Source: Candidatus Absconditabacterales bacterium (GTDB lineage Bacteria > Patescibacteriota > Gracilibacteria > Absconditabacterales > Absconditicoccaceae). From it: a DNA stretch of 64,000 nt. The stretch covers positions 1 through 64,000 of the forward strand of contig CALDTY010000009.1 in the NCBI GenBank assembly GCA_937923605.1, given 5' to 3'. The notes beneath the pieces were generated by a model. It was not told where the DNA came from. It ran no database searches and saw nothing but the letters and a program-made list of their open reading frames with translations. The position numbers were made by a program, and so were the translations under genes. Positions 1 through 64,000 of the stretch are shown here, in pieces (within the stretch, counting starts at the first letter, position 1; each line of letters opens with the position of its first letter).

Positions 1-117
1 GAGTTGTGATTAAGTGAATTTGATAAACAAGCAAAAATGTTAATCGAGAATCTTGACCAAGAAGAAATAAATGATCTTAAGTGACAAGGAGAGAATATAC
101 AAATTAACGCTCAATAA
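1..117 (+). CDS. C-terminal end of an unidentified protein (truncated by window edge)
   Basis: Frame 1 is open from the window edge to TAA at 115 if TGA is glycine; it contains two in-frame TGA codons. The 38 visible residues are acidic and helical (KMLIENLDQEEINDL) and end INAQ. Too little is visible to name a family. It lies upstream of the tRNA-Lys gene on the same strand. Confidence 0.55.
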
Positions 118-186
118 AGATTGATTTCTGCAAGGACAATACTATATATTTGTTCATTGTTTCTTGTGATATTTAGAAATAATTGA

Positions 187-263
187 GGGTGACTAGCTCA
201 GCTGGTTAGAGCAGGGGCCTCTTAAGCCCAAGGTCCCGGGTTCGAATCCCGGGTCACCTACCA
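187..263 (+). tRNA. tRNA-Lys (anticodon CTT), CCA encoded
   Basis: A full cloverleaf can be drawn. The acceptor stem is GGGTGAC/GTCACCT with a G-U first pair, discriminator A and encoded CCA at 261-263. The D-arm is GCTC/GAGC. The anticodon stem GGGC/GCCC closes a 7-nt loop CTCTTAA, giving anticodon CTT at 221-223. The T-arm is CCGGG-TTCGAAT-CCCGG. A terminator-like hairpin follows about 20 bases later, so this looks like a single-tRNA transcript. It is the only tRNA in the window; the expected tRNA-Gly(UCA) and CGA-reading tRNA-Trp are not here. Confidence 0.93.
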
Positions 264-281
264 AAATAAACCATAAGTAAG

Positions 282-306
282 AACTGTCTTTCGGGAGAGT
301 TTTTTT
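282..306 (+). terminator. Intrinsic terminator after tRNA-Lys
   Basis: Stem AACTGTCT / GGAGAGTT with one mismatch around a TTCG loop, followed by a run of seven T. A degenerate copy of the same motif lies at 1084-1111. Confidence 0.6.
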
Positions 307-344
307 GTTATACAGAAAGTTGAAATATTGAAACCTTCTAACAA

Positions 345-761
345 TTAGTCCTGGTAAATATATGTGTTCAATATATCAATTTTTTCTATATCTAATCGAG
401 TTTGTTTTAATCTTAATACTGCTTCATTTGTTGTCCAAGTATAATCATCATGGTCAGATTCACTCTCAAGATTATTTATTCTTACACTGTTTTGACTATC
501 ATTTACAAAAATAAGATAGTATTCTCATACAAATCATGTGTAATCATTTAGTGATTTAAATTGAGGTATCGTAATGATTTTACTTACATCATTTTTTTGA
601 AATCAAGTTTCTTCTCGAAGTTCTCTATAAATTGCTTCTTCATAACTTTCTCAGTCTTCTATTCATCATTTTACAGGTTCTCGCTCATCTCTATCATTCC
701 TATGTAACATAAGTAGTTTGTTTTTTGTGTTATACAGAAATCATACAACTATGCTTGCCAT
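345..761 (-). CDS. NUDIX hydrolase
   Basis: A 138-residue protein. Residues 32-54 match the NUDIX box GX5EX7REUXEEXGU (GGIEDGE, then REL-x-EETGF), the Mg-binding catalytic helix that cleaves nucleoside diphosphates linked to another moiety. Several box glycines are encoded by TGA. The start is the ATG at 761 (MASIVVGF), giving a normal short-NUDIX length. The substrate cannot be predicted. It runs opposite to its neighbours and ends just after the tRNA terminator. Confidence 0.85.
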
Positions 762-1130
762 ATTATTAATAAGTATAAATAGCTTCTAGTATTTTATTGT
801 TATAAATTATATTATCAAGACTATGTCTCTCCCTCTGTTCTAATCCCACTATCATACATACTATTAAACAACCTTACCTTCCAAAACTCAGTACAGGAAT
901 AGCTTCTTCTCTCATAGTGCTACTAGTGCAGGAGAGTTATTTCCGTAGGTGTAGGCATGGAGCTGTATTACTTGTCATAGCTCGCAATGATCTGCGTTAC
1001 TGATTATTTATTGTACTGTTAAAGTAGCGCTAAGCATATTTGAAACTTATGACAAGAAAGTTAGAACTCTTTCAATATAGGTGAAAACTGTATTTCGAGA
1101 GATTTTTTTGTTTTCTTAAATAGAATACAT
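762..1130. other. Intergenic region without recognised gene
   Basis: About 370 bases with frequent TAA/TAG in all six frames and no tRNA, tmRNA, SRP or RNase P signature that I can recognise. At 1084-1111 there is a degenerate copy of the tRNA terminator motif (AACTGTATTTCGAGAGA then T7). A structured RNA or decayed DNA ending there is possible but unsupported. Confidence 0.4.
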
Positions 1131-1135
1131 TCATA

Positions 1136-1164
1136 TTGACTTTTGTGCTTTTTAAAATTATAGT
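1136..1164 (+). promoter_or_regulatory. Sigma70-type promoter of the helicase gene
   Basis: TTGACT at 1136-1141, a 17-base spacer, then TATAGT at 1159-1164. The start codon is at 1175, so the predicted transcript has a leader of only a few bases and no room for a Shine-Dalgarno site. Confidence 0.6.
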
Positions 1165-1174
1165 TGTGTTTACT

Positions 1175-4100
1175 ATGGTTGAGAGAACTAATTCAGGTTT
1201 AGAAAAAAGATGATATCAAGCCAATGCACGAGTAAAAATGGCTAATTTTACGAAGCAACGATTAAGAAACAATCTCGGTAATCCTAAAAATATAGATTTG
1301 TATACCACTATGCTTATTAATATGGCTACCTGATCATGAAAAACCGCTACGGTAGGAGTTCATACAAATAAAATGTTTACATTCAGAAATAGACTTGAAA
1401 GAATCACCAAAAAACAATTGCCACTCAATTTGTTAGTATTTAATGATCGTATTAATATTATAAATCAAATTAAAAAGGATTTTGTGGAAGGTAGAGGTGA
1501 TAAACAACCATTTTTGAGCAAAGATGTGACTGATCATGCAACGATAAAAGTATTTCATTCCAAGACCGATCCTTGAGGAAATATAGAAGTCAAAGATGAA
1601 GTATATCAATTGGGCGAAAGAAAAGATAAGTTATACTTTTCTACTTTTGGTAGTGGAGGTAAGTTTAAAGATGAAGATATTTGATTTGATATCATTATTG
1701 TGGATGAGGCTCATCATTTAACTGGAGAAACGTATATGAAGATGTTGAGACACTATGCATTTACTTCACAGAAAATAAGATGACGTATGCCACTTATCAT
1801 ATTAATGTCTGCTACTGCTGATTCTATAAAAGATGTGGTGAATGATCCAACAGTAAGATTTGGCTTACCAGAATATATAGCAAGTGAGTATTCTCCTGAG
1901 ATCCAATATCAGCTGATTACATCATCTCAATTTAGTGAACAGGAACTTACTTCGCTTAATGTTCGAATAGAAGAGACAGCAGATATACAAGATTATCATG
2001 AGAAAAAACAGGAAATTGAAAAAATAAAAGAGTATATAGAAAAATTCTTAGCTAAATTTTGAGATCTAGAAGAACTTTGTACTGATTTGATACAGAGATT
2101 GCCATCGTTAGATAAAACTATTATTTTTGCTAATAGTATTCATGAAGCAAATGAAATTACTAACAAAATTAATGCACTCTCGTGAGATGAAAATACTGCG
2201 ATTGCTTTACATAGTAGTATTGATGAGGCTGATCAAGATGTTCTTGATGATTATAACAGTTGAAAAAGAAAAATTATTGTTGCAGTAGATAAACTTAATG
2301 AATGAATTGATATGCCTGAGACCCAAAATGTAGTCTTTTGGAGAAATACAAAATCTCCTAGAATATTCCAACAACAGTTTGGTAGATGACTTAGAGGTAA
2401 GAAGGTCAATTTTTACGATTATACTGGGGCACTTGGAAATATGGCATGGGTAAAAAATATCAATGATCAAATTAGTATCTTTGATGAAGATGACTCCGTA
2501 AATAGAGTATGATGAGGTCCACAACCAAGGAGATGAATCAATATATTGTTTGGATGACTATGATGAGATGAGAATATTTCTCATGATTTATCAATTGAAT
2601 CTGTTATATGAGATATTATAGATCTTGAGAAGACTAATGAATTACCAATTCTATGAAAATCATGACAAGTAGAAATTGAATGAAAACTGTATCAACGAGT
2701 ATGAACTAAAACTCCTTCCTCTCAAATATGATGAATCAATTGAGCAACTCTAAAAAATAGAATTAATAAAAAATCTCATCGACGAAAAGAAAAAAACATA
2801 AGAAAAGCGAAAACAAATAATGGTAGAATAATTGTAACAGTAGTAGAATCAGAAGCTTTACAAGTATTGATAGACGAAGATGAAGCATTAAGTTCTGTAT
2901 GAAAAAATGGAAGAGTCATGATTGATAAAAAAATCTATCAACAAGTGTCTTCTACAACTCCGATAGATCAATTATGGTGATTACAATGAGCAACTGTCAG
3001 ATTACGAGTCAATAATCAACCAAATTCTCGAAAAGATAACTTTGTTAGAAAGGTAAAAACTAAAGGATGACCGCCTAGTCAAGCCGTAGAACTTGAAGCT
3101 TTACAAATTTTTCTGAAGAAGTACATAGATATGTCAAATCTAAGAGATGATGGAAAAACACAGATAAAATGAGATATGTATCAGCGAATATGACCAAAAA
3201 CTCCAGTACAACAATTGTGGTGAATAGAGTATTCCACGGTAAGAGGTAGAATTGACAATAAGGCAAAAGATCGAAAACGTAAGTATGTAAAACACGCTAA
3301 ACAAAGTGATTGAAGAGTAGTAACAGTTGTGCATATAAAGCAATTAGAAATTGTCATGGCTGATTATATATCAGCTATAAAATTGCCTAGTGTATGAGAA
3401 GATGGAACAGTTAAGATTGAATGAGAAATATATCAGCATGTATGAGTTAATACTCCAGTAGAACAGCTTTGATGATTAACATATAAGTATGTAAGAAAAA
3501 AGATAGGTCTTCAATCTCAACAACGAAAAAAACAACATGTAAGAATAACACTCAAAAAATGAAAACTACACAATGTAGTAGAAATAAATGCTCTGAAATC
3601 TATCTTAAATGATAAAATATCTAAGTTGGCATTACCTTTATTGTGAGAGGATGGAAAAGTGAAAATTGATGATATGATATACCAACGAGTCTGAGAAGCT
3701 ACTCCATCTTCAAATTTATTTTGATTGAAATATTATACTGTAAAAAGTATGATAGATAGAAAAGACAATGGACGAAAAAAGAAGAATGTAAAATATGCTT
3801 TGAAAAAACATTGAAAAAGTCCTCATAAAAAAAGAAAAAATAAAGTTATGGTAATAGAAATACATGCACTAAGAGCTATCTTAAAAGATAAGAAACCTAT
3901 ATTGTCGTTGCCTGCTATATGAAAAGATGGTAGAGTTAGTCTTGGTGCAAAAAATAAAAAGTCCTATCAATGGGTATGAGCAAATACTCCTCCTTCACAA
4001 TTGTGGGGATTAAGATGAGTATTTGTTAATAATAAAGTCATGAGTCAGTCCAAAACGCGAATAAAGAAAAATGTAAAAGATGCAAGAAAAACATATATCT

Positions 4101-4417
4101 GACCAAATCAACAAAGCAGATCACAGACTATACTCGTAGTAGAGCTAAAAGCCTTGCAGGCTCTTTTGCAGAAGGATATAGATACTGCCAAGATATGAAA
4201 AGATGGAAGAGTGGTTATAGATAATAAATCCTATCAGTGGGTATGAGCAAATACTCCTTCGTCTCAGTTGTGGTGATTAAATGGTAAAGCTGCTAAAAGA
4301 AGACTAGGTAAACAAACTATTGAATGGATGAAACAGCACACAAGAAAAGCTAAATCACCAAAATCAAAACCCGTGATTGTAGTAGAAATCGCTGCTTTGC
4401 GTTTGATTCTTAAGTAA
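1175..4417 (+). CDS. SF2 (DEAH) helicase/restriction-type ATPase with seven C-terminal YQWVG repeats
   Basis: 1080 residues. The N-terminal ~450 residues are an SF2 helicase core: Walker A ATGSGKT at residues 51-57 (both glycines are TGA codons), DEAH at 177-180, motif III MSATAD, and motif VI QQFGRGLRGK. From about residue 490 to the end there are seven copies of an ~80-residue module centred on YQWVGxxTPxxQLWGL, each followed by a basic stretch and a VVEIxAL helix. The core resembles type III/ResIII-like and DNA-repair helicases; the repeats are not a family I know and may bind nucleic acid. Between repeats the W of YQW is TGG in two copies and CGA in three, direct internal evidence that CGA is tryptophan. 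A promoter lies just upstream and a small ORF follows after 9 bases. Confidence 0.88.
2642..4414 (+). repeat. Seven tandem protein-coding repeats (about 80-90 codons each)
   Basis: Seven diverged modules within the helicase gene. The anchor tryptophan (or Q/H) of YQxVG runs from residue 508 in repeat 1 to 1022 in repeat 7, an average spacing of about 86 residues. Each module reads: charged turn (GKDGRVxID), YQWVGxxTP, QLWGL, a basic RK-rich region, then VVEIxALxxIL. They are too diverged at DNA level to be a recent expansion. Confidence 0.85.
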
Positions 4418-4426
4418 GTTATTTTA

Positions 4427-4603
4427 ATGATCAAGTGTTTCATTTTCTTGTATAACCCAGTAGATCATTCTAAGTGATTTGAATCTACTTCATGTGAAAA
4501 TAGCTGAGAACAGCTCATACATTGAAGACTATCAAAGGTCTGAGAGTATGCTGTGACACTATTTGAAAAATATTGAATTGAATATAAAGAAGATGATTTT
4601 TAA
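4427..4603 (+). CDS. Small protein of unknown function
   Basis: 58 residues starting 9 bases after the helicase stop, so probably co-transcribed. It uses several TGA glycines in the local style (HSKGFES, NSGEQ, KVGEY, KYGIEY) and ends EYKEDDF. The C-terminal half (LSKVGEYAVTLFEKYGIEYKEDDF) is helix-like and acidic. It converges on the M15 peptidase gene with a one-base gap. No family recognised. Confidence 0.5.
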
Positions 4604-4604
4604 T

Positions 4605-5225
4605 TTATTTCTTCTTCCATAAAGTCACAATCATATACACAAACTCTTCAAATAGTTCGTTCCAATCAAGAGTTTCCAAATAATCTACGACAACTTCTTT
4701 GATGTCTATATGTTTTACTTTCTCAAGGATCGCATCAGGAATATCTTTTAATTTTTCTTTTGAAATACTATCACTCTCTAGCATCTCAACAAAATGATCA
4801 AAGAGTTTTTTATAGATATCTTCTTCTTCTTTAGGAGTATGGACATGATTTGATCAAGAGCCTTGGAAATGAGGTTTATCTTTGACCTTTCGTCTTCATC
4901 ACCATTCTAATCCCACTGATTCTCCAATACGTCAAACTTCTTCTCGAAGTTTATTATCTGTTGGATACATGGATCCATGTTTTTTTGGATCAAAAGCTAT
5001 ATCAAATGCATCTCAAATTAGATGTCTTGAATGCATTGTTCGAGTTACAACATTTCACGGTTTAGTTCTTCATTGCGCATATAGTTCTTTTTGTCTTTGA
5101 TGAGATCTTTTTCATTCGGTTATGAAAACATGTAAACCTTTAGATTTACACTTCTTTTCCATAGATCTTCGTGCTTCTCTCACATGTTTTTTAAGTCTGC
5201 GGAGATCTCTATCTGCTTGAGACAT
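4605..5225 (-). CDS. Peptidoglycan L,D-type endopeptidase/carboxypeptidase, M15 (CwlK/VanY-like) family
   Basis: 206 residues. Residues ~33-121 match the M15 metallopeptidase fold: FITEGKRSHQRQKELYAQG, then the zinc motif MHSRHLIGDAFDIAF (H65/H68 and D75), and the second motif KPHFQ with H119. These enzymes cut peptide cross-bridges in peptidoglycan. The C-terminal ~75 residues are a charged helical extension not typical of the core family. There is no clear signal peptide, as in phage endolysins of this family; export would need another route. It has its own reading direction between the helicase operon and a thioredoxin lipoprotein gene. Confidence 0.82.
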
Positions 5226-5250
5226 AGCAACAGGATAAGAAAATAAAATC

Positions 5251-5276
5251 AAAAAAAAAGAGAGCCTTAGCTCTCA
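5251..5276 (-). terminator. Intrinsic terminator of the thioredoxin-lipoprotein gene
   Basis: Perfect GAGAGC/GCTCTC hairpin with a 4-base loop at 5260-5275, followed on the minus strand by a T9 run (5259-5251). Confidence 0.85.
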
Positions 5277-5303
5277 ATCTTTTCTATTTTATTTCAGTTT
5301 GGA

Positions 5304-5726
5304 TTAAAGTCATTCTACTCCTGCTAATATATCTTCTAGACTATGTTCCTTATTTGTATTTTTTACTGCTACTGTACCGTCTGGTGTTAAATAAACAGTA
5401 GTATGTTTTTTGGTTACTTCATACTTAGTTTTTAGTTCTTCGGAATTATCAAAATCTGCTGCTAAAATAGTTATTCAATCTGGAATAGTATCACTTTTAG
5501 CAATAATATCTTTCTTGAGTGCCATACATCAAGGACATCGACTAGCTCAGAAATATACTACTACATTATCTCAAGTTGCTAAGGCAGCATCTAGTCATGT
5601 TTGACTATATTCTTGAAAATTATCAGTTGGATTTTCTATAACATATGGTTCAGAAGGTCATCTATTGCATCATGTAAGAGCAAGTAATCAAAAGCTTAAT
5701 CAAATAAGAATAAGTAATTTTTTCAT
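5304..5726 (-). CDS. Lipoprotein with thioredoxin-like fold (WCPGC active site)
   Basis: 140 residues. Residues 1-20 are a lipoprotein signal ending LALTGC (C20). The mature part has the thioredoxin pattern VVVYFGAS-W-CPGC at residues 55-67, with the tryptophan written CGA, followed by a typical strand with D-F (AADFDN) and KKHTTVYLTPDG. It would be a membrane-anchored thiol-disulfide protein outside the cytoplasmic membrane. The double-domain lipoprotein at 26967 is a likely paralogue. It ends at a strong terminator. Confidence 0.85.
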
Positions 5727-5916
5727 CTTTAAAATAAATATAAAATAACAAATTTCTGTACCTTCTGATTTTATTCACAATGTACAAAATTTTATAAAAT
5801 ATACTATAGGAATAGTAAATGTAGATACAAGATTACATAATTCTTATGTCTCATAAAAAAGTATTGACTTGTTTTTATTTTTATGTAGTTATAATGATAA
5901 AATAAATATAAAATAT

Positions 5917-6162
5917 ATGAAAGAGCAAGAATGGATACCAGTTGCACAATCAAAACCTGAATTTACTTTCAAGTCAGGACACAACAAAGAGTCAGATATC
6001 GTTGATGTGAAATTTAATAACGGGAAAGAAGGTACTGGCTTTAGATATAATACCTACCAAAGAGGAGGGTGGAAATCTAAAGAAGATGGTAGCAAAGAAT
6101 TGTATTGGAATCAAGCATGGGGTGGAATCTATGTGACTCATTGGAGAAAAAGAGTAAAGTAA
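5917..6162 (+). CDS. Small glycine- and tryptophan-rich protein, no TGA codons
   Basis: 81 residues from the ATG at 5917 (MKEQEWIPVAQSKPEFTF). It contains nine glycines, all GGN, whereas neighbouring genes write most glycines as TGA. The middle reads GTGFRYNTYQRGGWKSKEDG and the end THWRKRVK. A TTGACT (5864) and TATAAT (5890) lie upstream but are 20 bases apart, so the promoter is uncertain. Followed by its own terminator. No family recognised; code use suggests a recent arrival or unusual constraint. Confidence 0.7.
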   Translation: MKEQEWIPVAQSKPEFTFKSGHNKESDIVDVKFNNGKEGTGFRYNTYQRGGWKSKEDGSKELYWNQAWGGIYVTHWRKRVK

Positions 6163-6174
6163 TATTACTGTTTG

Positions 6175-6208
6175 AAAAAGTTGGTCTATTTTTAGGGCAA
6201 CTTTTTTT
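6175..6208 (+). terminator. Intrinsic terminator
   Basis: AAAAAGTTG / CAACTTTTT, a nine-pair stem running into T7, directly after the 81-residue gene. Confidence 0.8.
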
Positions 6209-6266
6209 GAAATCATTAAAATCAATTTCAATTCGCAAACCATGAACATTTAACTACATATATCTT

Positions 6267-7151
6267 ATGCAAAACTATATGCAAGAACATGGAACAAGTT
6301 ATTATGTAGCAAATTGGTTCTTACCTAAGAGTATTAGGGACGATGTTTTTGCACTTTATGCTTTTGTAAGAATCCCAGATGATATCGTAGATGATCCAAT
6401 GGCTGATCCAACCATAACAAGGAATCAACTACATAGATACGAAAAAATGTTTAATGATTTGTATGAAACATGAGTTAGTCAAGGAACATCATTTCAACAA
6501 CGAGAGGTGGTAATTCGTAGTACTGTTGAGGTCATTAAGCGTTATGATATTCCAGTACAATGGATCAAGGAATTTTTTACTGCAATGTATGCTGACTTAG
6601 ACAAAAAAGTCTATTATACATATGAAGAATTACAACAATATATGCATGGTTCTGCAGAAGTTATTTGATTAATGATGTGTAAAATAATTTGATATGATAA
6701 AACTCAAGAAAAAGAGGTATTTAGAACAGCGAAACTATTATGAGAAGCGATGCAATATACAAATTTCCTTAGAGATATAGTGGAAGATAGTTTAGATTTC
6801 GATCGTTTGTATATACCAGAAGATCGTCTTATGCAACATGATTTAAATCATACTCTTTTGATTCAGTATATAACCTGAAAGAAAGTAGATGATACATGGA
6901 TGAGATTTATGTCGCAACAAGTATTATTTACAAAAGAACTGTACCGTGAAGCAAATATGTGAATTGATCTGTTACATAAAAAATGAAGGTTTGCGGTGAG
7001 AGTCGCATCATGGATGTACGAATCTATTCTTGATAAGATGGTCAAACATAAGTATGATGTTTTTAGTAAAAGTGCTCGCACTTCAAAGGTTGAGAAATTG
7101 AGAACTTTATTTTATAAGTCTGGATTGCATGCAATTGGAAAACTTGATTAA
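6267..7151 (+). CDS. crtB: Phytoene synthase (squalene/phytoene synthase family)
   Basis: 294 residues, normal CrtB length. It condenses two geranylgeranyl diphosphates to phytoene. Both aspartate-rich Mg-diphosphate motifs are present: PDDIVDD at residues 37-43 and RDIVEDS at about 169-175, the latter within the family signature QYTNFLRDI; YIPEDRL also fits. TGA encodes many of the glycines (for example AEVIGLMM). The stop overlaps the start of the lycopene-elongase gene by 23 bases, implying translational coupling. First gene of the carotenoid cluster. Confidence 0.92.
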
Positions 7152-8031
7152 GATCTCTAGACCAAGATTCCGAATGTATCTGTTTGGACCGTTTTTGATA
7201 TGACGGGTTGCTTGAATTAATGATTTATATCAATGAGATATGTTGAGCTGATTAGTTCAGTATAAAACATTTATTTTAGCTGTATTATTACTAGTTGCAG
7301 CAGATTATTTTCTTTTTAGTGCAAATCTGTTTGTATATGGTATCAACGATCTTTCCGATGATGATACTGATCAATATAATTCAAAAAAATGATCCTACGA
7401 GCATTCATTGCAAAAAGAAGAAAGAACTCGATTGGCACGCCACATAATCATATTCGCATGAGCTGAATGAATGCTACTTATGCTGTTGTTGGTTTGGACA
7501 CAAAAAGTTATGTTTTGATATATAGATTGGCGACGATGAATACTAGCATTGGTATTATTTTGGGCAACATCATATTTATATAGTTCACTTCCAGTACGTG
7601 CAAAATCGTTACCATTTATTGACGGACTGTTTAATGTACTATATATTTTTCCAGCTATAGTGTGACGATTAGTTTCCTGACATAATATTGAATGATTTGC
7701 TTGGCTTGCATTTTGAGCTTGATGGCTACGAGCGATGGGAATGCACGCATATAGTGCAATTCCAGATATAGAGCCGGATCGTAAAGCATCACTGGTGACA
7801 ACTGCAGTATACCTTTGAAAAGAAAAAACGTTAGTGTATTGCTGATTATTACGATCATTGGCAGCTATTCTTGCTTATGATTTTTTATGAACTCCAATAA
7901 TTTTAGTTTTACTATTGTATATAACAGCTATTATACTGAGCTTTAGAACTAAGGTTATGAATATATACAAACGATTCCCATGGATAAATGGTTTTGTTGG
8001 TTTTCTTCTTTTTTGGCTAATTGTACTGTAA
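7129..8031 (+). CDS. lyeJ: UbiA-family prenyltransferase, probable lycopene elongase
   Basis: 300 residues, polytopic. The start ATG at 7129 lies inside crtB and gives MQLENLIKISRPRF-W, matching the SRPRFW start of lycopene elongases; the W is CGA. NDLSDDDTDQYNSKK from residue 73 is the prenyl-diphosphate motif NDxxDxxxD, and AIPDIEPDRKA is the second motif. Such enzymes add C5 units to lycopene to make C50 carotenoids such as bisanhydrobacterioruberin. Adjacent cruF supports this over menaquinone or haem O synthesis. The exact product is inferred. Confidence 0.85.
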
Positions 8032-8053
8032 TCTTTGACTTGCTTAAAGGTGT

Positions 8054-8707
8054 TTAGTATAATAATACTGCAAATAATCCCCAAAAATATCATAACATTA
8101 TTATCCCTCATATCGTATATGATAAAGGATAGTTTTTTTGGTTTGGTTTCACGATCGCAAATAAGAATAATATACTAATGAGTCCACTAAAGAGTCGTCA
8201 CATGAAATTACTTATGGGAACTCAGAATCGTCATAGTGTATATTTATAAGATCGAATTCATTGTGCGACATGTACAGGATCCAATGCGAGATCCAAAATT
8301 ATGAGAAGAAGTAAGCTCATAAAAATTCGATGTTTTCTAGATCTTGAAAAAATGCTTGCTACTCCTGTGATACTAAACACAATGATAGGCCATATAAAGA
8401 AAAGCAAGACTGGAATTGCTCACAAGTGTGGTCCTAATTTAGTATTGTATTCAAAACATCCATATGGGAAGCATGTTTTAGTCCCGATAAATTCTATACT
8501 TAATGCAAATACTCATATAAGGAAAAATGAAAATATTCACTTAGTTCATCGATATTCCCAAGACACCCACAAATAATAGATTCATAATAAACATAGAAAG
8601 GGAACTATTCAACTAAGGAGAGTTTCTGGTGTAAGAAATCATGCTCATCATCAGATGAAGCATCAAAGTAATAAAAATAATGCATATGTTGTGTAATTAT
8701 GTTTCAT
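8054..8707 (-). CDS. cruF: CruF-like carotenoid hydratase (carotenoid biosynthesis protein family)
   Basis: 217 residues with about six or seven membrane segments. Motifs match the CruF/bacterioruberin-hydratase family: EFIGTKTCFPYGCFEY, LGPHLGAIPVL, LALDPVHVAQG and GVPISNFMG-W-LFSG, with several tryptophans written CGA. CruF enzymes hydrate the ends of acyclic carotenoids (1',2'-hydratase; the C3',C4' region of C50 carotenoids in haloarchaea). The start at 8707 overlaps the end of crtI by 11 bases, so the two genes are one minus-strand operon converging on lyeJ. Confidence 0.85.
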
Positions 8708-10214
8708 CTTTAATTCTCATGCTAGCTAATTTTCCAGATATTATGCAAATGGGTACGCCTATTCCAGGGTTGGTATATCATCAAGCATAATATAGACCCT
8801 CTACTTTTTTTGATACATTATTGGGACGAAAGATGGCTGTTTGACGAAACGTATGAGCTCATCAACTTAGCGCATTTCAACCATATGCATGATATCTAGA
8901 AGTGAACTCATCTGGTCAAAATAATTCTTCATGAATGATATGTCATTCTATCTTTTCTCAAAGAATCTTTTCAGTGGTAGCAATTAATTTATCTTTATAA
9001 GATTTCTTTTGTTCTTCATTCATGTTAACACGAGACGGAAAGGGAACTAAGAAAAATAGATTCTCATGTCAACCGGGTGCAACGTTATTATCTGTCTTAG
9101 AAGGACAACAAATGTAATATGAAGGGTCAGTTGGAAATACTTTACTTTTAAAAACTTCTTTATTATTTTGATCCCAATCTTGATTAAAGATAAGAGTATG
9201 ATGATTGAGTCAAGTAACTTTTTTATCTAATCAGATATACATACAAAATCAACTTGGAGCAAGTGTATGATTCCCTCGATACTTCTCATTATAAGTTTGA
9301 TTTTCTGATTCTAATAATTGAGTTTCAGTCCAATGCATATCAGCGTTGCTGACAATATCATCAACTTCAATTGTTTCTCAAGAAATAAGCGTCAATGAAG
9401 ATATTTTCGATTTTCTTTTTCGTCGTTTCCAAGTTTTTGGCAGTGGAGTAGTTTGAATCCTTGTAACTTCGGAGTTAGTTTTGTATTGAACTCATAATTC
9501 AGTTCATAAACTTACCAGTGCGTTTACTAAAGACGACATTCCTCCTTGAGGGTATCGTACTCACATACCAAAATCTACGTAGGACATGAGATTATATAAT
9601 GCAGGAGTTTCATATGGTGGACTTCATAAAAAAATCATAGGATACTGGATGATTTTTTGCATTTTATCTGTCTTAAAATATTTTTTCACATACGTTCAAA
9701 TTGTTGAATATACATTCATTTTCATGCCATCAATCATCATTCTTTTATTAAAGAAATCAAAGATTGAATCGTAGTTCTTTTGAACAAATTCATCCATTCC
9801 AATGTGATATTGAACTTCCGACTTAGCAAGATATTCTTTAAGAGATTTCATAGAACCAGGTTCTATGTTCTCAAATAGTTCACGATTTTTTTCTAATGTA
9901 CTACTAACATCTATGTATGGAGTTTTAGTGTCATCTTTGAAATAAATTCTGTAGCTTGGATCTAACTTTGTTAGAGTAAGGTAATCTTCAATTTTTTTAT
10001 CAAAATCTGAAAAGAATTGTTCAAACAAATCAGGCATCAAATACCAACTAGGTCACATATCTCGTGTGAATCAATTAGCTTTTTTTGTACTTGCGCGGCC
10101 TCAGAGTTGTTCATTTTTCTCATATACAGTAACATTATATCATGCTTTTGCTAGATAACAAGCTGCGGATAGACCTCAAAATCAAGATCCTATAATTGCG
10201 ATATTTTTTTTCAT
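8697..10214 (-). CDS. crtI: Phytoene desaturase-type carotenoid oxidoreductase
   Basis: 505 residues, the usual CrtI length. The N-terminus has the FAD Rossmann motif IAIIGSGFGGLSAACYLA (GxGxxG at residues 9-14), followed by the E of VYEKN and GGRASTKK. The C-terminus has the family motif GLYYAGGYTNPGIGVP. CrtI desaturates phytoene to lycopene; a CrtD-like 3,4-desaturase role is possible since only one desaturase is seen. Operonic with cruF. Confidence 0.92.
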
Positions 10215-10382
10215 AAAAAATGTTGGATAAATAAATTCTTCAAAACGAACTTTATATGTCTATTTAATAATATGCTGTACTCATACTCCTTTTTAGAGAA
10301 TCTTGTTTCTATTTCTTAAGAAAAGTTAGATAAGAAGGTTGTAATGAGCTTCGTGATAAGTACAAGAGATACTATGTTTTTA

Positions 10383-10757
10383 ATGCATATTGTTAGATTT
10401 TTTTCCACGTTCTATACCTGTTGGTGAATCATTTTTCATATTTTATATTTTCTATGATATCTACCAAATACTCGGATTATAGCACTTTTCATCTTTGTTA
10501 TGAGCCAGGGTTTTACGTATGTGTATCCTCATTATTGGAATTTTTATGAATGAAAGAATAGAAAATGATTGCTATGAATAGATTTCTTATTACATTGGAT
10601 ACGGATATTTATATTACCAATAAATTTCTCATATGAAAGTATTATACTTTTGGTTATAAGTGTTATTTGGTATGTATCAATCAATGCAGAGAAGGTAATC
10701 ATATACTATTCAGATCCTGTCAAAGTCACTAGACAAATTTTTAAACGATGATCATAA
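10383..10757 (+). CDS. Small four-helix membrane protein in the carotenoid cluster
   Basis: 124 residues with about four hydrophobic segments (residues ~9-30, 34-52, 73-82 and 86-104) and a basic C-terminus. It ends with TAA directly abutting the ATG of the GGPP synthase gene, implying co-translation. Not CrtYcd-like: no PxE(E/D) cyclase motif. A role in carotenoid or prenyl-lipid handling is only suggested by position. No family recognised. Confidence 0.75.
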
Positions 10758-11771
10758 ATGAATTTATTAGAGTATAAGACATCATTTGATGTGTATTTAG
10801 AAAAACGATTGGAAATAAAACTTTCAGAAGTAGAATGATATTTTCCTGATAAAAAAACATTTGATTTACTCACCTATCTAAAACCATATGTAGATCATGG
10901 TAAAAGATTTCGCCCATATATGGTATACCTTTGATATTCACTTTATTGAGGTGATGATGTAGAATTTATACTCAAGGTAGGACTTGTTCATGAGTTAATC
11001 CATATTTTTGCGTTGATTCATGATGATATTTGCGATAAAGGTACGATAAGACATAGTATTAATAGCTATCACCAAGAGCTCTCTAATAGATATCAAGATG
11101 ACCACATCTGAATAACGCAAGCTATGTTGATTTGAGATTTAGTATATACGCGAGCCTTACAGGAGTCTGAGCAACTTATGTGTTGAACAAAGGCACATAA
11201 GATAGTGTTTGAAATGCTAAACGAAGTTGTAATCTGACAGATGCTAGATGTCGATTTTAGTGTGGATCAAGAATCAATAAAATCATTAGAACAAATTACA
11301 AATAAAGATCACTTAAAATCAGGTCAATATACATTTCAGAAACCTTTACTAGTGTGAGCAAGTCTAGCTTGAAATGAAGACTTAGATAGCCTTGCACTGA
11401 TATGAAAAAAATTATGAATTGCTTTCCAAATGAGAGACGATCTTTTGGACTGGATTCCAAACAAAGAATGAAAAACTAAAATGAGTGATATTCAAGAAGG
11501 GAATCAAACGGTAGTACTATTGAGTTGTCGTGAAATGTATGATACAACTGCTCGAGAAAGGCTACTAAAACTTAGATGAAGAAAATTATCTGAAAATAGT
11601 TTATCCATACTTAAAAATGATTTTGAGTCATTTTCAATTCAAGAAGTTGTGACTTCAAAAATTATATCTTTATTAAATGATGTTGAGGCTGACTTCAATA
11701 AACTTGGTTTAGAGTCATCAGCAATATGAGATTTTAAAGACATCATCGAATTATTGAGAAGTGTCAACTAG
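10758..11771 (+). CDS. crtE: Polyprenyl (probably geranylgeranyl) diphosphate synthase
   Basis: 337 residues, IspA/CrtE type. First aspartate-rich motif DDICD at residues 89-93 in LIHDDICDKGTIRH; second motif QMRDDLLD with DDLLD at 227-231; substrate-lysine motif GKRFRPYM near residue 52. These enzymes build all-trans C10-C20 diphosphates from IPP and DMAPP. Position beside crtB makes the GGPP precursor role likely, but chain length is not proven. Start abuts the previous stop. Confidence 0.88.
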
Positions 11772-11773
11772 TG

Positions 11774-11802
11774 TTGACATTGCATCTATTTATCCATATA
11801 AA
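11774..11802 (+). promoter_or_regulatory. Strong sigma70-type promoter
   Basis: Consensus TTGACA (11774-11779), 17-base spacer, TATAAA (11797-11802), 28 bases before the ATG at 11831. This argues against the longer GTG reading that starts at 11771. Confidence 0.75.
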
Positions 11803-11830
11803 ATATCTTTCTAAACTAAAGAATATAAAA

Positions 11831-12337
11831 ATGAAAAAAAATGTATTTTTAATCCTCTTGAATGGAACCATTCAGGATGTATTTGCAGCTGCTGGAGTTG
11901 TACAAGGCACTATTTCAAAAGAATTAGCCAAGCATGCCCATACTAGTCCAACAATGTTTAATTATTTCACATCATTACGTGACAAGAATGAGAGTAGAAA
12001 ACTGCCAGCATGGTTGCAAGACAGTGAAACAAAATTAGTTCATCAACACCAACTAAGTAAACACTTTCAGACAATTGGCATTCAGGGAAGTGATTTTACT
12101 TCATTTGATGCAGGTGAATATGAGTTAGTAGATGACACTAGCTCTCAAAAAAAAGACAAGAAATCTAAGGAAAAGAAATCCAAGGACAAAAAGTCTAAGG
12201 CTAAAAAAAACCAAGAGGCAATTAATCGAACAGCTAGCGTAGGAAACAAAAAGTCACTTGCCCTTAATAAGAGATCGAAGAAATCTTTAACTTTAAAAAA
12301 AGGAGTTAAAAAACATCTCTCTAAAAAAAGAAGATAA
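11831..12337 (+). CDS. Lysine-rich protein with signal-like N-terminus, no TGA codons
   Basis: 168 residues. The N-terminus (MKKNVFLILLNGTIQDVFAAAG) resembles a signal peptide. The middle is hydrophilic. The last ~65 residues are an extremely basic low-complexity tail with KKDKKSKEKKSKDKKSKAKK and a final KKRR. Eight glycines are all GGN. One CGA codon would read as Trp. It has a consensus promoter, an A-rich leader and a strong terminator, a self-contained unit. The tail suggests nucleic-acid or polyanion binding. No family recognised. Confidence 0.7.
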   Translation: MKKNVFLILLNGTIQDVFAAAGVVQGTISKELAKHAHTSPTMFNYFTSLRDKNESRKLPAWLQDSETKLVHQHQLSKHFQTIGIQGSDFTSFDAGEYELVDDTSSQKKDKKSKEKKSKDKKSKAKKNQEAINRTASVGNKKSLALNKRSKKSLTLKKGVKKHLSKKRR

Positions 12338-12352
12338 AGTAATATTTAAATG

Positions 12353-12388
12353 AAAAAGCGACTTGGATTTTGACCAAGTCGCTTTTAT
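12353..12388. terminator. Bidirectional intrinsic terminator
   Basis: AAAAAGCGACTTGG / CCAAGTCGCTTTT with a 7-base loop; serves the lysine-rich gene on plus and gdhA on minus. Confidence 0.85.
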
Positions 12389-12406
12389 TATTGTATAATA
12401 GTGTAT

Positions 12407-13645
12407 TTATCGCCCTCTAATTTTCATTGCATCCAAAATTCTAGTTAACGCAACAATATAAGCTGCATCTCTTAGATTAGTATTATGTTTACTTGCAGTT
12501 TCAATGACTCAATCTGTGGCTGCATTCATAAGTTTCTCTAGTTTCTGAAATACCTCATCTTCTTCTCGATAATAATTCATATTATTTTGTACTTGTTCAA
12601 AGTAACTAACAGTTACTCATCCAGCATTCGCTAATATGTCTGGGAGGACGATGACTCCCTTGTTGTCAAGTAAATCTTGTCATTCTGGAGTTGTAGGCCC
12701 ATTTGCTAGTTCAAGTATTACTTTTGCCTTAATGTTTCATGCATTCTCTTTTGTGATTTGATTTTCCAATGCTGCAGGAACAAGTATATCACAATCGTTA
12801 TCTAAGATATCTAAATTTTCAAGTATGGTGGCTCAAGGATATTCTGTAACACTACTTCTTTTCGCTTTAAGTTCAGATATTATTCCGATATCTATTCATT
12901 CTGGGACATATATTCATCATCTCGAATCTGATATTCAAATGACAACTGCACCATCATCAATACATAATTGTGCAAATGTTAATCATGCATTTCAAGCTCA
13001 TTGAATAACAACTTTCTTTCATTGTAAAGTATCATTATTTTTGCCTAGATATCTTCTCAAGACATATAGTCATCATAGAGCTGTAGCTATTCATCTTCAT
13101 TTACTTCATCAAATACTTAGTGGTTTACCAGTAATCACTCATGGTTGCCATTCTCCAACATGTTTTGCATATTGATCTGCCATCCATGCCATGATTTGTC
13201 AATTAGTATTAACATCAGGAGCAGGCACATCTTTTGTAGGTCATATATGTTCTCGAATAGCATCAATATATGCTCTAGAAAGTTTTTCAATTTCATTATC
13301 CGAGAGTTGTTTCGGATCCACAATAATTCATCCCTTTCCTCAACCTAGTGGCAAATCTATGACAGCAGTTTTAAAACTCATCCATGCACTGAGAGATTTA
13401 ACTTCATCCAACGATACATGTTGATGATATCTTATTCATCATTTGTGGGGTCATTTAACATTTGAATGCTGAGATCTATATGCTTTGAATGTTTTTGAAG
13501 AGCCATTATCCATTACTACCTCTAGATCAGCTTCTACAATATTAATAGGTTCTAGGAGTTGTTCCATAAGCGAAACATCATAATCATCTTTTATATAAGC
13601 ATAAGCATCTTTGATTTGTTGTTGTACAGTTCAAAATAAAGACAT
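12407..13645 (-). CDS. gdhA: Glutamate dehydrogenase (Glu/Leu/Phe/Val dehydrogenase family)
   Basis: 412 residues, typical of the hexameric catabolic/archaeal class. The substrate loop reads LPLGGGKGGIIVDP. The NAD(P)-binding Rossmann region includes VVIQGAGNAGLTFAQ and SDSRGGIYVPEG. GGSKGRGIATALGG and PAALENQIT are also present. The codon at 12576-12578 in QNNMNYY-x-EEDEV is CGA where the family has tryptophan. It interconverts glutamate and 2-oxoglutarate plus ammonia. Single-gene unit with a promoter at 13666-13695. Confidence 0.94.
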
Positions 13646-13665
13646 AACATAAGAAAATTAAATAA

Positions 13666-13695
13666 ATATAAGATTAACATAAGAGTTGCTGTCAA
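13666..13695 (-). promoter_or_regulatory. Promoter of gdhA
   Basis: On the minus strand TTGACA (13695-13690), an 18-base spacer, TTATAT (13671-13666); about 20 bases before the ATG. Confidence 0.6.
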
Positions 13696-13808
13696 ATTTG
13701 CAAAGGTTGAGAGTAGATTATAATTTTAATAATTGGAATTTGTAAATTCCTTGTAAAACCACTCTAAAGACATACAAAAAAGTAATATATTTTATCTTCT
13801 ATATTCAT

Positions 13809-14183
13809 ATGACAATAACTGAAATCGCAAACAGATTAATTGAACTTGTTCGTACTTGAAAAGATGCGCAAGCACATGAGGAACTTTATTCTCCAGACAT
13901 TGTTAGTGTTGAAGTTAATAATCCTAATTCACCAGATGTGACTTGATTAGATGGACTTAAGCAAAAGGCTGAGATGCGAGGAACTATGTTAGATGCTTAT
14001 CATGGTATAGAAGTGTCAGAGCCACTTATTGCAGATGATTATTTTGCGGTTACCTATACAATTGATGTTACATATACATGAGCGCCTAGATCTCAAGAAA
14101 CAGAATTAGCAGTGTATCATGTAAAAGATGGTAAAATTATTAGAGAGGAATTCTTCTATAATGTGCCAGATATGGTCTCATAA
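13809..14183 (+). CDS. SnoaL/NTF2-like small protein
   Basis: 124 residues with the SnoaL/NTF2-like layout: N-terminal helices (ITEIANRLIELVRTG), EELYSPDIVSVE, then strands ending in VYHVKDGKIIREEFFYNVPD. Members are stress-related or small-molecule-binding cone-fold proteins; no substrate can be predicted. Followed by cutA after 24 bases. Confidence 0.7.
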
Positions 14184-14207
14184 CATATTTACTTAGTACT
14201 TTAATAA

Positions 14208-14513
14208 ATGTATCAAGTTCGATTAAGTGCTGAAACAAAAGCAAATGCTGAAAATATATTAAAAATACTAGTTAAAGAAAAATTGCTAGTTTGATGAACA
14301 ATTCTAAATTGACCATCGCTTTTTAATCGAAAATGAAAAATCGTAGAAATGGATTATCATTACATTATGTGATGGACTTCAGAATCTATAGACTTAACTG
14401 AGTTAGAAAAACTATATTCTAAATCTACAATTGAAGAAATACCAATGATGTCATTACAGAAAGTTATTTCAAACTCCATATTTGAAGATTATGTTAGTAA
14501 AAATACTAAATAA
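14208..14513 (+). CDS. cutA: CutA-like divalent-cation tolerance protein
   Basis: 101 residues. It follows the CutA trimer fold: SAETKANAENILKILVKEKLLVGGTI, then SLFN-W-KGKIVE (family SxYxWxGKxE; the W is CGA), then HYIMGWTSE and a terminal helix. CutA is a small trimeric PII-like protein linked to copper tolerance, but its molecular role is debated. The family's usual CV before N is missing here (TILNGPS), so this is a diverged member. Confidence 0.72.
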
Positions 14514-14533
14514 TTTTATTCAATTCAGTTGTT

Positions 14534-15601
14534 ATGAAAAAAATCGTTTGAATTTGTATGTTGAGCCTCATTTCCTTATCCTGTTATGGTTTAGATATGA
14601 GATGAGATAATAATATTTTGATAGATCAAGATGTAGATGAGACACTTATGGCTTGATGATCAAAAATCACACTATCTGCAGATGTGTATGGTGATGCATT
14701 TTTGGCATGACAGCATATATCTGTAAACTGAATTATCTCTGAAGATGCCTGGTTTGCATGAAATGTAATATCTATTAATGGTGAAATAAAAGATGACCTA
14801 AGAGTTTGATGAAATGTTATAACCATATCTTGACCAGTTAACTGAGACGTTATACTTTGATGAAATACGATTACTATTTCAAACTCTATTGGTTGAGATC
14901 TATATGTAGGTTGAAATGTTCTTTCTATAAATTGAGAAATACAATGAGATGCAATAATTGATGTAGAAACATTAAATATGTCTCAAGACTCCATAATAAA
15001 TGGAAATCTTACTATTAATAAGAACACCATGCTGCCTAATAATTTTTCTTGATTTGTTGTAGGTGATATATCTTATTCAGATTGAAAGTGAATGCATAAA
15101 GAATTCGAATTTTACTCAGAAGACGATAATGATGAATACTGATTTGACTTTAATGTATTTAGATTCTTATCGTTGATCATACTTTGATCGCTAGCCTTTT
15201 GGTTGATGCCAAACTATATAAACAAAGCAGCATCTACGATTCGCACAAATCCTGGCAAGACAATATTGTATGGAATAGGGATAATAGTTTTTGTGCCAAT
15301 TCTTGCTTTAATATTATTGATAACTTGAGTATGAGCTGCGTTATGAGGATTCCTCTTGGCTAATTATATTTTCTTATGGGTCTTTTTAGGATTATTTGCT
15401 GTAGTGTTTCTTTCACAGTGGTTAGTAGAAACATACTTATACAAGCATATTTGAACAACAATATGGGCAAAGATTTGAGTAATGACTCTACTTTCACTTT
15501 TAATTACTATCTTGCCATTTATAGTTACTTTTGTATTAGGTCTGTTTTGAATCTGAGCTTGATTTACCAATGATATGAAAATAATAAAAGAGCAATTATA
15601 G
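14534..15601 (+). CDS. Bactofilin-like beta-helix domain fused to multi-pass membrane domain
   Basis: 355 residues. Signal-like N-terminus, then residues ~25-175 with repeated short strands (GDAFLAG, GDVILGGNTITI, GGDLYVGGNVLSI, GDAI) typical of polymer-forming/bactofilin-type right-handed beta-helices. After a short acidic linker come about four membrane helices (residues ~210-345). Most turn glycines are TGA. Probably an envelope scaffold with its beta-helix outside the membrane. Confidence 0.8.
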
Positions 15602-15660
15602 TCACAATTTTCAAAGCTGATAGTATCAATTAGTAGTTATATTTATTTTATCTATTATAA

Positions 15661-16896
15661 ATGATGTTGAAGAAAATTACGTGATTACTTTCTTGCTGAC
15701 TATTGTTTTCATCGGTTTTTGCACTAAGTTGTGCATCTTTTCCTAGTTTTGAAGAGATGGTGGATGAGTCAAATATCGCCTTTGTTGGTACAGTGACTAA
15801 TGTTAACTTTTTTGAAGACACTAGTGAAGAGCAATACTGTCAAGATTTTTGAAGTAATCTTAATACTTGAACCTATGAATACCGATTTGATGTTGAAGAT
15901 GAAATGAAGTGATCTATGGATTCTACGGCTATCTTACAGCGTAACGTAAATTGAATAAACTGTACTCGATGATGAGCATGTAATGATATGGAGCTTTGAA
16001 AAACTTATGTAGTACTTACACATGACTGAGAAACGTTATCAGATGGCTTATGTAGTCCATGTCCGTATATGTTAGTTGATGATTATGTACCATCCACTGA
16101 GCCCATTTATGACCCTTCTATGGATACTACATGTATTGTATATAATGATTGATGTAACACGTGTAACAAGTGAACTGATGGTTTATCAATGTGTACACAG
16201 ATGGCATGTTTCACAATGTGAGATCCCTATTGTATAGAGTATGAAAATAATTGACCAAATCCTGAAGTATGTATTTGCACAATGCAATATGATCCTGTTT
16301 GCTGAGTTGATGGTAAAACGTACTCTAATGACTGCGTGGCATGATGTGATTCGATAGATATAGCATACTCTTGAGAATGTCAGTTTTGAGTGCCTTGAGA
16401 ATGTCAGAGATGATATAGTGGATCTGTATGTTGAATAGACAATATTACTTATGATGATATGTGTGATCTAGAAGAAACATGAATTGCAAAACAATATGAT
16501 TGAGAATGTGTTCCAAATCCATGACCATGATGATATGTAGAAGCGCCTTGATTCTGTGAAACATGGTATGATTGATGCAATGAATGTTGAATAGTAAATG
16601 GACAATTAACATCCTGTACAGAAAGAGCTTGTTTTACTTTAAATAGAGCAAAATGTTCATCATTTGATTTTACATTACTTACTTCAAATCATGTTTGGAT
16701 TATTGATAGAGTAGTTGGAAAACGACTTCAGACTGCTTCTCAAGCTGAGAAAAATTTAGTGATTGAGAAAGTTTCATCTAAAATATCAGATATAAATTAC
16801 ACCTTATCAGTTTCTAGTTTTGCTCAATGATCTGAGGCTCTGTGGGAATATCAATTTGTATTGGAAGTGCTTTGGAAAATTGATTCTATGTTGTAG
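15661..16896 (+). CDS. Secreted cysteine-rich protein: NTR/TIMP-like domain plus Kazal-type inhibitor domains
   Basis: 411 residues. Signal peptide ending near residue 22 (SSVFALSCA). Residues ~24-140 resemble the netrin/TIMP-like OB-fold: CASFPSFEE, then IAFVGTVTNV, YEYRFDVEDEMKG and a Cys pair. Residues ~225-270 match a Kazal domain, [22 protein letters not shown] then CDS and GEC; a second, weaker Kazal-like unit follows (GYSGSVCGIDNITYDDMC). Further Cys-rich segments lie on either side. The combination suggests a secreted protease inhibitor or adhesion factor. Confidence 0.78.
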
Positions 16897-16912
16897 TTAA
16901 TACTTTATTATG

Positions 16913-16940
16913 AAAAACAAAAGCACTACTTTTGTTTTTT
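16913..16940 (+). terminator. Intrinsic terminator
   Basis: AAAACAAAAG / CTTTTGTTTT hairpin running into T, 17 bases after the inhibitor gene. Confidence 0.75.
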
Positions 16941-17014
16941 GTTACTTGCGATTTATTGATTTATATGTATACTATTTTTGTGTAAAATAACTTAAACAAT
17001 AAAAAACGAAAAAA

Positions 17015-17617
17015 ATGAAATTCATATTACAGTTACTCCTTATATTCGTAGTATTATTAAGTTCTTGTAAGAACGAATCAGCTCGCACATTAAAAGATAA
17101 CGTTAATTTGCAGGATAATGATATATTCTGTTATTTTAATGATTATATCTCAAAAAAACCAAGTGTACCTTTGTCATACTTGCCAATAATGGTAAAAGAT
17201 CAGTATAAAGATTTAAATCATCATGTGATATATACTGATGAACCAGAACGTTTTGGTGCTGTCCTATATACCTATGTTATTGATTCTTTATACTCGTTCT
17301 TAACAATTGAAAATAATGTTGAGAGAAGAATAGTATTAAGAGAAAATTACTTTCTTAAAGATGGTATATATAGAACAAAACATTACATAATTTCAAATGA
17401 TGATTTTGTTAGATGCCAGATTACACATAAACAGATATCGAGCAATGCTTTTTTTATAATCGATGTTATAGAAATCGGAGATGCTTCATTCAATTCAGAA
17501 CTAAGGAATTTAGATGAAGTTGTACTAAAAATGAAATATCAATTAGATTTAAAACAAACGAATGATGATATTGAATCATTAAATTATATAATTAGAAACC
17601 TTCAAAAAACTGGATAG
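17015..17617 (+). CDS. Putative lipoprotein, no TGA codons
   Basis: 200 residues. The N-terminus MKFILQLLLIFVVLLSSCKN is a lipoprotein signal with lipobox LSSC (C18). The mature part is strand-rich with no known motif. All four glycines are GGN. Leader AATAAAAAACGAAAAAA and a TAnnTTTG-like box at 16973-16980 resemble Bacteroidota expression signals. The stop is immediately followed by the ATG of the next gene, so the two form a pair. No family recognised; probable foreign origin. Confidence 0.75.
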   Translation: MKFILQLLLIFVVLLSSCKNESARTLKDNVNLQDNDIFCYFNDYISKKPSVPLSYLPIMVKDQYKDLNHHVIYTDEPERFGAVLYTYVIDSLYSFLTIENNVERRIVLRENYFLKDGIYRTKHYIISNDDFVRCQITHKQISSNAFFIIDVIEIGDASFNSELRNLDEVVLKMKYQLDLKQTNDDIESLNYIIRNLQKTG

Positions 17618-18109
17618 ATGAAATACCTACTAAGCTTTGGATTCATAATGTTGGGTTTTCAGCTAGTAGCTCAAATTCCAGTATTAAAAAAATTGCCTAC
17701 TCAAGAGTTTGTGACACATTTAATGGACTCAGAAACAAAAGAAATATCATTGAAACAAGTCGAATTCATCATGGCGACTGACTCTTTGGAGACAATAGAT
17801 ATTCTATTTAAAATTAAGGGACAAGCTGACTCGTACGTTATGAAGATTGATTCGCATATGATCGATTTAAAGTATAGTAGTGATGTTGACGAAATCATTT
17901 TGATTATACATCATACGATAAATGAAAATCAATACGAGTCACATAGACGTATGTATAAAGTTAAAAGCTCCTTTATTGAAGAGACTTATGATGTGCATAT
18001 GATCAAACTAAATGATGCTACTATGATAGTACATCAAAAGAGAAATTGGCATACTCTCAAGAATAATGAAATAGTCTTTAAATTGATGAATAAAGTTATT
18101 TCAAAATAA
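17618..18109 (+). CDS. Secreted protein of unknown function, no TGA codons
   Basis: 163 residues, start codon directly adjacent to the previous stop. The N-terminus MKYLLSFGFIMLGFQLVAQIP is a signal peptide with the VAQ/IP cleavage style common in Bacteroidota. The rest alternates charged and hydrophobic residues (LETIDILFKIKGQADSYVMK) as in a beta-rich domain. Only three glycines, all GGN. Forms a two-gene unit with the preceding lipoprotein and ends at a terminator. Confidence 0.75.
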   Translation: MKYLLSFGFIMLGFQLVAQIPVLKKLPTQEFVTHLMDSETKEISLKQVEFIMATDSLETIDILFKIKGQADSYVMKIDSHMIDLKYSSDVDEIILIIHHTINENQYESHRRMYKVKSSFIEETYDVHMIKLNDATMIVHQKRNWHTLKNNEIVFKLMNKVISK

Positions 18110-18115
18110 TATACT

Positions 18116-18148
18116 AATGGATCAAGAACTTATTCTTGGTCCATTTTT
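18116..18148 (+). terminator. Intrinsic terminator
   Basis: ATGGATCAAGAA / TTCTTGGTCCAT with a 4-base loop and T7. Confidence 0.85.
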
Positions 18149-18781
18149 TTATTCTATAATTTCTACTCGTCGTTCATTTGTTCTCATCCAAGCTGGTGTC
18201 CAAGGATCGTTATACTGTGCAAGTGTCATTTCTCATGTCCATTGGATATTTTCTTTTTGTAGAGCTATAAGAAACTCTCATTTTTTTCTTTTTACATTCA
18301 TGTCTGTTGCGTATCCAGAAAACTGTCGAACTGCTAATTTTTTAGAAATAGTCTCGGAAATAGTGATATTTGAATTATTAGGTATGGGCAAGGTTTCTTT
18401 AGTTCGTTTACTTGGCATGACAAATGACACCTCAGTCATATCTCATTTGTTTGTTGAGGTAACTGGAGCAGTCATTTCAATTTTTTGATTAACAGGAATA
18501 GTCTTACTCGTGACTGGAGCAGTCATTTTTATTGATTGTTTGCTTACATTGTCACCAAAAATAAATCAGGCTAATTGACGAAATGCATTATTTGGTTTTG
18601 TGACTTCATCTCAAGAAACCAAAACACTTGCAACTAACAAAGAAGGCATCTGACGAATTTCTATATCTCAGACAAAATCACTTTTAGATGAAGGAGTTTC
18701 GATATTGCGTGTTATTCGCCATCACCAAATATGCCAAATTGCAAGTAAAAGAATAAGAATAACTATTATTGATTTTCGCAT
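18149..18781 (-). CDS. SOUL family haem-binding-like protein
   Basis: 210 residues. Residues 1-20 form an N-terminal membrane anchor or signal. The rest carries SOUL/HBP signatures: SIKMTAPVTS and IEMTAPVTS, FVMPSKRTKETLPIP, LAVRQFSGYA, and the C-terminal YNDPWTPAWMRTNE. The family binds haem or tetrapyrroles in plants and animals; bacterial roles are unclear. Single gene converging on the preceding pair. Confidence 0.88.
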
Positions 18782-18854
18782 AATGCTGTTTGAGTAATAA
18801 ATATTTAATCATCTTATTTATTGTTTATTGATATGCTATAGTTATTATTATATT

Positions 18855-19808
18855 ATGAAATATGTGCATATAGGTTTATGGTGAGTTTGTCTCATATTAT
18901 GATGGAGTGTAATTTCTGATGTTTCAGACATGTATAAAGATTATCTTGAACTACAACCGGAGACTGCCAAAAGTATCAAAATCAATATGAAGGAAAGAAA
19001 GATGCCTGATAATGATGTAGCACATGATAAGGTAGATAGTAATATAGTGAAACCAAGAATATCTTTGTCAATAGAACAAAAAGAAGACAGTAAAGCTATC
19101 TTACCACCTGAACTAAATCTTGTACTAGATAAGACGGATAAAAATGAAGTGATATATGAGCCTAAAGTTATTGAAGTAGAAGCAGAGGTCTGAGACACGC
19201 ATAAAAATAAACAACCTATTCCAAGCACCTTCTCACATAAACTGCCTTTTTATCCTCAAGCTCCATATTGAGATTGGAATCAACCTCGACAAGATGCCTG
19301 TGAAGAAGCAAGCATCATATTGACCGCATATGGAATTAAGAATAAATCTTTATCTCTCCCAGAATTTAAAAACGAGATTCTAACGTTAGTTAGAATTCAG
19401 AATGACATGTTTTGATCTTATGTTGATACGACAATACAGCAAACTAAAAAGTTGTATGATGTATACTACTGAGTATGAGCTACAGAAATTTTGTATAATC
19501 CGACTGTGAAAGGATTAAAAGAAAAACTCTCGTCATGACATGTTATAATTGCTCCATTTGCATGAAAACTATTAGGTAATATCTATTATTCAAATTGATG
19601 ACCAAGATATCATATGCTTGTTATAATCTGATATGATCAAACATGATTTTATACTCATGATGTTGGCACTAAAAATTGAGCTTCGTATTGGTATGAAGAA
19701 GATATCCTCCTACATGCCCTTCACGATTTTGTGCCTATTTCATGATGAGATATTATTAATTGAGAAAAAAAAGTACTTTTAGTGAGCAAAAATAATAAGC
19801 TAGAGTAG
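18855..19808 (+). CDS. Secreted C39-like cysteine peptidase
   Basis: 317 residues. Short hydrophobic N-terminus, ~80-residue charged linker, then a C39_2 papain-like domain. LPFYPQAPYGDW leads to QDACEEASI with the nucleophile C149; the histidine segment is GPRYHMLVIIGYD with H253, followed by GFYTHDVGTKNG. Such proteins process or degrade peptides outside the cell. Followed 53 bases later by a cupredoxin gene. Confidence 0.85.
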
Positions 19809-19861
19809 TAATTTAATTTGAGTTTAGTATTCTATATTCACTTTTATATTTTTATAATACA

Positions 19862-20500
19862 ATGAAATATATTGTTTGAATAATTCTAATGTTAGTGACA
19901 GTTTGATTTTGATTTGCACAATATTCACCAACTCAAGCTGATGAGACGTTATTGGAAACATTGGATATGAAAGTCGACGCGCTTATGTCAATGGACAGGA
20001 ATAGAGGAGTGCTTATTTGAAATAAGATAGTAAAAATATTGCCTAGCATTGCACCAACTTCAAGAGTATATTATATCTTAGACAAATTGTATGATATTAT
20101 TGCAGTAAAAGCTGTTTTATATTCAGATCTTACAGGAAATGCGTTAAACACTAACGATACTCAAATGGTCACCACTACCAACGCAACAACCGATTCTAGT
20201 ACTACGTCAGATAATATGATGAGTCCTGTAACAATTGAACTTGAAGGTAAAAATTTCGAGTATTCTTTGACAGAATTGAGAGTAAAAAAATGACAAGAAG
20301 TAACAATAGTTTTTGATAGTACGTGATGAACTCATGATTGGGTTGTAGATGAATTTAATGTTGCAACAAATAAAGTGAGTAAAACTGATTGAACCACAAG
20401 TGTAACTTTTGTGCCAGACATGACATGAAGTTTCGAATTCTATTGTAGTGTATGAAATCACCGTCAAGAATGAATGGTATGAACGCTAATTGTAGAATAA
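19862..20500 (+). CDS. Secreted cupredoxin-domain protein
   Basis: 212 residues. Signal peptide ending FAQ (residue ~20), a threonine-rich linker near residues 100-118, then a plastocyanin-like domain. GKNFEYSLTELRVKKGQEVTIVF precedes the copper ligands: H in GGTHDW, C in FYCSVG, H in NHRQEG, M in GMVGTL. Probably binds one copper outside the cell, either for electron transfer or storage. A strong terminator follows. Confidence 0.85.
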
Positions 20501-20518
20501 TTATTGGTATGATTGCAT

Positions 20519-20550
20519 AAAAACTCAAGCTTTGCCTTGAGTTTTTTTTA
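20519..20550 (+). terminator. Intrinsic terminator
   Basis: AAAAACTCAAGC / CCTTGAGTTTTT hairpin followed by T-rich sequence. Confidence 0.85.
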
Positions 20551-20570
20551 TAAAGTACTAAGACAAAGAT

Positions 20571-21284
20571 ATGAGACCCAATCTTTATGATTATCTAAAA
20601 ATAGTAGCAATCGTAACTATGATCATCGATCATATATGATTTTTCTTATATCCTGATATGGAAATTCTGCGCCTTATAGGTCGTACAGCGTTTCCTTTAT
20701 TTCTTTTTCTTGTGTGATGGAATCATAAATATTGATTCAATAGCAAATTATGGTTCCGATGAATTATCTTACAAGTATTTGTTCGGTATTGATATTGGCA
20801 AGGATATACAGAAATTTTATATCTAAATATATTGTTAGCAATATGATTAACAAGAGTCCTCTTGAGTCGGATAAACACACAACAAAATAGGCTCTTAGAA
20901 TTTATAATATTTTTCTTAGCGTTTATATACGCGTCTCAAACTCAACATTTATTGGATTATTGAACTATAAGTGTCATCTTTTGATTACTTTGATACTGGG
21001 TTAGAGATTGGTGAATTTCTTTTAAAAGTTATTTACTTATCATTTTTTCGGTCATCTTTCATTTATTGTTTATGTTGGATTTTTATTGATTCCATTCATC
21101 ATGATGGTGGTTATTGATATTAATTTGATGCTTATTGGTGATTTCTATGAGTTGAATGTCAGTAAAAAATTATTCAATGAAAGTAATGCCACTATTGGAT
21201 TCCTTAATACTACGACTATCTAGGCATTCATTGGAAATATATGTCACACATGTGATTATTATAGTGTCACTCAGTTTTATCTAA
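20571..21284 (+). CDS. TraX-family membrane protein
   Basis: 237 residues, about eight membrane segments. The N-terminus LKIVAIVTMIIDHIGFFLYP and LRLIGRTAFPLFLFLVG match TraX/acyltransferase-like proteins. F-plasmid TraX acetylates pilin, but most chromosomal homologues have no known target. A catalytic role is not clear from the sequence. First gene of a run of plus-strand genes to 28.4 kb. Confidence 0.8.
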
Positions 21285-21340
21285 TGTTATGTATTGAGCT
21301 ATAGTTTAAGTGAAATATAGTAATTAGTACTACTTTTTAT

Positions 21341-21703
21341 ATGGAATTAATTACTATGTTTATTTATTTGAAAAACGAACAGGAAATTTTAACTCAAGAA
21401 CTAGAGTATCAAAATTGGCGACTTATATTTAAACATTCAGACTCATGTCCAATATCTAGAGGTGCCTTGTCTGAAGTTGAGTTATTTAATCATAAATTTT
21501 CTAACGTACCAATTTTATATCTTGAGGTAAAATCTCAAAGAGCTTTAAGTAATCGAATAGAAAGTACTTATAAAGTGCTGCATGAGTCTCCACAGGTATT
21601 ATTATTTAAGTGAAATAAGTTAAAGCAATCACATAGTCATTGATCAATTACTAATAAATGGCTCTCACATGTTGTAAACTGAGGATATAATGATAAATCA
21701 TAA
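21341..21703 (+). CDS. YtxJ-like monothiol thioredoxin-fold protein
   Basis: 120 residues. FKHSDSCPISRGAL matches the YtxJ signature HSxxCPIS with a single active-site Cys; HESPQVLLFKGNKL and SHSHWSIT also match. In Firmicutes and Bacteroidota the family is a bacillithiol-system bacilliredoxin-like protein. Whether this organism has bacillithiol is unknown. The TGA glycine in LLFKGN confirms local coding. Confidence 0.85.
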
Positions 21704-21761
21704 CTGTTGTTAAAAATGAATTTAGTATTTTATTCTTACACTAAAACTGTAATCTCATCAC

Positions 21762-22610
21762 ATGAAGAAAAAAAGTGTAAGATCAAAAGCACCATTAAAA
21801 ACAGTTGTCTTATGTAGCCGTGGGCATCTGTGAAGTATTATAGTGCTTAACCAGCTTATGAAAATGAAATGTTATGATGTAACTACTGTTGTGAGAGCAC
21901 AGAAAGTACAGTTTACACGTAAATGAATAAATAGAGTCAAAAGACAAACTGAGAAAACATGAATACTATTTATGGCAATGCTAGTTCTACAACAATTTGT
22001 TCAGGAGATTTTTTTCTTGATTCCGTTCTGAAGAAAGACTAAAAAGATAACAGAATTGTCAGAACAACATAAATTTAAAATTCATGATACTGATAGTATA
22101 AATAATAAAGAAACTGAAGAAATTCTTAAAGAAATAAATCCTGATATAATCATTTCAGCATACTTTCCACAAATCTTGAAGCCAAGAATATTAAAGATTC
22201 CATCTCGTTGAGTATTGAATATCCATCCTTGATTAATCCCTTCATATAAATGAGTTATGGCTTATTTTTGGGCTCTTAAAAATAATGCTAAAAAAGCTTG
22301 AGTATCTATTCATTGGATGGATGAATGAATTGACACATGACCAATTATTGGAATGAGATCATTTAGAGTTTCCCCTAGAATGTCTCAAGATAAAGTAATG
22401 ATTAAGACAGCGAAAATTTGATCAATCTTATTAAGACGTATCTGATACAAGCTTCGAAGATGACAAGAAGTTAAAGTTATATCTGTTTCTCAAAAAAATG
22501 TTTGATATTATTCATTGCCTAGTGACCAGCAATTTCGTGAATACCGAAATGTTCGTTCGTTTTTCAGTTTTAGGACTCTTCTAAAAACAATTCTATGAAT
22601 TTCTAAATAA
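21762..22610 (+). CDS. Formyltransferase-family enzyme
   Basis: 282 residues. The core matches the formyl transferase fold of Fmt/PurN: NPDIIISAYFPQILKPRIL, GVLNIHPGLIPSYKGVMAYFWAL (the N-x-HPG motif), then GVSIHWMDEGIDTGPIIG. It uses N10-formyltetrahydrofolate in known members; the acceptor here is unknown. N- and C-terminal regions differ from Met-tRNA formyltransferase, so a sugar or peptide-linked substrate is possible. Confidence 0.82.
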
Positions 22611-22627
22611 ACATTTGTTTTTTATAA

Positions 22628-23200
22628 ATGATGGTGCAATTTGAAATCCTTACGCTGTTTTTGTACATTCTGCTTTGAATAATCTTATTAGCGTTATTGG
22701 TAGGTTTATTTTTTTGAATCAAGTATATTTATGCAATAGTGAATTGATACGCTGTGCCAAATGTTACTTCTCCACAATACGTCGTAGATTCACTTTTAGA
22801 AAATTGTATTCTTACAAAGGATAGTGTCTTCATTGATTTATGATGTGGAGAATGAGATGTATTATTTTATATGAACAAAATCTATCCTGAAGCGACATAT
22901 ATCTGATATGAATCTAACACTATTCCATATCAGATAGCAAGAAAAAAGAATGCTGAAAATGAAGTTAACATAATGAAGAACGATTTTTTTTCGCAAGATA
23001 TTTCAACATCAACGCATATATATTGCTACCTCATGCCTCATTTAATGAAGAATGTTTGGGAATTAATTAGTTGACAATGTAAGCCTTGAACCCAAATATT
23101 TGTTAATGCATTTCCTTTTCCTGAACTAACACCAGAAAAGATAATTGATTTATGAAAAAACTGATCTTTTTCTAGAACCTTATATCATTACGTTTTATAA
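22628..23200 (+). CDS. Membrane-anchored SAM-dependent methyltransferase
   Basis: 190 residues. One N-terminal membrane helix (residues ~6-32), then a class I methyltransferase: VFIDLGCGEGDVLFYM is motif I, followed by IGYESNTIPYQIARKK with the acidic ribose ligand. Resembles small mitochondrial/bacterial lysine methyltransferases (FAM173-like) in this layout, but the substrate is not clear. Start could be either of two adjacent ATGs. Overlaps no neighbour. Confidence 0.8.
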
Positions 23201-23232
23201 TAATATTGACCATTTTTGTTTAAGACTGACAT

Positions 23233-23553
23233 ATGTACAATTTACTAATCATGTTGTTGTTGTTGAATAGTTTGGCTCATATAGTTCAAGCATTTCAAGC
23301 AATCAAAAATTTTAATCAAGAAATTACCCCTTTACTAATATTTTCAATAGTTGCGCTGTCTTTGGCATTGTGATTATTTTTACGTTTACCATATGCATTA
23401 TACATTACTCTGTGATTAATGTTGATAGGATGAATTTGAAGTTGAAATCAAATACTAAGATTAGATAATGGCTGATGTTTAAATTGGGGGATTGTAATTC
23501 TAAATGTTATAATAGTCATTTTATGCATTATGTTATTATTTGTCTGAATATAA
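23233..23553 (+). CDS. Small membrane protein of unknown function
   Basis: 106 residues with about four hydrophobic helices and little else. TGA glycines occur in conserved-looking turns (LALGLFLRLPYAL, GGIGSGNQ). It lies 32 bases after the methyltransferase gene and 27 bases before the AEC permease gene, so it is probably part of the same transcript. No family recognised. Confidence 0.7.
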
Positions 23554-23580
23554 TTTTTATATATTAAAGAAATACTGAAT

Positions 23581-24501
23581 ATGGATGTCTTTATGAATCT
23601 ATTTCGAAAACTAATCCCATTATATATTTTAATTTTGATTTGATATTTATCCGCAAAATATCTAAATGCTCAAAAGAAAACTATTGCATCCTTATTAATT
23701 TATGTCATAACACCAGTCATCGTATTTTACTGAACGTATATCGCAACTCTTGATGCAGCAAATTTAACATTACCATTAATGTTTTTCATCCTCTGTTCAC
23801 TTATGGCGTTAATCTTTCTATTCATTTGAAATAAAGTTTACGGTGATGATTCTACAAAAAATATTTTAGCATTTGCTTCAGGAACGTGAAATACTGGCTA
23901 TTTCTGACTACCAGTAATACTCATGTTGTATGGTGAACAAGCATTTTCTATAGCTGTTCTTTCAGCTTTGTGATTTACATTATTTGAAAACACAGTTGGT
24001 TTCTTTATGACAGCAAAATGAAGTCATTCATTACAAGAAAGTTTTTGGAAGGTAATAAAACTGCCAACTATATATGCATTTATTATTTGATTAATGCTAA
24101 ATTATTTCCAAATAGGGTTGTCTGATCTTATCGTTAATACAATACAACAATTTAAATGAGCATATACATTGCTTTGAATGATGATTATTGGAATGTGATT
24201 ATATTGAGTCTCATTAAAAACAATTGACTATAAATTCATAGGAATCACTTTTTTAGCAAAGTTCGCTATTCGGCCTATATTAATTTTATGATTAGTGTAC
24301 CTAGATAGTAATTATGTTCATTTTTTCGATTCATGAATGTATGAAGTTATGTTACTATTATGAGTTGTTCCACTTGCAGCAAATACGGTTGCAGTAGCAA
24401 CTGAATTAGATGTACAACCAGCGAAGGCATCTATAGCAGTTTTATTGAGTACTTTATTTGCATTATTTTTTATTCCTTTGGTAATGTCGTTTCTGTCTTA
24501 G
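23581..24501 (+). CDS. AEC (auxin efflux carrier) family permease
   Basis: 306 residues, about ten membrane segments in two halves. ILIGYLSAKYLN near the N-terminus, FASGTGNTGYFGLP around residues 99-112 (family GNTGxLGLP crossover) and PLAANTVAVATELDVQPAKAS near the C-terminus are typical. Bacterial AEC carriers export or import malate, malonate and other small carboxylates. An organic-acid role would fit the ATP-citrate lyase genes at 36.7 kb, but this is inference. Confidence 0.85.
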
Positions 24502-24610
24502 CTTCTGATTCACATTCTGCAATAGTTTTCTTGCATTAATCGCTTCGCAAAAAAAGACTTGCGAAATCTTTTTAGTTTCTTATTATCTTCAGTACTTTAT
24601 TTTTTGATTA

Positions 24611-25231
24611 ATGAGGATGTCAAAAATAGATACTTCATATCAGCTTCTTCTAGACTATTTAAGAGAAAATGAGGAAAGAGAAGGGGTGACTGTTACACAA
24701 ATTCAAAAAAGTCTCTGATTCGATCATCACCAAAAAGTAACTCATAGACTTAAAAATCTAGAGAAATGGTGATATATAAGAAAGAATATACAAACTGGAT
24801 CATTTAAGGTGTTTGATGTTCCAGTGACAAATACTGTGGATCTTCCTGTTTATTGATCAGCCTTGTGCTGACATAAATGAAGTGCTGTAGTCCAGGAGTA
24901 TCCTGAAGAAACAATGACATTTCCTACTTCAATAATTTGATGATGAGATTCATGAGATTATAGTGATTATTTTTTTGTAAAAGCGAAATGAGATTCTATG
25001 AATCCTTATATTGAAGATTGAGATTTAGTATTGATCAAAAAATATTCACTGGGATGGGAGCTAGATAGAAAAGTACTAGTAGTACATAATGATAAATTAA
25101 AAGTAAAAATTGTGCAAAGAAACAACGATTCATATTTTCTTTTTTCTTCAAATGCAGAAAAATTAGAAATACTAAATACTGATGAAGTTAGTGTTATTTG
25201 ATACGTAGCAAAAGTAATTAAGGATCTATAG
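24611..25231 (+). CDS. lexA: LexA-like repressor with S24 autoprotease domain
   Basis: 206 residues. N-terminal winged-helix domain (TVTQIQKSLGFDHHQKVTHRLKNLEKWGYI), then an S24 peptidase domain: FFVKAKGDSMNPYIEDGDLVLI with catalytic S129, and the lysine segment DKLKVKIVQ (K164/K166). The candidate cleavage hinge, SALCGHKG, contains C-G rather than the classical A-G. LexA controls the SOS response. It could also be another S24 regulator; no operator was identified. Confidence 0.8.
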
Positions 25232-25331
25232 ACAATAAATTATATATACTTTTAAGGAAAAAGCAGAGAAAATCTTGTCATAACTAATATTTCTACTCGT
25301 AGTTAGATGTATATTTGTTATAGTATCTTTC

Positions 25332-26468
25332 ATGAAATATATCTATTGAACTATAGTTTTTATTATAAATATCTTGTCATTTGGGTTTGCACAAACTTGA
25401 AATATTGTTTCAAGTTGAACAATTGTACTTGATTGATGATGAGACCAAGAGTTGAGTCATTTGGATAAAATCAAAAAGAATTGAAACATTGTAGGGGACA
25501 ATCAAGTGGTCATTGACACTAAAGATTCAAAAAGTCAGGAAGATAAAGAACCTGTTGCAACTGATCAACTGCCTTTGGAGCTTGAAGCAAAAGTCTTGCT
25601 AGAGGATGTTGCTAAAATTCCCATTATCGATCATGAGATTGTTCCTTTGATATTGCAGGAGGTAATTGAAGAAATCGAATACTGTGAAGATGGCTCTGAG
25701 AAGCAAGAAATGTGAGTTGACTGTGATGATTGAGATATCTACACCAAAAATGATATAATTTCTGATGACTGATGTACATGTTTATGAGTTGTACCTCCAA
25801 TAACTGTCATAAATAACCCTAATTGAATTTCATATAATGAAGAAGGTCTTGCTATATTGAATAGTGTTCGTTCTATTGATGTTGCATGATGATGAGCTCC
25901 TTATTGTTCTATGATTGCAAGATTGAACTTAAAACAATTCTATCCAAGTATGAAGTACGTAAGTTGACTTGGATCACCAAATCTTATTTCAATGGGAGAT
26001 GCCGTAACACTTATAAAAGCTGGTCAAAAAAATTGAAAGTTGACTCAAATTCTAACTAGAGATCTGCAAAGCACTTTAGATAATTCTTGAGAAGATGTCG
26101 TGGATATCTATTTATATACAGAACTCTGATTGGAAAATAGTGAAAAACGATACTTGCAATGACATAGGTCAGTTGCATTTAAGGCAAGTGACTTAAGACG
26201 GTATATTTTAGATCCTCTTAGATGATCTACTACAACAAAACCACAAGTTTTACGTGATTACATATATCATTATTCAAATAAGAGTTCCCAATTTTATGTG
26301 TATACAGAATTAACTAATACAGAAACTATATTTACGTCTCAAGATGAAGGATTATTAATAGATGCTGCTTGTGAAATAAAAGTACATGAATCAAGATTAA
26401 TGAGTCATGAATTAAGTTTATTTCAATCAGAACAAGTCTGTTTCGATATATTAGAAGTGTGTTGATAG
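25332..26468 (+). CDS. Large secreted protein of unknown function
   Basis: 378 residues. Signal peptide (IVFIINILSFGFAQ), short glycine-rich segment, an acidic linker (~55-130), an EDGSEKQEM-GVDCDDGDIYTKND segment resembling calcium-binding or Cys-rich repeats, then a C-terminal globular region (residues ~165-375) with YCSMIARLNLKQFYPSMKYVSG and LTRDLQSTLDNSGEDVVDIYLYTELG. A TATAGT box lies 7 bases before the ATG. No family recognised. Confidence 0.7.
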
Positions 26469-26526
26469 TACTCTAAATTCTAATTTTCTAGTTATTAAAT
26501 TAGGTCGATATTCATACTATGTGATC

Positions 26527-26913
26527 ATGAAATTAGCTAGAGTACTTACTAGTTATATAGTTATATTTGTGTATGTATTTTTTTCGCAGTTTGTGATTAA
26601 GGCATGGGCAACTACAGACGAGTCAGTCATTTGATCTGATGATTTTTGTGTAATAAAAAAGTTAGACACATACGATGGAAAATACTCTTGTCGAGAAAAA
26701 CATAATATTGCAGTTTTTGATCAAGTATACGCATGAGAGGTTCCACTAAAATCTTATATCCACAACATAAGACCAGAATGAAAAGTTCATCATGTCGATG
26801 TTGTTAATATAAAAACAAATTATAAATATACTCATCCACCTCCACCAATTGAGAATATCTGAAATATAAATTTCATATATACGTTTATCTGAATAATTCT
26901 ATTGTTGGTTTAA
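26527..26913 (+). CDS. Small exported protein with C-terminal membrane helix
   Basis: 128 residues: N-terminal signal or anchor (residues ~5-25), hydrophilic middle with two cysteines (DFCVIKK, YSCREKH), a short proline motif HPPPPIEN, and a C-terminal hydrophobic helix (INFIYTFIGIILLLV). Consistent with a bitopic envelope protein exposing ~75 residues outside. Same strand and style as its neighbours. No family recognised. Confidence 0.65.
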
Positions 26914-26966
26914 GATATATAAAAATAATATTAGAAGACTTCTTTTATAATTTTTATGTATGTAAA

Positions 26967-27716
26967 ATGATTAATAAAATAGGATTAGTGTGTTTGATTT
27001 CGAGTACCTTAGTATTGGCATGATGTAATTCTTGATCTAATTCAGCTTCTGCGCCAAATCCTACTCCAGTAGTTGAGAAAGTAGCACAAGTAACATGATA
27101 TCAACCATATAAATTAGCATCAGTAGAAAAAGCAATAGAAGAAGGAAAGAAAACAGCAGTATTTTTTCATGGAGCAACATGTGGAAGCTGTGCGAAACTA
27201 GATGCAAATATAAAGAAAAATGTAAGTAAGATCCCATGAGATGTAGCAATATTCAACGCAGATTGGGATGAAAATCAAGATTTGGCAGTAGAGTACGGCG
27301 TAGATAAGTACCATACAGTAACAATGGTAACAAACGGAAAAAAGAATGTAAAAGGACTGTTTGAATTAGATGATCTATTAAGTGAGTTAGACTGAGTAAA
27401 TCAAGTGAATAATAATGGAGTATACGCAAAGTATGATGTAGTTTCTTTTGATAAAGCTGTTGAAGAAGGAAAAAAAGTTGCAGTATTTTTTCATGGAGCA
27501 ACATGTGGAAGCTGTGCGAAACTAGATGCAAATATAAAGGAAAATGTAAGTAAGATCCCATGAGATGTAGCAATATTCAATGCAGATTGGGATGAAAATC
27601 AAGATTTGGCAGTAGAGTACGGCGTAGATAAGTACCATACAGTAACAATGATAACAAATGGTAAGAAAAATGTAAAATGACTATTTGAATTAAATGATTT
27701 AGTGAAAAGTTTATAA
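26967..27716 (+). CDS. Lipoprotein with two tandem thioredoxin-like domains (CGSC)
   Basis: 249 residues. Lipoprotein signal with lipobox VLAGC (about residue 19). Two thioredoxin-fold domains, each with AVFFHGATCGSCAKLDANIK, then FNADWDENQDLAVEYGVDKYHTVTM. The domains are about 108 codons apart and nearly identical, from a recent internal duplication. A single-domain paralogue is at 5304. Anchored thiol oxidoreductases of this type may fold or repair secreted disulfide proteins such as the NTR/Kazal protein. Terminator 19 bases downstream. Confidence 0.88.
27156..27660 (+). repeat. Near-identical ~181-bp direct repeats (27156-27336 and 27480-27660)
   Basis: The two copies are offset by exactly 324 bases (108 codons) and differ at only about four positions that I can see (AAGAAA/AAGGAA, AAC/AAT, GTA/ATA, AAC/AAT). 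They lie in frame within the thioredoxin lipoprotein gene, so recombination between them would remove or add one full domain unit. Confidence 0.9.
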
Positions 27717-27734
27717 TAATTGGTTCATATTAAT

Positions 27735-27762
27735 AAAACGAGACTTAGGTCTCGTTTTTTTT
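27735..27762 (+). terminator. Intrinsic terminator
   Basis: AAAACGAGAC / GTCTCGTTTT with TTAG loop and T8. Confidence 0.9.
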
Positions 27763-27877
27763 GTTCTAAATGTTTTTTTAAAGAAAGTCAAACTTATGTA
27801 AAAATTACAAGCCTGTAATTTTGCTTAGAATCACAATTCAATATACTTAATACAATGTGTTTATTTTATTAATTGTC

Positions 27878-28429
27878 ATGAAAAAAATAGAAAATTGATT
27901 TTGATCGCTATTGAAAATGTGACGAAGTAAAATTCGATCACTTTCAATTGATTGAAGAATTTCAAGATGACAACTCTGGATTAGTGATATGATTCTAAGA
28001 TTTTTTCTAACTTTGGTTTTTTTTATAGATATGGTACTATTTAAAATGCCAATTCTAGTCTTTGTTATATTGTTGATGGTGATAATTAAAACTATATTTC
28101 TTTTGGTACAAAGAATGAATGATTTAGATTTTTCTCCAAATCGATTACTTGCTGCACTTTGATTAATTATTTTTGCCTTAATATTTCAAAATATATATAC
28201 AACTATCTTTCTAATAATATTTGTAGTTCTATTTCAAATAACATTATATGCTGTAGTTGGAACCGACTGATCAAATCAGAATGGTGAAGATCCACTAAAA
28301 TCTCAACCTAAGACAAATGAAAAATACTATATGATTGTATGATTTCTGTTATTTTTAATCCTATTCATAGGAAGTATAATTACTTTTTTCTTATGATGAC
28401 TTGAATTAATTTGATTTTGATGAAACTAA
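27878..28429 (+). CDS. Membrane protein of unknown function
   Basis: 183 residues. A basic N-terminus (LLKMGRSKIRSLSIDGRISRG) precedes about four membrane helices (residues ~36-55, 57-75, 92-128, 158-178), with a hydrophilic loop GTDGSNQNGEDPLKSQPKTN between helices 3 and 4 and a glycine-rich end (LGGLELIGFGGN). Its 3' end overlaps the convergent GIY-YIG gene by 24 bases. No family recognised. Confidence 0.7.
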
Positions 28430-28657
28430 TAATTCTTTTTTTCTCTTATCAAACTGTTTAATTTCTCTTTCACGTATTGAAGCTTCAGATCTGTTGGAAG
28501 CCATTTCTGAGTATTCTAAAGTGACTGGACGTCTTGATTTAGTATAGTTTGCTCCCAATTTTGATGTATTGTGTTCTATGATTCTTCTATCGATATCTTT
28601 TGTGATTCAAGTGTATAAGCTGTTGTCAGAACATCTAAGAATGTAAACAGTTCGCAT
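28406..28657 (-). CDS. GIY-YIG nuclease-domain protein (UPF0213-like)
   Basis: 83 residues. VYILRCSDNSLYTGITKDIDRR fits the GIY-YIG core (YxL...YTGIT) with the catalytic R in DIDRR, and ANYTKSRRPVTLEYSE with the catalytic E. The C-terminal REREIKQFDKRKKELL is typical of the short YhbQ-like group. Members are structure-specific or general endonucleases of uncertain role. It starts one base after the stop of the upstream thioredoxin gene, so they form an operon. Confidence 0.88.
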
Positions 28658-28658
28658 A

Positions 28659-29021
28659 TTATAAATTTGATATATCATAAAGAGGATTATCATCTACATC
28701 TTGCTTTGCAACATAATTATTTCGATAAGTAATTGATTCTAGGTAGTGGTCTGATTTTTTTTCTCAGACAATTCTTTCAACTTCTTTTCAATCTTTAAAA
28801 ATGAGCACAGTAGGAAAACAGAAAATAGAGTATTTCTCTATTAGTAAACTTTCATTTCATGAATCTACTTTTCAAATAAGTACATCCTTGCAAAGGAGTT
28901 CAATTTTAGATAAAGTTTTTTCTAGTGATTTGCAGGGTTCACATCGGTCAGTAGCAAAATCAATCAAGCAAAGTCATGACTGTATGAATCAATCAAATGT
29001 TGATGTTGATAGATTTTTCAT
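28659..29021 (-). CDS. Thioredoxin-like protein (WCEPC active site)
   Basis: 120 residues. Active site TD-W-CEPCKSLEKTL around residues 28-40, with the tryptophan CGA. FCFPTVLIFKDGKEVERIVG has the cis-proline of thioredoxins. The end (residues ~95-120) is a hydrophilic tail not seen in TrxA. Cytoplasmic, no signal. Co-transcribed with the GIY-YIG gene. Confidence 0.85.
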
Positions 29022-29157
29022 GATCTTATAATACTGAATTTACTATTATTTTTTAGTGAAAAAAGAAAAAAAGGTTCTATCCCAGCTAGTATTTTTTTTC
29101 TATATCACTACATATTAAGTATGTAAAACTTGATTTATGTGTTAAAGAAAGTTATTT

Positions 29158-30780
29158 ATGAAATACATAGTAGTTACGGGTTGAGTAATGTCAGGAACTG
29201 GAAAATGAATTGTTTCAGCTTCTTTGTGAAGCCTTCTAAAAAATAGTTGATATTGAGTTGAGATTATTAAATGTGATCCTTACATCCAAATTGATGCGTG
29301 AACAATGTCTCCATATGAACATTGAGAAGTTTTTGTGACTCATGACTGATGAGAGGTTGATCTTGATTTTTGACATTATGAAAGATTTTTAGATCAACAA
29401 GTTATGTTTGAAAATAGTATTACTACCTGACAAATATATCAGTCTGTAATTCATAAAGAAAGAAAATGAGAGTATTTGTGACAAACAGTTCAGGTGATTC
29501 CACATATTGTTGATGAAGTGAAATTAAGAATTGAAACGGTTGCAAATAAGCTTGAAGATCATCGATGAAGTTGAGCAATAGTTATTATAGAGATTTGAGG
29601 AACAGTATGAGATATAGAATGACCGCATTTTACAGAAGCTGTAAGACAACTTGATTTGGATTCAAATAATATAGTACAATTTGTGCATGTTGCGCCTTTA
29701 GTACGTCATTCATATAATAGTGAAGTTAAGACAAAACCATTACAGCATAGTATACAAAAACTTAGAGAGATATGAATCATTCCTGATTTTGTTGTTATGA
29801 GAACTCCAAATGATGTTTCAAGTGTTCCTTCAGACAAAATCTCAATGTTATGTTGAATACCTACAAAACATTGTATTCATTGTCCGGATAGAGAAACAAT
29901 TTATCAAGTGCCAATAGATTTTGAACAACAATGATTTGATAAGTTGATTCAACTTTGATTTAAAATGGAGTATATGGCACCAAGTTTTGATGAATGGAAA
30001 AAGAAAGTTGAAGTATTGCTTGACCCAAAAAAATTAGTAACAGTATGTATTGCTTGAAAGTATACAGAGTTAGAAGATTGTTATTTAAGTGTAGTAGAAG
30101 CTTGTACACATGCATGAGTGCATTTTGATACTAAGGTAAATATTAAACGACTCGATACCGCAGAAGTTGAAAAGAAATGAGAAGAATATATTAGAACGTT
30201 TTTTCAGCAACATAAAATTTGATGAGTAGTAGTGCCTGGTTGATTTTGAGAAAGGGGAGTTGAGTGAATGATTAAAGTTGCAAAATTTGCGAGAGAAAAT
30301 AAAGTTCCATATTTATGAATATGTTTATGATTACAAATTGCAGTTATAGAATATGCAAGAAATGTTCTAGAGTTATCAGATGCACATTCAACTGAGTTTG
30401 ATCAGAATACTAAGCATCCAGTGATAGATTTTATGGAACAGCAAAAAGATATTGATAAAAAATGAGGTACTATGCGTCTGTGACATTATGAAGCAATTCT
30501 TGATCCAGCATCGAGAGTATCAAAGACATATTGATCAAATAAAGTTGTTGATCGTCATAGGCATAGATTTGAGGTAAATCCTGATTATCATGAACGTTTA
30601 TCTCATGCTTGAGATCTAAAGCTATGTTGATGTTCCGCAGATAGAATGTTAGTTGAGTATGTTGAGTACTCAGATCATCCATATTTTGTTGCTACTCAAG
30701 CTCATCCTGAATTTGAATCAGCATTTATGGATCCACAGCCACTATTTAGAGATCTTATAAAGGCATCTATTCAACGATAA
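29158..30780 (+). CDS. pyrG: CTP synthase
   Basis: 540 residues, full length. The N-terminal amidoligase domain has VTGGVMSGTGKGIVSASLG and [22 protein letters not shown]. The C-terminal class I glutaminase has VVPGGFGERG, YLGICLGLQ with C389, and ATQAHPEF with the catalytic His-Glu. It makes CTP from UTP, ATP and glutamine. One variation: the Walker-type loop reads MSGTGKG where most have SSLGKG. The many TGA glycines make this gene one of the clearest proofs of the code. Confidence 0.97.
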
Positions 30781-30802
30781 TATATTTATTCATATATATA
30801 AA

Positions 30803-31393
30803 GTGAAAAAAAGATCGATAATATATTCTTTATTCGTATTGCTGTTTACAGGAATACAATATTTACAAAATTGATGAATTGAGCATTTTACATCTTGATA
30901 TTGAGTTATTCATAAACAAACAATTACATGGGATACGTTTCAGATAATGCCATGAGTTGATAGAAACACTTTTTGTCATGGACTACATAAAGTAGAATCA
31001 AAGCAAGATAATTATCTGGCTTACAATGCTATTACATCAGCTCTAGGAAGGTATCAATTTGTTCCAAAATACTTTTGGGATAGTATACAAACAGTTACTA
31101 AAGCTACTTCGTACTCAGATTTTCTAAATACACCTGAGTATCAAGAACAATTTATGGATTATTATATTGACAGCACTTTACTGCCAGGATTTGAAAAAGT
31201 TATGGCTAACATAAAAGAAAAAGATAAAATTTATACTGATCAAGAAACTTTAGCATTAGTCCACTTTTTGTGAGCTAATTGAGCTATTGAATACATAAGT
31301 ACACAAGTTATGAATGAAAAACAACAAGTATGAAATATAGATGCAAGTAAGTATATAGAAATAGTAAATCAAGCAATGGAAGCATTTAATTAG
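30803..31393 (+). CDS. Lysozyme-like transglycosylase with N-terminal signal
   Basis: 196 residues from a GTG start (no in-frame ATG nearby). A hydrophobic N-terminus (SIIYSLFVLLFTGIQYL) is followed by a lysozyme-fold domain: CHGLHKVESKQDNYLAYN with the probable catalytic Glu, ITSALGRYQFVPKYFW, TPEYQEQFMDYYI, and LALVHFLGANGA. The pattern resembles phage-tail and endolysin muramidase/transglycosylase domains that cleave the glycan strand. One of several wall enzymes in the window. Confidence 0.75.
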
Positions 31394-31446
31394 TCTAGAG
31401 TTTAGCACTTATATAAGTAATCTTTAATTTTCATATATACACTATT

Positions 31447-32418
31447 ATGTCTAGGATTCTCACATGACTTCAAGTAACATCCGATCAGTTTCATATATGA
31501 AATTATTTTTGAGCTGTAAAACCGATCATTACCTCACAAGAGTCAAAAGATGAAGTATTTCTCTTTGTTGCAAATATGCATTCATATAATCAGGTACAGG
31601 ACTGATCAATTAGACAAAATACGTTAAATACATTGAAGCTTTACTTAGCTACTTGAGTAGATCCTGATAAAGTTTTTATCTATAATCAAGCAGATGTTCC
31701 AGGGCATACTCAACTGATGTGGGTGCTGACTTCACTGACCCATATGTGATTTATGGAACGTATGCATGCATATAAAGATAAGAGTTGAAAAATGAAAGCA
31801 AACGAAATTTCTGTAGGACTATTTACCTACCCAATACTAATGGCTGCAGATATATTGTTATATGATGCTACCCATGTTCCGACTTGAAAAGATCAAAAGC
31901 AACATGTCGAATATGCAAGAGATATTGCTTGAAAATTTAATCATATGTATGGAGAAACTTTTGTCCTACCAGAACCTGTAATATCTGAAGATTTAGGTAT
32001 TATACCATGAATTGATTGACGTAAGATGTCTAAATCATACAACAATTATATTTGATTTTTGGATACTGATGATGAATTAGTAAAAAAGATTAAAAAAATT
32101 CCAACTTCAGCAATTTGAATTGAGGAACCAAAAAACCCAGATGAGTGTAATGTCTATAAAATATATACATTATTATTAACCAACGAAGAAGATGCAAAAC
32201 TTAGAGAAAGATATACTGCGTGATGATTATGATTTTGACAAATCAAAGAAGAATTGATTGAAAAGATGATTTCATTTATCAGTCCAATTCGTAAAAGTGT
32301 CACTGAAATAACGGATGAACAAATAATATCTATACTTGCAAACAATTCACCCAAAGCAAATGAAATTGCAAACTCAAAGATTAAGGATGTCTATGAAAAA
32401 GTAGGATTTTTCTTATAG
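31447..32418 (+). CDS. trpS: Tryptophanyl-tRNA synthetase
   Basis: 323 residues, normal bacterial length. [19 protein letters not shown] contains the HIGH-like [14 protein letters not shown] has the KMSKS loop at residues 193-197; [18 protein letters not shown] and HSYNQVQD fit class Ic TrpRS. In this organism it probably also charges the tRNA that reads CGA. Followed 8 bases later by the PriA-like gene. Confidence 0.95.
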
Positions 32419-32426
32419 ACTTGATT

Positions 32427-33119
32427 ATGTGGTATTATTTTTTTGATAGACATTATGGAATTGATAGAGTAGCTTTTGCTCAAAAATTACATCAGATTAA
32501 GGTGTGAGATTTTTTTGAAGCAAGATGAATATGATATGTTGTTTGTTTATGAAAAGATATTTCTTGGGTAGAACAGTATACAAAATATGTAGATAAACAG
32601 CTAGAAAAAGCTGAAATTATTCCTTTATGAAACTTGTTTAGCAAACAAACTATTCATTTGTTGCATTGGTTTACTCAGCATCGGTTTTGTTCCTATAAAA
32701 AAGCAATACCTCTACGAGTATGAGATATTCAAGAGTTAGCTAAGAGAAAGAAAAGTAAAAAGAAAAAAAACGAGTGAATCCAGCAACTTATGATTTACCC
32801 AAATCTTCGAAGTATACATAATGACTTTAGTATTGAAAAACTTCAGACTTGATATTTATTATTGCACTGACAGAGCACCAAAAAGACTAAAGCTGAAGGA
32901 TATTGGCATATTCAGAGTTGAGTTAATTGTTCAGTTGTTTGTACATTTTCTCAAATGTTTCAAGATTGGCAGAACTTAACATCTATTTCATTTATGCATC
33001 AACATATGCGATATTATAAAAATCAGCAAGACCCAAGATATCACTCATTAGTTGTCGTAAAAAAAATGTCTGAATTATATAATGTTTCATTGGATGTTTC
33101 TTGATACTCACTAGAATAA
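32427..33119 (+). CDS. Degenerate, truncated PriA-like protein
   Basis: 230 residues. The N-terminus (FDRHYGIDRVAFAQ, VGDFFEA, LLHWFTQHWF-CSYKKAIPLWVGDI) resembles the DNA-binding domain of primosomal PriA. The rest aligns with the first helicase domain, for example LLHGQSTKKTKAEGYWHIQSG for LLHSxLSxxERxxxWxxIxxG and DPRYHSLVVV for PRYHARDVA. No Walker A is seen, the DEEH box is replaced by an MHQH-like segment, and the protein ends before the C-terminal half of PriA (730+ residues). It may be a helicase-dead factor that only binds forks. Eight bases after trpS. Confidence 0.6.
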
Positions 33120-33226
33120 ACTCAAATTGCTTACAATTACGTAGATAATATAAAACAAGAGTATTTTTTGACATATAGGTGTTAGATTGATACAATTGTA
33201 GTACTAATATTTATCTATGAAGAACT

Positions 33227-34027
33227 ATGGCGAGAAAATCAAACGCAAATAAGGCTCAGTTTCTGTTAAGTACAGATTCTCTTTCCTGATATTGACTAGA
33301 TCTTATCTTTGATACAGCAAAAGAACTTAATTTTGACGGCATTGATTTAGCAATGTGGAAGAATTTTGATGCTTGGCATATAGAATATGTAAATGACTTA
33401 GTAAAAAAATATAAAATGCCTGTGAAAGTGGTTCAGATTTCTGAACACGCTAATATAAAAGAAATGAATCAAGCTATTGATCTTGGAAAACAGTTAAAGG
33501 CTGAAGTTGTTACCATCAACGCACCAAGTATCCTTAATATTAAATCTTATAGATTCTTGAAAGGCAATTTACCATCGTATAAAGCCCATAACAAAACTGT
33601 AAAATTCAGTATTATTAATCCTGAAGATAAGAATTTTCTTTGAGTGATACCAAAATTTTACTTTTCAAGTATAGTGGAGATAATTAAAAAATATCGCATG
33701 TATTTAGCGCTAGATGTAGCAAATGTAGAAGAAAATATTTTGGATTATCAGTTTATGAAAAAGATGCCAAATTTTATTCCATATCTAAGTGTTGTTTATC
33801 TAAGTGATGTTTGAAAATGATGACAAAGACATCTGCCACTTTGAGATTGAGTATATAAAATTCCAACATTACTAAAGAAATTTAAACAAAACGAGTATGA
33901 CTGATTCTTTTCATTGAAACTAAATTTGTCAAAGAAAGATCTTTCTGATATCGATAAAGTAAAGGTAATATTAAAAAAATGTAGAATGTACTATAAAGAA
34001 AATTATGAGCAAATAAAAATAGGATAA
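33227..34027 (+). CDS. TIM-barrel protein, AP endonuclease 2/xylose-isomerase-like
   Basis: 266 residues. Start of a barrel: FLLSTDSLSGYGLDLIFDTAKELNFDGIDLAMWKNFDAW, then VKVVQISEHANIKEMNQAIDLGKQLKAEVVTINAP, MYLALDVANVEEN and VVYLSDVGKGGQRHLPLGDGVYKIPTLL. The spacing and the HLPLGDG segment match the AP_endonuc_2 superfamily, which includes endonuclease IV and sugar isomerases. Not all metal ligands of endonuclease IV are visible, so a sugar-metabolic or inactive role is possible. Confidence 0.75.
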
Positions 34028-34180
34028 TTTCATATATTTCTTAGTTTACCTATAAAATAGAGTAAAAAACTGATATTTCTTTGTGAAATGTAGCATAAAG
34101 AGAAAGTAGAAAATCAAACAAAGAAACATATACTGTTTCTTGATAAGTTTTCTTTTTTATAATTCAAATTTATATCTTAT

Positions 34181-35488
34181 ATGTGACCGCTACTAATAGT
34201 AATATGATTATTGGCCCTTTCAGCTTTATTCAGCTCCTCTGAGCTAGCAATAATGTGAGTACCAATATACAAAATAAAAAAGTACATCACTGAGAATATT
34301 AAAAATCCATGAGCAGCAACTACATTGTTATGATTGAGAGAAAAAAGTGATAGAACTCTGATCGCAATATTAATTTGAAATAACCTCGTTAATGTTGCAC
34401 TATCTATGTATGCAGCAAGATTAGGCGATACAATTTTAGCTGATATGGCCTTAGGTTGAGCAGTATGATTCTTGATTGTGTCTGTGACTATAACGTTTCT
34501 TATCTTATTTTTTGGTGAAATTATACCAAAGGTTTTTGCAGCGGAATATGCTTTAAAATTTGGTATGGCAGTATCACCATTAATTACTTGAGTCACTTTT
34601 CTTTTATTTCCATTAGTTTGGTTATTGGAACAAGTGATTACTGTACTTAAACGTGCTGTTTGATCTGTTAGTGAAAAAGTATCCAAGGAAGACGTAGATA
34701 TCTTTGTTGAAGAAGGAAAAAAGGCATGAATATTTACTAAAACAGAATCTTTGATTATTCATAACTTTCTAGAATTTTCTGATAGAGATGTAGAATCAGT
34801 GTTTCAGCATAGAACGAACTTATTAGCAATTTCCGAAGATGCTACACTAGAAGAAGCTAGGGCATTTATTCTAGATACTAAGTATTCAAGAATTCCGTTA
34901 TATCGCAAAGATAAAGACCAAATTGTATGATTAATTACACTAAGAGATGTGCTTACACTCACACAAAATGAAGAAAATTTACCAAAGACCTTAAAATCAT
35001 TTAATTTAAGAGATATAGCCAAAGTACCTATTACGGCGAGTATTTTCGATGTCTTTTTAGATATGAAGAAGCATTGACGACATTTTGCTGTAGTTATTGA
35101 TGAGTATGGAGGAACTGCGTGATTTGTAACATTTGAAGATATTTTGGAAGATCTTGTATGAGCAATTAGAGATGAATCAGACGGACGAGAAGATGCGGAA
35201 ATTGTCAAAGTTGATGAAATGACCGCAAAAGTCCAATGAGATACTATACTTAGAGATGTGATTGATATACTTTGAATCCCATGATATCAAGTCCCTGAAA
35301 AATATTCAGATGATATTTCGGAAGAAGATACTGTAAGTTATGTGTTTCTTGAAATTTTGAAAGATTTTGCAAAGGTAGGGGATGTGGTGAGTTGTTGAGA
35401 TATTGAATTAGAAGTTCTTGAAACTAATAGTAATGGTGATGCTATCGAGAAAGTAAAAGTGAGTCATGTAATGGAAATTGTGGATTAA
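34181..35488 (+). CDS. CNNM/CorC-family (hemolysin-like) transporter
   Basis: 435 residues. DUF21 membrane domain (residues ~1-180, about four helices, with FFGEIIPKVFAAEYAL as the family motif), a CBS pair (~210-340: SRIPLYRKDKDQIVGLITLRDVL and HFAVVIDEYGGTAGFVTFEDI), and a C-terminal CorC_HlyC domain (~350-435: TVQGDTILRDVIDILGIPG, YVFLEIL). Members export Mg2+ or otherwise shape ion balance. Terminator directly after. Confidence 0.92.
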
Positions 35489-35490
35489 AA

Positions 35491-35520
35491 AAATGACTAA
35501 ACTAAATTGTTTAGTCATTT
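35491..35520. terminator. Intrinsic terminator (both strands)
   Basis: AAATGACTAAAC / GTTTAGTCATTT hairpin with a 6-base loop, A-rich before and T-rich after; ends corC on plus and could end the minus-strand cassette at 35546-36603. Confidence 0.7.
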
Positions 35521-35545
35521 ATTTGAAATTTTTATGCATCAGTAC

Positions 35546-35806
35546 TTACTTGTTATTATTAGCTTTATCACGCAATGTAACTTGAAGCATGAAATCGGTT
35601 TTTAATGTCTCCATTGAGCTAGTAAAAAAAGAGTAAGTAACATCATTTACTTTGAATTCTTTTTTCAATTATTTGATAAATTTTTTCATTCCTAATATCG
35701 ACGCTTTAAAGTCGTTATTGAGAATCATATCATTTTCAATTTTAGTTTGAAGAAACGTATCAACTTCTCCTTTACAGTACGAATAGAATTTCTTCAGTGT
35801 AATCAT
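35546..35806 (-). pseudogene. Small gene broken by an in-frame TAA, standard-code style
   Basis: From ATG 35806 the frame reads 45 codons (MITLKKFYSYCKGEVDTFLQ) to TAA at 35669-35671, and continues in the same frame for another 40 codons of normal-looking protein (KKEFKVNDVTYSFF) to TAA at 35546. The ATG overlaps the TGA that ends the upstream gene in the standard code. No TGA is used. Most simply a short gene killed by one nonsense change; alternatively two tiny ORFs. No family recognised. Confidence 0.5.
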
Positions 35807-36309
35807 CACACAGTTCCAGCCAATTCATATCTATTTTTTTTGGTTAATAAATTTCTTTGATTAAATTCTTTTGTTAGTCTTTCTGCCCAGACCTGAGGGT
35901 TTTCACATCTAATTTTGACACTGGTTTCAAAATCATGGTTAAAGTCTTTATAATGTGTCTTTAAAAGTAGATAATTATTATCAGCATCTACTTTTTTTAC
36001 ATTTGTGAAACTAGAGTTCCCATCAATATATCCAGTTTTATAAGTAAAAGTGTTTGAGTTGCTTAGATTGCGATCTAAGTAAATATGTAAATAACCGTTT
36101 TTTTCTCTATCTTTATTTCTAATTCGATTATACAAATGTATGCAACTTATAACCATTATAAAACAACTTATAAGATTAATGACACCAGTAAATGTTGTTC
36201 TCATTGCTTGATCAATAAGAATTAGAACTACACATATAGTTACTATTAATATATGAGGTAGTAGATAACCAAGGTATATCTTCTTTTCTTTAATTTCTAT
36301 GCTTTTCAT
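35806..36309 (-). CDS. Two-helix membrane protein ending in TGA (standard-code reading)
   Basis: 167 residues: two membrane helices near residues 12-33 and 39-58, then a soluble domain (YLHIYLDRNLSNSNTFTY, NYLLLKTHYKDFNHDFETSVKI, VWAERLTKEF) reminiscent of bacterial PH-like or STM3941-type domains. Six glycines, all GGN. It ends GTV-TGA with the next ATG overlapping that TGA. If TGA is translated as Gly it would run on for 38 more residues to TAG at 35692. The overlap favours the standard-code end for the ancestral gene. One CGA codon is present. Confidence 0.65.
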   Translation of the reverse strand: MKSIEIKEKKIYLGYLLPHILIVTICVVLILIDQAMRTTFTGVINLISCFIMVISCIHLYNRIRNKDREKNGYLHIYLDRNLSNSNTFTYKTGYIDGNSSFTNVKKVDADNNYLLLKTHYKDFNHDFETSVKIRCENPQVWAERLTKEFNQRNLLTKKNRYELAGTV

Positions 36310-36321
36310 ATTTTATTTTTT

Positions 36322-36603
36322 TTAATTCATTCTATTTTTTTTCCGTAGTTCTATCGAAAGCAAATTTCGAAGTGAGAGAGGAATTTTTAAATTCCTATAA
36401 GGGATAGGATTTGAAGTCAGTTTATATTGTTTCAAAATGATGATCATCAATATACAGATGCTAATCCACTTACATGTTATAATTCTATCTGTTTCGAATG
36501 TCTTTGAAAGATAGATAAATAACAGTACTGTAGCAATCATGAGAAGATGAGCTACTAATAAATTCCTGAATTGATGTTTTTTGGTATATGCTAATGAACT
36601 CAT
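36322..36603 (-). CDS. Small membrane protein, UGA-free cassette
   Basis: 93 residues with two membrane helices (residues ~14-34 and 42-58) and a basic C-terminus RNLLSIELRKKNRMN. It has no glycine at all. It precedes the 167-residue protein by 12 bases and shares its two-helix start, so both may come from one imported operon. No family recognised. Confidence 0.6.
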   Translation of the reverse strand: MSSLAYTKKHQFRNLLVAHLLMIATVLLFIYLSKTFETDRIITCKWISICILMIIILKQYKLTSNPIPYRNLKIPLSLRNLLSIELRKKNRMN

Positions 36604-36722
36604 AGTATATTATTTAGTTTTTGTATAATTATCAATATTACTTACGAAACGAAAGTCAACACTCTTCTCTTGATGTATCACTCATTTTTTCTACAAACAG
36701 AAGGTTTAGAAATTGTAATAAA

Positions 36723-37964
36723 ATGTCTCAAAAAGCAATTAGGGAATTTGATGCAAAATCACTTCGATCAGAATACAGTTCAAGAAAGTATTCTTGAGTA
36801 CTTGTTAGTACACAAGATACGTTTGATATAGTTGTATCGACATTGAAATCTACTTGAATAACAAACTTTGTCGTAAAGCCTGATCAATTATTTGGAAAAA
36901 GAGGTAAGTATTGATTAGTTGGTGTTAATCTAGAAGCTCAGTGAGTCCAAGAATGGATTCAAGAAAAACGACATCAGCAATTATCTATAAATAATGTTGA
37001 ATGAATTTTGACTACATTTTTGGTAGAAGAGTTTGTGCCACATGAACAAGAATATTATGTTGCAATAAAAACTGATAGAGACTCAGATATATTATACTTC
37101 TCACTTGAGTGATGAGTTGAAGTTGAAGAAAATCGGGATAAGGTTCTTGAACTTAGAATTAATGTCCTACAATGAATACAAACAGATGAACTGTCGCTCT
37201 TGATCTCTTGAATTAAAAAACTCGAAGATCGTCAAATGGTTCAAGATTTTCTTTTACAGTTTTACGATTTTTTTAAACAATATTGATTAGCATATTTAGA
37301 AGTTAATCCTTTTGTGCTTGATAGTGATTGAAATATTGTGTGTTTAGATATGGTCGCTAGAGTTGATACTTGTGAATGATGGAAACATGTGTGAGAGTGG
37401 AAAAACATTACTTGGGTAGAATGATTTTGATCTAAGACAAGTGAATTTGAAAAAAAAGTAGAAGCTATGGATGCTGAAACATGAGCAAGTTTAAAGTTTG
37501 TAACACTCAATCCTGACGGAAATATTGCTTTATTATTATGAAGTTGATGAGCTAGTGTAGCAATTATGGATAAGTTTAGTGCAATGTGAATGATTGATGA
37601 TCTTATAAATTATTGAGAATTATCATGAAATCCTAATTATCGACACAACAGAGAATACGTTCAATGACTATTCGAAATGTTATATTCTAGCCCATCGAAA
37701 AAACAGAAATATTTATGTTATTTGTGACCAATAGCTAACTTCACTAGAATTGATGTTATTTGAAAAGCATTTGTTGACGCTCTAACTGATAAAGTAGATA
37801 AAATTAAAGAGCAAAAAATAAAAATTGTAGTTAGGCGTTGATGAGTAAATGATACAAAATGATTAGCATTGATAGAAAAATTTTGCACCTCAAATGATAT
37901 TCCATGTTTTGTGGCATGAGGAGAAGTTAGCATTACAGATGCTATGGAGAAAATCAAATTATAA
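36723..37964 (+). CDS. aclB: ATP-citrate lyase, ATP-grasp/citrate-binding subunit
   Basis: 413 residues. N-terminal ATP-grasp domain (KAIREFDAKSL, NFVVKPDQLFGKRGKYGLVGV), NPFVLDSDG, and a C-terminal citrate-binding domain with LLGSGGASVAIMDKF, YGELSGNP and VVRRGGVNDTKGLALIEKF. It corresponds to the small ACL subunit (aclB in Chlorobium, ACLA in plants). With the large subunit it splits citrate to acetyl-CoA and oxaloacetate using ATP. Located 36 bases before the large-subunit gene. A succinyl-CoA synthetase reading is excluded by the neighbouring citrate-synthase-like subunit. Confidence 0.9.
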
Positions 37965-38000
37965 AACCTATATCTGAATCTTTACAATAATATTATTGAT

Positions 38001-39779
38001 ATGCATTTTACACCTAAATCTGAAGCAATATTATATTGAACACATATATGAATAGTCCAAAATATGTTGGATTACGATTTTCTATGTGGAAGAAGTCCGA
38101 GTGTTAGAGCGGTATTTAGTTCTCAAAAATCATGAAAAAAATACAAAGTCTTTTTTTGAGATAAAGAAATATTTATTCCAACTATCCATAGCTGGGAAGA
38201 AATAGATCAGTTTGAACATGTTGATACACTTATTAACCTTGCTTCTTTCCGTAGCTGTACACAAGTGAATAAAGATGCAATCGTATCATGAAAATTTAAA
38301 CATATTTTCACGATAGCAGAAGGTATTGCAGAAAGAGAAACTAGAGAACTAATTGAACTTGCAAAAGATAGTGATGTAGAATTATTTGGTCCTTCTATAG
38401 TTGGTGCTATGTTATGTGGTACTTTTCGTATAGCTCATACATGATGATCTCTTGAGAATATACTCAAATCAAGACTGACAACGCCATGAAGCGTTGCAAT
38501 AATAACCAAATCATGATGAATGATGAATGAACTATGTCGTGTAGTAAGTAATCATGCAGACGGTGTTCATAGTGCATTTCAAATATGATGAGATAGATTC
38601 CCTATGATGTCATTTGTGCCAATGGTTGAATATGTAGAAAACCACCCAGAGATCAAAATGATAATTATGCTATGAGAAGTGTGAAATCGTATTGAGATAG
38701 AAATTGCCGAAATGATTCGTCAGGGCAAAATTAAAAAACCTGTAGTAGCGCGATGTATATGAGAATCTGCTGAGCATCTTAAGACCGAAGTTCAATTTGG
38801 ACATGCATGAGCAAAAGCAAATAGTGATGAAGAAAAAGCTAGTTATAAAAATAATTTGTTACGTGAAGTATGAGCTCATGTTCCATCAACTTTTGATGAT
38901 TTTTGAATTACAATAGAAGAAGTTGCGCAGAAATTATGAATCTGAAAAAGAAATATTGATACGTCTGAGCTTCAAAAAAATATTACTATCCTGCAAGCCA
39001 GAAGAAAAACTAATTTCACCTCAACTATATCTGATGAAAGATGAGATGAGCTTACTTATAATTGAATAGCAATTTCACAACATGTCCAGAATTGAAGTAT
39101 TGCTAAAGTGTTATGACATCTTCGACTTAAGAAGGATTTGCCTGAGTATGCCTGTACTTGTATTGATGCAATTTTAATTTTATTAGCTGATCATGGCCCT
39201 GCTGTCAGTGGAGCGACAAATACAATTGTAACTGCTAGAGCAGGTAAAGATATTGTATCATCCCTTATTGCTTGATTGGTAACTGTAGGGCCACGTTTTG
39301 GTTGAGCAGTAACATGAGCTGGAAAACGGTTGGCTGATGCAGTTGATAGAAATATTTCACCATGAGAACTGGTGTCTGAGATGAAAAAGAAGTGAATATA
39401 TATACAATGAGTAGGTCATAAGGTAAAATCAATCTATGATCCCGATAAAAGATGTGAGCTAATGAGAGATATTGCAAATACTTTTCCATCTACGCCTCAT
39501 TTAGATTTTGCGTTAGCTGTGGAGAGTATCACTTTACAAAAGAAACCGAATTTAATTTTAAACGTTGATGGACATATAGCAGCACTATTATTAGATATGA
39601 TGCAAGATATGTGATTTACTTCAGAACAGATGAAACAAGAAGTAAACAATGATTTGTTTAATGCATTCTTTGTTCTAGCGAGAAGTATTTGATTCATTTG
39701 ACACTATCTAGATCAACAAAGATTAAATGAAGGACTTTATAGAACTCCATGGGATGATGTACTATATTTGAATCAATAA
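38001..39779 (+). CDS. aclA: ATP-citrate lyase, catalytic (citrate-synthase-like) subunit
   Basis: 592 residues, matching the ~600-residue large ACL subunit (aclA in Chlorobium, ACLB in plants). The CoA-ligase half has VAIITKSGGMMNEL and the phosphohistidine loop [16 protein letters not shown] (H268). The C-terminal half is citrate-synthase-like: [23 protein letters not shown], then TVGPRFGGAV. Codon 251 in VVA-x-CIGES is CGA where ACL has tryptophan. It makes acetyl-CoA from citrate; in the reverse TCA cycle it is the key enzyme, in eukaryotes it feeds lipids. Confidence 0.95.
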
Positions 39780-39963
39780 AAACACCTTAAGCATGAGGTA
39801 TAAAAATATCATAATAATGTTTTGTAAATTCTTTTTTCATTTCATTTTTTTATACACCATAGCTATATAAGTAATTAAGTCAATTTTTCTTAATTCTATC
39901 ATACACTTGTATCTATATCAATAATTCGTACATTTTTTTACATTGATTTTGATTATATTGAAT

Positions 39964-40635
39964 ATGAATGATACGCTTAAACATATCGCAATAGTTCCAG
40001 ACGGGAACAGAACGTGGGCCAGAGAGAAAGGTCTCGTTCCAAACGAATGACATCAAGAATGATACCAAAGAACCAAAGAGTTATTGGAGTATGTTTTCAA
40101 TAAGTTAGAAACTTGAGTAGCAATTACATTTTGGGCTATGAGTACTGAGAATGTAAAAAAAAGATCTGTTTTAGAAAAAACGTTCTTATTTGCTCTTATT
40201 GAGAAATGAATTACAGAAATAGAACCAACATTGGAAAAGTACAATCTTTGATTTACTTGGTTAGGTAGTAAAGAATGAATACCAGAGTCCTTAGTAAAAA
40301 AGTTAGATAATTTGCAGCAGAAATTTGATAATGTATGAAAAAGAACATTAAACTTATTATTTAATTATGGATGAAAGCGACACATCCAGCATGCTTTAGA
40401 AAAATGCGTAGAGGAAGGGGCACATAAAATAGATGAATTTATGAAATTGTGAAATTTGCCACCAGTTGATCTAATTATTAGAACAAAATGAGCCTTAAGA
40501 ACTAGCTGATTTCTACCTTGGGAGGACTATGCCGAACGATATTTTACTGATTTAAAATATCCTGATTTTACCGTAGATCAATTGAAAATTGCTATTGAAG
40601 ATCGATATGGAAGAAAAAGAAACTTTGGTGCTTAA
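39964..40635 (+). CDS. uppS: Undecaprenyl (cis-prenyl) diphosphate synthase
   Basis: 223 residues. HIAIVPDGNRTWAREKGL is the catalytic aspartate region (D in PDGNR), with GHQEGYQRTKELLEY, TFWAMSTENVKK, NYGGK-W-HIQ, and DLIIRTKGALRTSGFLPWE followed by AE-W-YF. It extends farnesyl diphosphate with IPP to the C55 lipid carrier for peptidoglycan and glycan export. Its usual length is 240-250, so the C-terminus is slightly short. Confidence 0.93.
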
Positions 40636-40656
40636 TTCCTGACACTACTTTTTAGT

Positions 40657-41580
40657 ATGAAGATTAAGATGAAACGAGATCTTCTAATACCTACTTCCGG
40701 ATCTAGTGCAAGACTCGACCCTCTGTTAACGTGTATTTCACAACAGAATATATTACCAAATCATATACATTTTCTCTTGCATTGAAGACCAACTAAAAAA
40801 GAACTTTCTCAAGTTGAAGAGTTGATTGCTTTAAAAAATATTGGAACAGAAGTTACCCTCACTCATTATAATAACAGTGATTATCAACCTTGAATGTGAA
40901 TTGGGTATGATAGAAATTTTCTTGTTCATCAAGCACAACATAAGTACATATTTATGGTTGATGATGATAATATATTTGAAGATAATTTTTTTGAGCGTAC
41001 TATTATAGAGTATTCAATGTTATTGAAGTCTGATAAAGAAATACTTCGATCACCTCATATTACATGGAGAATGACTTCAGTTATACAATCAGCATGAATA
41101 ACTTGATTTTCATGGCTATTGCCAAGATTCAATTTTGCAAAAGTATGATCTAATAAAGAAATCAAGATAATCTGAGCAAATTCTTTATTTTGATCGACTA
41201 ATCTTTTTCATAAAATATGATTTGATGATCTTTATATATCTTGTTTGGAAGATGTAGATTTCTCGTATCGTGTTCGACTTTCTTGAGCACAAATTAAAGT
41301 GTCAGATAGTATCTCAATTCAACATATGGAAAGAGATAAATCTCTTTTAGAAAAGAAGTTTTTATGATCTCCTCAGATCGCCTATGAGCGTAGTAAAAAT
41401 AGAATCTTATTTGCCAGAAAAAATGCGTCTAAACGAGAAGAGATTAAATATTTTTGATGTGGATTGCGATTGCAGACAATTCGATTTCTTGTTATTAGTT
41501 TGATGTGATGATGACAACAAAGACGATGAATCATTAAAAATATCTTAAAATGAACACGAGATTGACTTTTTTTAAAATAA
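40657..41580 (+). CDS. Family 2 (GT-A) glycosyltransferase
   Basis: 307 residues. The N-terminal half reads LLIPTSGSSARLDPLLTCISQQ, then YIFMVDDDNIFEDNF with the metal-binding DxD. GANSLFGSTNLFHKIGFDDLYISCLEDVDFSYRVRLSGA is the acceptor region with ED. The C-terminus is basic with a hydrophobic stretch, probably membrane-associated. Position 21 bases after uppS suggests lipid-linked glycan synthesis. Sugar and acceptor unknown. An ATG four codons downstream is an alternative start. Confidence 0.85.
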
Positions 41581-41609
41581 ATTTATAGTAAGTAAACAAA
41601 ACCTTATAT

Positions 41610-41972
41610 ATGTTACAAAACAAGAGAAATTCTAGAAATAAAAAGATGTTAGAGCGTCTACATATGGTGATTGATGTTTCGATTATAGCGGTGATGTATC
41701 TCTTTATGAAAAAAGGATTGCAGCTGTGTAGTGGTATAACTTCAGTTGCTTTGTTTATTGGACTCTTCTTTGCTATAGTGCTGATTCTGGGAAGAATAAA
41801 TCACATTACTGGAAAGTGTCCTGTCTATGTTCTTTTAAAGGGCATTATGCATAAAAGAGTTAAACAAATTTGGAAGAATTCTTATAAGCAAAAAACTACA
41901 GAAGCTCTAACTTTTACAATCATAAGCTCAGTTTTGATTGTTATGATGGTAGTATTTATATTTAGAACCTAA
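41610..41972 (+). CDS. Small membrane protein, no TGA codons
   Basis: 120 residues with a basic N-terminus (NKRNSRNKKMLERL), two close membrane helices (residues ~20-36 and 43-60), a basic loop, and a C-terminal helix (EALTFTIISSVLIVMMVVFIF). Six glycines are all GGN. A-rich leader without Shine-Dalgarno. Followed directly by a terminator. No family recognised. Confidence 0.6.
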   Translation: MLQNKRNSRNKKMLERLHMVIDVSIIAVMYLFMKKGLQLCSGITSVALFIGLFFAIVLILGRINHITGKCPVYVLLKGIMHKRVKQIWKNSYKQKTTEALTFTIISSVLIVMMVVFIFRT

Positions 41973-41973
41973 A

Positions 41974-42006
41974 AAAAGACCCATGAATTATCATGAGTCT
42001 TTTTTA
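41974..42006 (+). terminator. Intrinsic terminator
   Basis: AAAGAC-C-CATGA / TCATG-AGTCTTT hairpin followed by T6; A-rich on the other side, so also usable for the convergent PHP gene. Confidence 0.8.
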
Positions 42007-42010
42007 TTTA

Positions 42011-42949
42011 TTATTCCTCAATCAATATATCTTTGTTCTGATTATAAAGTAATTTAATGTGTTCTGGTGATTCATATTTTGGAAAAAGAATTTTTCATAG
42101 TGGCAATTCAATATCAATACTATCAGTTATGACTGAGGTATTGTTGATCATAAGATCTATAGTTGTGCTGTCCCATCAATTATTAGTAGCAATTTCTTTA
42201 ATCTCAATTTCTGACATAATATGTTGTTGTAGACTTACTTTTCTTCTATCTTCATCAAACATTCTTTTTCAATCTTTAATAGCTAATGCTACTTCAGATA
42301 CTTTTTGATCAGCTTGATCGATATAATGAAAGTTATTTGAACAGGTGAGTACAATTTCCATTTCACTTGCTAATTTCTCACTATATTTGTTTATTTTTTT
42401 GACCTGAGGAAAGGAGGATTCATCTTGTATAGTAAGCTCTATGATTATATTTTCTTTTCACATGATATGGATGAGATCTTGAAGATCTTCCTTTATTTTT
42501 AGATCATCTTCGTTTCTTAGTATCATTTTCGCAAAAGAGCTATTCATTCATCAAATAAGTAAGTATAAATCGTTGGAAAATTCTTTGAGAAGGTTGGCAT
42601 CTATTCTTGCTTTATCTTCATGCCATCCTTTAAGATTAGCCTCTGAAACTATTTTTAGCAGTTGTTTGTATCATGAATAATTTTTCGCTAATAAGACAAT
42701 GTTTCAAATATCTTCCAGTTTTGCTTTATGATGTAAGTCATGAACATATCATACTTCTACTCAAATGATAGGTTGAATTTCTGCATCTTTTGCTGCTTTA
42801 TAGAATTCTATTGCTCAAAAAAGTCCATTATAGTCTGTAAGTGCAATTGCTTTCATTCATAGGTCCTTTGCTTCCCTTACAATATTTTTTGGGTTACCGA
42901 TGGCTTCTAGCAAAGAATAATGAGAGTGTCCATGGAGATGAGTAAACAT
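42011..42949 (-). CDS. Stand-alone DnaE-type PHP-domain protein
   Basis: 312 residues. The N-terminus THLHGHSHYSLLEAIGNPKNIVREAKDLGMKAIALTDYNGLFGAIEFYKAAK is the DnaE PHP pattern, and IQPIIGVEVGYV follows. The rest (NIVLLAKNYSGYKQLLKIVSEAN, LTCSNNFHYI) still tracks DNA polymerase III alpha, but the protein stops where the palm domain would start. PHP metal-site histidines are largely present. It may be a phosphoesterase or proofreading subunit acting in trans. A decayed dnaE is less likely since the frame is intact and ends at a proper stop. Confidence 0.82.
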
Positions 42950-43165
42950 ATATACAAATAAGAATAAGAATTTAAATAATAGTATAATGAAAAGTATGTA
43001 TAGTTGAAGATATTATTACAAATCAGGTGAGCTACTGTTAATTGGCTATAAATGAAACTTGATAATGATTTTAAGAATTGTTTAGCCTTAATTTTTTACT
43101 AAATATAATGAAATATTTTTCTTAACCTAATAATATTTTATTTCTGCTCAAATCAATTTTTTCAA

Positions 43166-43275
43166 TAAAAAAATGCCGATTTCTCGACATTGAAAATATG
43201 TGTTGTGAGCTTTTAGCTCCGATTCCACCAATTGAAGTGAAAACTCTAAAATTCTTCATACGTTTTAGTTTTGTT
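43166..43275 (-). ncRNA. Candidate structured small RNA
   Basis: On the minus strand a promoter (43309-43282) is followed by a ~110-base segment with three hairpins. The first is AAAACTAAAA / TTTT-AG-AGTTTT (about 43271-43236), the second GAGCT/AGCTC (about 43219-43207). The last, AATGTCGA / TCGGCATT with a GAAA loop (43191-43172), runs into T6 like a terminator. A 45-codon ORF (ATG 43259 to TAA 43122) crosses the terminator with no Shine-Dalgarno and is probably fortuitous, though it is free of stops. No RNA family recognised. Confidence 0.4.
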
Positions 43276-43309
43276 AAGTATTAAATACTTAAAAAAAAGA
43301 AAAAGTCAA
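43274..43309 (-). promoter_or_regulatory. Promoter with overlapping inverted repeat
   Basis: Minus-strand TTGACT (43309-43304), 16-base spacer, TATTTA (43287-43282). The palindrome TTAAGTATT-A-AATACTTAA at 43274-43292 covers the -10 and start region and could be an operator. Confidence 0.45.
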
Positions 43310-43367
43310 GCCTAGTTTCCTATCTTTACTATAGCTGTGCATATTCTTCAATACAGTATTTATATTT

Positions 43368-45587
43368 ATGAATATATTTGAAATGTTATTTAGATTATTA
43401 GTTATATTTATATGAGTGTGTCTGTGATCTGTATCACTAATTTTTGCTCAAAATCGAAATATTGAAGAAATAGAGATTGTTACACGTGAACAACGATGAT
43501 CAAACGAAACAATGAGAATGTCAGAGCATCAATGGTATGATTGGTGGAAGGAAAATAACAATGCATATAATGCTCGATTACAAACCGGGTGACCTACTGG
43601 AAACAAGGAATTTATTAATAATAAGTTGAAAAGAGAAAAATATTATATTAGTAATAAGCGATTACAAAATTATTATCCAAATGATATAGATGTGCAAGAA
43701 TATTGACTTTCAGATCGATGATATGCTTTAGATCAAGTTGTGTTAACTGAAGATGATAAAGAATTATGGCGACCTCTAACGTATAAAGATAATAAAAAGA
43801 AAATCATTATTCATCATACAGCCTGAAATAAAGCTAAAGATATAGATGAATGAATTCAGGTTATGCAAAATCTAGCTGTACAGCATTCATTTTCAAATGG
43901 GCGATGAGATATATGATATCACTTTCTAATTGATGATGATGGAAATATATACGAATGAAGGGCTTGAGGTGAAGGAATCATATGAGCCCATATGAAGCGG
44001 AATAATACGACGAGTATATGAATAGCGTTGATGGGTAATTTTGATATAGATGAACCTACTATTAAGATGCAAGAGTCATTGATGCGTCTCACTACTGCAT
44101 TAGCCTGGAAGTATGATATTGATCCATATTGAAGTACACAGTTGTTTCAAGCTAGTGAAAATTCTCCTTATCTATTCGCAACAGTTCATGATAGTATTGT
44201 ATGACACAATGAAGGAGCTGCTACAGAATGTCCATGACATAATAATGAAGGCATTATTGAACAATTAAAATTAAACGTATCTTCTCTAATTGCTTTTTCT
44301 CGTAAACAATGATCTTTGGATTTTTCTAAAATTACATTTCATTCTGAAAAAACAATAAAATATAGTTCTGACAAGAATTTAGCTATTAGTTTGCCTTTAC
44401 CCTGATTTTGACAGGTCCAGTGTATTATAGATCATAATTGATTAGAAATTGACTGATGTGAGCAAAATCAAGATGAGATCAATATTACTTTTAATAGAAC
44501 TTGATATCATTGAAGTGGGCGCGTACCATTAATCATCAATCAATGAGGAGATATTCATTTTTTCGATCTAATATTGCTTTGGCAACAAGATTTAGATGCA
44601 TTATTGAGTCATCGTAAAGATGTTTATTCCTCTACATACTGAGAGTCTTGAACAAAGTTGCAAACAAATAAGATTACACAGGAAGTTGCTATTTGAGATA
44701 TTGATGATCACGTAAAGTCAGATGTGAAAGTATTGCTCTATGAGCTTACCACAACTTTTCCAGAGATACAGTACATCTGCGAACAAGAATGTGTTATTAG
44801 AACTGATAACGAAACTTTTATTAATGCCTCAATGATAAAAGTAATTTCATATCTTGATCGTATGGAAATTGAAGTTGATTGAGAGTCTGTGAGTTCTCAA
44901 TATCTCTTGATAGAAAATAATTGAATAATAACTGTAAGTAATTATTGAAGAGCAAGTGCAACATGAGTTTCATGGAATATGTTTAGAGGTGACATTGTTA
45001 TGCAGAATGAGCGCATGAGACATTTGCAAAAATGATGGATTGACGCTCGAACTGTAGTTAATCATGTGCCGTTTTATGATTATTTAAAGGGTGTCATCGA
45101 AACCAAGGATCAAGATCATTTAGAGAAGATAAAAGCGATATTTTTGGCAACTAAAAATTATACTGCTTACTATCTTGATTGAATTAATGTCCACCCATTT
45201 GTACCAGCCGATGCTTGATATACAATGATAGATGATGAGCGTATTATGCAAAAATATGCAGGATATTGAGTAGAAAAGACGATTACAAAATGGTATCAAG
45301 CAATGAGGCAGCTTAAAGACACTCGAATTACTTACAATAATAATATTGTTATTTTGCCTTATTTTCATTGTTGACCAGGGTTTACTAGATCTGGAAATGA
45401 TTATTTTTGATGGACAGATACGCCTCGACTAAGAAACGTAATTGATGTAAGTAAATGTTGAGATACAAGCAAATTCAAGTGACATTGAGTTTGAATGAGT
45501 TGAAGTTGAGCAGAACGTTTAGCTAATGCATGAGTACAATATGACGAAATTATTAACTGGTATTATGTTGGAACCGAAGTTCAGTAA
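43368..45587 (+). CDS. N-acetylmuramoyl-L-alanine amidase fused to a SpoIID-like domain
   Basis: 739 residues with an N-terminal membrane segment. Residues ~140-310 are an amidase_2/PGRP domain: KIIIHHTAGNKAKDID, GDIGYHFLIDDDGNIYEGRA, HMKxNNTTSIGIALMGNF, and TECPGHN with the last zinc ligands. Residues ~500-739 match SpoIID/LytB lytic enzymes: NNGIITVSNYGRASATGVSW, TVVNHVPFYDYLKGV, and FKGHGVGMSGSGAERLANAG near the end. Such a protein could strip stem peptides and then cut the denuded glycan. The middle ~200 residues are unassigned. Confidence 0.88.
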
Positions 45588-45656
45588 CTATTGACAAACT
45601 TATTTTAAATATTATAAAGCAGAAGAAGTTGTATTAAAAATAATAAAAATAATAAA

Positions 45657-46289
45657 ATGTCGAAGATAATATTGCCAAGGTATTCAGCTTTTAAGACAAA
45701 AGAAGAAGCTAACGATCTTAGAGATAGAATTGAAATGGATTTCCATAAATTGAAATTATGGGAATATCCTGAAATTTGGAACACAAAATTGATTGATCAT
45801 GATGATCCAGAGGTATGGAGAGTTTGGTCACAATGGGGAGATATAAGAGTCTTTAGACACTTTAGTCATCCTTCTCTAAAAAAAACGTTTCTTCATTTTC
45901 ATGCTGCAGGTTCAAGTATTAAAGTGTACGGGGAGTACGAACATACATTTGGAATCTATGGAACTGAAGCTGATGATGAGAAAGTGCTTTCAGCTACATC
46001 CGACATCGTTGAAGAGCTTGTAAGTAAAATTGAACTTAAGACTGTAGTGCAAAAATTTGGTTCATCGTATACGTTTATTAGTCCAAGATGTGCACATAGA
46101 ATTAATCCAAAAGTGCCTGTAGAATCGATAATGATTATGAATCCACTTTTTAGAGCAGGTCTAACTAAAAATCTTTCTAGAAAAAGTCACCCTCATAAGG
46201 ATCTATTTGATCACCAAAAAGATCTTCTTATGAAACAAATGAAAGAGAGATATGAAGATACAGCCAGTTTTAACTTCAATTATAGTTAA
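45657..46289 (+). CDS. Soluble protein of unknown function, no TGA codons
   Basis: 210 residues, no signal or membrane segment. Sequence features include PEVWRVWSQWGDIRVFRHF, KKTFLHFHAAGSSIKVYGEYEHTFGIYG and HPHKDLFDHQKDLLMKQMKERYED. Seven glycines, all GGN; tryptophans all TGG; no CGA. The leader is A-rich (AATAATAAAAATAATAAA). Flanked by a strong terminator. No family recognised; likely a recent acquisition. Confidence 0.7.
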   Translation: MSKIILPRYSAFKTKEEANDLRDRIEMDFHKLKLWEYPEIWNTKLIDHDDPEVWRVWSQWGDIRVFRHFSHPSLKKTFLHFHAAGSSIKVYGEYEHTFGIYGTEADDEKVLSATSDIVEELVSKIELKTVVQKFGSSYTFISPRCAHRINPKVPVESIMIMNPLFRAGLTKNLSRKSHPHKDLFDHQKDLLMKQMKERYEDTASFNFNYS

Positions 46290-46311
46290 TGTAACATAAA
46301 GGTTTAATATT

Positions 46312-46350
46312 AAAAAAAGCAGAGATTCATTTGAATCTCTGCTTTCTTTT
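46312..46350. terminator. Bidirectional intrinsic terminator
   Basis: AAAGCAGAGATTC / GAATCTCTGCTTT with a 4-base loop; separates the 210-residue gene from the convergent AbiEi-like gene. Confidence 0.85.
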
Positions 46351-46361
46351 TTATTTTGTAA

Positions 46362-47138
46362 TTAAACATCTAAGACAAAACTTCGTTTCTTAATAATTGG
46401 AAGGAGATTGGCAGCTAATGTTTTATTTTCTTTTTTTGTAATTTTATAAAGACGATTAATTGATGTATGATGCTTTCATATTTTCAAAATTTTAGCTAAA
46501 CGATCTAGATCTAGATTCGATGATTTCCTAATAATTTTCTTAATCATCTCATAAGTATACCTATCATGAATTTCATCGAAGTTATATAGGCATTCCAATA
46601 TGGCTAGTTCAAGAGTTGCATAAGGGAAGCTGTATTTTCACATTTTTACTTTTGATGTGTGTTTTTTAAATTGTTTAAAGAAATTTTTATCTTTCGTGCT
46701 GTATTTTTTAAATTGCAAGGGCTTTCAAGCAACGACTATTTCTTTCGATTGTTTTTTTGGATTTATAATTTGTATTTCATCAGGAATAGAGAAGTTTTGC
46801 ACTCATAACTCTAACGCTTTTATTCAGCCTATGTATCGATGATTGTCTGTTGCCGACTTTGCATGATGATGCAGTATATACCGATATCGATCCTCTAGAA
46901 TCAAATCTTCGCTAATATGATCTTCTGAAAACTTAACATAGAAGATCTCTTTTTTGATTGACAAAAGATATCATTTATTTTTGAGGTAGTACATGAGCTT
47001 ATATGCCTTCTTGTCAGTGTATTCAGGGCCCATGATTTTTTTAATAATTTTTTTCAATTCATCAGAGTAGATGATTTTATATCTCCACTTTTTTAATTTT
47101 TTCACGAGTTCTGCTAAATAAGAATTCTTGAAAGCCAT
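46362..47138 (-). CDS. AbiEi-like antitoxin/transcriptional regulator domain protein
   Basis: 258 residues. An N-terminal helix-turn-helix region precedes KAYKLMYYLKNKGYLLSIKKEIFYVKF, the winged-helix style of AbiEi antitoxins. HHHAKSATDNHRYIGGIKALELGVQNF and PKKQSKEIVVAGKPLQFKKYS fit the following domain, and FPYATLELAILECL is also typical. In known systems AbiEi represses its operon and pairs with the nucleotidyltransferase toxin AbiEii. No AbiEii gene is adjacent here, so this is an orphan or a regulator with another role. Confidence 0.65.
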
Positions 47139-47210
47139 ACATAAAGCTAAATAAACTAAAATAATTCACACAAAGTATCTATAAATATTTTATCAATGTT
47201 TCTATAAGAA

Positions 47211-47564
47211 ATGTTTGCTTTTGTCTCTTGTATTGAAACCAAAAAGAAATACAAATCTAAAGTTCAAGTTTATGTTTACTTCTTAGCAAATTTATCAATG
47301 CAACAACAAGCATTATTAAGCCAAAATGATTTAAGTAAATCATTTGAAACACAACAAGTTAAAGCTTCTTTCACTAAATTAGGTGAAAAGATGCATGATG
47401 TTGTGTTAGAAGTAAATTCTCAAAAATTCTTAATCAGAATTAAAACTTGATTACAGAAACTAGAACAGTTTGAAGTCTTAGCAGTAAGGGGATTCGTTGA
47501 GCTATGAGTAAAAATCTTAAATGCATTAAAGAGAATAGTTACAGTATTGTATTTCCAAAGTTAG
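47211..47564 (+). CDS. Small basic/helical protein of unknown function
   Basis: 117 residues. MFAFVSCIETKKKYKSKVQVYVYFLANLSMQQQALLSQ, then a region SFTKLGEKMHDVVLEVNSQKFLIRIKTG and a hydrophobic C-terminus (VRGFVELGVKILNALKRIVTVLYF). It contains both GGN and TGA glycines, so it is locally coded. Placed between the AbiEi-like gene and thioredoxin, with a terminator-like hairpin after it. No family recognised. Confidence 0.6.
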
Positions 47565-47625
47565 ACAGTATCTACTGGCTTGTAAATCTAATTCTTTGAT
47601 TAGCAAATTAGTACATCTACTATAT

Positions 47626-47655
47626 ACTCTAAGTATAAACTCTTAGGGTTTTCTT
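47626..47655 (+). terminator. Possible terminator
   Basis: CTCTAAG / CTTAGGG stem (one G-T pair) followed by TTTTCTTTT. Confidence 0.5.
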
Positions 47656-47676
47656 TTACTCTTATTGTAATATTAA

Positions 47677-48057
47677 ATGGCTACAGAAATTATTTGAAAA
47701 GAAATGTTTGATGCTCATTTAGCATGAAGTGATAAAACTATATTAGTTGATTTCTGGGCTGAACGATGTGGTCCTTGTAGAATGCTAAAACCAGTACTGC
47801 ATGATATTGCAGATAGAAGAGATGATGTAGAGTTATTAACGATAAATGTTGATGCGCCAGAAAACTGAGAGCTCACAATGCAGTTTTCTGTGAGAAGTAT
47901 ACCTCAAGTAACTGTTTTTAAGTGATGAGAGGTAGTTGACCAGTTTATCTGAGCTCTTCCGCCTGAGCAAGTTGAAGCGATACTTGATAAGCATAGTTCA
48001 GGAGATGTAAGTGCTGTTGAATCTCAAGAAGAATCTGAAGAGGAGACTCAAGAATAA
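47677..48057 (+). CDS. trxA: Thioredoxin
   Basis: 126 residues. The active site VDFWAE-W-CGPCRMLKPVL is exact if CGA at 47764-47766 is tryptophan. VRSIPQVTVFKGGEVVDQFIGALP has the cis-proline and TGA-coded glycines. The C-terminal ~20 residues are an acidic tail (SQEESEEETQE) beyond the usual end. Cytoplasmic general disulfide reductase. Own terminator follows. Confidence 0.95.
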
Positions 48058-48082
48058 TATTTTCAAGTTCGATGTAGATATA

Positions 48083-48112
48083 AGAAAACTCATTAAGTTG
48101 AGTTTTTTTTGT
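48083..48112 (+). terminator. Intrinsic terminator of trxA
   Basis: AAAACTCA / TTGAGTTTT stem with a short loop and T8. Confidence 0.8.
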
Positions 48113-48168
48113 TGTACTTCTAAAGAGTATGTGTACTATAATTATTCACTTTATAATGCATTACTTCT

Positions 48169-49827
48169 ATGAATAAAAGATGTTATATAACAACGCCGAT
48201 TTATTATGCAAATGGGTGACCTCATATTGGAACTACGTATACAACACTAATAGCTGATGTTTTAGCTAGAAGTAAAAGACTGCTCTGATATCAGGTAAAG
48301 TTTGCTGTGGGTACAGATGAAAATTGACAGAAAATGAAAGAAACAGCTATTGAGGAAGGTAAGGATGTGATGCAATATTTGAATGAAATTGAGATTTTAT
48401 TTAGAAATGCTCGAGATAAGTTAGATATTAGCTATACGGATTATATTAGAACTACTCATCCTACTCATCATCGTTTTGTGCAAGAAATTTTAGAGGACGC
48501 CTTGAAAAAGTGAGTTGTCTATCAATGAGAGTATGAGTGAATGTATTGTTTGTGATGTGAAGGATTTAAGAAAGAATCAGATTTAATTGATCATGATGGA
48601 AAGCATGTTTGTCCTGATCATTTAAAAGAGCCGAAAAAGATAAAGGAGAAAAATCGATTTTTTAAGTTAAAAGAATTTGAAAATTTTCTAAATGACTTTT
48701 ATAAGCAAAATAGTGACTTTGTGTTTCCAGATTTTAGGTATAATGAGGTTCGTTCATTTGTTGATCAATGATTGGAGGATTTTTCGATCTCTCGTGAAGG
48801 AAGTGATTTTTGAATTCCACTTCCAGAATCGTTTAAAGATCCAGAGTCTGTAGTTTATATACGGTTCGACGCTCTTTACAATTATTTGACAGTCTGTCTA
48901 TATCCACAAGATTTTACAAGAAATTGACAATCTGTTTCATGAGATTCAAATGACATTAGTTTCTGGAATGAATGAGAAATTATTCATACCTTATGAAAAG
49001 ATATTTCGCGTTTTCATGCTATTTTTTGGCCAGCAATGTTGCATAGTAGTGGATATAAACAACCATGAAAAGAAATCATACATTGATTCTTCACAGTTGA
49101 TGGACAGAAAATGTCGAAATCACTTGGTAATAAGATTGATCCTTTAGATTTATATGCTGAATATTGAAGAGATGCATTAGTTTATTATCTCTTTAGTGAT
49201 ATCAAAATTTGAAATGATGGTGATTTTTCAAAAGATAGATTAACGGTTGCAAAAGAGAATGTTCTTAAAAAGTGATGGGGAAATTTAGTAAGTAGGGTAG
49301 GAAAGTTATGTAAAAAATATGAAATTTCAAAAGTAGATATTACTGACTTATCTATATTAGATACCTTTGATCAAGATTGAACTCTTCTTGATTCAGAATT
49401 ACGAAAAGTATTTTTAGAGCTTAGGAATAACAACTATCTTGCTCATGAAGTAATTGCCTCTTATATACAAAACAACGATTATATGTGATATTTAAGAGAT
49501 CGATTTAGTATAGTACAAAACTGTAATTGATATATGCAAATCAAAGAACCATGGGTCAAAATAAAAGATAAAGATACTAAACAAGAAGCTATAAATGATT
49601 TGCAGTTAATGCTTTGGTTGGTAAAAAATCTTGCACTTATCAGTAGTCCGTTTCTAGTAGAATGATTCTCTAGAATCCAAGATATTATTCAAGTTCAACA
49701 CATTGATCGAACAACGTTTCAAACATTTGAAAATGAAGCGGAATGTGAAGTGATTAGTAAAAAATTTAAAACTTTATTTGAATTAAAAGAATTTGAAGTT
49801 GCCTTTGGTGAGGGGTATGTGTATTAA
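48169..49827 (+). CDS. metG: Methionyl-tRNA synthetase
   Basis: 552 residues. [27 protein letters not shown] has the HIGH motif; a zinc-binding insertion has GMYCLGCEGF and KHVCPDH; GKDISRFHAIFWPAML and DGQKMSKSLGNKIDP (KMSKS) follow. The C-terminus ends at the anticodon domain with no C-terminal tRNA-binding extension. Terminator 19 bases downstream. Confidence 0.95.
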
Positions 49828-49847
49828 AGTGTATTTATTATGCAAAT

Positions 49848-49877
49848 AAAAAAGGCAACTACAATTGCCTTTTTTTT
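49848..49877. terminator. Bidirectional intrinsic terminator
   Basis: AAAAAAGGCAA / TTGCCTTTTTT with a 6-base loop, between convergent metG and the 194-residue membrane-protein gene. Confidence 0.85.
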
Positions 49878-49882
49878 ATTCT

Positions 49883-50467
49883 TTAAGAGAAAGTGAACAC
49901 TATAATTACAGTAATTATTATTGAAATAAACATAAGTGAAGTAACATATGTTCCAAATTGTGTATTTGTCATAGATAATTCTATTTTTTTTGTTTCCTGA
50001 ATAGAAAACGAAGTTAGTTTTCTATTTATTCTATATACTTGGTCATTAATCTTCTTTTTTAAAATTCCCGTAGGAATAAAAAGAAAATATTCGCTCCAAA
50101 GTAGTCCTAGACACATACTTGCGTAAGTAATTATTATAAAGAATAGATCTTCTACTCCCTCATTGCCTGGATTTGTATTCTTAACTAAATGTGCTAAGAA
50201 TATATACATACAAATAGAAAGTACAATAACTAACCCAATTTTGAGATAATCATTTGTGGTAATTTTATCTTTTTTTATACATAATTTTTTCATCTCAGTA
50301 ACATCAATTTTGTTTGTTGTCATGTCAAATTTTTCTAAACTTGAATTTACGATCTTTAATTGATTTAGATTCCAACAATCGTTTGAAACTAGACTCATAA
50401 TGTCACTGTTAATTTTTTCACTTGAAACTTGTTTTTGTTTTTTCCAGAATTCATTTTGTGTCTTCAT
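49883..50467 (-). CDS. Three-helix membrane protein, no TGA codons
   Basis: 194 residues. The first ~75 residues are hydrophilic, then three membrane helices: DYLKIGLVIVLSICMYIFLAHL, DLFFIIITYASMCLGLLW, and the C-terminal TSLMFISIIITVIIVFTF. Six glycines, all GGN. No family recognised. Code use unlike the adjacent TPR-like and metG genes. Confidence 0.65.
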   Translation of the reverse strand: MKTQNEFWKKQKQVSSEKINSDIMSLVSNDCWNLNQLKIVNSSLEKFDMTTNKIDVTEMKKLCIKKDKITTNDYLKIGLVIVLSICMYIFLAHLVKNTNPGNEGVEDLFFIIITYASMCLGLLWSEYFLFIPTGILKKKINDQVYRINRKLTSFSIQETKKIELSMTNTQFGTYVTSLMFISIIITVIIVFTFS

Positions 50468-50578
50468 AATTGACTAATTTATGTTTTTAGTATTGATATT
50501 TTAAATATTATTTCACTTTTTTCAAGGATTTATGGCTTTTAAAGGTTTTCTTTGTAAGAAATATTATATATATACTAT

Positions 50579-51967
50579 CTATCACTTATTTTTTCATAAA
50601 TAATTATAAATAACATGTGAATTTTCAGTATCATGAGTAAGAAAATTTTTACTGTGATTATGAAGTACAGAATTCGGCATTCGTCATACTAGTCTAGCAT
50701 ACGAATCAATTATTTTTTGATAGTAATCTTTATGCAACAAATCATCACTTTCAGGATCAACAGACTGTAAGTAGTCTATTGAAATCTCATATTGTGATAA
50801 GGCCTTGATAAAACCTTCTTCAATTTCTAATAAATTTCATTTTAGAAAGTGAGCTTTTGCTTTTGACGTTATTGAAGACGCTTGGTTGAAGATAATATTA
50901 TCAATATATTTATGTGCTTTATCAAAATTTTTACTTTTTATATGAAATCAAGCTATTTTCAGGTCCATCAAATAACTATAGTTTGCTTTTGTGTTTTTTG
51001 CAAACTTATAATAATCTAAACATAATGAGTTTCTATTTGATTCTAGAATCTTTCATCTTAATTGATACGCTTGAAAAAAGATTTCATCTTTGGCTTCAAA
51101 AGTCAAACATTTAATCATATTCTCTGAGAAAGTTAGTGCATCCGAAAATTCGTTTTTTTTATGTGCAGAGCTTGATAGTTGGTAGTATATATTGAATTTC
51201 GTGACTTCGTCCATATCACAAAAATCAAACCATCTAATCATTTCCTTAAAGTGCTGGCATAGTGTTTCAACATTTTTATCTGCTATACAAATCTTTACGA
51301 TAGAATCAAACGAATGACGTAGTGCTCATCATCGTTTTTCTTTAAGTTCATTGTTTATTCACTTAGGTTGAGTATTAAGTAATGCAAAAGATTTTTCTAA
51401 TTTCTTAAGTGTTAATTCGTGATTATCTTTTTCGGTAATTCCAGAGACATTATACATGCGTGCTAACAGTAGCCTGTGATTATCTCAAATTCATTTATAC
51501 TTTTTTTGGACTTCTTTTAAAAATTTTTCATATTTACCAAAAAGTATTTCTTGTTGATCTACATATCAAAGTAGTGCATATTCCCGATATATTTGAGTAA
51601 TTACCTTATGATATGATTCAATACGTTCTTTGGAAGTAAAATGTTCATCTTCAGATTCTAACACTTCCAACTCTTTTAAATGACGATGAAAAGCAATATT
51701 ATTTTTTCAATCAGCCAAGAGAATATCGCTGATTTGTTCTTCTGATAGTTTCAGCTTTTCTGTGATGTAATCAGAGATATTTTGTGATGAGAAGATTAAT
51801 TTATATGAGGCATCCTTTTTAATGAGTTTACTAATTTGTCATCTTGCATATGTAACAAAATTTTGCAATTTTTCAGGATCCTCAACTGAAAAAGATTCTC
51901 TTAAGAGTTTGTTTGAGAATTTTAGTTTTTTTACTGCTTTCGATATATCTTTTGGAGTATATTTCAT
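50579..51967 (-). CDS. Helical-repeat (TPR-like) protein of unknown function
   Basis: 462 residues, almost entirely helical, with repeating ~35-residue patterns of large hydrophobics and a YYQLSSSAHKKNEFSDALTFSENMI unit that is TPR-like. There is no signal or membrane segment and no catalytic motif. TGA glycines and CGA codons are used. It is divergent from the TraG-like gene. Probably a scaffold or regulatory protein; the TPR call is tentative. Confidence 0.65.
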
Positions 51968-52111
51968 ACTATTATACAAATATTTTACAAGTCTATACTT
52001 ATGTATCAATCTATGTCAATAAGACTTATTCTATATAATCCCTTATCTTGCATTGTACCTATGTTTTCAATAATATATAATTAGATTTTTGGTATTTCCA
52101 ATAAATCAATA

Positions 52112-54598
52112 ATGGTAAATATTTTTAAAAAGTTAGGAAACTCTCTTGCGTGAGTGAAGAATACTTCAACACCAAGTGGATACGTAACCTATGAACTTAA
52201 AACATATCAATATAATGAGCTATGATATGCTCAACGGCAAGGGTTCTTGGCGAATTTTTCTAGTATTAAAGATCCCATATATTTCACAGTTTCATGAAAT
52301 CAGAAAGCAATAAAGCTGTATATTAAAATGCCGACAAAATATGAGAGTTATTTGGTTGATATGTTTTATGCAAGTTTTGAATCATCGGAACTAAAAAAAA
52401 TATGAGTTACTGAAAAAGATAGAAAGAGACATAGATTTTCTCGCATAAAACAATTTTTAAAATTTTCTAAGTGATCTGAATTTTTTGAAGCCTCAGATTT
52501 TGCAAAATGATGAAGCTATGTTGATCCATTTAAAGAAGTATTATCTTTTTATTTTTCAGTGCCTGAGAAATGAAATCTAACGATTGAGTATGAAGCAATA
52601 TTCAAAGTCAAATTACCTTGGTGGAAGAAAATATTTAAATGGATAGCTAAGCAGTTTAGCCCTAAAGAGTGATCAGAAAAAGAAATGAAAAAAGACGAAC
52701 AACAAAAACAAGAAATTAAAGAATCTTGAAGAGATGTTCATTTTTTCGTATGATTTGGAATGAGTAAGATTGAAACATCACTCAAAAATGAGCTAAGCCA
52801 TAATATGGAAAAATTGTTTGCAAAGTTTCTCAGAGAGTGAAGTATAAAAATGAAAAAGAAAAAACAAAAAACCTATGCAAATGTAGTTGCGTTTTTGAAT
52901 ATGTTTCATATTCCAACCAAAGCAAATCCTAATAAAAGTTTACAATATGTACCTTATCGTAAATTGTCATTCCCAGTTGACGTTCCTACTAGGGATAACA
53001 CGGACGAGATGGATTTGACCTATTTATGAACTACAGATTTCAAAGATACTGGAGCAATGTTTGGTATAAAAAAAGAAGATAAATTTCGTCATATATATAT
53101 AGTTTGAAAAACTGGTATGGGTAAATCTACCTTTATTTCCAATATGGTGGTAAGTGATATGCAACGTAATAATGGTATTGCTGTAGTAGATCCACATGGA
53201 GATTTGGTTGAAGATGTAATGGCCCATATTCCTAGTCATCGTACAAATGATGTATTCCTATTCGATGTGTCAGATACAAATTATCCAGTTTGATTCAATA
53301 TACTTGAACATGATAATCCTGATCAAAGAAATTTAATTGCTTCAGCTGTAGTCTCAATTTTTAAGAAATTATTTGAACACAGTCGGTGACCAAGGTTGGA
53401 ATATATATTAAGAAATGTAATGTTAAGTATTTTGGAATACCCAAATGCTACTTTGATGCATGTTATGAGAATGTTAACAGATAAGAATTTTCGTGAAGAA
53501 GTCCTTAAACATGTAAAAGATCCTGTAGTTATGAAATTTCGACGTGATGAATATGATACCCGACAAGATAGACAAAAAAACGAAGCTGTCGGACCAATTG
53601 CCAATAAGATATGACAATTTTTGAGTTCACCTATTGTAAGAAATATTTTTGCTCAACCTAAAAGTTCATTAAATATTAGAAAGATCATGGATAGCGGACA
53701 AATTCTACTTGTAAATCTTTCAAAGGGTAAAATTTGAGAGGATAATGCCTCTATGATTTGATCGTTCTTAGTATCAAAATTTCAGATTGATGCTATGGCA
53801 AGGGCAGATATGTCATTTAAAGATAGAAAAGATTTTTATTTGTATATTGATGAATTTCAAAATTTTGCTACTGATGCTTTTGAATCAATTTTATCAGAAG
53901 CACGTAAATATCGTCTATCATTAATTGTAGCAAATCAGTATACATCTCAGATTCAAGAAAATGTAAGAAACGCAATATTTGGTAATGTTTGAAGTATCGT
54001 GTCTTTTGGATTATGATATGATGATGCTACTATGATGTCACTGCAGTTTAAGGAAGTAATTGAAGCTAATGATCTCTTGTCCTTACCTAAATTTACAGCA
54101 TATACGAAACTGATGGTTGACGGGGTGACTAGTGAGCCCTTTAGTATGAAAACTTTTCCGTTACCAGATCCTGTTGCTAGTGAAGAAGTAAGAACAAAGA
54201 TTCGTGAGCAATCTCGTCAAAGATATGCTATGCCTAAAGAAAAATTGGAAGAACTCCTTAAAGCTCGAGCTCAAAGACAATTTTCGGAAGCTGAAAAAAT
54301 ATCAGATAAAGCTAAATCTGAGTCCTTGAAAGAAGATGGCACTCCTTTTACTATAGAGGATATAAAGTTATGAGATCAATTTGAGTGATATGTTAAGTTG
54401 AAATATAATTATTGAATATTTGTTACTGTAAAATGAGTTGAATGATTATTGCATAAATCTCAAGTAGCCAATCCAACTAATGTGGAAGATTGGAAAGGCT
54501 TATATGAGCCTGGAGATACAATAAAGGTAAAAGCTCAAGAGTGGAAAATAATTGATTGAACTAAGAGAGTAGTACGAACCCAAAAATGAGTGAAATAA
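52112..54598 (+). CDS. TraG/VirD4/HerA-type DNA-translocase ATPase with C-terminal S1-like domain
   Basis: 828 residues. Residues 1-300 are an N-terminal region without motifs. The ATPase core has Walker A GKTGMGKST at residues 332-340, GIAVVDPHGDLVEDVM, ILLVNLSKGKIG, and DFYLYIDEFQNFATDAFESILSEARKYRLSLIVANQYTSQI (Walker B and coupling motif). After ~80 helical residues the end (~735-828) resembles an S1/OB fold: GYVKLKYNYGIFVTVKGVEGLLHKSQVA, then YEPGDTIKVKAQEW. Such ATPases couple type IV secretion or pump DNA. CPR genomes often carry them; the S1 tail is unusual. Confidence 0.88.
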
Positions 54599-54733
54599 TT
54601 TAATATGGAGTGCCTTATAATTATAGGAGTAAATCACTATAATTAAATTATTGTGAACGTAAGAACCTAATATCACCTAGCAGATATTTGTCATTAGTGG
54701 TTATTATAATCACGTTTATTTATAAAAATTTAT

Positions 54734-55576
54734 ATGAAAAAAATATTTCTAAGTATGATATGATTTTGTGCATTTATTATAGGTGTTGTATTTGCACAAA
54801 ATCCTGCACTTGATAAACTATATTCTTTACTTGATGCTTCAATTCAAAAAGACCCTGCGGTTGCAGAATTAGTTCTAACGACGTTGTCAAAGTATGAAAG
54901 TAAAGTAAGCAAATCAAAGAAAGTGTTAATTTCCCAAATACGTACATTTGTGCAGGCAAAATATGCTCAATATACAGCTCCTAAAGTTCCAGAATGATTC
55001 AAAATAATGACTCAAGAAAATCTTGCTTTTATAAAAGATAATATTCATATTCTTTGAGAAGACACTTCACCTATCTTAGTGATGGAGTTTCTTGATTTTC
55101 AATGTCCAAATTGTCAGATGCAACATAATAATCAAGTACTTAATGAGCTAAGAAATGTAGAATTTCCTGGACAAGTTAGAACTGCTGCAGTTATGTTTCC
55201 ACTTACCTGAAAGCGACATGAACTAGCTACACAGGCAGCTGAGTCTGCAGAATGTGCTTATATGCAATGATGAATAGAGATATTCTATGAACATAAATCC
55301 GGACTATATGCAAACTGACTTGTGCCAACTATGGATATTATTAGAAAAGTTGCGCAAAATAACTGATTGGATCCAGTAAGAATGCAAGCTTGTATTGATG
55401 AGTGAATTGCTACACAGTCGGTCCAAATACAGCAGCAAATTTGACGTGATTTGTGAGTAAGTGGAACTCCAGGTTCAGTGATTGTTGACACTAGAAACGG
55501 TGCTTACAGAACTCTTCGCGGTGCAGTGCAGATTGAAGTATTTATGGATATGATTAAGCGATTGCTAAAATCATAA
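54734..55576 (+). CDS. Secreted DsbA-like thiol:disulfide oxidoreductase
   Basis: 280 residues. Signal peptide (FLSMIGFCAFIIGVVFAQ), ~85-residue helical spacer, then a DsbA-like thioredoxin domain: LVMEFLDFQCPNCQMQHNN with active site CPNC, a helical insert, and GVSGTPGSVIVDTRNG with the cis-proline. It would oxidise cysteines in exported proteins, suiting the cysteine-rich NTR/Kazal protein. Strong terminator follows. Confidence 0.88.
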
Positions 55577-55591
55577 GTAGTTAATTTTATT

Positions 55592-55625
55592 AAAAAAGGA
55601 GTAGGTGTAACCTACTCCTTTTTTT
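55592..55625. terminator. Bidirectional intrinsic terminator
   Basis: AAAAAAGGAGTAGG / CCTACTCCTTTTTT with a 5-base loop. Confidence 0.9.
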
Positions 55626-55633
55626 GAATAATA

Positions 55634-55954
55634 TTATTCTTTTTCTTCTGTAGTACTTATAGGATTATTGAATTTCCACATTCTTAATGCATAGCCTTTA
55701 ACTAAAAATAGTATTATAAAGTAAATAAATGCATGATCTTGCTTCTCATCAATCCATATACCAATATTCCTTAATTCTAAATAGTATATAACTACAATTA
55801 AAGTAATTCCAATCAATAGTATTACAAAAGCTCTAGCAAATTCTTTGATTATCAACGATTTGAATATCGCAGTAATTATTGCTATAAACGTAAGCAATGT
55901 AAAAAAAGCAGACCAAGGATTTAGACTTAAAAAATCTAGTATTTCATTTTTCAT
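55634..55954 (-). CDS. Small membrane protein, no TGA codons
   Basis: 106 residues from ATG 55954; the longer reading from 56059 would overlap dcd by about 60 bases. Three membrane segments (residues ~15-31, 41-58 and 76-90) and an acidic tail STTEEKE. Three glycines, all GGN. It lies 46 bases after dcd on the same strand. No family recognised. Confidence 0.6.
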   Translation of the reverse strand: MKNEILDFLSLNPWSAFFTLLTFIAIITAIFKSLIIKEFARAFVILLIGITLIVVIYYLELRNIGIWIDEKQDHAFIYFIILFLVKGYALRMWKFNNPISTTEEKE

Positions 55955-56000
55955 GTTTTGTATTTTTCTATACCATAATGTTCTTTTTGTAAAAGTCAAT

Positions 56001-56594
56001 CTACCCACTAATAAATAGTTTACTAGCTTGGGGAGCTTGTTGTCAATTGTACTTTGCATTCTTTTTTACATTATAAGGAATTTCAGCTGGTCTATCCATC
56101 TGATCAAAGGCAAGTTGACAGATACGCATACCAGGTCTAATGATTATGGGAACATGATTAATATTTGATATTTCCAGGGTAATTGTAGATGGATTATCTC
56201 GACCAAATCAAGGATCTATAAATCAAGCGGTTACATGGATGATTAAGCCCAATCTTCCTAGACTACTTCTTCATTCAACCCTAGCTACAATATCTGCAGG
56301 GATTCAAAAACGTTCTTTCGTAGCAGCTAATAAGAATGCTCAGGGCTCTATAATTACATCTTCATTATCTTCAAATCTCATTGATTCTGTAATATCCTTG
56401 CTGTCTTGGTCAAAAGGATTCAAAACATGATTTGGTACATATTTGAAAAATCTAAATTCATTACCAAGTTCTAGATCCATGCTAGCGCAAACTATATTGT
56501 TTGTTATTTTTTCTAATGATTGCCCTTCACCTGGAATTAATTTTATTTCGCCAGAAGATATTTTAGATTTAATTGTAGCGTCTGAAAGAATCAT
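56001..56594 (-). CDS. dcd: dCTP deaminase
   Basis: 197 residues. MILSDATIKSKISSGEIKL and CASMDLELGNEFRFF start the fold; [26 protein letters not shown] holds the catalytic and nucleotide-binding motif. GMRICQLAFDQM is also typical. It makes dUTP (or dUMP in bifunctional forms) from dCTP for thymidylate synthesis. Works in nucleotide supply alongside NrdR-controlled ribonucleotide reductase and CTP synthase. Confidence 0.94.
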
Positions 56595-56789
56595 TCTAAT
56601 AAATCTTAATTAAATAGGATTGTTAATATATTCATCTTCGAAATGATTGCGAGTTTCATTTTTGTTTTTTATATCACAAATATATGATTTCGGTACTTGA
56701 CTCTCTCAGCGATTCTTGCAATAGTTCGTGATAACGGTATGATTTTCCCTAATATTAAGCTATTTTATCTACTAATATTGTTGACTGTA

Positions 56790-59700
56790 ATGGATTGATT
56801 TCCAAAAAAATACGACCATAGTTTTGAACCTGAAATGTATAATACTTGGTTAGAAGAGTGAAGCTTCAAACCTGAGTCTCAAAAGTGAACCAAATGAGAA
56901 TGTATGATTGCTATGCCACCCCCGAATGTCACTGGTGTATTGCATTTATGACATGCGCTTATGCTATCTGTACAAGATACAATGGTGAGAATGGCACGCA
57001 TGAAGAACAAGAGAACCGTTTGGGTTCCTTGAACTGATCATGCTTGAATTGCTACACAGGTTGTAGTTGAAAGACAACTTATGGAAACTGATAAAAAAAC
57101 AAAAGATGAACTAGGAAGACCATTGTTTATGAAAAAGTTGTGGGACTGGGTTCATTTTTCAAAAAACACTATTGTCTCTCAAACAAAACGCATGTGATCG
57201 TCATGTGATTGGTCGAGAGAACAGTTTACTATGTCTGAAAGTCTCAGTCGTTCTGTCAGAAAAGCTTTTGTTAAGTTATACAATGAAGAAAAAATATATA
57301 GAGATGCATATATGGTGAACCGATCCCCAAAAGCAAAGACTGTACTCTCAGATCTAGAAGTCGAACATAAGGAGGTTGAAGGAAAGATGTATTATATAAA
57401 GTACTTTGTAGACGGCAAATGAGATTGCATAACAATAGCTACCGTACGCCCAGAAACAATGTTTGCAGATGTAGCTATTGCAGTTCATCCTAAAGACAAA
57501 AGATACAAGAAACGGATTTGAAGAAATATTCTAATTCCTATTATAAATAAATCTATCCCCATCATTGCTGATGAAGAAGTAGATATTAATATGTGAACAT
57601 GAGCACTTAAGATTACACCTACGCATTCTGAAACAGATTATCATATTGCTTGGAGACATAATCTCCCAATGGATAATTTTGCTTTAGATAAACAAGGTAA
57701 CTTCACTGAGTTGGCATGAGAAATGCTTGCTGGACAGCCAGCTGATGAATTTGAAGAAAATTTGATTCATCACCTTAAGGAAATTTGAAACTTGGATAGA
57801 GTAGAGGATCACACTCATAGTGTGCCATATTGTGAAAGAACTTGATGTAGAGTCCAACCATTCTTAAGTACACAGTGGTTTATGAATGTAAAGCCAGCAG
57901 CCGAAAAAATCATTAAGTGATTAGAAGATGATGATGTGAATATACATCCTGATAGATTCAAACATACGTTTATGCAACGAATGGAAGACATTAAACCTTG
58001 GTGTTTATCTAGACAACTACGATGGTGACATAGAATACCAATTTGGTATAACGAATCATGAAAAAAATATGCTTTTGAAGAAGACAGTGTTTTAGAGAGT
58101 ACGAAATGAAAGAAATCTATCTTATCTCGTATTATATTTAACTTAATTGCTGATTCTCGTTTAGCTAATCCTTTTAACTTGGAACAATTGATAGAAGTGT
58201 TGTTGTCTCCAAGTTTGGTGAATCAGCATGCAAGTGTATGACATTCATATTTGGATATGTATAACATCAAGTTTGCTTGAAAAAAGATGTCGATTAAAGA
58301 GATAGAAGAAATTCAACTATTACTCGATGGAGTATTGGGTGAATTTAAACAGAAAAAAAGAATGAACGATAAAATTATTGGTTGAGCTGAGAAGTTAGTT
58401 GATATTTTAGATAAGTCAGCTAACATTCAAGTAACATGAGACACATACACGTTTCTATTCTTGCCAGAATCGCCAGATGAGGTTCTTACTCAAGATCCAG
58501 ATGTTTTGGATACTTGGTTCTCATCATGATTACGACCATTTAGTGTGTTATGACGACCAGAAAAAACAAAAGATATGGATAAATTCTATCCTAATACAAT
58601 TATGGAAACTGGATATGATATTATCTTTTTTCGAGTCATAAGAATGATGATAATGTGAGTGGAACATACTGATTCTTTGCCATTTAAGGATATATATCTA
58701 CATGGAATGGTAAGAGATAAGTATGGTAAAAAAATGTCAAAATCGAAAGGAAATGTCATTGACCCAATGGAACTAATTGAAACGTATTGAGCTGATGCTC
58801 TTAGAGGCTCAGTTTTGGTAGGAAATACTCCAGGAAGTGATATGAAATTTGATGAGCAAAGAGTAGAATATATGTGGAAATTTATTAATAAACTTCGAAA
58901 TGCCTCAAGATTTGTTATTCATCAACAATGAGGTAAAGTTAAAAAATTAGATTATGAAAAACTAGGAGCATCATTACACAAGAACTCTAAGAAAATGAAT
59001 GCATATGATAGACGAATTTTCTCTAAAACACAAGATTTGATTAGACAAGTAGATAGATATCAAGAAAAATTTATGATAGGTGAATCATTACAAGAAATAA
59101 TTTCTATTGTTTGGCACGATTTTTGTGATTGGTATATTGAAATTTCGAAGGTTGAAAAATCTGATGTCACCGAAAAAGTACTTTTTTATTGTCTTGGAAC
59201 ATTTTATAAGTTACTTCATCCTAGTTTGCCATTTGTTACCGAAAAATTATGGAATCTTATCTGATTTCAGTGATCATTAATGATGACGAGATGGCCAGAT
59301 GACTTCGAAATAAAAGATAAAGACTATAGAATGAATCTAGTTATGGATATGATCTCTTCTTGGAGAAATTTAAAGAGAAAAGTAACCAATAAACCACATG
59401 AGAAAGTTGATATATTTGTTCAAGCAAACAAAGATATTCAAGATTTAGTGCAAGATCATTTTTCTTTGGTTCAAGATATTGTTAAAGTGCAGAATATTTC
59501 ATATCTTACTGCATGACAGGAGATAGAGTGAGATTGGGAAATTGCAATGATTATGGATATTAAAGTATGACTTAAAGGTGTCAAAGGGATTAATAAGAAA
59601 GAACTTCTTTCACAACTTGAAACAGAGCTTGCTCAAGAACAACAGTTTCTACAAAATTTAAGAAGTCTGTTTACAGCTGACTTTGCTAGTAAAGCTCCTG

Positions 59701-59801
59701 CGAATGTTGTCAAAGATAAGAAGGCAAAAATGGAAGAAATGAAATCAAAAGTTTCTAATATAGAAGGAGAAATTAGGAGACTAAGAATGGATGTGAAATA
59801 G
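56790..59801 (+). CDS. valS: Valyl-tRNA synthetase
   Basis: 1003 residues, longer than the usual ~880-950. [18 protein letters not shown] contains the HIGH motif (HLGH), [18 protein letters not shown] follows, and [25 protein letters not shown] holds KMSKS. The segment SRQL-W-WGHRIPIW uses CGA (58020-58022) for the first W, and L-W-PFSVLG-W-PE uses CGA twice. An insertion of about 120 residues lies between WGHRIP and DVLDTW (near residues 430-545), giving the extra length. The C-terminal coiled-coil arm is present. Confidence 0.96.
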
Positions 59802-59816
59802 AAATATTAAATATAA

Positions 59817-59849
59817 TAAAAAGCAGGAGATACATCTCCTGCTTTTTTT
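59817..59849. terminator. Bidirectional intrinsic terminator
   Basis: AAAAGCAGGAGA / TCTCCTGCTTTT hairpin with T7, between convergent valS and the 389-residue gene. Confidence 0.9.
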
Positions 59850-59863
59850 GTAATAAATAATTA

Positions 59864-61033
59864 CTATACGATTCTTCCAATTAATTTAGGATTAGATAGG
59901 ATTTCATTCTCATATGGTACACGTAAAGTAAAATCAATATCAGCTTTTACATAATCCAATTTGACTAAATTTTGACTTATACTGATTACTATATATGCAT
60001 TTGCTTTAGGGTAGGGACAGTTATGCCAAATCTTCTTCTCAAAAAGTGTAGCATTATCATTGTCATTCAATCTAATAGTTCTTGTTCCGCAAACATTGTA
60101 TCCTCTTACGAAATAGATTGGATATCTTTCTTCATTTGCTAATAAAGATTCAGCATTACATTTGTTGCAAGCAAAATAGTATCCATTGAAGAGTGAAATT
60201 TCACCTCTTCCATACAATTTATATTCAGGAATTGTAGTGAGTAGTTTGCCCAAGTGCTTAAGATAATTATTTTGCTTGTATGATTTTATGTTTTTCTCAA
60301 GACTAAGTACTTGATCATCCATTTTAGTCAAATAAAATCCTCTTTTATTAAGCGAGTCGATACTAATCTCAGTTCTTACATCAGCAAATTGCACGTCTTG
60401 TATTTTATTACAAACTAGATTGTGTACATAAGCGTATTCAATGAATTTATTATTCGTTATGTTTTCATCAAACAGCTTATATTCATTCATGATCTGTTTA
60501 TATCTATGACAATTGAAAGTACTAAAGATAGATATTTTGTATTCAGGAATTATTTTGAATTTTAATAAATATTGCTTTACTAATTCAAGATCACACCTCA
60601 AAGCAAGACTCGCATTTTTAGATAAACTTTTTAATTTAGTAAATTTATTTTTATTACAGGCGAAATTTATATGTAACTTACTAAGGTTTATCGTAGATAC
60701 TTTTCCGTATTTCTCAGCAAGAACATCTAAAAAGAGATCTCTTTTTATAAGTTGATTTTGAGAGTTTGTATGAACTAATTTAAATAACTCATAATTATCA
60801 CTTCTTGCAACTATTAAATCATTGTTATGATCCACACCACACCATTCAGTAGAACTACTAATAATGTCGAAACCATTGGTTGTTCTTTTGCCATAATAAT
60901 CTATTCTTGATTGAATAATTTCAGGTAACGACAATATTTTACCTGAGTTGCCACTAAAATTTATAGCTAATTGTTGTTCTCCATGAATTAGTAAGGCATT
61001 AGTTTCTTTAGGGAAACGTGTTTTAAGTTTCAT
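59864..61033 (-). CDS. Large unknown protein with no TGA codons
   Basis: 389 residues from ATG 61033; a TTG start at 61054 would add seven. Fifteen glycines are all GGN, both tryptophans TGG, and no CGA or CGG occurs, unlike every native gene of this size here. No signal or membrane segment. There are possible zinc-binding cysteines near the end: YFACNKCNAESLL, then NVCGT and HNCPYPKANAY. Leucine-rich positions (LSKLHINFACNKN, LKSLSKNASLAL) suggest a repeat-like middle. No family recognised; the best candidate for recent lateral transfer. Confidence 0.75.
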   Translation of the reverse strand: MKLKTRFPKETNALLIHGEQQLAINFSGNSGKILSLPEIIQSRIDYYGKRTTNGFDIISSSTEWCGVDHNNDLIVARSDNYELFKLVHTNSQNQLIKRDLFLDVLAEKYGKVSTINLSKLHINFACNKNKFTKLKSLSKNASLALRCDLELVKQYLLKFKIIPEYKISIFSTFNCHRYKQIMNEYKLFDENITNNKFIEYAYVHNLVCNKIQDVQFADVRTEISIDSLNKRGFYLTKMDDQVLSLEKNIKSYKQNNYLKHLGKLLTTIPEYKLYGRGEISLFNGYYFACNKCNAESLLANEERYPIYFVRGYNVCGTRTIRLNDNDNATLFEKKIWHNCPYPKANAYIVISISQNLVKLDYVKADIDFTLRVPYENEILSNPKLIGRIV

Positions 61034-61204
61034 TTTTTCAGTTTTAATGATCAATAAGAATTTGATGATGAAGCTCTTGATGTAATCACCACTTCAAAAG
61101 AATATCTTACTTTACTTCAGTATACTTCTTTACAATAAAATAAATAATATTGCATTAAAGTCAACCACATAAGGTGCGTATCTAGAAAAATCTATGAGCT
61201 TAAA

Positions 61205-61232
61205 TTGAAGCGTTTGCAAACATTAGTATAGT
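61205..61232 (+). promoter_or_regulatory. Promoter of the 732-residue gene, possibly leaderless
   Basis: TTGAAG (61205-61210), 16-base spacer, TATAGT (61227-61232); the ATG at 61239 is six bases further on, about where transcription would start. Confidence 0.4.
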
Positions 61233-61238
61233 ACATAC

Positions 61239-63437
61239 ATGAATTTATTCCGTCGCTTATTATTGTCATTACTTCCTGAATCTTTAGTTCAGCATGAGAT
61301 GAATCCTGCAGGTATGTTTCTCTCATTTGTGAGTCCAAAACATTTCTTTTCAGTTATTAACAGAAAGATTGTAGAAAACTATAAACTAAATCTATACGAT
61401 ATTGGACTAGATAGTTTTGAGGTAAAAATATGATTCTGAGATGAATCAAATTTAGAAGTAAAAGATCTAAATTTTTATTATTCATATGCTGTAGTTGCCA
61501 ATATGAACTGATGGTCATTCTATTCACCATCAAACATATGAGTAGTGATAACTATGGTGGTTAGTTTATATGTCAAAGATGTTTTCAAACATAGAAAGTG
61601 GACTATGTTTTACAATTTCCTGGTTACTGTAAATATTCTTCATTTTGTATTTGTTAGTAGAATTAAAGTGTTTCCACATGAAGATGAACAGAAAAACTAT
61701 CAATGGTTTATTGATTTATTTTTTAGTTTTTACAAAATCACCTTAGTAGCTTGAAAGCATGAGGTATCTGATCAAGAATTTGCTCAACTAAAAAAAGAAC
61801 TATTAAGCCATATCCAAATCTTCTTTATGTTGTTTTACGTTTTTAAACATCTAAATAATCTGTTTTATTCTGCTCATTTGTCAGAACAGGAATTCTATAA
61901 ACGATTATTGTCTGATTATCAAAAAAAGTCAAAAAAAAGTGCATTAGTAAAAGATTTTATAGAACATTCTCATGCATATAACAAGGTAAGTGCCTTTTCT
62001 AAGCAAGATGAAGAACTCATAAAGCTATTGTTACCAACTGATATGGTCATAAAATACATGTTTCATCATAAGCATATATATGATGTGTGTGATAGAATGT
62101 TGACTAAAATTTTCGATAAAGAAAGATTAGATTGATATGTACTAAGTTTTTTGAAATGATCTGAAAAATTAGAAGATTTACTCACATATATATTTGATTT
62201 TCGTATTTATAAAAAATCGTTCTTTAGTTCTATGAGAGAATTTATATCACATGCATATCGTCTCAAACAATGATATGAAGAAACTCAAGAAATCGACTCA
62301 TTTATAAATGCGCTTCAAGAAAATGATGGAAATGTTGATATGAACTCATTACCCGAAGCTCTAAAAAAAGAGTCAGCGATGACAGAAAGATTTGTAAATT
62401 TTTATATAACATTTTTGGCTGGGACCTGGGTATGAAGGTGAGACAATTTTGCTATGAGACTATTTGAGAAACCATTACTAGAAAAGATATTATCAACATT
62501 AGATGAACAACAATTATCACAAAAAACATTAGTTTGGTATGGTGCGATGCTGTATAATTATTCAAAAAATGTTTTCTACTATAAGTATGCGTATGAAAAT
62601 GTTAGATCATGAGTCGATAAATTTACACTACCTATGAGACCTACCGTAAAAGAAGTCTATTCAAATATGTATATCATAAAATTGTTTGATGAAAATTTTA
62701 TCAACACATGTTTTCAAGATTTAAATAGGAGAAATTTAACAATGAGTATTGCTAGTCCTGATATTATAGAATTATTTAGAAAACGTATGAGTAAGTCAAT
62801 ATCTCGTCTTGTAGAAGCTGAACCTTCAGATCAATTCCATGTAATTTATTGAAATATGTTGCATTATATTCCAAAAATATCAGCATGTATTTTAGAGTCA
62901 GATTTTCTATCGCGTGAAAGTAAATGAGTAGCTTTGAGAGAAAATTTATACACATTAGATCTTTGGATTTGGCATGAAGCTATCTTATATTTAAGGTCAA
63001 CCTGATCGCCATGGCATGAAGAGTTTTCAGAATTAGCGCTCTTGTGAATCTTCGCGTGTATGAGAGAAACTCTTTTTGGCTATTTATTATATAGGACATA
63101 TCTTGATACATCCGTCAAGAATGCAAGCCTAAAGAAAGAGCTTATCTCGCACTTATATATCTCAGATATATTGATGCTGAGTAATGAAGAAAAAGTAGTA
63201 TTTGAAGGAATGATTGATCATTTACTTGATTCATTTAAAGATTTGCTCAAATCTTGGATTGTGTTAGATGAAAATCAAGAGTTCTTCGCCTTATGACATT
63301 CTAATCGAACGACTTTTATTCAAGACAAAAATAATAAACAACTATTAGAGGAAATAAAGTGAGAAGATATTGTGCGATTTAGATGATTTTTAAAGAATAT
63401 TTCTTATTATAACAAAAGATATGTAATGCCGAGTTAG
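61239..63437 (+). CDS. Large helical protein of unknown function
   Basis: 732 residues. The first ~200 include two likely membrane segments (VVITMVVSLYVKD region and FYNFLVTVNILHFVFV), then a mostly helical, charged body without recognisable motifs. Examples are HEMNPAGMFLSFVSPKHFFSVI near the start and YKYAYENVRSGVDKFTLPMRP in the middle. Locally coded with many TGA glycines. It sits 35 bases before nrdR. No family recognised. Confidence 0.75.
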
Positions 63438-63472
63438 AAAAGTGAAACTATACTTTTATATTTTTGAAACCT

Positions 63473-63907
63473 ATGAAGTGTCCTGCTTGTTCTAATATGG
63501 AAACTAAAGTAATAGATTCTAGAGTAGTTGAGGATTGAATGTGAATTAGAAGAAGAAGGTCATGTGAGTATTGTGAAAATAGGTTTACAACATATGAGAA
63601 AGTAGCAGTCACTGATTTGTTAGTGTTGAAAAGAGATTGATCTAAACAAATGTACGATAGAGATAAGCTTAAAAGAGCTTTAGTTATTGCTTATGGCAAG
63701 AAAAATTTGTCTTTAGAAAAGATAGATGATATAATAGCGAAATTAGAAAATAAATGGTCATGAATGGGTAAAGAAATTGCATCTAAAAAATTATGAGAAG
63801 ATATTTTAAATGTATTAAGAGATGAAGATGATGTAGCATACGTCAGATTTGCTAGTGTATTTATGGAATTTGAAACTAAAAAAGACTTCAAAGATATATT
63901 GAAATAA
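63473..63907 (+). CDS. nrdR: Transcriptional repressor NrdR
   Basis: 144 residues, standard length. The zinc ribbon has CPAC (residues 3-6) and CEYC, with [30 protein letters not shown] typical of the family; the ATP-cone follows (LLVLKRDGSKQMYDRDKLKRALVIAYGKK). NrdR senses ATP/dATP and represses ribonucleotide reductase operons via NrdR boxes; none were identified here. Confidence 0.95.
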
Positions 63908-63960
63908 GATGTTAAACTTGTATCTGTTCTAAATAATCATATTATAGTTTTGTCAACATT

Positions 63961-64000
63961 ATGGAATTAAATAAAAGCTATGCCAAAATTAAAATTAACT
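63961..64000 (+). CDS. Possible start of a gene running off the window
   Basis: ATG at 63961 opens a frame to the window end (MELNKSYAKIKIN). A second in-window candidate, ATG 63980 (MPKLKLT), is in another frame. Too short to choose or name. Confidence 0.25.
   Translation, partial: MELNKSYAKIKIN

Follow-up and report, generated by a model that had tools for sequence, protein, structure and literature searches.

Bacteria of the CPR have reduced genomes and have shed most of their biosynthesis. Does a member of this group, a tiny and probably host-dependent bacterium, encode a pathway to bacterioruberin, the red C50 pigment known above all from halophilic archaea? The question arises from the window analysed here, a stretch of 64,000 nucleotides from a Candidatus Absconditabacterales bacterium, whose available genome is a draft assembly in 34 contigs, 83.5% complete.

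With TGA translated as glycine and CGA/CGG as tryptophan, the open reading frames place five carotenoid genes between positions 6267 and 11771, each where an earlier, sequence-only reading had put it; under the standard code the cluster frames break up. That reading had claimed a GGPP synthase, CrtB, CrtI, a UbiA-family elongase and CruF within 5.5 kb, and all five were recovered both as ORFs and as Pfam matches (SQS_PSY, E-value = 8e-60; UbiA, 6e-14; Caroten_synth, 3e-22; Amino_oxidase, 5e-35; polyprenyl_synt, 2e-40; all under translation table 25). The two gene overlaps that it reported were also reproduced, 23 bases between crtB and lyeJ (7129-7151) and 11 bases between cruF and crtI (8697-8707). 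Its list of five genes thus stands, and lacks a sixth frame, orf137, which separates crtI from the GGPP synthase gene. The features, for which the aspartate-rich motifs of CrtB and GGPP synthase were read by eye, are as follows.

6267-7151, plus strand: crtB, phytoene synthase, 294 aa (DDIVD and DIVED motifs; SQS_PSY)
7129-8031, plus strand: lyeJ, predicted UbiA-family lycopene elongase/1,2-hydratase, 300 aa (NDLSDDDTD and DIEPDRKA; PRK12875, trees)
8054-8707, minus strand: cruF, C50 carotenoid 2'',3''-hydratase-like, 217 aa (Caroten_synth)
8697-10214, minus strand: crtI, phytoene desaturase, probably also carotenoid 3,4-desaturase, 505 aa (CrtID NF058655)
10344-10757, plus strand: orf137, small predicted helical membrane protein, 137 aa (ORF only)
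10758-11771, plus strand: GGPP synthase, 337 aa (DDICD and DDLLD motifs; polyprenyl_synt)
39994-40629, plus strand: undecaprenyl diphosphate synthase (UppS), outside the cluster (PF01255, 160.8 bits)

Here lyeJ and cruF occur together with a CrtI/CrtD-type desaturase gene, the combination by which a bacterioruberin gene cluster is recognised.

The cluster uses the published Absconditabacteria code, TGA for glycine and CGA/CGG for tryptophan (PMC8629427). In an alignment of the UbiA protein with 97 standard-code homologues, the columns of its CGA/CGG codons hold 315 tryptophans and 17 arginines, against 5 tryptophans and 379 arginines in the columns of its other arginine codons. Tryptophan occupies UbiA codon 15 in 94 of 94 standard-code homologues and codon 201 in 94 of 97; the same is seen at CruF codons 152 and 171 (30 of 30 homologues each) and at CrtI codon 313 (80 of 85). 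Translating CGA as tryptophan rather than arginine raises the model scores from 197 to 218 bits for UbiA, from 609.5 to 625.1 bits for CrtI, from 76 to 85 bits for CruF, and from 470 to 479 bits for the neighbouring glutamate dehydrogenase. The latter gene (window positions 12407-13645), of which the nearest models are archaeal, has a CGA codon just before its stop, in agreement with tryptophan. TGA accounts for 79 of the 120 glycine codons in the cluster and, elsewhere in the window, for 712 of 1076, a share of 0.66 in both, and the cluster is therefore fully adapted to the host code.

The UbiA protein scores 218 bits against PRK12875, above the cut-off of 205 (with CGA as tryptophan), and is 42.7% identical to the Haloarcula japonica LyeJ over 262 aa. 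The aspartate residues of its motifs NDLSDDDTD and SAIPDIEPDR are invariant in our alignment A1. Phylogenetic trees place it inside the clade of the characterised H. japonica LyeJ and at a great distance from MenA, UbiA and CyoE of E. coli. Trees initially made with CGA as arginine were repeated with CGA as tryptophan, because shared misread tryptophan columns could falsely unite the recoded sequences; in the repeated UbiA tree, three of the 13 Absconditabacterales sequences (G151, G144, G177) still stand apart from the others. The family search found no second UbiA in the source genome. We thus predict that this protein is a LyeJ-type lycopene elongase/hydratase, transferring C5 units to lycopene and carrying out the 1,2-hydration. 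UbiA proteins from another Patescibacteria family (L167 and L169-L172, family f37) group with the Arthrobacter elongase, as a separate C50-type branch.

For CrtI the best model is CrtID (NF058655), with 625.1 bits, 15 bits below the cut-off of 640; the protein is accordingly described as CrtID-like. It is 45.7% identical to Haloarcula C0507 over 477 aa, and a phylogenetic analysis groups it with C0507 and D1086, split (support 100) from the desaturases of Pantoea, Paracoccus, Thermus and Staphylococcus. In vivo, C0507 and D1086 each carry out both the CrtI and the CrtD reactions (PMC11946383). This similarity suggests that the cluster CrtI is probably bifunctional, a phytoene desaturase and carotenoid 3,4-desaturase, a type that needs no separate crtD, so that the missing crtD leaves no gap in the pathway. 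One strong CrtI per genome was found in nine family genomes, the source genome included, and the Absconditabacterales CrtI sequences form one clade (support 87) in the tree made with CGA as tryptophan. CrtB scores 148 against the HpnD model versus 137 against CrtB models, all below cut-off; in a tree with CrtB from bacterioruberin-type clusters, the Absconditabacterales sequences again form one clade (support 98). The GGPP synthase gene adjoins crtI also in four other genomes (G198, G124, G078 and G197).

CruF is the weakest link of the pathway assignment and is best called CruF-like. Its domain is clear (PF04240, Caroten_synth: 92.5 bits, cut-off 25, E-value = 4.6e-26, with CGA as tryptophan). 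Among NCBIfam models, the bisanhydrobacterioruberin hydratase CruF_Halo (NF041333) fits it best, with 85.1 bits where the cut-off is 300; the protein's 79.0 bits against TIGR03460 lie below the cut-off of 154.7. The protein is shorter than the archaeal enzyme, and no solved structure near it was found.

Taken together, the five genes very probably encode a route to a C50 carotenoid of the bacterioruberin type, and we infer its steps as follows. GGPP synthase would supply C20 diphosphate, two molecules of which CrtB would join into phytoene. CrtI would convert phytoene to lycopene and probably introduce the 3,4 double bonds as well, like Haloarcula C0507. LyeJ would then add one C5 unit and water to each end, and CruF would hydrate the added C5 ends to yield bacterioruberin. 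Such a pigment might stiffen the membrane or protect it from light or oxidants. The C50 bacterioruberin-type cluster proposed by the sequence-only reading remains the best interpretation. Among the outcomes that the reading had named against it were the UbiA protein grouping with MenA or heme O synthases and the CruF-like protein falling outside the carotenoid hydratases; neither was found, as the former groups with Haloarcula LyeJ in the trees and the best matches of the latter are bisanhydrobacterioruberin hydratase models.

The divergence of CruF raises the possibility that the pathway ends before bacterioruberin, with LyeJ and CrtI active and CruF either inactive or acting on one end, giving bisanhydro- or monoanhydrobacterioruberin. 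An identity of only 32% to Haloarcula CruF over 172 aa and scores below both CruF cut-offs point that way, as does a genome of the same genus as the source (G107) in which CruF was not found and two other frames take its place. CruF nonetheless keeps the residues that are invariant among its relatives, with W152 and W171 restored under the correct code, and cruF stays beside crtI in G198, G124 and G078; we regard this early end as unlikely. In G107, the gap between lyeJ and crtI (L031:10900-12644) holds a 344-aa frame and a frame that resembles, by eye, a REP-associated transposase.

A different product is much less probable still: either a cyclic C50 carotenoid like decaprenoxanthin, orf137 then serving as a small subunit of a cyclase, or an acyclic hydroxylated C40 carotenoid. 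For the former one may cite that orf137, within the cluster, encodes a small membrane protein predicted to be helical (helical also in a structure model of low confidence). It matches no Pfam or NCBIfam model, those of cyclases included, so that its candidacy as a cyclase is unsupported; actinobacterial cyclases come in pairs; and G198 and G124 leave no space for it at the corresponding place. It is probably not a core part of the cluster. The structure model was too poor for a fold search. In favour of a C40 product stands G197 (L017), placed in the same genus, which has crtB, a diverged crtI, the GGPP synthase gene and a cruF on the strand opposite crtI, and in which no UbiA was found. The pigment of G197 may be a C40 carotenoid; in the source genome, the UbiA protein lies above the PRK12875 cut-off. 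That the contig is a contaminant or chimera from another organism might be suspected of a 34-contig draft, and is hardly credible: TGA use is the same in the cluster as in the rest of the contig, CGA/CGG codons occur in both, a recoded UppS gene lies on the same contig, and the same genes recur in further family members with a recoded genome, including one assembled as a single contig.

The bacterioruberin-type cluster has close counterparts within the family. A search of related genomes, which the sequence-only reading had asked for, shows its gene order recurring in other genera: crtB and lyeJ forward, cruF and crtI reverse and the GGPP synthase gene forward are arranged identically in G124 and G078, and in G198 cruF, crtI and the GGPP synthase gene lie on one contig and crtB with lyeJ on another. 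The single-contig genome G042 (98% complete) has the five genes in another order, with an IPP isomerase gene beside crtB. Among the 49 family genomes, 14 have a UbiA match and 8 a Caroten_synth match. In the phylum Patescibacteria as a whole, the UbiA model has matches in 24 of the 380 genomes; apart from the source genome, seven of these reach at least 170 bits. Outside the family, lyeJ-crtI-cruF clusters were found in Acidobacteriota, Flavobacteriaceae, haloarchaea, one Woesearchaeota genome and scattered Patescibacteria. On the Woesearchaeota (DPANN) contig (L033:6647-11556), crtI, crtB, the GGPP synthase gene, lyeJ and cruF stand in a row on one strand. The earlier description of lyeJ plus cruF as a haloarchaeal signature is too narrow, the pair being present also in Acidobacteriota, Bacteroidota and several other Patescibacteria. 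Its remark that the cluster is not a fresh acquisition is backed by the codon use and by the gene order common to the family. A recent transfer from archaea was rejected: the proteins group with those of other Absconditabacterales, which are not nested among haloarchaea. The sequence relationships fit an old cluster in Absconditabacterales that has been lost in places and exchanged to some extent. A search of viral contigs returned no relative of lyeJ or orf137. A rhodopsin was considered as the reason for the pigment and set aside, none being found in the source genome. G078, which also has the carotenoid cluster, encodes a recoded microbial rhodopsin (C23:3331-4035, L143; 147 bits).

From where would the isoprenoid units come? 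HMG-CoA reductase (PF00368) was found in none of the 49 family genomes. IspH (PF02401) was found in 12 of them, of which only G165 and G173 bear the elongase; the other 12 of the 14 elongase-bearing genomes gave no IspH match. Neither enzyme was found in the source genome, where precursor genes could be absent as missing sequence because it is 83.5% complete. The 98%-complete G042 likewise matched neither, and its type 1 IPP isomerase gene (L013:9877-10425) directly adjoins crtB. A survey of freshwater CPR bacteria reported the mevalonate pathway in many Gracilibacteria (PMC9166423), whereas it is not seen in our family counts. Since HMG-CoA reductase and IspH were not found, C5 units or mevalonate probably come from outside the cell. 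The UppS gene in the window indicates that prenyl diphosphates are put to use outside the carotenoid cluster too. We tentatively propose, as an idea with somewhat less than an even chance of being right, that Absconditabacterales build a C50 membrane pigment wholly from isoprenoid units of their host or prey, by an ancient pathway of the order that has survived both the change of code and the reduction of the genome. Should the precursors prove to be imported, pigment, host and membrane would be tied together, and the pathway would serve to probe what cells of this kind obtain from their hosts. Because red C50 carotenoids give a strong Raman signal, single uncultured cells could be checked directly.

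Actinobacterial C50 pathways (the Arthrobacter elongase; Corynebacterium CrtEb) similarly combine a UbiA elongase with CrtE, CrtB and CrtI, but in the trees the cluster UbiA belongs to a clade that excludes the Arthrobacter elongase, and no heterodimeric cyclase was recognised in our cluster. The clusters of Acidobacteriota and Flavobacteriaceae (L032, L035-L037, L040-L042, L046, L051) also hold crtI, lyeJ and cruF close together, often with crtB, and differ in their standard code and gene order. The H. japonica genes c0507-c0506-c0505 (crtI/crtD-lyeJ-cruF; PMC11946383) resemble the present ones in the adjacency of the three late enzymes and in a desaturase of the bifunctional type. Unlike them, the present cluster includes crtB and the GGPP synthase gene, has lyeJ on the strand opposite crtI and cruF, is written with TGA as glycine and CGA/CGG as tryptophan, and encodes a much diverged CruF.

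Predicted bacterioruberin genes in CPR bacteria are not first described here: lyeJ, crtD and cruF were reported in 2023 from Lake Baikal Patescibacteria, on different reads or apart (PMC9948471). For Absconditabacteria, a literature search of incomplete journal coverage found no earlier report. The new point is the precursor question, posed by elongase-bearing family genomes that are mostly without IspH and all without HMG-CoA reductase found. In contrast to the scattered genes of other groups in Lake Baikal, the cluster described here is compact, recoded and common to several genera: a pigment pathway kept in a reduced CPR bacterium and wholly rewritten in the local code.
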